This document shows, piece after piece, positions 1 to 36,937 of a DNA stretch of 36,937 nt (position 1 is the stretch's first letter; each line of letters starts with the position of its first letter). A model generated the notes under the pieces. The model had not been told where the DNA came from. It saw only the letters and a program-made list of their open reading frames with translations, and made no database searches. The DNA is taken from the NCBI GenBank assembly GCA_021163645.1, contig JAGGTN010000002.1:1-36937 (forward strand), written 5' to 3'. The DNA comes from Microcaldota archaeon (GTDB lineage: Archaea > Micrarchaeota > Micrarchaeia > Anstonellales > JAGGTN01). The translations under genes were made by a program, and so were the position numbers.

Positions 1-105
1 CCTACCGAGTATCACTAATAGAACGGCGATTACTATAACAATAACTAATAACGCCCATCCATAAGTCATTAAATATTCCATTGCGGCTTGACCTTTTCTT
101 TCCAT
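1..105 (-). CDS. Class III signal-peptide pilin-like protein (5' part; runs off window edge)
   Basis: Reverse complement reads MERKGQAAMEYLMTYGWALLVIVIVIAVLLVIL..., a typical archaeal KGQ-A-EY prepilin N-terminus; not in ORF track because truncated. Confidence 0.85.
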   Translation of the reverse strand, partial: MERKGQAAMEYLMTYGWALLVIVIVIAVLLVILGR

Positions 106-163
106 TTTATCACCTTATTCATCATTTAAATCATTCATTAATCGATAAGCGGACCCGGAGGGA

Positions 164-200
164 TTTTCGTTATATCTGTCTTTGACATTTCAAATCTTAT
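164..200 (-). other. tRNA-Arg intron 2 in the T-loop (59/60)
   Basis: Central helix TTCG/CGAA, bulges AAA and AAT; cleavage AA|A and AA|T restores TTCGAAT between GAGGG and CCCTC; distal helix is weak. Confidence 0.82.
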
Positions 201-222
201 TTCGAACCCTCGACCTACTGCT

Positions 223-249
223 TCCCTCTATATTATGATCCATAGTCAT
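223..249 (-). other. tRNA-Arg intron 1 at canonical 37/38 site
   Basis: BHB-like: central helix CTTC/GAGG flanked by bulges TAA and GAA; cleavage TA|A and GA|A. Confidence 0.85.
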
Positions 250-559
250 TAGAAGGCAGCCGCTCTATCCAAGCTGAGCTACGGGCCCACATCAGATTAT
301 ATCAAACTCATATCATATAATCTTAATGATATAATTCAATAAACTTTTTAATATATATTGCTTGCTATTCTGATATTTTAAGGTGTGAGACCCCTTACTT
401 CCACTATTCTAAGTAATTTTTAATATATTAATTTAATTATTTTGTTTTAAATTTTTCTTTTTTTATCCTCTTTTTTATCCATAACAATTATTTTCTTTTG
501 TTTATTTATCAATACATGTTTACTCATTAATGTCAATTCTCATCAACACAAATTGGTTT

Positions 560-799
560 CTATTCATCTATACCAATTGATTGGATGTTTGTTGTATACA
601 CTTTATAAATAACTAAATAATCAGAAAAATGTGAGAAAAATACATCTGCAGTCAACTCTAATTCATCAGGTACTAATAATACTGATTTTGTCTTGAATGG
701 AAGAACAGATAATCTTGATCTTTTCAAAGCATAATAAAATCTCCTTTTTATTCTATTATACCCTTTTCCTGTTTTGATATCATATAAGTATAAAAACAT
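560..799 (-). CDS. Small protein with Cas2-like ferredoxin-fold pattern (solitary)
   Basis: 79 aa from internal ATG with GGTGG RBS: MFLYLYDIKTGKGYNRIKRRFYYALKRS...KTKSVLLVP...; beta-alpha-beta-beta-alpha-beta-like layout with Asp after strand 1 and a SV motif. Confidence 0.5.
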   Translation of the reverse strand: MFLYLYDIKTGKGYNRIKRRFYYALKRSRLSVLPFKTKSVLLVPDELELTADVFFSHFSDYLVIYKVYTTNIQSIGIDE

Positions 800-1087
800 A
801 TGACCACCTACTTTCACTAATCTCCTATTTTCATTAATTACTAAGATTTATAATATTGAACAATATATTTCATTAAATTTAATTTTGTCATTAATTATAA
901 AGATGTATAAATATATAAATGTAACCATAGTTACAAATGAAATAATATATTATATTAAAAGACAACATAATTAATACATTAACGGAAGTGAGGGGTATAT
1001 CTGTAAAAAAAATTAGTAAGATTTTATAGACAATATAAAACAATCAACTGTGAAAACATTTAAAAACATGAAACTATTTATTAAACC

Positions 1088-1441
1088 ATGGTAGATATTA
1101 TAAGGTTGAAGAATATTACGGATCCTTTACTAAACCAAAAATATATTTTTGGTTTAGCAGTTGTAGATATTGAAGGAAACTCATTTATTAATAATATAAA
1201 GGATTTTAACAGGATAAAAGAACTCGTTAATATTTATAAGATATCAAGAGACATAAGCGAAGAGGTAGATAAGTCTTCTTTATCTTATTTAACAACAGAA
1301 TTAGATGATAAATTCTTTTTTATAGCTGAAATTAATAAAAACAATTTATTAATAATAGACACAACAGTTGATAAGTATCAAAATTTAATAAGATTAATGT
1401 TCAAACTCCTCCCAGAATTGAGTAAGATAATTGAAGCGTGA
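1088..1441 (+). CDS. Small protein, possibly roadblock/LC7-like, in operon with KaiC-like ATPase
   Basis: 117 aa, overlaps start of next gene; alternating strands/helices reminiscent of roadblock fold (weak). Confidence 0.6.
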   Translation: MVDIIRLKNITDPLLNQKYIFGLAVVDIEGNSFINNIKDFNRIKELVNIYKISRDISEEVDKSSLSYLTTELDDKFFFIAEINKNNLLIIDTTVDKYQNLIRLMFKLLPELSKIIEA

Positions 1442-2163
1442 ATGGTGATAAGATGAAAAATATAGAAAGAATACCTAGTTTTATACCTGGATTAGATAGT
1501 ATGATTGAAAATGGTTTTGAAGAAAAGAGTATTATCCTAGTGGCTGGAAGTTCTGGTACAGGTAAGACAATTTTTGCTACACAATGGGCATATCATGGAA
1601 TAATTAATAAAAGGAATTGTTTATATTTATCCTTTGAAGAGTTGAGAGAACCCTTCTTTTTACATGCAGGAAGATTTGGATGGGATTTAGAGAAATTTGA
1701 GAAAAAGAAAAAATTCAAATTTATCAGATATCCTCCGATTGAAGTTGAGAAATTCATAACAGACGCACCATACATAAAAGACATAATAGATGAATACAAT
1801 ATTCAACAAGTAGTATTGGATTCTGTTACTTCACTACTTTTGTTACAAGAAACTGAATACAAGCAAAGAGAAACCTTTTTTAAAGTGACAGAAATTTTAA
1901 GGGATTGGGACTGTACAACATTATTAACATCAGAAGCACAAACAACATCAGAACCAACAACAATACAACCACGTTTCAATGTAGAGTATTTGGTTGATGC
2001 ATATTTAGCATTATATATGATAAGAAAGAGAGATATAAGGGAGAGAGCAATGGAAATCATTAAAATGAGAGGAACAAAGCATATGAATAAGATAGCACCA
2101 TTTAAAATAACAAATAAAGGAATAGAGATTTATCCTAATAATCCTGTATTTGGAGGCGTGTGA
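1438..2163 (+). CDS. KaiC/RecA-superfamily ATPase
   Basis: GSSGTGKT Walker A, VVLDSVTSLLL Walker B-like, IPGLDSMIENGF N-terminus typical of KaiC domains. Confidence 0.9.
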   Translation: MNGDKMKNIERIPSFIPGLDSMIENGFEEKSIILVAGSSGTGKTIFATQWAYHGIINKRNCLYLSFEELREPFFLHAGRFGWDLEKFEKKKKFKFIRYPPIEVEKFITDAPYIKDIIDEYNIQQVVLDSVTSLLLLQETEYKQRETFFKVTEILRDWDCTTLLTSEAQTTSEPTTIQPRFNVEYLVDAYLALYMIRKRDIRERAMEIIKMRGTKHMNKIAPFKITNKGIEIYPNNPVFGGV

Positions 2164-2164
2164 T

Positions 2165-2623
2165 GTGGTTGTCACAGAACATGAGCCATTGATATCAAGA
2201 AGGATAAAAAAAATCAACATTATTAAAACAGTTAAAGGACAGACATCAGTTGAAGTGATTTTAATACTTGCTGTTTCTTTGGTTATATTATCATCAATAA
2301 TCTTCTTAGCTTATTCTAATCTACGAGACATGAAAACAGAAATAGCCATCAAGCAAGCTGCTCAAACAGTAAATATGATTTGTGAAAAGGGAGATGAGTT
2401 ATATAGTCTTGGTGATGGAACAAAAATAACGATTGAGATAATCCTTCCAGAGAGCTATATTTCAAATCAATCATATATATCCGGCAATACCATAAACGTT
2501 TTTGTATCAGGGTCTGATATAGATTGTAAATCAATCTCTCGTTTTACCGGGCATCTCCCATCATCAAGCGGGAGACATGTAATTACATTATATAAAAAGG
2601 ATGGTGCAGTGAATGTATCATAA
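2165..2623 (+). CDS. Pilin-like protein with class III signal peptide
   Basis: VKGQTSVEVILILAVSLVILSSIIFLAYS; proposed GTG start preceded by GGAGG (ORF track start 2150). Confidence 0.75.
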   Translation: MVVTEHEPLISRRIKKINIIKTVKGQTSVEVILILAVSLVILSSIIFLAYSNLRDMKTEIAIKQAAQTVNMICEKGDELYSLGDGTKITIEIILPESYISNQSYISGNTINVFVSGSDIDCKSISRFTGHLPSSSGRHVITLYKKDGAVNVS

Positions 2624-3017
2624 GACAAACTACAATAAATACAAAGGAGAGGTATTAATAGAATTTATGATATATCTTTCAGTAATGATAATTTTGTTTT
2701 CAACTATCTATCTATTTTATCTAAATGAGAAAAGAATAAATATAAATAATGATGAATGTAAAATTGTTGCCAGATACCTCGCTGATAATATAAATCAAGG
2801 ATATATTAATGATTATTACTCCCTTACCTTATTCCTACCCCGTCATAACTGCAAAATATATATTTCAGGTAGCAGGATAGGATGTGTATCAGACAAATGT
2901 GATTATATCACAAACGTAATTCCTCAAATCGAATTATCAGAAGATGTGGATTTAACCCAAGAAATACAATTAAAATATTTAAGAGGATCAGTTTTGATCA
3001 GTAATGCAAAAAAATAA
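2613..3017 (+). CDS. Pilin-like protein
   Basis: YKGEVLIEFMIYLSVMIILFSTIYLFYL, N-terminal hydrophobic helix after KGE; overlaps previous gene. Confidence 0.7.
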   Translation: MYHKTNYNKYKGEVLIEFMIYLSVMIILFSTIYLFYLNEKRININNDECKIVARYLADNINQGYINDYYSLTLFLPRHNCKIYISGSRIGCVSDKCDYITNVIPQIELSEDVDLTQEIQLKYLRGSVLISNAKK

Positions 3018-3030
3018 ATAGAGGATTTAT

Positions 3031-3492
3031 ATGTGTAAAAAAAAGAATAAAATAATTTATAAAAAGGGGCAAATGTTTACAATAGATTTCTTTATAGCAT
3101 TAATCTTATTAATATTATTGTTGTTATCATACAATAGATTTGAGCAATATCTGGATAATAATACAAAATCGGAAGATTACTTATATATCTCAAGAATAAT
3201 ATTCTCAGATAAAGGTCTAGTTACGAAGAATAAAATATATAATGATGAGTTTCAGCAATTAGCAGATGATTACAACACCAATTATGATAAACTCATCAGA
3301 GAAACAGGCCTATATGAGAAAGGTAAAAATTTCTACTTAGAATTAACAGTATTAAATATTTCAGATAATTCTACCACAAACAGGACGATAGGTAAAACAC
3401 CCGATCAAGATAATATGGATGTTGTTTATGTAAATAGATATTTTTTAGATAAGAATAATAATATTGTAATAGTTAAAATGGGGGTATATTGA
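3031..3492 (+). CDS. Pilin-like protein (FTID type)
   Basis: YKKGQMFTIDFFIALILLILLLLSY. Confidence 0.7.
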   Translation: MCKKKNKIIYKKGQMFTIDFFIALILLILLLLSYNRFEQYLDNNTKSEDYLYISRIIFSDKGLVTKNKIYNDEFQQLADDYNTNYDKLIRETGLYEKGKNFYLELTVLNISDNSTTNRTIGKTPDQDNMDVVYVNRYFLDKNNNIVIVKMGVY

Positions 3493-3801
3493 ATGATCTT
3501 TACGATTGATGCAGTAACAGCAGTTCTTTTAGTAATGATACTTATTTCCACTGTATATTATTTACCAAACACTAATAAGATTAATTCTTTCTATGGAGAA
3601 GATATAATTAATATCTATCTACAAACAAAGTCAATAACACCTATCAATACGATTTCAAGAATTAGTCATATCTGTGGATCAATGTACATAGATGGAGAAA
3701 CAGTTATGTATTCAAATTGTAATTGTGGTAATGTTATAGTCGTGAAAAAAATGTATTATGAGGATGGATGGCATGAGATTGAGTTTAAGTATTGCCAATA
3801 A
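3493..3801 (+). CDS. Pilin-like protein (FTID type)
   Basis: MIFTIDAVTAVLLVMILISTVYYLP; directly abuts previous stop. Confidence 0.65.
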   Translation: MIFTIDAVTAVLLVMILISTVYYLPNTNKINSFYGEDIINIYLQTKSITPINTISRISHICGSMYIDGETVMYSNCNCGNVIVVKKMYYEDGWHEIEFKYCQ

Positions 3802-4309
3802 AATAGGCAAAATTAGTAAAAGAAGTATGAAAGGATTTTTCATATCTATTATACTAATACTTTTATTTTACATTCCTATTAATTACTATTATTCACACCT
3901 AGTTTATACCCATACGGTATTACCAAATTTCTCATGGACTAATTATAATCTCTTTTATCCAACTATTATTCAGAATGATAAATATCTATTAATGTATGAT
4001 ATTATTCATGATAATGAGTATCCACAATGGAGCAATATTACTGGATTTGAATTAAATCCGATAGTTTATGCAGACAATTGTTTTACATATTCTTATGATA
4101 ATTTTAATAAAAGCCACTTGACAATAAAATCAGAATCAAACTCTCGCTTGGTGATTAATAGGAATGGGGAGATAACCGAATTGAATGGTACGCAGTTTAG
4201 TTTAAATATATCTCAAGGAGATAAAATCTATTTTTATACGAACAAAGAATGCATACCATATATAACAATCTCAGATGACTCAAAAACATATTTTATAAAG
4301 CTCACATAG
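3758..4309 (+). CDS. Single-pass membrane/secreted protein of the pilus cluster
   Basis: MKGFFISIILILLFYIPINYYY N-terminal TM; overlaps previous gene, true start probably slightly downstream of 3758. Confidence 0.6.
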   Translation: MRMDGMRLSLSIANKIGKISKRSMKGFFISIILILLFYIPINYYYSHLVYTHTVLPNFSWTNYNLFYPTIIQNDKYLLMYDIIHDNEYPQWSNITGFELNPIVYADNCFTYSYDNFNKSHLTIKSESNSRLVINRNGEITELNGTQFSLNISQGDKIYFYTNKECIPYITISDDSKTYFIKLT

Positions 4310-4408
4310 AGCAACATCGAATTATAAGTATAAAAAGCATATAAATTCGTATTTGTCTCAACAACGGTTCATTCAAAAGGATAAACAGGTAAAAACAAGA
4401 TAGGTAAA

Positions 4409-4417
4409 ATTTATAAA
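4409..4417 (+). promoter_or_regulatory. Putative TATA box for leaderless secretion ATPase mRNA
   Basis: ATTTATAAA about 26 nt upstream of ATG at 4439. Confidence 0.5.
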
Positions 4418-4438
4418 CTTCATCCTAATTAGATATTC

Positions 4439-6181
4439 ATGGTTACTATAAAATCAAAAATAGATGATATATGTAATTATATATCTGGAAAGAAAGGCGT
4501 TTCAATATCAGAGATTTCTGACGCTGTTAGTATATCGAAAGAGAAAGTTCTTCTTATATGTAATTCATTGGCATCTAAAGGTATATTAAGTATAACAGAG
4601 CCAGCAGTCGGCTCACCAAAGGTTCGCCTTCTGCATCAGATATCAAACAAAGCAGAAAAGCAATATACAGGTAAAATCATAGATGAGTATACAGTAGAAT
4701 CGTATGGAGTCAAATCCTATGTAGAAATTATCGATGTAAGAGATAGTATAGTTAATGTGTATAATCTTGCATACCCTAAGATAGGTGCATACACCGAGGT
4801 ATTTCTTAATGTTGTTAAAGACATATTGGCGAGAGAGATAAGGATTTCAAGCGAAGATATAACAGACCGGAGGAGGAGTGAGTATGTGATTAAGATGTTT
4901 CATGATAAGGCAGAATCATACATCTCTCAGGTACCTCACATCTCTAAGAAGAATAAAGATATCCTTATCGGGCTCTTAGTGCAGGATATGTATGGCCTTG
5001 GGTATATCGAGTTCTTAATATCTGATGATAACTTGGAAGAAATAGCGATTAATAATTCAAAAGTGCCTATAGCCGTTTTTCATAAAAAATATGGATGGCT
5101 TAAAACCAATTTATACATTAAGGAAGAAGAAGACATATATAATTATTCATCACAGATTGGCCGCAAGAGTGGTAGGGAAATAACATTATTATCCCCTATC
5201 ATGGATGCTTATTTACAGACAGGAGACCGCGTTACATCAACATTATTTCCTATCTCAACCGAAGGTAATACGATTACTATCCGTAAATTTGCCAGAAATC
5301 CATGGACGATAATCGACTTCATCAATCCAAACATTAATACAATCTCTCTTGATATGGCAGCGTTGTTATGGCAGGCCGTGCAGTATGAGATGAATATCTT
5401 AATTGGTGGAGGTACTGCTTCAGGTAAAACAAGCATGCTTAACGTATTATCAACATTAATTCCCCCCAATGAGAGAATTATCTCTGTTGAAGAGACACGA
5501 GAAATAAATTTACCTGATTATCTTAAATGGAATTGGATACCTCTCACCACCCGCGAACCAAATGTTGAGGGTAAAGGAGGAGTGTCTATGTTAAATCTTA
5601 TTCATTCATCTTTGAGGTTGAGACCAGACCGTATGCTTGTTGGTGAGGTTCGTAAGGCAAATGAAGCAGAGGTTATGTTTGAGGCAATGCATACAGGTCA
5701 TTCTGTTTATTCTACAATGCATGCAGATACGAGTGAACAGATAATAAGGAGATTATCTCATCAACCTTTTGATATACCTATCACTGAGCTGGAGACTCTC
5801 CAATTAATAATAATACAACATAGAGATAGAAAAACAGGTATGAGAAGAACCTCTGAGATAACTGAAGTAGTAAGAGCATCCAGGAATGAGATATCGTTGA
5901 ATAGGTTATTTTCATGGAGACCGAGAACAGATAAATTCTATGCCGCTGGTAAGAAGATAAGGTTATTTGAAGAGCTTAATCTTCATACAGGAATGACTCC
6001 AGAAGAGCAGAATAAGGATTTGAAGGAAAAGAAAATAATCCTCAAATGGATGGCTAAGAATGGTATTAATGATATCAATTCGGTAGGGGATATTGCAGGT
6101 GCATATTACAAAGCACCTGAAAAAACACTCCATGCAGCGAAGAATAACTGGCCGCTGAGCAAATTATTAAACAGGTTATGA
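4439..6181 (+). CDS. Archaeal type II/IV secretion ATPase (ArlI/GspE/TadA-like) with N-terminal winged-helix-like region
   Basis: GGTASGKTS Walker A, RPDRMLVGEVRKANEAEVMFEAMHTGHSVYSTMHAD; first ~65 aa resemble a wHTH (ISEISDAVSISKEKVLLICNSLASKGIL). Confidence 0.92.
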   Translation: MVTIKSKIDDICNYISGKKGVSISEISDAVSISKEKVLLICNSLASKGILSITEPAVGSPKVRLLHQISNKAEKQYTGKIIDEYTVESYGVKSYVEIIDVRDSIVNVYNLAYPKIGAYTEVFLNVVKDILAREIRISSEDITDRRRSEYVIKMFHDKAESYISQVPHISKKNKDILIGLLVQDMYGLGYIEFLISDDNLEEIAINNSKVPIAVFHKKYGWLKTNLYIKEEEDIYNYSSQIGRKSGREITLLSPIMDAYLQTGDRVTSTLFPISTEGNTITIRKFARNPWTIIDFINPNINTISLDMAALLWQAVQYEMNILIGGGTASGKTSMLNVLSTLIPPNERIISVEETREINLPDYLKWNWIPLTTREPNVEGKGGVSMLNLIHSSLRLRPDRMLVGEVRKANEAEVMFEAMHTGHSVYSTMHADTSEQIIRRLSHQPFDIPITELETLQLIIIQHRDRKTGMRRTSEITEVVRASRNEISLNRLFSWRPRTDKFYAAGKKIRLFEELNLHTGMTPEEQNKDLKEKKIILKWMAKNGINDINSVGDIAGAYYKAPEKTLHAAKNNWPLSKLLNRL

Positions 6182-6236
6182 TTATTAATTATAGAAAAGA
6201 TAATTAGATATTTGGCTAAATATTTTCGTTAATCAG

Positions 6237-7112
6237 GTGATTATTTTGGGTTTTGAGATTACAAGATTACCATTTGTCTTTAAGTTTCCAATAATCCCTA
6301 CAAGGATATTTGGATTTACTCAAAGGGATATTAATAAAAAAAACGAGTTCGTACGTACGTTAGGCATATCGCCGGCTAGATATTATTCGTTAATGTGCAC
6401 AAATATCATTGCCATTACATTCTTTTTAATCGTCTTATTCATTGGGTTCGATATTTATCTAGGTAAACAAATAATTCTTGGAGATATAATAATTCTATGT
6501 TTGATCTCAATCATACTCTCTGGTATCTATTATTTACTCTATCCCAACATGTATAAGGAGAGATATACTGAAAAATTTGATAAAGATTTATTCTTTGCTG
6601 TGAGCGATTTATCATTGCAATTGGATAGTGGGATAAGCCTATATGAAGCAATGAAAGGAATAGCAAAAGGTGCATATGGTCTTGCCACAAAAGAGTTTGC
6701 ATTAATCGTGCAGGAAGTAGAAGTTGGGTATTCACTTGAAGAGGCATTTGAAAGGGCGATTCAGAGGTCTAAATCAAAGCAATATAAAAATGTTCTTTGG
6801 CAGATAGTCAACGTATTCAAATCGGGAAGCAAGATAGAGGATGTATTGCATGTAATTGTTGAATCTCTTAAACATGAACAGCAGGAGAAGATATCTAACT
6901 ATATCAATGAACTTAATATATGGGCACTGTTGTATCTAATGATAGCTATAACTATCCCGGCAATTATTACGACAGTTCTGGCAGTATTTATACCTATGGG
7001 CGGGGGTCAAGTGAATATGTCCTTGTTTGTAATAATTTTTACATTATCAATAATTCTGCAGGTTTCAATAATTGAATATGTGAAAGTTAAGAGGCCAGAG
7101 GTTAGTTTATAA
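6237..7112 (+). CDS. Type II secretion F-domain platform protein (TadC/ArlJ-like) 1
   Basis: FFAVSDLSLQLDSGISLYEAMKGIAKGAYG...FERAIQRSKSKQYKNVLWQIVNVFKSGSKIEDVL, with flanking TMs. Confidence 0.85.
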   Translation: MIILGFEITRLPFVFKFPIIPTRIFGFTQRDINKKNEFVRTLGISPARYYSLMCTNIIAITFFLIVLFIGFDIYLGKQIILGDIIILCLISIILSGIYYLLYPNMYKERYTEKFDKDLFFAVSDLSLQLDSGISLYEAMKGIAKGAYGLATKEFALIVQEVEVGYSLEEAFERAIQRSKSKQYKNVLWQIVNVFKSGSKIEDVLHVIVESLKHEQQEKISNYINELNIWALLYLMIAITIPAIITTVLAVFIPMGGGQVNMSLFVIIFTLSIILQVSIIEYVKVKRPEVSL

Positions 7113-7124
7113 AAAGGTGGATAA

Positions 7125-8018
7125 ATGCTAGATAGATTTAAAAAAGCACTAAGGGCAACTGAGTATGAAGGCACAGTATCACAGTGGTTTATTAATAGGA
7201 TTATGTTCTCACTATTGATTTCTGCTTTATCTGTATCTTTGTTATACTTTGTGTTTTATGTAGAAACTCCCCTAACAAATGGGCTTCTCATAATTCTTAC
7301 TACTATCTTCCTCGTAATTTTCGTAATGCTAATATTTTTGCTTGTGGTTAACGTTTATGTTGTATCTGAGAGAAAAAAGAGAGAGGTTGAATCAATACTA
7401 CCTGATTTTCTATTTTTAGTATCTTCTAATTTAAGAGCAAGAATGTCTCCAATGGTTGCTCTGAAAACAGCAGCGAGAAAGGAATTTGGAGCATTATCAA
7501 GAGAGATAAATTATGCAACAGTGAAATCACTGGGTACAGAATCATTTACTGAGCAATTAATACTAATTCCGAAAAGGCTTAATTCAGAGCTTCTTGAGAG
7601 AGTGATGATGTTGTTTATTACAGGACATGTGAGTGGTGGGAATCTTGCTGCTATGCTTGAACATCTAGCTTATGACATAAAAGAGACAGAACACATGAGA
7701 AAAAGATTATACATGGGGGTAAATACATACGTTTTATTTATAATGATATCTCTTTTGATAGGTATGCCTCTCCTATTTGCTGCGACTAGTAAATTTGTTG
7801 AAATGTCTACAATGATCTCTAAAACAGAGATAGATATACTTAATATGAATTTTCTATTAATAGGTATGCTCAGTATAACCTCGATATTGGCTGGAATATT
7901 TTCATCTGTTATAAGGGGAGGTAGTCGGTTGCAGGGACTTTATAGAGGAATAGGGTATATGATAATCACAGTTGTATTATTCAATGTATTCTCATATTTA
8001 ATAGGGATAACTGTGTAA
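7125..8018 (+). CDS. Type II secretion F-domain platform protein (TadC/ArlJ-like) 2
   Basis: ESILPDFLFLVSSNLRARMSPMVALKTAARKEFGALSREI...LLERVMMLFITGHVSGGNLAAMLEHLA, TM segments. Confidence 0.85.
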   Translation: MLDRFKKALRATEYEGTVSQWFINRIMFSLLISALSVSLLYFVFYVETPLTNGLLIILTTIFLVIFVMLIFLLVVNVYVVSERKKREVESILPDFLFLVSSNLRARMSPMVALKTAARKEFGALSREINYATVKSLGTESFTEQLILIPKRLNSELLERVMMLFITGHVSGGNLAAMLEHLAYDIKETEHMRKRLYMGVNTYVLFIMISLLIGMPLLFAATSKFVEMSTMISKTEIDILNMNFLLIGMLSITSILAGIFSSVIRGGSRLQGLYRGIGYMIITVVLFNVFSYLIGITV

Positions 8019-8044
8019 TTTAGATATATACGATGAAAGTATAA

Positions 8045-9205
8045 CTATTTATTAATATATTTTATTGAATATTTAATAGCATCTGAAGGGATGGATAAGT
8101 AGATATTGTCTCTTTTTTGTGTAATAATTGTTCCATAATGAGTTATATATTCTTCTTGCTCTCTCCCTTGATGCTGTGTTGAAATAAGGTTTAGATTAAA
8201 ATCATCACATAGGAATCCTTCGCATGATTTATACCTTATCATTCGTAAATCTCTATTGATGTATATTATATCATACGGCTCCCATAAAGCTATTCCATTC
8301 CCAATATCTAATAGAAGCTTGTTCTGTAATTCAACATAATCAAGATATTTATCTTTTCTTTCATCTCTCGTAAATCCATGCCCGGGTAAATATATAACAC
8401 AGGAATTTTTAGAATTATTATTTGATGCAGTTCCATAATCGCAGATTAATAAATAATCACCTTTATTTTCAATACTAACATTAGAAAAAGATTTCTTTTC
8501 CTTACTGATTTCTATTTTATATCCTAAGATTTCATAACTGTTTATAATATCATTTAGGTTATTATAGAAGATTATTTTATTATACCCAAAGATCACTTTT
8601 GTACCTTTGAATTTAGAATTATCAGACAATATTATTTCTGAATTATTCAAAGTTGGGTCAGAGATAGTCAACTTCTTAATCTTTCCTGATTCGTCGTATA
8701 TGATTGAATCTATCTTATATCTCTTATCTATTTCAATGTAATCACCTGCTTTTAATCTTGTATCAAAATCAATAACCAGACCAATCGTGCCAATATAAAC
8801 ATTGTTACCGTTGGAAAACCCTGAAATAATTATAAATAAATGCTCATTTAATTCTGGTAGGTTATTGATATTGAAGGTTTTATATGATAAATTCTTGAAT
8901 AATTCATTATCTCTTCCATCTGATAATGTATGTAGGGCAGGAGGATCACAAAAATGGTTCTTATTATGATCATCAATGCAACTATACAATAAAATTTCAT
9001 TTGGTTTAATTTCATTAGAGTTATTAAATATCTTAATATCCTGATAAGTTTGAAGGTTCTTTATTTGATATTTTCCTTTTTGATATGTTATAACCGCAGA
9101 CGCCATTTCATTCACATTTCTATCCAAGCTTCCTAAGATGAATACGAGAGAGCTAAGTGAAACAATGAGTAACAGAGCAGATAGGATTCTCCTTTCTGAT
9201 TCCAT
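8045..9205 (-). CDS. Hypothetical membrane-anchored extracellular protein
   Basis: 386 aa, N-terminal hydrophobic segment SALLLIVSLSSLVFILGS. Confidence 0.7.
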   Translation of the reverse strand: MESERRILSALLLIVSLSSLVFILGSLDRNVNEMASAVITYQKGKYQIKNLQTYQDIKIFNNSNEIKPNEILLYSCIDDHNKNHFCDPPALHTLSDGRDNELFKNLSYKTFNINNLPELNEHLFIIISGFSNGNNVYIGTIGLVIDFDTRLKAGDYIEIDKRYKIDSIIYDESGKIKKLTISDPTLNNSEIILSDNSKFKGTKVIFGYNKIIFYNNLNDIINSYEILGYKIEISKEKKSFSNVSIENKGDYLLICDYGTASNNNSKNSCVIYLPGHGFTRDERKDKYLDYVELQNKLLLDIGNGIALWEPYDIIYINRDLRMIRYKSCEGFLCDDFNLNLISTQHQGREQEEYITHYGTIITQKRDNIYLSIPSDAIKYSIKYINK

Positions 9206-9346
9206 TCAACCACCTTTATTTTGAATTGATTTAATCCTCGGTTCAATTCTAACAAGAATATATATTAGTTAGAATTTATATAATTTACTAACACGCACCT
9301 CTCACTTGTAAATTTACTAAATGATTTAATTCTTGGTTTAATTACT

Positions 9347-10360
9347 TTAAACATTATTTACACTTGTAATTTTACGGTTGAAGTATAATAGCGATTTTAA
9401 AAAAATAACAATAAATATTCCTATAAATGCGATGGCAAGATTATGGTTTATAATCAATAATAGGTTGAATATAATATGAGCAGATATCGCTAATATTAGA
9501 CCAAATTTTAAATTATTATCTTTGAGATATGAATATGTGAATATCCATACAAACGATATATGTGCAATAGACGTTATAAAGGTTCTATCTATAACAAGTC
9601 TAAACCAATCATTGAATCCCATCTGAAATAAATTGCTATTAAGCGTGAAGTATATCCAATTTTCAAAAGCAGCAAATCCAAACCCCAATCCAATCGCAAT
9701 GATGAACGAGTATGATAAATAAGGCAGGAATTTTTTATTTACCCAATATACTGAGGTTGCTTTTAAAATCTCTTCCACGATTGGCGAGATGCCAATGAAA
9801 AAGATAAAATATAATGATTCTGGGAATAAGTTATATACAGGTTGATTTACTAAAAGAGAGAGAATGGCTGCAACTCCACCAGCAAATATGAGTATAGGAA
9901 CCATTGAGAATTTATCTCTCTTATTCCTACCAGAAAAAGAGACAAATGAAATACCTAATAATAATATAATTGGAATAAAGGTGATTATGAGAGTCCCAAC
10001 AAAATATTTTTTAATAATATTTTCTATCTCATAATCAGATAATTTTAACCCAAGCTCGAATAATACTAATAATGTTAATAAATACAACCCAAAATAAAAA
10101 AACCATCTCTTAATTTCAATTATCTTTTTAAGATTAGCTGTAACGTTCATGACAGCTACGATTATTAATACAAGACCGGTCATCAGTAAAAGCATTTCAG
10201 AGAAATCGAGAAAAGATGTAATTTCTGTCTGGGTTTGACCGTTGTATATCTCAGGATTATTCGTAATTGGTGTAAAAGTGAATATCATATTAAGCATTAA
10301 AAGAATTATAGAGGCTAGTATTAATAGAATAAAATGGGAAATATGATTTAATCTATTCAT
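9347..10360 (-). CDS. PrsW-like intramembrane metalloprotease
   Basis: Multi-TM; PIVEEILKATSVYW (EExxK) plus SIAHISFVWIF and SAHIIFNLLL His motifs. Confidence 0.8.
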   Translation of the reverse strand: MNRLNHISHFILLILASIILLMLNMIFTFTPITNNPEIYNGQTQTEITSFLDFSEMLLLMTGLVLIIVAVMNVTANLKKIIEIKRWFFYFGLYLLTLLVLFELGLKLSDYEIENIIKKYFVGTLIITFIPIILLLGISFVSFSGRNKRDKFSMVPILIFAGGVAAILSLLVNQPVYNLFPESLYFIFFIGISPIVEEILKATSVYWVNKKFLPYLSYSFIIAIGLGFGFAAFENWIYFTLNSNLFQMGFNDWFRLVIDRTFITSIAHISFVWIFTYSYLKDNNLKFGLILAISAHIIFNLLLIINHNLAIAFIGIFIVIFLKSLLYFNRKITSVNNV

Positions 10361-10381
10361 TATTATGATTACCAGACAAAG

Positions 10382-10396
10382 CTTTTTAAATTTTAA
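10382..10396 (+). promoter_or_regulatory. Putative TATA box for pilin 10411
   Basis: TTTTTAAATTTTAAA about 25 nt upstream of ATG, consistent with leaderless transcript. Confidence 0.4.
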
Positions 10397-10410
10397 ACAT
10401 CTTATTACCC

Positions 10411-10887
10411 ATGATGAATCTCAGATGTGCATATCATAAGGGTCAGGCTGCAACTGAATACATAATCATTTTATCCATAGTTGTAATTGTTGCTCTAATA
10501 ATTGTTGGTCTATTGAGGGGAGTTCTTGAATTAAGAACAGGATTTCAGACTGCTAAGAGCAGGATAGAATGGGCATCATCTGATGTTGTTCTAATCGCGC
10601 ACACGATTTATTCTAACGGTACTATTACTATGATCGTGGTTAATAATATTAATTATCCGATTAGGATAAGTGGTTTGGGACTGGACGAGCAACCAATTTC
10701 GTATCCTGGACCTACCCTATATCCTGGGCAGGAGAGCACTATCAATTTTTATTCTAATAAAGCAAAGGGAGATCCAGGAGATTCTTACACACATGAATTG
10801 TATATTCGTTATACTCATGCACAGGAGCCATCTATTAGAAATACAGTAAATGGAATGATATATGGTGTGATTGAACCCACTTCTTAG
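10411..10887 (+). CDS. Class III signal-peptide pilin-like protein
   Basis: HKGQAATEYIIILSIVVIVALIIVGLL. Confidence 0.85.
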   Translation: MMNLRCAYHKGQAATEYIIILSIVVIVALIIVGLLRGVLELRTGFQTAKSRIEWASSDVVLIAHTIYSNGTITMIVVNNINYPIRISGLGLDEQPISYPGPTLYPGQESTINFYSNKAKGDPGDSYTHELYIRYTHAQEPSIRNTVNGMIYGVIEPTS

Positions 10888-10998
10888 CTTATTAAGTATC
10901 TACTACTTTCTTTTTATCATATCTATTTTTAATGATATGTAGAAAATATCTTACTTTCCTTATTTCATTGAATGTTTTACGAATGCGAGCTTATGAAT

Positions 10999-11219
10999 AA
11001 CCAACCCAACCCAATCAAACCAACCAAACCCAAACAAACCAACTCAACCCAACCCCCCAAAAACCAAAAACCAACCAAAACAAAAACTCAACCCCAAAAA
11101 CCAAATCCAACAAAAACAACCCAATTAACCCAATCCCGATCATCAAATCAACCACCCCAAACAAAAAGAACAAAACAATCAAACCAACCAACCCCAACCC
11201 CCAACCAATCACCAACCCC
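10999..11219 (+). repeat. A/C-rich strand-asymmetric low-complexity tract 1
   Basis: CCAACCCAACCCAATCAAACCAACC...; almost no G on plus strand. Confidence 0.9.
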
Positions 11220-11418
11220 TAATATGCTCATAAATTTAAATTCGTATAATATGTTGGTTTTACTGAATAAAGGTTGAAAGGATCTTAATGTTAACTAAGA
11301 TTAGTTTTATTAAGTTAGTTAAGATAATTAATAGATCAAACAATTCAACAGAACCAGAATCTTAGCAAACGCTTAAAGCATTATCTATGTTTTTAAATAT
11401 TGTCCTCATAATAAGTTT

Positions 11419-12057
11419 ATGAAATTGAGCAGTGGAGATTATAAATTAGATGTTTTAATGGATGGAGGATTTAATTCAAATGAAAATATACTTATCATGA
11501 GTCCACCTGGTGAGATTAAAAAGGTTTTTGGATTGCAATTCATAAAAAAAGGATTGGACGTCGGCCAAACAGGGATAATCATTGATTATGATTCTCCTGT
11601 TAAAGAAATTAATGAATTCTTTGATAGTAAAAAACCAATAATAATTGATGGATATACTTGGACTTTAGGGATAACTTCAACAAGCAGGTACAACGTTCAA
11701 GGACCTAATGCATTAAATGACTTATCAATATTATTATCTCATCTCCTTGAAAGAATTCCAAGTACTAAAAGAGTATTGTTTAATTCATTATCAACATTAC
11801 TTTTATACAATGACCCTGATACTGTGTATAAATTTATTCAGATAATTGGAGCACGGCTTAAAAATTCGAATGCAACATCAATGTTCCTAATAGAATCAGG
11901 TATGCATTCTAATGAAATTATTGCAACGATAGAGCATATAATGGACGATGAAATAACATTCTTCCATGAAGATAAGTCTTGGAAGATGCGTATAAAATCA
12001 TTAGATAATTTTCCTATCACTGTTGAGTTTTCACCGAAAAAGATAATGATACCATGA
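11419..12057 (+). CDS. KaiC/ArlH-like RecA-fold protein with degenerate P-loop
   Basis: ILIMSPPGEIKKVFGLQFI where a Walker A should be; RVLFNSLSTLLLYNDPDTVYKFIQIIGARLKNSNATSMFLIE matches the KaiC Walker B region with Asp replaced by Asn. Confidence 0.75.
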   Translation: MKLSSGDYKLDVLMDGGFNSNENILIMSPPGEIKKVFGLQFIKKGLDVGQTGIIIDYDSPVKEINEFFDSKKPIIIDGYTWTLGITSTSRYNVQGPNALNDLSILLSHLLERIPSTKRVLFNSLSTLLLYNDPDTVYKFIQIIGARLKNSNATSMFLIESGMHSNEIIATIEHIMDDEITFFHEDKSWKMRIKSLDNFPITVEFSPKKIMIP

Positions 12058-12162
12058 TTAATAATGATCATTTTCAAGGTATTTATTATACTTATCTCTA
12101 ATGCTTAATAAACGGCTGGTGGTTCTGGTTCTTGAGGGGTTAAATACAAATGAAAATATATA

Positions 12163-12429
12163 TTAAGCAACGGATTTCTTTGGAGCTTCTGTTACAACAA
12201 CAACATCTTCGACTGACCTAACGCTTTTATATAAAATACTTTTCTCTGTAATTATTCTCTTCCATTCCTCTTTTGAGATGAGGAAATTCAAAGGTTCCAA
12301 GGTTATCCTATGTATCTCTCCTTTTTCAAGATCTAAAATTATATCTCTCACTCTGCCTAAATATTTTCCACCGTCTGTATATATGTCCATATCATAAATT
12401 TTGGATAGTCTAATTGCCATATTACTCAC
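12163..12429 (-). CDS. PRC-barrel domain protein
   Basis: IRLSKIYDMDIYTDGGKYLGRVRDIILDLEKGEIHRITLEP. Confidence 0.85.
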   Translation of the reverse strand: MSNMAIRLSKIYDMDIYTDGGKYLGRVRDIILDLEKGEIHRITLEPLNFLISKEEWKRIITEKSILYKSVRSVEDVVVVTEAPKKSVA

Positions 12430-12520
12430 CTGTGCAATCTTAAAACGCTTAACATTTAAAAAGCTTATGTTAGATTACTAAGTGTTTAACTCTTCATATT
12501 CTTTTCTTTGATTTTTAATG

Positions 12521-12593
12521 TTTTTTGATTGAATATTTATTAGCTAATTGATTTATTGGTTAGTTGATTAAGTTAGGATAGGATGATATAGGG
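12521..12593 (+). repeat. Dispersed ~73 bp repeat, copy A
   Basis: TTTTTTGATTGAATATTTATTAGCTAATTGATTTATTGGTTAGTTGATTAAGTTAGGATAGGATGATATAGGG; near-identical to 15095-15165. Confidence 0.9.
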
Positions 12594-12728
12594 TCAGTGG
12601 GTTAATTTTCATCAATCAGATCAAGTAGGTTGTTGGATAGGGAGCTAAACAATCAGCAATGAGAATTAAATGTTTATTAATGTTTATGAACGCTTACTAA
12701 ACAAAATAAAGAGGAAAAAATCAAAAAA

Positions 12729-14102
12729 TTAACCACAATGCCCTGAAGGAACGGTCGATGCGCCAGAAGAAAGGTCTGTATCACATAATCCATCATCATC
12801 ATTTAACCGCTCACAAACGATCTCTTTTATTTGCTCAGGTGTTCTTGGCATTTTATCATATTTTTGACCTTGTAAATACGTAGTTGGTGAGCTATATATC
12901 CTTTTACTCGCCGCGTCTGCTGCAATAGTTTGCTGGGTTGTATTTGCCATACATGCATCAACCATTGTAGTATTAATACCAGTAGAATTCAAACAGGTTT
13001 CTGCATCAGTACCACCGTTAAAACATGTTAGATAATCCCAAAACTTATCTTTCTGACTTTCTTGTATACAGTATTGCCTTAGATTCTCTTCTGCCTCCTT
13101 TTGTCCATGCATGGCTGATATGAATTTAATCGTTAGGTTTAACTTATCACCTAACAGTTTCTTAACAGGAAGTACTGCATTCTCCATCTGTCTGCCATAC
13201 GGACAATAGGATACAACATATACATCCATATCAACTGAATCATACTTCTGGCCGAGATATTCCTGATTATCCGATGATGGATATATGACATAATCATTTC
13301 CAGACTTAGTCATCAGCCCGCCAGATACCATCATTTCACATAAACCTTTCTGATCTTGATCTGTCACAGAATCACCAATGATAACAATTGCAGGCAAATA
13401 ATCTAATTTATATTTTTCAATATCTGAACCTATATCCTCTGATGTTTTAAGACTGATTGGAAGTCCATAAGAATCCATTTGAGATAAAAATCCTGTTGAG
13501 TTGTAAGATGAATTATCAATCAGTATTGCATCTATAACCGGAACCTTTGGAATACTATTGCATGAATCTGGTTTGGTACCAGTTAATGAATCACAGATGT
13601 TATGAGCGAATTTTATATTGACTTGCGATGGCATGATAGAAATTGCCTTCCCATCATTATACATGAAAAAGCTGGAGGTCACTGGATGATTTTGGATGAA
13701 ATTAAGGGTATCTTCAAATTCTTCCTCATTCTGATTCCTACATATTTCACTAGCATCAGAAGGTTGTCCTGTTTTAATGATATTGTAATCCATACATCTT
13801 GGTTCTGCTTTTATTTTTAGTTCCTTGGCAACATTGTTCATCGCACTGATAAGCTCCTGTTGAGTTGATGCGGGCATACGTGGGTCATATATCATCAGGA
13901 GTACATTTTCTTCACTCCCGATAGGAGTAAAATTCGCATTCGTAGAATTGTTTACTGTCCCATTTGTTCCATTGTTGGTAGAATTATTTATCGGATTTGG
14001 ATTTGTGCATCCAAAACTAAATAAACTTATAAATAAAACACCAAAACAGAACATCAACGATAAGCCTAATGAAATATTTTTTCTCATCAAAAACACCTCC
14101 AA
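12729..14102 (-). CDS. Lipoprotein with thioredoxin-fold (CPYG) domain
   Basis: Lipobox FSFGC, Asn/Thr-rich linker, then VDMDVYVVSYCPYGRQMENAVLPVKKLLGDKLNLTIKFISAMHGQKEAEENLRQYC (DsbA/GILT-like). Confidence 0.8.
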   Translation of the reverse strand: MEVFLMRKNISLGLSLMFCFGVLFISLFSFGCTNPNPINNSTNNGTNGTVNNSTNANFTPIGSEENVLLMIYDPRMPASTQQELISAMNNVAKELKIKAEPRCMDYNIIKTGQPSDASEICRNQNEEEFEDTLNFIQNHPVTSSFFMYNDGKAISIMPSQVNIKFAHNICDSLTGTKPDSCNSIPKVPVIDAILIDNSSYNSTGFLSQMDSYGLPISLKTSEDIGSDIEKYKLDYLPAIVIIGDSVTDQDQKGLCEMMVSGGLMTKSGNDYVIYPSSDNQEYLGQKYDSVDMDVYVVSYCPYGRQMENAVLPVKKLLGDKLNLTIKFISAMHGQKEAEENLRQYCIQESQKDKFWDYLTCFNGGTDAETCLNSTGINTTMVDACMANTTQQTIAADAASKRIYSSPTTYLQGQKYDKMPRTPEQIKEIVCERLNDDDGLCDTDLSSGASTVPSGHCG

Positions 14103-14348
14103 AATAACATTCTAAATATCTCTTCTTTTCAAACATAATTCTGACAAAATTGGGAAATAATCAAATCGTTTAATAATTAAATATTAATTACCACATATAG
14201 TTATACACACTATACTTTAAATATTTAAGCAGCTGCTTTTTTAAAATTAACTATTTTTATCACCATCCTCCTTTCCTCTATTACAAAATGTTTTAACGTA
14301 AGGTATATATATTATTCTGGTCATAAATAGTATGTTGATGGTGATTAA

Positions 14349-15062
14349 ATGAATGGTCGTAAGAATTCATCTAAAAAAAATATAAAAAGGAAAAAGAAAA
14401 CTAATTCTAAGAGTAATAGAAAAGGTAATAGAAGTAAAAAGAAAAAGAAGGGAGAAATTAAGGTTAATAAAAATATTAAAACAAAAATGAAGAACAAGAA
14501 GAATAAAAAGAGTAGAACAAAGACAAAGAGTAGAGAAACTAAAAGGCTAATCAACAGTGATAAAATAAAGAATAAAAAAAGGAGAGAGGCAAAAAAGAAA
14601 AAGGTAAATATAAAGAGGATTCTTGCTACGAATCCACTCCTAAGAAAGTATATTATTGATGTTGGAGGAGAACAGGCATTAGCAATAGTACAAGCATTAA
14701 AAAATGATAAATGTACAGAAGAAGTGATATTAAAACGCTCAAAAGCAGGAAAAAGTGATGCGCGAGCCACCCTTAATAAATTACATGGTAAAAGGCTTGT
14801 TAAATATTCACGAGAAAAAGACGCTAATATTGGATTGTATACTTATACTTGGAGTCTTCGTGTAGATAAACTAAAAGAAATAGGAGAAAAACTTCTTCTG
14901 CAAAACAAAGATACTAATGAGAGAACAAAAATAGAAAAATATAAATGTAAAGCATGCGGGGCAGAGAATGAATATTCTTTTGAAGAAGCAATGGATTTAA
15001 GATTCAAATGTCCTTTTTGTAATAGCTTGTTAGACCTATCAGAAGATGAGGAAGAGAGTTAA
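14349..15062 (+). CDS. tfe: Transcription factor E alpha (TFE) with long Lys-rich N-terminal extension
   Basis: Winged helix LRKYIIDVGGEQALAIVQALKN...IGLYTYTWSL and zinc ribbon YKCKACGAENEYSFEEAMDLRFKCPFCNSLL; first ~95 aa nearly all K/R/N. Confidence 0.85.
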   Translation: MNGRKNSSKKNIKRKKKTNSKSNRKGNRSKKKKKGEIKVNKNIKTKMKNKKNKKSRTKTKSRETKRLINSDKIKNKKRREAKKKKVNIKRILATNPLLRKYIIDVGGEQALAIVQALKNDKCTEEVILKRSKAGKSDARATLNKLHGKRLVKYSREKDANIGLYTYTWSLRVDKLKEIGEKLLLQNKDTNERTKIEKYKCKACGAENEYSFEEAMDLRFKCPFCNSLLDLSEDEEES

Positions 15063-15094
15063 TTTTATAAGTGTTTGATTTTTTGGGATAGTTC

Positions 15095-15165
15095 TTTTTT
15101 GATTGAATATTTATTAGCTAATTGATTTTGGTTAGTTGATTGAGTTAGGATAGGATGATATAGGG
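15095..15165 (+). repeat. Dispersed ~73 bp repeat, copy B
   Basis: Matches 12521-12593 with one small indel and one substitution. Confidence 0.9.
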
Positions 15166-15225
15166 CAAAACATATCTTTAAAAGAATAATAGCCATATTA
15201 ATATAATATTGTCGAAGGCGGTATT

Positions 15226-15465
15226 ATGGAGGAGATGAAGAAATTAGTTGCTGTGTTGATGATTTTTGTTGTGACGGCTATGATGGTTGTGTATTTAAAC
15301 CAATCTTACTATTCGTTGCGTAATCATGGTTCATATAAATATAATGCTCTGTCGGATGACTGTGGTCATAATTGCTCTTGCGCAAATGGGATACCTTGCT
15401 CTTGTTCATATCAAGATGGTGAATGTAAATGTACCGAGTGCCGAGGGAGAGTTATCTATTATTAA
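15226..15465 (+). CDS. Small secreted/membrane Cys-rich protein
   Basis: N-terminal hydrophobic helix then CGHNCSCANGIPCSCSYQDGECKCTEC. Confidence 0.6.
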   Translation: MEEMKKLVAVLMIFVVTAMMVVYLNQSYYSLRNHGSYKYNALSDDCGHNCSCANGIPCSCSYQDGECKCTECRGRVIYY

Positions 15466-15983
15466 TCGTTTTGCTTATTATAATACTATCACCAGCATGT
15501 ATTGAAATGCAGGAGGTAAATAATAACTTAAGTAGTCGATCCAATCAGAATATCTCACCAGTTGTCAAACCTAAAATTGAACCACCTATACTTGATAATC
15601 AGACTCCAAAATATAGATTTAAATACTCACGGAAGATATATTGCTTAGGAGATTTTTCACAAGTCAATATCACCGTAAATATCTTTGATGATGAGTATTA
15701 TACTAAAACAGAATATAAAGGTAAAGAGATATATATGTATTCAGATGGAACAGTATGCCTAAAGAATAATAGACAAATGAAATGTGTTAAAGGGATGGTT
15801 CGTCCAGCAGGGTATAACATCATTAAAAATCGTTTTGTTCAAGATAGGATGATGGATGGATGCATAAATTTGAATAGAACCAATGGATATTTTACTCTTT
15901 GTTACAGAAACAAGTATCTTGTTAACATGACGATTGATAATCTAAATGGATGCTATGAGGTTTGGGAATCACAACCTATCTGA
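15429..15983 (+). CDS. Putative lipoprotein
   Basis: LLLIVLLIIILSPACIE lipobox. Confidence 0.65.
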   Translation: MYRVPRESYLLLIVLLIIILSPACIEMQEVNNNLSSRSNQNISPVVKPKIEPPILDNQTPKYRFKYSRKIYCLGDFSQVNITVNIFDDEYYTKTEYKGKEIYMYSDGTVCLKNNRQMKCVKGMVRPAGYNIIKNRFVQDRMMDGCINLNRTNGYFTLCYRNKYLVNMTIDNLNGCYEVWESQPI

Positions 15984-18398
15984 TATTTTCTGCATCATTT
16001 CAAGGAAGCAGTTAACAGTTTTATCTTCTTCACTAACCAAAGAGATAATCAGTCCTTTATCTAGCAAGAACCATATGAATAATGTAGATGTACGTGTTCT
16101 TAGGAAGATATAATAATATGGATGCTTTACAATGGGTTGGATAATTTTCCTAATTTTATTCAATAACATAAATAAATATTCTTGATTCACATTATCTACT
16201 TTATATGATTTAACTTCTCCTTTAATACTATGTATCATCATCTTTTTAACCCCTGCTTCAGAGAGAATTCTTACTATATCAATAATCGTTTTCTTTTCTG
16301 CCATTATAGGTGTTGCTACCTTAACAGTTCTATTATCTATAACAAGGTTATTCTCTGGATGATGAAGGATATAATATTCAACTGCCCAATCCCTCCATTC
16401 TTTTGGAATATTTACAAGTGAATCAATATTTATCCTTCCTGATTCTTCCAACATCCTATCAAATTGAAGTTCTGCCAATCCAGCGTAATGCTTAGCGTTT
16501 TTTATCTTCTCTTTCAATGACTTATAGCCCATATCTACCCTTGCTAATGATTCCTCAATTAGATTTTTAGCTGTTCTTTGGTCATTAATCTCAGTAACAA
16601 GTTTATCTATCCTTTTTATAGGTATTGAAAAGATACAGCTCTCTTCATCGCTAGTATTTATATGATATTTCTTTGCCTCTCTAATCAAATCATTCGTATC
16701 TGCTATTTTTTTCTTAAGTTCGGATAAATCCTTTAAGTTCCTCTTAATCAATTTTTTTTTACTGGAAACAGAGAATCCCCCTAATTTACCACGCAGTCCA
16801 TCTTCAAGTGAAAATACAAAAGTTAATAATCCTATAAGAATAATCGTAGATAAAATTGATTGAACAGCATTGTCTTTCATAACATAACCTACAGAACTAT
16901 AATCTAGATTATATGGTGATTCGCCGTCAAGGTATAGCGAAAATCCAACACCTAAGACTGTAAGAATAAATCCTATTAACAGATACTGCCAGAAGGTTGG
17001 ACTTCCATGACCTACCCATATTTTTATAGAATTCATAATCCCCTTCCTTGTTAGTAACCCCAATATCACATCCCATATCAAGGTTAAAATAATGATAATA
17101 ACTTTCAGGATGATTATTAATATGAAAATTGCAATTGAGAGAGCAATATAATAGTTGGTATTTGGTCTAACCACTGTAAAGACTTCAGATATTATCGAAA
17201 ATACAGGCGCCAAATATGGTGAATTTGTAACAGAGAATTCATAAACCTTAATTTTTGGGGTTGACATTTTGTCAGATATCTCAGATTGGTCTAAAATCTT
17301 GTCTGATTTGAATGAATAAACCACATAACTTTGTAACCTCTCACCTGTGCCTATTTTCTTGATGTTCCACACAACACTCTTGTTTTCAATTGTTGTGAAA
17401 TTAGAGTTTATATTTACATCCCAATAATTAAGACCTTTTGGTAGGTCGTCGTAAATCAATGCGTTTTCGTATATCCCTTTTGATTTGAAATCAATCAATA
17501 GAATTACCTTATAAGTAACTTCAGAATATTTTGGTGTTTCCTTTTTAATGTGTATTTCGTTCTGACGGGTTGTTTCTATTACTAAATTAGTCTTGAGAAG
17601 ATTATAGATTGTTTGCAACTCATCAGTATCATAATTAATTACATTACATAACCCTCCATAACTATATCCTTTTCCTTCTCCAGTGTTGTATACATTAATA
17701 ATTGGATTATTGTTTATCTTAGTTCCTATATATGATATCTTTTCTATAGTTGCCAAATATTCTTCTATTAATGATTTTGGTATGTCTGATGAATTATTTC
17801 TTAATTCATCAGTTAAAAAACGCAGATGTGATACCTCAGAATCCATCGCATTAAACCCATCCTGTAAGTCTAAAAGGTCTTGGATGAATTGTTGTCCTAT
17901 TCCCATATACATTTGTTTACAGATTGGGGCACCTTGGCATGCGATAGAACAGGAATTAATATCTGTACATGGAAGGTCTTTTCTACCCAACCCAAGATAC
18001 TGTTTGCACTGCGCTTCACCTCTGATTGTTTCTTCATTGCTTCTTAATCTATCAAATGTGTTGATGTGTTCATCAATCTTATCAAATACAGATGAATTAT
18101 CTATATGATATCTTAATACTATCCCCTCACCAGGTTCTGTTAGGTTAACGTTGATATCTGATAAATTCCATTCTGGACTTACCAAGATTATTTTCTGTAC
18201 TGTTGCATGTTTGTATTCGATAGGCAAGAATGTATAAGTCGCAAAATCATAAATTCCATCACCATTAACATCAGAGACATCTTTTCTAAGCAGAGTTAAA
18301 TGACTGCCTGGTTCCGCTACACTAACTGCTAAGGTTGACCCTAAGAGCATGAATAATAAGAAAAATATTGATAAAACAATCGATTCTTTCTTTACCAT
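15969..18398 (-). CDS. Large membrane protein, unknown function
   Basis: 809 aa; signal peptide, extracellular region, several TMs (VIIIILTLIWDVILGLL etc.) and coiled cytoplasmic region. Confidence 0.75.
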   Translation of the reverse strand: MVKKESIVLSIFFLLFMLLGSTLAVSVAEPGSHLTLLRKDVSDVNGDGIYDFATYTFLPIEYKHATVQKIILVSPEWNLSDINVNLTEPGEGIVLRYHIDNSSVFDKIDEHINTFDRLRSNEETIRGEAQCKQYLGLGRKDLPCTDINSCSIACQGAPICKQMYMGIGQQFIQDLLDLQDGFNAMDSEVSHLRFLTDELRNNSSDIPKSLIEEYLATIEKISYIGTKINNNPIINVYNTGEGKGYSYGGLCNVINYDTDELQTIYNLLKTNLVIETTRQNEIHIKKETPKYSEVTYKVILLIDFKSKGIYENALIYDDLPKGLNYWDVNINSNFTTIENKSVVWNIKKIGTGERLQSYVVYSFKSDKILDQSEISDKMSTPKIKVYEFSVTNSPYLAPVFSIISEVFTVVRPNTNYYIALSIAIFILIIILKVIIIILTLIWDVILGLLTRKGIMNSIKIWVGHGSPTFWQYLLIGFILTVLGVGFSLYLDGESPYNLDYSSVGYVMKDNAVQSILSTIILIGLLTFVFSLEDGLRGKLGGFSVSSKKKLIKRNLKDLSELKKKIADTNDLIREAKKYHINTSDEESCIFSIPIKRIDKLVTEINDQRTAKNLIEESLARVDMGYKSLKEKIKNAKHYAGLAELQFDRMLEESGRINIDSLVNIPKEWRDWAVEYYILHHPENNLVIDNRTVKVATPIMAEKKTIIDIVRILSEAGVKKMMIHSIKGEVKSYKVDNVNQEYLFMLLNKIRKIIQPIVKHPYYYIFLRTRTSTLFIWFLLDKGLIISLVSEEDKTVNCFLEMMQKISDRL

Positions 18399-18465
18399 AA
18401 AACCTCTTTAAGTTAAATAATATTTTAAAGCTTGCGGAGTATTATGATTAAATAATATCAAGAAT

Positions 18466-18620
18466 GGGCCTGTGGTCTAGTGGTTATGACGTCCGCCTTA
18501 CACGCGGGAGATCCCCGGTTCAAAATAGCTTTTTGGTGTTGTAATATATTCTCTCAAATATTAGCACTCAAAAATAATAGTAATGAAAAAGAAGAGGCTA
18601 TGGAAGTCCGGGCAGGCCCA
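18466..18620 (+). tRNA. tRNA-Val(TAC) with T-loop intron (59/60)
   Basis: Acceptor GGGCCTG/CAGGCCC + A73; GTCTAGTGGTTATGAC; anticodon stem TCCGC/GCGGG with CTTACAC loop; T-stem CCCGG/CCGGG; T-loop TTCAAA|T. Confidence 0.9.
18525..18606 (+). other. 82-nt BHB intron in T-loop of tRNA-Val
   Basis: Central helix TTCA/TGGA, bulges AAA and AGT, distal helix TAGCTTTTT/AAGAGGCTA; splicing yields TTCAAAT T-loop. Confidence 0.88.
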
Positions 18621-18655
18621 TCATAAAAAAGATAAGAGAAAAAGGATTATGATAA

Positions 18656-19936
18656 TCATGGTTTTGTAATCACTCTTAATGTATCTGGCTTCTTGAAGAC
18701 GTTTCCCATTTTTATTCCGATAATCATTTTTACTCCTTTTTCTGATGCAAGGTCAACCAGCCTTTGGGTTACTATTCCATCAAACACAATCATATCAATA
18801 TTATCTGTCTTTTCAAGCTCTTTAAGCATATCTCTGACTGGTACTTCCTTTATTAGATTGTGCTTTTTATCATAGAATTGTGTTTTAAGTGTGTTCTCGA
18901 GCTTGTTCAGCATATTCATTATGTCATCATACCTTAGTTCAGTATTATCCTTTGGGATAGTGCGTGATTGTGTATTTCTGCGCTCTTGCTTTTGTGTTCT
19001 CACTCTTTGCACTATACGCCTCTTAACGTCTTTTTTTATTTTATTTCTTTTCTGGGATGATGATTTTGTATGTTCTTCTTCTAGCTCAATTGGTTGGATG
19101 GAATGGATAGCTAGATACTGTTCAAGGGGGAGTTTATTCCTAATTGCTTTTATAATTTCTTTTCTTGCCAATTCTTCAACTTCTTTTCCATCAGGTGCTC
19201 GCGCCACGAAATCAATATCTGCCTTTGCTGCCAGGAGCTGTTTAAGTATAAGGTCTCCTCCTCGGTCACCGTCTAAGAAGACAGTGATCTCTTTTGTATG
19301 AGATAGATCAACAACACTTTTTGGCACTCTAGATGCTCCGCCAAGAGAGACAACATTGTTAATGCTACTTTTAAGCATATTGATAACATCAGCTCTTCCT
19401 TCAACTATGATTATTGAATCCTCTCTTCCTATATTAGGCCCAGATGGGAGTTTTTCTGGCCCAAAAGTAGATATCTCAGCAATTCTAACTTCATCACGTA
19501 CAAGGTTAGTAATTTCTCTGCTTTCAGGTATCTCAGTTTCATGCAACATTTTTAACAATTGTTTTGCCCTTTCGATAATTGCTTTACGTTTAACGTCTCT
19601 TGTATCCTCTACTTTCTGAACGCTTATTTTGGCATCGCAAGGACCTACCCTATCCACTGTTTCCAGAGCACCGGCAATAATACAAGTTTCTACCATATCT
19701 AAACTACTAGGCACTCTTATCTCACCAGTTGTCATTCCTTTTTTCTCTTCAAGGTTAACATGAATTCTTCCTATTCTCCCATTTTTTTGGAGTTCTCTCA
19801 AATCTAATTCTTCACCAAGTAATCCTTCTGTCTGGCCAAAAATTGCTCCAACTACATCTGGTTTTTCAACCAATCCATTAATCTTCACATTTGCATATAT
19901 AACATACTTTAAAGTATCTATGTATGTCTTTCCCAT
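18656..19936 (-). CDS. dnaG: Archaeal DnaG-like primase/exosome protein
   Basis: TOPRIM: SIIIVEGRADVINMLKSSINNVVSLGGASRVPKSVVDLSHTKEITVFLDGDRGGDLI. Confidence 0.95.
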   Translation of the reverse strand: MGKTYIDTLKYVIYANVKINGLVEKPDVVGAIFGQTEGLLGEELDLRELQKNGRIGRIHVNLEEKKGMTTGEIRVPSSLDMVETCIIAGALETVDRVGPCDAKISVQKVEDTRDVKRKAIIERAKQLLKMLHETEIPESREITNLVRDEVRIAEISTFGPEKLPSGPNIGREDSIIIVEGRADVINMLKSSINNVVSLGGASRVPKSVVDLSHTKEITVFLDGDRGGDLILKQLLAAKADIDFVARAPDGKEVEELARKEIIKAIRNKLPLEQYLAIHSIQPIELEEEHTKSSSQKRNKIKKDVKRRIVQRVRTQKQERRNTQSRTIPKDNTELRYDDIMNMLNKLENTLKTQFYDKKHNLIKEVPVRDMLKELEKTDNIDMIVFDGIVTQRLVDLASEKGVKMIIGIKMGNVFKKPDTLRVITKP

Positions 19937-19971
19937 ATACTCACCTCTGTTCTTTAAGCTATTTTATGCAT

Positions 19972-20226
19972 TCATGCGTTTGCATAGTTGTTAATTGTAT
20001 TATAGAATTCCTGCTCATCCATTTCAATGTGTATCTTTTTTCGTCTTCGTTTAAACCCTGAAATTATTCTGGTGGGTTTATGGGTAACCTTAGAGAAAAA
20101 GCGTTCTATTGAAAGATTAGCCTTGTTATTCTTAGCAGTCTCCTTCACATAAACAGTTATCTCTTTCTTAGAAACCTTTATTCTGTCATCTTTTGCGTTT
20201 GGAACTACTTTTACCCAAAAATCCAT
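19972..20226 (-). CDS. DUF167/YggU family protein
   Basis: FWVKVVPNAKDDRIKVSKKEITVYVKETAKNNKANLSIERFFSK...IISGFKRRRKKIHIE. Confidence 0.85.
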   Translation of the reverse strand: MDFWVKVVPNAKDDRIKVSKKEITVYVKETAKNNKANLSIERFFSKVTHKPTRIISGFKRRRKKIHIEMDEQEFYNTINNYANA

Positions 20227-20286
20227 TTATTCACCACTTATGTGATTATGATCACATGATTTATGAAATCCCTTTGAGCAGGAATG

Positions 20287-20358
20287 CGCCGTGCATTGTT
20301 GACTTCTCAATCATAATTTATCCAATTGGATAAACTCAAGCAGCCATCCATGCACAGC
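20287..20358 (-). ncRNA. Candidate structured ncRNA
   Basis: GTGCAT/ATGCAC outer helix, inner TGGCT/AGTCA, perfect palindrome TTTATCCAATTGGATAAA; TATA-like TTTTTAAA about 25 nt upstream on minus strand; locally GC-richer than surroundings. Confidence 0.4.
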
Positions 20359-20416
20359 TAAAATATTATGGTTGATGTAATTTAAAAATATTGTGGTTGG
20401 AAAAAATTAGGAATTC

Positions 20417-21022
20417 TTATTCTACTTCATCAGCACATTCTTTACATAATAATTTGCCTCTTACGAATCTTAAATCGGTTGAATAAGCCCCACATTCTTC
20501 GCAAGTTCCTGTAATATGTGTTTTTGTCCATTCTTCTGCAGTTAAAGGCATTTTTTCACTTGCGACATATGCACTTTCTCTGACAAGGGTTAAATATTCT
20601 GGGTAGATCGTGATTATGTCTGTATCTGTCACGATTCCTATTACAACATTCTTATCATTAACTACAGGGAGTTTACGAATGTTATATTTTCTCATAGCAT
20701 TTACCGCATCTTCAATAAGGCTACGTGCGCTTACAACTCGTAATGGTTTGCTCATTACTCTCCCCAATTTCGTTTTTTTAGAATTTTTGCCTTTCCCAAT
20801 AACTCTCCTTACGATATCTCTCTCAGTTACGATTCCAACAGCCTTCCCTCTGCTTAATACAATTACACTACCTATATTATTCCTTGACATCAATCTTGCC
20901 GCATCATAAACAGTATCAGTTGAACTGAGAGCGATAACACCTCTTTTCATTATATCTCCAACACGCAATTTTTCCATGCTAATGTAAGGGATATAATGTT
21001 TAAAATGTTTTCTACTTGGCAT
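20417..21022 (-). CDS. CBS-domain pair protein with C-terminal zinc ribbon
   Basis: Two CBS repeats (VGDIMKRGVIALSSTDTVYDAARLM..; RVMSKPLRVVSARSLIEDAVNAM..) and CEECGAYSTDLRFVRGKLLCKECA. Confidence 0.9.
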   Translation of the reverse strand: MPSRKHFKHYIPYISMEKLRVGDIMKRGVIALSSTDTVYDAARLMSRNNIGSVIVLSRGKAVGIVTERDIVRRVIGKGKNSKKTKLGRVMSKPLRVVSARSLIEDAVNAMRKYNIRKLPVVNDKNVVIGIVTDTDIITIYPEYLTLVRESAYVASEKMPLTAEEWTKTHITGTCEECGAYSTDLRFVRGKLLCKECADEVE

Positions 21023-21189
21023 AGTTTTGTTGTCATATGAATAAATTCTCTATACTTCTTTATTTTTCTGGTATTGTGGTGATTATTAAGTGTTTGACGG
21101 GTTCATTTGCGTTTATTCCTTATGTGTATTAAGTATAAAAATAGCTATGAACCGAGTGTTCGTATTATTCATTAACTTGATTAACTTAA

Positions 21190-21299
21190 TAACCAACCAG
21201 TCACCAACCCCCCAAAAAACAACCAACCAATCAAACAAAAAAATCAAAACCAAACCCCAACCCAACCAATCAAACAAATAAAAATCAGACAAACAAGGA
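21190..21299 (+). repeat. A/C-rich tract 2 with conserved tail
   Basis: AACCAACCAATCAAACAAAAAAATCAAAACCAAACCCCAACCCAA identical to tract 4; tail ATAAAAATCAGACAAACAAGGA. Confidence 0.88.
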
Positions 21300-21433
21300 A
21301 AAAATATTACGTAAAAATAACACTATCATTAATTCTTATGTTAATTTAGCTGTTGAAATGATACTGTAAATGATAATTCATATATGGCAATCTCCATTAC
21401 TGGTTGAAATATTTGCTGTATGTTTTAAACAAA

Positions 21434-21877
21434 CTAAACAATACTAAAAGTAGATTTTCCTCTTAAGATTATTGCTTTTGCCCCCAAATTTCTAGACTGC
21501 TTTTTAAGTAAGGTATCAGTGGTGCATACATAAATACATATCTTTCCTTTCATCATTTTATCTTTATTTGCTTTGATATATTCAAGAATCCATAAATCAG
21601 CATATTTAGTTCTTGGCAATGAATATCCAAAGATGTTCTTTACTTCTTTAACAATACCTTTTTTAATATACTCATTAATGATGTCTAAGATGAGTTTGCC
21701 AGGTTTGTTTTTCATGCTTATCAGTTCTTTCTTCACAACATAAGGTAATATTATTTTGATGTTTGAAATTCCGAAATTATCAATTATATACTCAATAACA
21801 TTAAGTTTCCTTTCAGTAATCATAAGTAAGATACTTGAATCAAGGATAAATATTCTCTCCATTACATCACCAAACAA
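21434..21877 (-). CDS. PIN-domain ribonuclease-like protein
   Basis: IFILDSSILLMI...ILPYVVKKELISM...KYADLWILEYI...VCTTDTLLKKQSRNLGAKAIILRG. Confidence 0.8.
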   Translation of the reverse strand: MFGDVMERIFILDSSILLMITERKLNVIEYIIDNFGISNIKIILPYVVKKELISMKNKPGKLILDIINEYIKKGIVKEVKNIFGYSLPRTKYADLWILEYIKANKDKMMKGKICIYVCTTDTLLKKQSRNLGAKAIILRGKSTFSIV

Positions 21878-21940
21878 AATAAGACAAAATTAAAATCAAA
21901 CAAAAATAAAAAAATGAAAAATAAGAATAATTTAATTTAC

Positions 21941-22171
21941 TTATCTTCTCCTTTTCTTGTAATTCTTCAATTTGGCTCTTTCGACATATCCTCTCTTTCC
22001 TAAATAATACATATAACCGGCTTCTTTATTTATCTTCTCAGAGCCAACTCTCTTTTTTCTTCCTCTTTTATTATGTTTCATAGGTGCTCTCCAAACATAG
22101 CCATCTTTTCCTACATAATAAAGATATCCATCTTCTCTAACAATCTTTTCTGTTCCTATTCTTTCTCCCAT
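21941..22171 (-). CDS. Small basic protein with tandem GYxYYxGKxGYV motif
   Basis: KIVREDGYLYYVGKDGYVWRAPMK and KINKEAGYMYYLGKRGYVERAKLK. Confidence 0.8.
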   Translation of the reverse strand: MGERIGTEKIVREDGYLYYVGKDGYVWRAPMKHNKRGRKKRVGSEKINKEAGYMYYLGKRGYVERAKLKNYKKRRR

Positions 22172-22434
22172 TCAAATCACCTCATAATAATTGAATATGT
22201 TAAAAGGATAATCTTTATAACCTTTTCTCTAACATCGACGTTACCCAGAGAGCAGTCTTTTTGAAAGAATTAATTATACTGGTGATAGGAATTATATATA
22301 AGAATACTCATATTAAACCTTTCATTTGGATAGTACAATTCAGAAATAATATTTTATTTATGACTAACCCTTCTTTAATGAATATCTAAGTCAATCATGA
22401 ATAAATAATTAATTCACAAATATTTTCATAGACA

Positions 22435-23598
22435 TTATGTATCTTTAACTAATTTATTTAAGTATTTGATTTCTTTATCATCAAGTTTAAGGATTTCTGA
22501 TATCTTTTTATTCTTTCTAATAAGTAATCCTACTAAGAATATCTCTCGCCTTTTTTTCCTTATAGAACCATGTAATATGCTTTTCATCTTTATTGCGATT
22601 GACTTCTCGATTGATCTATCTGTTTTTGACCGCCCCATTTTTTTAATATATGATGGATACGAATACTTAATAAACCTAAATGATGGATGAACCTTAGATA
22701 ATGATACACCCGCAAGCATAAGGTCGTTAGAATATCTCAGCATAGTCCAGTATTGTCTTCTGTATATTCTTCCATCAAAAACATCTGCACGTGATAGGTA
22801 ATCAAATGCATTTACCAACACATAGCCAGAATATACAGTGGGAATATTCTCATCTATCCACATTTTCAGTGTATTGTGGTCAATATTTGAATTGAATGAT
22901 ACCTTTCTAACATTATTATAATCCATAGTAAGAAAAATAGTTTTCATAATCTCGAATATTTCCATCTTTCTATCGCGAAATGATTTTGGATTTTTCGCTT
23001 CCAGGTCATTCAAAGCAGCCCTCACGTCTCCTTTAGCATTCTTAGCAATAGTCACTAAATCAGTCTCAGATATTCTATATCCTTCTTTATTTGCGATATC
23101 CCTTAATAAGCTAGCTATTGCCTGCCAATTTACTCGCTTTAGAGTTATTGGTATACACAAAGACCTTAAAGGCAAGATTTTTTTATCCCACAAATTTAAA
23201 GCAGTTAGGATTATTGGTTGATTACTGTCTTTCAATATCCTTGCAACAGCTGATATCCCTCCTCTATCAATGGAGAATGTTTGGTCAATATCATCAATTA
23301 ATATAAGTTTTCTGGATGCAAACAAAGATGCATTAACACTTGCGGACCCTATTATTTTTTCAACCTTCTCCTTGTCCCTAAAATCACTCGCGTTCATTTC
23401 AACAATATCCCATTTAAATTCATTCTTTATGGCATGTGCGATTGATGTTTTACCTACTCCTGAGGGCCCAGTTATCATTAATGGTCTTCTTTTCTTATTG
23501 CGCTCCCAGTCAAACACCCATTCGATGATCTTGTTTATCTGATCTCTATTGCCTATAATTTCTTTTACTTTATTTGGCCGGTATTTTTCAACAAGCAT
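22435..23598 (-). CDS. rfcL: Replication factor C large subunit
   Basis: LVEKYRPNKVKEIIGN, GPSGVGKTSIAHAI, LILIDDIDQ, GDVRAALNDLEA. Confidence 0.93.
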   Translation of the reverse strand: MLVEKYRPNKVKEIIGNRDQINKIIEWVFDWERNKKRRPLMITGPSGVGKTSIAHAIKNEFKWDIVEMNASDFRDKEKVEKIIGSASVNASLFASRKLILIDDIDQTFSIDRGGISAVARILKDSNQPIILTALNLWDKKILPLRSLCIPITLKRVNWQAIASLLRDIANKEGYRISETDLVTIAKNAKGDVRAALNDLEAKNPKSFRDRKMEIFEIMKTIFLTMDYNNVRKVSFNSNIDHNTLKMWIDENIPTVYSGYVLVNAFDYLSRADVFDGRIYRRQYWTMLRYSNDLMLAGVSLSKVHPSFRFIKYSYPSYIKKMGRSKTDRSIEKSIAIKMKSILHGSIRKKRREIFLVGLLIRKNKKISEILKLDDKEIKYLNKLVKDT

Positions 23599-23876
23599 GT
23601 TATTATTATTGCTAGGTTAAATTAAAAAAGATAAGCATGGATAATATCTATTAAATATGCTTATATGAAATGATTATAAGGAATTCGGCATTGCATCTTT
23701 AGTAGCGATAGATACAAAACAGAATTTCAATGTTATTTGTTGTAATGTGGACAACAATAAATCTGGATTTATGATCATATGTGTAATGATAGCTGTATCA
23801 TGATTTATACTTTATATATAACAACAAAAGTTTATATTGTTTATAAAAATCAAGGAGCAGTAAAAAATAAGGTGTT

Positions 23877-25052
23877 TTGATGATTATAGGAGTTTGCGGT
23901 GCACCAAATAAAGGTAAAACAACATTCTTCAATGCTTTAACGCTTGCCGGAGCAGATATAGCAGATTATCCATTTACTACGATAGAACCAAATAAAGGTG
24001 TCACCTATGCTCGTTCAGAATGCCCATGCAAAGAATTTAATGTTAAATGTAATCCAAGGCATGGAAGATGTATTGATGGAGTAAGATATATACCAATAAC
24101 CATTATTGATATTGCTGGTCTTGTTCCAGGTGCGTATGAGGGAAGAGGACTCGGTAACAAATTCTTAACAGATATCTCTCAGGCAGATGCACTTATTCAG
24201 GTAATAGATGCTTCTGGGAAGACGGATCTGGAAGGCAAACCAGTATCAGAACCATTCGATCCATCTGAAGAGATAATATTTCTTAGGAATGAATTATCAT
24301 ATTGGTTGAAATCAATTCTCGATAGGAACTGGAGCAAGATAAGAAGGAAGAGTATTAAGAACATAAGCGAAATTTTATTGGGCCTTAAGATAAAAGAGAG
24401 AGATGTTGAGAGCGTTGCTAAAGAGTTGGGATTGAGAATTGATAATATCGCTTGGTCTGATGAGGAAAGATTAGAATTTTCGAAACGTCTACTTCAAATA
24501 AGCAAACCATTAATTGTCGCAGCCAACAAAGCAGATATAAAAGGAGTAGCTGAAAATATTGAGAAATTAAGAGAGAGATTTGAGGGGCAAGGAGTGAAGA
24601 TAATCCCTACATCCGCAATGCTCGAACTGGCCTTGCGCAAAGCTGCATCTTCTGGATTGATAAGATATTCACCAGGAGCGGGCAGGTTCATTGTTTTAGG
24701 CAAACCATCACCCAAACAAAAGAAGGGGTTAGAGTTTGCCCAGAAATTTCTTGAGCAAAATGGTTCTACTGGTGTGCAGGAAGTGATTGATACGGTCGTG
24801 TTTGATATTTTAGATATGATTGTTGTGTACCCTGTTGAAGACGAATCAAAACTTTCCGATTCCAAAGGTAACATTCTTCCAGATGCAGTTCTTCTTAAAA
24901 GAGGTTCAACAGCACTCGACCTTGCATTTAAGATACATTCAGATATTGGTGAGAGTTTTATTGGTGCTGTTGATGTTAGAACTCATAAAAGAAAAGGTAA
25001 AGATTATGTCCTCAAAGATAAGGATATTTTGAAAATTCAATTTAAACACTGA
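23877..25052 (+). CDS. YchF/OLA1-related GTPase with C-terminal TGS domain
   Basis: GVCGAPNKGKTTFFNALTLAGADIADYPFTTIEPNKGV; DIAGLVPGAYEGRGLGNKFL; AANKAD; C-terminal KRGSTALDLAFKIHSDIGESF. Confidence 0.92.
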   Translation: MMIIGVCGAPNKGKTTFFNALTLAGADIADYPFTTIEPNKGVTYARSECPCKEFNVKCNPRHGRCIDGVRYIPITIIDIAGLVPGAYEGRGLGNKFLTDISQADALIQVIDASGKTDLEGKPVSEPFDPSEEIIFLRNELSYWLKSILDRNWSKIRRKSIKNISEILLGLKIKERDVESVAKELGLRIDNIAWSDEERLEFSKRLLQISKPLIVAANKADIKGVAENIEKLRERFEGQGVKIIPTSAMLELALRKAASSGLIRYSPGAGRFIVLGKPSPKQKKGLEFAQKFLEQNGSTGVQEVIDTVVFDILDMIVVYPVEDESKLSDSKGNILPDAVLLKRGSTALDLAFKIHSDIGESFIGAVDVRTHKRKGKDYVLKDKDILKIQFKH

Positions 25053-25069
25053 TTTCAAAAAGCAATTCA

Positions 25070-25383
25070 CTTTCCAAGCCAAACCCACCACCCCCAAAAA
25101 CCAAACCCCAAACAAATAAAACTAATCATCACCAACCAATCATCCAACCCAAAAAAAATAATCCAATCCAAATCAAACCAAACCAACCCAATCCAAATCA
25201 AACCCACCACCCCAAACCAATCATCACCAACCCAATCAATAAAAAAAGAACCATCCCAAAAACCAACCAACCAAAACCCAAAATCAACCCCAAAAACCAA
25301 CCAATCAAACAACCCAACCACCCCAACCACCCCAAAAAACAAATAAAACCAACCAAAATCAGGCAAACAAGGATAGAACATAA
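25070..25383 (+). repeat. A/C-rich tract 3 with conserved tail
   Basis: About 310 bp nearly G-free on plus strand; tail AAAATCAGGCAAACAAGGATAGAACATAA. Confidence 0.9.
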
Positions 25384-25771
25384 AATGAGAAATTTAAACT
25401 CCTGCGTTAATAATTCAATAAACTTAAAAATATATCTATTTATATACACTTACATTTATATTTAGTATTTATGGATAAGATTATGAATTCATTTTGACAC
25501 GTTTAACACGTAATTCATTTTAATGAATATCTAGTTATCTGATATTAAACATCTGGGAAAAGGAAAAGGGAAATAAATGTTGAAAAAGAAATAAAATAAA
25601 GAGGCACATAAAAGATTTAATGAGAAATAGAAGTAGATATTTTAACAAAAGAATAATAATGCGATTTAAATTTATGAACATGTTATTGGTCACATAAAGT
25701 TTTAATTTTCATACTCAATAAAAAATTGGAAAATGAGGGGGATAGTCAAATTAGTGTTGTGATATTAAATT

Positions 25772-27235
25772 ATGAGAGAGAGGGTGAGTGTTATGAAGGA
25801 TAAAAAAGTAAAGATAAATAATCTAAATTTAAATTATCTAATTTTTAGTATTTTCTTAGTCATGATATTTTTTAGCGGGATGTTCATTTTTGGTTGTACT
25901 TATAACAATGAAAATAATACGTATGCTAAATTCATTGATTCTATAAGTAAACAATACAATTTGACCGCTTATAATATTACTTATGATGTAAATGATGATG
26001 GATTGGAGTATAATTTAAACATAATCAAGTATGAAAGTGATTGGAGAGTAGGATACGAATATCCTTTTGCTAAGATAGCATTTTATAGCATAAACAGCAC
26101 TCCTTACGCATGTGCTGAAAGAGAAGGAAAAAGATATTGTTCTGATATAAGTAGTGCTAACTTTTCCGATAAAGGATATCATCTTGCTGAATCACAGATA
26201 GTATTCGGAAAGGATATTGATTATACTATTAAGCTGTATGACACTCTTAATAACCATAGTGCACTTAGTATAAAACAAGTGGATTCAGGAAATATTATCA
26301 ATAGACCAGTTAATTGTTTCGAGCTTGAATTAGATTATAGTAAATTATCTACCAATGAGCTTAATAAGTTAGGGATACCACCAACTAGTAATTTGGTTAT
26401 GCTATATAAGAATATAACGCAAAAATTGTGTTATGATAATGAAACAGGGATCCTTTTATCAACCAATTTCTCTTACATGTATAATGGGCATATGTTCGAT
26501 ATATCTAAAAAAGCAACATCCTTCTCAACGCAACCATTCCAAAACAGTATAAAGATAGATAAAGAGTTAGAACATTATAATGTGTTAAAACCTGTATATA
26601 ATGATATCACCAATGATTGGGTTACATATTACAGATGTTCATTTGAGAATGATACTGATACTTGCCTACGCGATAAATCGTTTGAGAATAAAAATTCTAA
26701 ATTCTGCAAGTTGATAAAGGATACACATAAGAGGAATAGTTGTTATACCCGAGCCATCTCTTATGACAATAACCCTTCATTATGTGAAAACATAGAAGAT
26801 TCCCAGAATGACCGAGATTCATGTTATTATTTATACGTGTATTATTTTGGAAACAAATCTTATTGTAAAGAAATAATCAATGATACTATAAGGAATGATT
26901 GTGAAAATTTGGAAATTACTCCTGCTCAACCCCATAAATCTGAATGCTCAGTTGATGCGGATTGTGGAGTCAAAGGAAAATTTGGAGAGTTTTGTGTACC
27001 AATCAATAAAACAATAACAATTGATGAGAAAAAACCATGGAAGAAAATTTATGGATGTTATAACAAAACTACTTGTGGTTGCATTGATGGTGAATGTAGA
27101 TGGACTCCAACAGATGATTTTGTAGATTGCATAGATACAGTTGAGAATGAAGAAATCTTAAAGATACTTAATACAAAGCATAATAATCAAACCAATGTAA
27201 CAGCTAACCAATCAACCAATCAAACAAGTGGTTAA
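25772..27235 (+). CDS. Lipoprotein with Cys-rich C-terminal region
   Basis: Lipobox MFIFGCTY; repeated C-containing segments CKLIKDTHKRNSCYTRAI / CENIEDSQNDRDSCYYLYV / CKEIINDTIRNDC. Confidence 0.7.
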   Translation: MRERVSVMKDKKVKINNLNLNYLIFSIFLVMIFFSGMFIFGCTYNNENNTYAKFIDSISKQYNLTAYNITYDVNDDGLEYNLNIIKYESDWRVGYEYPFAKIAFYSINSTPYACAEREGKRYCSDISSANFSDKGYHLAESQIVFGKDIDYTIKLYDTLNNHSALSIKQVDSGNIINRPVNCFELELDYSKLSTNELNKLGIPPTSNLVMLYKNITQKLCYDNETGILLSTNFSYMYNGHMFDISKKATSFSTQPFQNSIKIDKELEHYNVLKPVYNDITNDWVTYYRCSFENDTDTCLRDKSFENKNSKFCKLIKDTHKRNSCYTRAISYDNNPSLCENIEDSQNDRDSCYYLYVYYFGNKSYCKEIINDTIRNDCENLEITPAQPHKSECSVDADCGVKGKFGEFCVPINKTITIDEKKPWKKIYGCYNKTTCGCIDGECRWTPTDDFVDCIDTVENEEILKILNTKHNNQTNVTANQSTNQTSG

Positions 27236-27304
27236 ACAACCAAGAGCATAAGGGGAGGATGACATGTCATGATTTTAATTCTTTTTTTATGTTAGATTTT
27301 GATT

Positions 27305-27391
27305 CTCCCTTAACTTGTATGATATCATATCTTGTTTGCAAGCATCACTTTGCCAAAATGAAATTTAATCCAATATAAAATCTAATTTCAT
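27305..27391 (+). repeat. Dispersed ~87 bp repeat with terminal inverted repeat, copy A
   Basis: ATGATATCATATCTTGTTTGCA(A)GCATCACTTTGCCAAAATGAAATTTAATCCAATATAAAATCTAATTTCAT shared with 32267-32355. Confidence 0.92.
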
Positions 27392-27666
27392 GAGCGACAA
27401 CTCCTTTACGAACGTGTTCAATGAGTAGGACGCTTTTTCTTTCTCGTCTTTATTTAAGAAGGAATAATATTTGATTACAAGAAAAGATTTGATTGCAAGA
27501 GAAATCATACTTTGCTCAGGGCAATCTCTCTATATCCAGCTTTGCTTGCTCACCATGAACTGAATGTTCATATTATTCAGCCGGTAACATCCTTACAAAT
27601 TTGAATTCGCATTTCATCATTAAACATAAACAGAAAACTTAATAATCAATACGTATAATACATATT

Positions 27667-28092
27667 ATGGAATTGATAGTAAATACAAATAAGAAGATTG
27701 AATTTATTGACATTACTGATAAGGTGAATATGATGGTTCATAATTCGGCTCATCGTTCTGGCATTTGTATTGTTTATGTTCCTCATACTACAGCTGCGTT
27801 GATGGTGAATGAATTCGAACCCCATATCGTTCAGGATTACAAAACCTTTTACATGAACCTAACCAATCCAAACCTTACCAATCCATTAGAGCAAGAAAAT
27901 GAACATAAGATTAAATACCAACATAATGAGATAGATAATAATGCAGAATCCCATTTATTATCATCGCTTATTGGTCCATCTAAGCAATTTATTGTTAAGG
28001 ATAAACATATAATTTTAGGTACATGGCAGAGAATAATACTATGCGAATTTGACGGCCCAAGGGAAAGGCATATCATTATTGAGATACAATGA
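27667..28092 (+). CDS. YjbQ/UPF0047 family protein
   Basis: SGICIVYVPHTTAALMVNEFEP...AESHLLSSLIGPSKQFIV...LGTWQRIILCEFDGPRERHIIIEI. Confidence 0.92.
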   Translation: MELIVNTNKKIEFIDITDKVNMMVHNSAHRSGICIVYVPHTTAALMVNEFEPHIVQDYKTFYMNLTNPNLTNPLEQENEHKIKYQHNEIDNNAESHLLSSLIGPSKQFIVKDKHIILGTWQRIILCEFDGPRERHIIIEIQ

Positions 28093-28180
28093 ACACTAAC
28101 ATAACAATTCTCAAGTTATCTAAAAAGCAAAAGAAAAAATAACAGGTAAAATGCTCATAAATTCATTTTGATGATTTAAA

Positions 28181-29503
28181 TTAGATTTTAAACTCTTCAC
28201 CTAACTTCGGCACTCGCACATCATATTTATGAGTATTCAAGTATTCTGCAAATTCAAGCAGTTTCTTTTCTTCGCCATGAACAAGGAATATTGTCTTAAG
28301 ATGTTTGATTTTTTTTATGAATCTTATCAATCCTTGATGATCAGCATGAGCAGAAAGATGAATATTATAAATAGGCATATTTACTTTTATAGATTCTTCT
28401 TTCCCATTTTCTCTTAACCATACCTCCTTCTCTCCATCAACCAATTTTCTTCCAAGAGTACCTTGCGCCTGATACCCAATAAAGATTAAAGCATTCTTAG
28501 GATCAGAAGCAAGAGATTTAAAATAAATAATCCCCGGGCCTCCAGTGAGCATTCCTGAAGTCGTTACAATTATACACGGCCCTGATTTTAGCACATCAGA
28601 TTTGTTCTTCTTCCTGGATACTTTAAAATATGGGCTTTTGAATGGGTCTTCATCTGACATCAGTATTCTGAGTTGTAGTTCCCTTTTCGCATATATAACA
28701 TTATATCTATAAATCTTAAGTGCTTTCTTTATCATTCCATCAACATAGATTGGTACTTTAGGAATAGCACCAGAACTAATGAAATCATTCAGTAACATCA
28801 ATATCTCCTGCCCTCTACCTATTGCAAATGACGGGATAAGGACTTTACCATTTCTGCTCAGTACACTATTAATTATTTCAACCAATTGCTTAGACGCCTT
28901 CTTCATCGAAGAAAGCATATCTTTTTTACCTGAATATGTGCCTTCAATAATGAGTGTCTGAGCAGACAAACCCATTTCACACCCTGATAGAAGACGGGAC
29001 TCCCTATCATTTATATCACCAGTATAAAGCAATGTCCTGTTTCCTTTTTTTGCACGAATCATAGAGCTGCCAATTATATGGCCAGCATCATGTAATGAAA
29101 TATTATATCCTTTCACTACAAACCTATCATTATATTCGTGTTGTTTTAGCCGGGATAATACTAAGGTTACTTCTTTTGATGAAAAGGATTTATTTTTCTG
29201 AAGACGCTGGTAATCAGATAATAAAAGTTGCATTAAATCACGAGTTGGTTTTGTTGCATGAATATTCAACCTGTTTGAAATAATGTGTGGAAGGTAACCT
29301 GCATGATCTAAGTGTGCATGGGTAATTATAATATCTCTGGCATGCATCTTAATAAGTTGTTCCTTAGATAAGGTAGGGTATTCAATAGATTCACCTAACT
29401 TTATTCCTGCGTCCATGACAATATCTATCTTATTTTTCATACTGCCAAGGGTAATCATACTTCTACCTACTTCTCTGGCGCACCCCTTGAAACCTACTAT
29501 CAC
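28181..29503 (-). CDS. Beta-CASP metallo-beta-lactamase ribonuclease (aCPSF2-like, no KH domain)
   Basis: IIITHAHLDHAGYLP, DAGHIIGSSM, TLLYTGDIND, GKVLIPSFAIGRGQEIL, IVTTSGMLTGGP, HLSAHADHQGL. Confidence 0.93.
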   Translation of the reverse strand: MIVGFKGCAREVGRSMITLGSMKNKIDIVMDAGIKLGESIEYPTLSKEQLIKMHARDIIITHAHLDHAGYLPHIISNRLNIHATKPTRDLMQLLLSDYQRLQKNKSFSSKEVTLVLSRLKQHEYNDRFVVKGYNISLHDAGHIIGSSMIRAKKGNRTLLYTGDINDRESRLLSGCEMGLSAQTLIIEGTYSGKKDMLSSMKKASKQLVEIINSVLSRNGKVLIPSFAIGRGQEILMLLNDFISSGAIPKVPIYVDGMIKKALKIYRYNVIYAKRELQLRILMSDEDPFKSPYFKVSRKKNKSDVLKSGPCIIVTTSGMLTGGPGIIYFKSLASDPKNALIFIGYQAQGTLGRKLVDGEKEVWLRENGKEESIKVNMPIYNIHLSAHADHQGLIRFIKKIKHLKTIFLVHGEEKKLLEFAEYLNTHKYDVRVPKLGEEFKI

Positions 29504-29560
29504 CTAACCACCAAACAAGTAAAAAGGATTTCAGATTGCAATATTATTAAAAAAAGGAAA

Positions 29561-29806
29561 TTACCTTTTTAGGATACGGATATCTTTTGCTCCTTTTGGA
29601 AGCTCAATTACTTTTGTGTGAAGCATCTTGCGGATTTTAGGTCCCCAGTAATAAGTGATCTTCGCACCATACTTCTTTGTTCCTACTTTTGTTTTTACCA
29701 ACCTAGCATTCTTACTGATTGTAACATTTGTTGCCTTATCTGGGATTTTTATTTTCTTTTTTCTCTTTATTCCATAACGATAGTATATTATGTATTTTTC
29801 TTTCAT
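29561..29806 (-). CDS. Small basic hypothetical protein
   Basis: 81 aa from ATG preceded by GGTGATCC: MKEKYIIYYRYGIKRKKKIKIPDKATNVTISKN... Confidence 0.65.
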   Translation of the reverse strand: MKEKYIIYYRYGIKRKKKIKIPDKATNVTISKNARLVKTKVGTKKYGAKITYYWGPKIRKMLHTKVIELPKGAKDIRILKR

Positions 29807-29878
29807 TGGATCACCAAAATTATAAAACAGGTAAATATTTAAAATGTATCGGTGGATTATGATAGAAAAGGTGAAATA

Positions 29879-30286
29879 ATGAAAATAAAATTTGAAAAAG
29901 CCAATGATATCCAGCAGATGATTAAGGATATAATGACAATCCTCTTCCCACAATATAATACAAATCGCATAATCGTTTTAAGATCCTACGGCTCAACTGC
30001 TAATGCTTATGCGAGAATTTGGAGTATGCCAAAAGTTTGGCAAATCGCTTTGGACATAAAACCGTTTTATGTGATTGAAGTATTATCTGAGCATTTTGAC
30101 AAGTTACCATATAATGAAAAGGAAAAGGTAATCATTCATGAACTAATGCATATACCATCAACGTTTTCTGGTGCTCTTTTACCTCATAAATTTAAAAGTA
30201 AAGTAATTAACGAACGGACAGTCAGCAAACTATACAAAGAATATAAAAAGATAAAGGAGGATAAGCCATGGCTCTTACAAGATTAG
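29879..30286 (+). CDS. Putative zinc metallopeptidase (HExxH)
   Basis: KVIIHELMHIPSTFSGALLPHK; ATG with upstream GGTG (ORF track start 29852). Confidence 0.75.
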   Translation: MKIKFEKANDIQQMIKDIMTILFPQYNTNRIIVLRSYGSTANAYARIWSMPKVWQIALDIKPFYVIEVLSEHFDKLPYNEKEKVIIHELMHIPSTFSGALLPHKFKSKVINERTVSKLYKEYKKIKEDKPWLLQD

Positions 30287-31719
30287 AACACACAAAATCC
30301 TCTTGTTCATTATTGTCACGAGCCATTTCGATCATAATTCTTATTATTCTTGCAATTTTAATGTTTTATATGTCTATTATAGCCGAAGATTGTGTTGAAA
30401 AGGCTCTTTTATTTGTTTATTTTTTAATCAACGTTGGTCTTATATATTATCTTGTTAAGTTTTTACATATTAAGAACGAGATTCTCCCGAATAAATATCT
30501 CATAAGAGACTTAGAAAATATAAAAGGTAAGACCGTAGCAGTTGCGATTACATATCGTGATCAAGATCATGAAGTCATAACAAAAACGATGAATGCGGTA
30601 AAGAAGATTAAGGGAGTAACCAAATTCTATTTGATTGACAATTCAATAGAAAAAAAGAACCAGAATTTCGCGAAAGGTTTGTGCATGAGATATGGTTTTG
30701 AATATGCTCCATCATTACAAAGCAAAAAGATAAGTTGGAAATCTGACCCTCTCAATGATTTCTTGTTTAACTATTTAAAGGAGGATTACCTCGTTCTGAT
30801 AGACAAGGATGAATTGATAACAGATACTAGAATTATCACTGATAATTTACCATATATGAAAAATGATACTGCTTATGTGCAAACGATGAAAATGGATAAG
30901 GGAGACACTATCCTAAATAAGGTTCTTGCAGCGTATAACAATTTCTTTTATGAGATTGTAGAGCCTGTTGATGGAAACGCAGGATATGCTCTTTTTGGAG
31001 GTTCGGTGGCTTTGATGGATGTTAAAAAGTTGAGAGAGGTTGGAGGATTTAAAACAATCCTAGAAGATATTGATATCTCATTTAAACTGCTTAATAAGGG
31101 ATACAAAGGATTGTTCAATCCAAAGAGCTATTCAGAAGCCGGAGAGTCAGACCTCAACTATGATTATTTTACTAAGCGTCATTATAGATATGCTTATGGA
31201 ACAATGGATTTATTCATAAATTATCTTAAAAATATAAAAAACGTCAGATTAGGTTTACATGCAAAATATATCTATAGTTTATTGTCTCCACAATTTCTAT
31301 CTATATTTTTATTACTGGCTTCCATGTATACCCTAATAGTCTCAACACAAAATTATCCAAATCCAATATTAACCAACTCGATAAGTGGTGGTATTGCGAT
31401 ACTCATATTCCCATTATTGATTCTTTCTTTACTCTCAACATTCACAAAGAATAACCCTCTTGTGGGATTGATGGCATTCATGATAAATCAGAGTATATTA
31501 TTTGTGAGGCTCAGAGCTACGTTGAAGGCCATAACAAGAATAAAAATCCCTTGGAATGTAAAATGCAAAAAGGATATTGAAACCATTTGGTTCGTATTTG
31601 CTACTATTGGAATAGTTATAATGATTTTATCGTATGCAAATATTTATCTGTTTTTAATATGCTTAACTTTCTGGTTGTTATACGTGATGCCTGTCATAAT
31701 ATATATAATATTGAACTAA
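30268..31719 (+). CDS. Family 2-like membrane glycosyltransferase
   Basis: VLIDKDELITD, GGSVALMDVKKLREVGGFKTILEDIDISFKLLNKGYKGLFNP, ..KRHYRYAYG, flanking TMs. Confidence 0.85.
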   Translation: MALTRLEHTKSSCSLLSRAISIIILIILAILMFYMSIIAEDCVEKALLFVYFLINVGLIYYLVKFLHIKNEILPNKYLIRDLENIKGKTVAVAITYRDQDHEVITKTMNAVKKIKGVTKFYLIDNSIEKKNQNFAKGLCMRYGFEYAPSLQSKKISWKSDPLNDFLFNYLKEDYLVLIDKDELITDTRIITDNLPYMKNDTAYVQTMKMDKGDTILNKVLAAYNNFFYEIVEPVDGNAGYALFGGSVALMDVKKLREVGGFKTILEDIDISFKLLNKGYKGLFNPKSYSEAGESDLNYDYFTKRHYRYAYGTMDLFINYLKNIKNVRLGLHAKYIYSLLSPQFLSIFLLLASMYTLIVSTQNYPNPILTNSISGGIAILIFPLLILSLLSTFTKNNPLVGLMAFMINQSILFVRLRATLKAITRIKIPWNVKCKKDIETIWFVFATIGIVIMILSYANIYLFLICLTFWLLYVMPVIIYIILN

Positions 31720-31831
31720 GAAAATTATATATTGTTTAACTATGTAAGTACGAATTTATGAGCATTTTATCTGAAGTATAAAGATTATACACAAATACAA
31801 AAAGAATTAATAAAATAGGACTGAGGATGGT

Positions 31832-32242
31832 TTGATGATTATAAAAAATAGTACTAAGAATATTTATAAGGATAAGGAAGTGAAAATAACGAGAGATGCG
31901 ATAGAGTTCATTCTATATGCTGCAAAATTTACTTATCCGCACGAATTCATAGGTTTATTAAGACAAAGAGATGATGTGATAAATGAAGTCATAATCCTTC
32001 CTTTGAGTATATATGGAAATCGATTTTCATCACTCCGCCTTGATATGTTACCTATAACTGAGCATCCATTGGGAGTGGTTCACTCGCATCCAAGCACGAA
32101 CAATCATCCGTCTAAGCAGGATTTGTTATTTTTTAATAGATTTGGAAAGATACATATCATTGTTTCTTATCCATATAATTTACAATCTGTCTCTGTTTAT
32201 AATAACAAGGGTGATAAGCTCGATTTTAAAATTGTTGAATGA
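31832..32242 (+). CDS. JAMM/MPN metalloprotease-like protein
   Basis: HEFIGLL...GVVHSHPSTNNHPSKQDLLFF (HxH..SxxD). Confidence 0.88.
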   Translation: MMIIKNSTKNIYKDKEVKITRDAIEFILYAAKFTYPHEFIGLLRQRDDVINEVIILPLSIYGNRFSSLRLDMLPITEHPLGVVHSHPSTNNHPSKQDLLFFNRFGKIHIIVSYPYNLQSVSVYNNKGDKLDFKIVE

Positions 32243-32266
32243 GCTGAAAGATGTTAAATTATGGCT

Positions 32267-32355
32267 CTCCCAACTTAACTTATATGATATCATATCTTGT
32301 TTGCAGCATCACTTTGCCAAAATGAAATTTAATCCAATATAAAATCTAATTTCAT
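32267..32355 (+). repeat. Dispersed ~87 bp repeat, copy B
   Basis: Near-identical to 27305-27391, including 51 bp AGCATCACTTTGCC...CTAATTTCAT exact match. Confidence 0.92.
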
Positions 32356-32504
32356 ATACAAATAAGTCCATTATTAAATATTAAGTATAAGTTATAAGTA
32401 TTAATACAAACATTTAAATATATACTTACACACAATTTATTCAGGAGAATGTTATATAAGAAAATGTTTATGTGAGAAATAAAAAATATAAACGGGGTGA
32501 ATTT

Positions 32505-32675
32505 ATGAATATAAAAAAGGAGATAAAAAGGACAAACACAAAGGATGACTCGGAAACAGAGTTAAGGACGGGATATATTCCATTTCCTCTAAATGACGTT
32601 CCTGTAACTGAACGCAGAAAAATGGATAAAAGGAATGCACTATATGATTTTACCAAGACAAAGAGTGAAGAATAA
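32505..32675 (+). CDS. Small hypothetical protein
   Basis: 56 aa MNIKKEIKRTNTKDDSETELRTGYIPFPLNDVPVTERRKMDKRNALYDFTKTKSEE; GGGGTGA RBS. Confidence 0.55.
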   Translation: MNIKKEIKRTNTKDDSETELRTGYIPFPLNDVPVTERRKMDKRNALYDFTKTKSEE

Positions 32676-32818
32676 ATAAATATCTAAATAATTTAATTTT
32701 TAAAGTTTATTTAAGCTTTTTACCTCAATTCTTTCTCTTAATATTTGTTTTTATCCTTTCAGGTAAATAGATTAACTTAATCAACATAACCTCTCTCAAC
32801 ATCGTTACTTAATTAATT

Positions 32819-32990
32819 TCAACAATCCAACACCAAACCAAACCATCCCAAAAACCAACCAATCAAACAAAAAAATCAAAACCAAACCCCAACCCAAAGA
32901 CCAACCCCAACTCAACCACCCCAAAAAAAGCCCAAAATCACCCAAAAAAATCAAACAGATAAAAATCAGGCAAACAAGGATAGAACATAA
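32819..32990 (+). repeat. A/C-rich tract 4 with conserved tail
   Basis: 45 bp identical to tract 2 and tail ATAAAAATCAGGCAAACAAGGATAGAACATAA matching tract 3. Confidence 0.9.
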
Positions 32991-33085
32991 CCAGTAAAAA
33001 TCTAAGCGCCTGAGTATTTGCAATAATAATATAAATCTTATCATGTCTATTTTTAATAGATAGTTTAATCAGATGAGGTGGTTAT

Positions 33086-35116
33086 GTGAAATTGGAAGGA
33101 TTTGCTGTTATTCTAGTTTTTAGTTTGATGTTCTTCATGCTTGGTTGTGTTGGGCAAGGACAACAGAATGCAAATGAATCAATATGTCCTGAAGGATTTC
33201 ACTTGATAAATGGGACTTGTGTCCCTTCAGAAAACCAATCTAAGGTGATTTTGACGTTAAGTCCAGGTCAAGAATTTTCAATATCTAATAATAATTTCAT
33301 TCTAGATAATATTCTCTATGACTCTTCTATAAGGAACGGAACCTGTGTTCTCAATGATATAACAGCAATCATTAAAAAGAAGATAAATGAAACTTCTTCT
33401 GAAACCTATTCAATAGATTTAAATGGCCAACTACAATTGGGAGACAGGTCGATAACTTTCAGCGCACTGAATTATTCAAGTTTTATTAAAAGTGGAGAAT
33501 GCAAAGCGAAAAACATTGATGTAACATTTAGTGTTAAAACTCCTGAGTATGATAAAGATTCATTCACACTTGGATTAGATGATACTCATGATTTACCATC
33601 GGGGGACGAATTATCTGTTGATTCGATCAAATATTCCTCTAATTTTGATGATAGTATAGACTTAACTATAAGCTTAGATGAAAATGAAGACAGTCATATT
33701 TCCAGTGATTTAAGGATAGTTTATCTAGATACTATTGTGCAGACAGAAAGAGGGGATGAGCAAGAAGTGAATATAACGCGTGGGGAAGGTCAGATGGCCT
33801 CCTTACCCGGAGATTATTCACTGGAGATCACGAGCATTGATATGACAGTAAACCCTCCTGATTCTAATATTGAAACGAACAACTATGAAAAAGGAAATTC
33901 TACTACTTTTAGTGATGATACAACGATGCAAGTAGATGATATAATCATCAATATGACAAATTGTAGTGATACCTGTTCTATAATCAATAAGACAGTAAGA
34001 TTAAAGGTAAGACCAGAGGGAACAGGGAGTTATGAATATTATAATCTATCAGAGGGTGACACCATCAATGCGAGTGCATTAATAGTGATAGAAATAGTAT
34101 CAATAGATGCTGATACATATTGTTATAATAACACAGAAACAAATGAAACAGAATGCAGATATGAAAATGCTACTGTTGAATTGAGGGAAACAACCTATAA
34201 TGAACATTGTAGTGTCAGCGATAAACATATTGATGTGAGATTGATAAGACCTGATACATCTGATGAAACGGCGACCTTAGATTATGGGGAGAGGAAAGAA
34301 TTCCTCACTAATGAAGTAATAGAAGCCTTATCAATTACAGGTGACCTTTCTGATTCTTATGGTGGAATGTGTAATCTAACGAATAAAAAGGCGACATTGT
34401 ATATTAAGGTTCCTTCAACATCATATTCCTTATCAAGTGCTAAAGCCAAACTTAAAATAATCTACAAAGGCGATGAATTTGTTAAGACCCTGGGCAAAGA
34501 CCAATCCGTAGAAATAGGGAATGGGATAAACATATCAATCGACGAATTGGATGTCTCATTAGATGAAGATGGTAAAGTGTCTGATGCATCAGCAAAGATT
34601 CATATCACTGCACCAAAGAGATGTCGCGATGTAGGAGCTGAAGCAACACTACGCTATAGCGATAATAATAAAATAAATGTCAGGGAGGGAGATGAGTTTA
34701 CCATCAATGGTTTGAATTATGATGTTGATTCGATAACAGCAACAGTAACACCAGGAGAAAATTCATGTAAAGTGACAAATAAGAAAATAAAACTTAATGA
34801 GTATATCCCAGTGATTAAAAATATTAGTTTGAATATAGGGGAGAACAAAACAATAGGTGATCTGTTGTTAGGCTTATCCGAAGCAAACATAGATGTTTCA
34901 AAGGATACAAATAAGAATTGTATACTCGGAGATAAGGGGATTAAGATATTTTTAATATCTGGTGGGGCAGAGAAGGATATTGATGCTAATGAAGGCGATG
35001 TATACTCTATAGGTGATTATGAAGTTACTGTGGAACAGATTAATGCTGACATTCCAAGCAAAGCTAAGGATAGTTGTGAGATAAATGATTTATCAGCAAC
35101 ATTTGAACTTCAATAA
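33086..35116 (+). CDS. Large lipoprotein with repeated beta-rich modules
   Basis: Lipobox MLGCVG; recurring pattern like LxxGEExxIxxxxIxVxxI...C.I.NKxxxL. Confidence 0.75.
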   Translation: MKLEGFAVILVFSLMFFMLGCVGQGQQNANESICPEGFHLINGTCVPSENQSKVILTLSPGQEFSISNNNFILDNILYDSSIRNGTCVLNDITAIIKKKINETSSETYSIDLNGQLQLGDRSITFSALNYSSFIKSGECKAKNIDVTFSVKTPEYDKDSFTLGLDDTHDLPSGDELSVDSIKYSSNFDDSIDLTISLDENEDSHISSDLRIVYLDTIVQTERGDEQEVNITRGEGQMASLPGDYSLEITSIDMTVNPPDSNIETNNYEKGNSTTFSDDTTMQVDDIIINMTNCSDTCSIINKTVRLKVRPEGTGSYEYYNLSEGDTINASALIVIEIVSIDADTYCYNNTETNETECRYENATVELRETTYNEHCSVSDKHIDVRLIRPDTSDETATLDYGERKEFLTNEVIEALSITGDLSDSYGGMCNLTNKKATLYIKVPSTSYSLSSAKAKLKIIYKGDEFVKTLGKDQSVEIGNGINISIDELDVSLDEDGKVSDASAKIHITAPKRCRDVGAEATLRYSDNNKINVREGDEFTINGLNYDVDSITATVTPGENSCKVTNKKIKLNEYIPVIKNISLNIGENKTIGDLLLGLSEANIDVSKDTNKNCILGDKGIKIFLISGGAEKDIDANEGDVYSIGDYEVTVEQINADIPSKAKDSCEINDLSATFELQ

Positions 35117-35171
35117 TCTTACCTATAGCTTTAAGAGAAAGTTTGAAGAAAAAAGGTGATTAAGGTAAAGT

Positions 35172-35519
35172 TTATTTTTTCTTTCTTTTCCTTATTTTTC
35201 TTTTCTTTGTTCTTTTCTTTTTTGCTTTCTGGGTTCTCTCTGGTTCCATTGATGACATTCCGAGCTCTTTCTCGATGGTTTCGTTTTCTTCAATGTTTTT
35301 AAGTTCGCTATCCAAATTCTTTTGAAAATCATCAAGTTTACCTAGCTCTCTACCAATAAGAGTGACTATCAAACCAATGAATACAACTGCCACTGGGATA
35401 CTGCCGATTATTACTGTCTTGAATGATTCCCAAAATATTGGATAAACTACCAGTAAACTTATCCCTATTGCAATCAATACGATCCCAAGTAGGACGTATA
35501 AAATCCCGCGAATACTCAT
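35172..35519 (-). CDS. Small two-TM membrane protein with basic C-terminus
   Basis: MSIRGILYVLLGIVLIAIGISLLVVY...KKKRTKKRKIRKRKKK; GGTGAT RBS before internal ATG. Confidence 0.65.
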   Translation of the reverse strand: MSIRGILYVLLGIVLIAIGISLLVVYPIFWESFKTVIIGSIPVAVVFIGLIVTLIGRELGKLDDFQKNLDSELKNIEENETIEKELGMSSMEPERTQKAKKKRTKKRKIRKRKKK

Positions 35520-35595
35520 ATCATCACCAAATAAATAGATGAAGTAATATTTAAAAAGCTTGTTTAATTTTATGCTCATCATGATTAAATTATTT

Positions 35596-35653
35596 GGGCT
35601 CATCAGCTACTCTTATCATCATAGATCAGCCTGGAGCGGTATAATCATTGCCC
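35596..35653 (-). ncRNA. C/D-box sRNA
   Basis: GGGCA-ATGATTA(C)-TACCGCTCCAGG-CTGA(D')-TCT-ATGATGA(C')-TAAGAGTAG-CTGA(D)-TGAGCCC; terminal GGGC/GCCC pairing; ATATATAAATAT upstream. Confidence 0.78.
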
Positions 35654-35682
35654 ATTATTTGTTAAGTTTCATATTTATATAT

Positions 35683-36396
35683 CTAATGTTTTAATCTCAA
35701 CAACAGAAATAAATGATCCTTTTCATAAGGTTCTAATCTTATCCTCTGAATTATCTTAAATTTATTAGATAATATGTTTTCAACTTTATCATAAACCTTC
35801 TCTGGTTTTTCAGTAACATCAATACTTTGAGATTTAATTGCAATCATAGCATATCCTCTCTTCTTAAGATATACATCAGCATTTTTAATGAGAATCTCAG
35901 CTTGGTCTGGCTGGGCTACATCTTCATAGATTACATCTACCTTTCCATTAATATATTTGGAATAACTCTCTGGTTTTCGTGCATCTGCCATAATCGGAAT
36001 CATATTCTTCCTTATTTTACAGACAGGTATTAGTTTTGCCATCATTTGTGCTGAGAATTCTATGCAGTATACTACCCCTTTTGGCCCAATAATATCAGAT
36101 ACATGTGATGATGTCGTACCAGTTGATGCTCCTAAATAAAGCACACTGCTACCTCTTTTAATAGGCAACTGTTTAAGATTATTCTTTATGGCTGCGGATA
36201 ATTTACTCCTGTACGGAGTCCATGATCTATAATCAACCTTATCATACGAGAATATCTTTTCATTATATACTTTATATCCTTTAACGAGACTCGGTGTAAC
36301 TATCCTACCTCCAAGAAGATAAACATTATCAAATATCTTTTTTGGTGCTCCCAGTTCGTTTTCTTTCTTTTTTTTATTTTTATCTCTGTGTTTCAT
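35683..36396 (-). CDS. flpA: Fibrillarin-like rRNA/tRNA 2'-O-methyltransferase
   Basis: YRSWTPYRSKLSAAI, VLYLGASTGTTSSHVSDIIGPKGVVYCIEFS, VDVIYEDVAQPDQAEIL. Confidence 0.96.
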   Translation of the reverse strand: MKHRDKNKKKKENELGAPKKIFDNVYLLGGRIVTPSLVKGYKVYNEKIFSYDKVDYRSWTPYRSKLSAAIKNNLKQLPIKRGSSVLYLGASTGTTSSHVSDIIGPKGVVYCIEFSAQMMAKLIPVCKIRKNMIPIMADARKPESYSKYINGKVDVIYEDVAQPDQAEILIKNADVYLKKRGYAMIAIKSQSIDVTEKPEKVYDKVENILSNKFKIIQRIRLEPYEKDHLFLLLRLKH

Positions 36397-36490
36397 TCAA
36401 TCTCCTCATAAATCAGATTAGAACAGCGAATATTTAAAAAGTTAATTTTCTCTAATAACTAACATAATGTATCTATTATTTGGTGATAAT

Positions 36491-36937
36491 ATGAGAATGC
36501 GAATTTGTGTACTGATTTTATTATTATCTTGGTCTTTTTTATTTGCTGGGATGAATCTTTCTGGGTCAGCGTTAACAGCATCAGATTTCTATTCATTCGC
36601 AACCCCTGGCAGTCATGAATTTGGGGTGAATGGTATTAATAAATATTGGGAAATGCCAAGTTGGTGGACTACCAGAAATGCGAACCCATGCATTCTTAAG
36701 GATGGAAAAGAATATGATACCAATAACCTTCAATGGTCTGTCCGATTTGCTAATTGTGAAGGGAAATCATATTCATATCATAAAAATCTTATTGTTTCTG
36801 CTAACATTGATTCCAGTAATCAGAATGATGCAGTTATGATTAGTCTATTAAATAAACTTGAAGGCGCATCTAACAATATTATAGTACAAGAGAAAGAATT
36901 ATACGACCTTAACAATCAAATAATACCTTTGAGGAAC
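36491..36937 (+). CDS. Secreted protein, 3' truncated at window end
   Basis: GGTGATAATATG start; MRMRICVLILLLSWSFLFAGMNLSGSALTASDFYSFATPGSHEFGVNGINKYWEM..., open to the window end; the 36630 ORF is in another frame. Confidence 0.7.
   Translation, partial: MRMRICVLILLLSWSFLFAGMNLSGSALTASDFYSFATPGSHEFGVNGINKYWEMPSWWTTRNANPCILKDGKEYDTNNLQWSVRFANCEGKSYSYHKNLIVSANIDSSNQNDAVMISLLNKLEGASNNIIVQEKELYDLNNQIIPLRN

Follow-up and report, generated by a model that had tools for sequence, protein, structure and literature searches.

The window, by which we mean the whole stretch of 36,937 nucleotides that was analysed, is one contig of an 895-kb assembly, a MAG that is 88.6% complete. Its host belongs to the Micrarchaeota, as shown by the relatives found through its endonuclease, which carry that title; the DPANN character suspected in a preliminary description of this DNA is thus borne out. 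Close to the beginning of the window, on the minus strand, lies a tRNA-Arg(UCU) gene interrupted by two introns, one at the canonical site in the anticodon loop and one inside the T-loop, and a second interrupted tRNA gene, for tRNA-Val(UAC), is found farther along on the plus strand (Table 1). The neighbours of tRNA-Arg(UCU) encode a KaiC-like ATPase and T2SSE and T2SSF proteins, and nothing among them bears on tRNA. A link between this tRNA and the pilus genes was considered and set aside: as far as the evidence goes, their proximity is a coincidence of neighbourhood. A truncated class III signal-peptide pilin (MERKGQAAMEYLMTYGWALLV..) occupies window positions 1-105 on the same strand, its start lying 45 nt downstream of the tRNA gene.

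Table 1. Coordinates of the two interrupted tRNA genes in the window, with their exons and introns.
Feature	Position in window	Strand	Description
tRNA-Arg(UCU), whole gene	288..150	-	139 nt including two introns
tRNA-Arg(UCU), exon 1	250..288	-	Acceptor 5' strand, D arm, anticodon stem 5' strand and loop to A37; basis includes intronless orthologues
tRNA-Arg(UCU), anticodon TCT	253..251	-	Within exon 1
tRNA-Arg(UCU), intron 1	223..249	-	27 nt, canonical site 37/38, after A37; ATGACTATGGATCATAATATAGAGGGA
tRNA-Arg(UCU), exon 2	201..222	-	A38, anticodon stem 3' strand, variable loop, T-stem 5' strand, T-loop TTCGAA (54-59)
tRNA-Arg(UCU), intron 2	164..200	-	37 nt, non-canonical site 59/60, after A59; ATAAGATTTGAAATGTCAAAGACAGATATAACGAAAA
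tRNA-Arg(UCU), exon 3	150..163	-	T60, T-stem 3' strand, acceptor 3' strand, discriminator G73; CCA not encoded
tRNA-Val(UAC), exon 1	18466..18524	+	To A59; scan score 40.7, with no further high score in the window besides this one and that of tRNA-Arg(UCU)
tRNA-Val(UAC), intron	18525..18606	+	82 nt, site 59/60; 3' end TATGGAAG
tRNA-Val(UAC), exon 2	18607..18620	+	Completes the second interrupted tRNA of the window (18466-18620)

With both introns removed, an intron-aware cloverleaf scan recovers the stems of the tRNA (acceptor GGGCCCG/CGGGTCC, D arm, anticodon stem GCTGC/GCAGT and T-stem GAGGG/CCCTC), together with the anticodon loop CTTCTAA and a G as discriminator, and ARAGORN reads the spliced 75-mer as tRNA-Arg(tct). 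The preliminary description had placed a tRNA-Arg(TCT) at exactly this position, with 27 nt to be removed after A37 and 37 nt after A59, and these two results agree with it to the base. It had also predicted that standard annotation would overlook the gene, which is what we observed. ARAGORN makes no tRNA call on the unspliced gene or on the whole window, no Rfam model, ribozymes included, matches the window at the gathering score, and a permissive genome-wide Rfam search yields only a truncated 15-bit match for tRNA-Arg(UCU). A group I or other catalogued catalytic intron was rejected on the basis of the same gathering-score search of the window, in which ribozyme models found no match.

The evidence assembled from the sequence makes it very probable that this is a functional tRNA-Arg(UCU) gene of the Micrarchaeota host, the only one found, and that its transcript is spliced. 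A second, intact Arg(TCT) gene had been named beforehand as an observation that would count against such a role; the search was carried out with a 5'-end pattern allowing 3 mismatches and with an anticodon-arm pattern, and neither found another copy in this 88.6%-complete genome. When introns are allowed, ARAGORN wrongly labels the Ala(GGC) gene Arg(tct), a call that could be mistaken for a second copy. Across the 19 long ORFs of the window, AGA and AGG account for 248 of the 307 arginine codons (81%), and tRNA-Arg(UCU) should therefore be needed. The main alternative is a decaying pseudogene, in which an insertion struck the T-loop and splicing has been lost. It would fit the invisibility of the gene to standard tools, but we consider it very unlikely: the acceptor, D, anticodon and T stems all pair, the anticodon is undamaged, the searches brought up no further Arg(TCT) gene in spite of the codon usage just described, and 15 other genes, of different isotypes, have an intron at this position of the T-loop with the same core pairs.

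A chance assembly of exons and introns, produced by permissive gap placement in AT-rich DNA, deserves consideration in that two variable gaps inflate cloverleaf scores. The same scan applied to 20 first-order Markov versions of the whole window gave maxima between 27.4 and 34.8; the score of 42.4 obtained for tRNA-Arg(UCU), however, exceeds all of them, and chance is refuted by orthologues in which the same exon sequence is present without gaps, leaving this explanation a negligible probability. These orthologues, collected with the anticodon-arm pattern over 84 genomes of the same order, include five intronless genes from five genomes (L072, L074, L075, L076 and L081), where the exons are contiguous and 65-69 of 75 positions are identical to our spliced sequence. 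Introns are absent from the orthologues of family f8 (e.g. L074, L075, L076 and L081) and of genome G010. Two further orthologues (L054 and L055) carry the 37/38 intron alone and two others (L100 and L102, genomes G025 and G028) the 59/60 intron alone, so that all four are the same gene with the same splice sites, there used singly. The combination of 37/38 and 59/60 occurs in none of the orthologues fully resolved by the scan; outside that set, L060 and L064 appear by eye to have both introns plus an interruption of the D arm. Given orthologues with none, one or the other, the gene can be described as conserved, with introns that are optional additions at set positions. Split or permuted tRNA genes, whose pieces are transcribed separately, do occur in archaea with broad-specificity endonucleases (PMC3218864), but a gene of that kind is practically out of the question here, being refuted by the contiguity of three exons that lie in order within 139 bases of one strand, and countered also by the exon-intron core pairs at both junctions.

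At junction 37/38, CUUC (tRNA positions 32-35; window 255..252) pairs with GAGG (228..225) near the end of intron 1, with one G-U pair, and at junction 59/60, UUCG (54-57; 206..203) pairs with CGAA (169..166) near the end of intron 2. In folds of the isolated arms the mean pair probabilities are 0.98 for the 37/38 helix and 0.73 for the 59/60 helix, values equalled by shuffled introns in 0.3% and 1.3% of cases, respectively. The minimum-energy fold at 37/38 lengthens the helix over U36-A37, so that a strict 3-nt bulge on the 5' side is not favoured in the isolated arm, and the 5' side of the 59/60 junction folds as a 2x2 internal loop. The modelled folds confirm the two central helices given in the preliminary description (CTTC/GAGG and TTCG/CGAA); on the 5' side, the 3-nt bulges that it assigned to both junctions are not the form favoured by the isolated arms. 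Both junctions are predicted to adopt a bulge-helix-bulge (BHB) structure or its relaxed form, the one at 37/38 being relaxed rather than strict. Some splice points are ambiguous by 1-2 nt owing to repeated A residues.

The genome encodes one PF01974 protein, an endonuclease of 422 aa. Residues 32-422 align to positions 13-387 of the ARMAN-2 enzyme (4fz2/9w2k; E = 6e-119), its closest solved structure, and the alignment columns for Y236, H251, K282 and the loop residue Lys161 are identical to those of ARMAN-2; the roles of the catalytic Tyr-His-Lys and of Lys161 in the ARMAN-specific loop have been described previously (PMC6379350). By homology, we identify this protein as an epsilon2-type splicing endonuclease, a type characterised as a three-unit fusion of about 390 aa with high similarity to ARMAN-2 EndA. 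Published work reports that epsilon2 endonucleases can cut non-canonical introns located at a variety of positions in tRNAs (PMC4033280, PMC12397907). The genome also codes for an RtcB ligase (E = 1e-147), whose gene is split over contig ends. With these components, the 139-nt precursor would be transcribed and would form a relaxed or canonical BHB at each junction from the 5' exon end (CUUC 32-35; UUCG 54-57) and the 3' end of the intron (GAGG; CGAA); the homodimeric epsilon2-type endonuclease would then cut inside the bulges, and RtcB would presumably join the exons. In genus g18 of family f8 (G018, G035 and others), two genomes give no PF01974 match and three more give short, divergent ones, and the tRNAs of G018 look almost uninterrupted. 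A joint loss of introns and endonuclease in g18 is possible, and would fit published ideas on their co-evolution.

The preliminary description had regarded a doubly interrupted tRNA as unusual in this setting, a view that the rest of the genome does not sustain. Our census recovered 31 tRNA genes containing 43 introns (1.39 per gene), with 30 of the 31 genes interrupted; it is a lower bound, as it covers stretches around search hits only, spliced by script or by hand. The sole uninterrupted gene is a tRNA-Met(CAT) on contig 50. Site 37/38 holds 21 of the 43 introns and site 59/60 holds 16, the remainder falling at 56/57 (two), 53/54 (one) and in the D-loop (three). ARAGORN assigns the expected isotype to all 30 genes spliced by script, and Gly(TCC), which has C33, was added by hand. 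The anticodon loops of Gln(UUG) at L114 and Gly(UCC) at L020 apparently have C33 rather than U33. Multi-intron tRNAs, moreover, have already been listed, together with an epsilon2 endonuclease, for ARMAN-1 and ARMAN-2, the latter being Candidatus Micrarchaeum acidiphilum (PMC4033280, PMC6379350, PMC12397907).

The intensive use of site 59/60 may have a structural origin. The near-universal T-loop sequence UUCR (54-57) could supply one strand of the 4-bp core helix, making 59/60 a ready-made splice site at which an intron would need only to end in about YGAAAA to complete the helix. That the T-loop already gives half of the splice helix would explain why this site is used in 16 of the 31 tRNA genes, and its favoured use thereby receives a simple reason. 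All four core pairs are present in 12 of the 16 introns at 59/60, with a mean of 3.75 pairs, compared with 1.69 at positions inside the same introns. Across the 84 genomes of the order, a pattern for introns at this site (GGTTCRAA..GARAATCC) is found at about 50 places in 32 genomes, versus 3 places for the reversed-pattern control; of 45 loci that were inspected, about half proved to be tRNAs.

Comparison with known systems places tRNA-Arg(UCU) in an already published type of gene, here within an unusually disrupted genome. Site 59/60 itself is present in the published list of non-canonical intron sites (PMC4090602). As in the Thermoproteales (Pyrobaculum and relatives; PMC4090602, PMC8450103, PMC4033280), canonical 37/38 introns coexist with non-canonical ones, 59/60 included, at BHB-type junctions, and similar introns are found in different tRNAs of one genome. 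Thermoproteales average 0.84 introns per gene, and in P. calidifontis 46 genes together contain 71 introns (PMC8450103). In contrast to that group, the host here is a member of the Micrarchaeota, its endonuclease is of the epsilon2 and not the (alpha-beta)2 type, and the single site 59/60 carries an intron in about half of the tRNA genes recovered. ARMAN-1 and ARMAN-2 share with it the phylum, the enzyme type and the multi-intron tRNAs, but they represent a different Micrarchaeota lineage.

The case of tRNA-Arg(UCU) illustrates how annotation can under-count tRNAs in Micrarchaeota. With the Rfam tRNA model, only 10 matches are obtained here, compared with 31 genes from the intron-aware search; across the order the model gives between 1 and 44 per genome, which suggests heavy disruption beyond this genome. 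Given such figures, tRNA counts may mislead when they are taken as a signal of completeness.

Several introns of the genome resemble one another closely. At 59/60, Lys(CTT) and Arg(CCT) have a near-identical intron of about 230 nt in common, and at 37/38 the introns of Ala(TGC) and Arg(TCG) are likewise near-identical. The tRNA-Thr(GGU) gene at L163 (G000:C35, about 35700-36000) contains three introns (D-loop, 37/38 and 56/57), of which those at 37/38 and 56/57 are near-identical copies of 71-74 nt. Near-identical introns in different tRNA genes are the criterion by which intron transposition is recognised in Thermoproteales, and in this respect the genome as a whole qualifies; the two introns of tRNA-Arg(UCU) do not, neither being among the 40 best intron pairs.

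A motif that opens several of the introns recurs in this genome, at 24 places versus 3 control places. It belongs to a hairpin element of the form N1N2A-C-UUUUU-[variable stem-loop]-AAAAA-CC-U N2'N1'-ACUAAA, and related genomes show the same frame with quite different hairpin stems. The pattern has 75 distinct matches, of which 3 were considered to be chance; the N1 pair is present in 71 of the 75 and the N2 pair in 72, the corresponding maxima in shuffles being 58 and 52. Fully paired ends are of eight different types (GC/GC, GG/CC, TG/CA, GA/TC, AC/GT, CG/CG, CC/GG and AG/CT), a diversity that indicates covariation. Matches were found in 17 of the 301 genomes of the phylum, spread over several Micrarchaeota families, with few hits for the reversed-pattern control. 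For four loci, no relevant Rfam match was obtained at E <= 0.5. The element is absent from the window, including both introns of tRNA-Arg(UCU).

The element stands at the 5' end of introns (D-loop, 37/38, 56/57 and 59/60) and directly after the 3' ends of mature tRNAs, and further copies are arranged in tandem at L243 or occupy intergenic DNA; its loci include L049, L146, L162, L205-L217, L220-L223, L227, L236, L238, L241, L249 and L258-L291. We put forward tentatively, as quite possible though somewhat short of probable, the reading that this hairpin element has not been described before, that it invades RNA genes, and that some introns of this genome and of several Micrarchaeota families are copies of it; the element would then be a candidate source of BHB introns that is itself mobile. 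Within tRNA and rRNA it would be tolerated only at places from which the endonuclease can remove it (the D-loop, 37/38, 56/57, 59/60 and a site in 16S rRNA) or immediately past the 3' end of a tRNA. The two near-identical introns of tRNA-Thr(GGU) are part of the evidence for this reading. If the element is mobile, the gain of archaeal tRNA introns becomes testable wherever the same element is found in or beside tRNAs, in 16S rRNA and in intergenic DNA. Copies outside tRNAs were preceded by a stop codon in 6 of 29 cases, where about 8% would be expected, a tendency too weak to be retained.

At L250, around position 1500 (G274:C47), inspection by eye places the element inside a 16S rRNA gene (GTGGCGAAA..GCGCTTGGCTAAAACACG), where the insert is apparently a small BHB-type rRNA intron. 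The present genome also contains about 11 dispersed intergenic copies of an element of about 150 nt that shares this hairpin core and is bounded by imperfect inverted repeats at its termini (ATATTGAAACGG / CCGTTCAATA), located at L152, L153, L158, L159, L161, L165, L166, L168-L170 and L136. At L142, a putative C-terminal zinc ribbon fragment of an IS200/IS605 TnpB ends beside tRNA-Ala(CGC), on its upstream side. Finally, AC-rich and almost G-free intergenic tracts, all on the plus strand, occur in the window at 10981-11220, 21181-21300, 25081-25380 and 32821-32980, where they create spurious ORFs (e.g. 10972-11277); on contig 23, a tract of this kind is also contained in the long introns that Lys(CTT) and Arg(CCT) have at 59/60.
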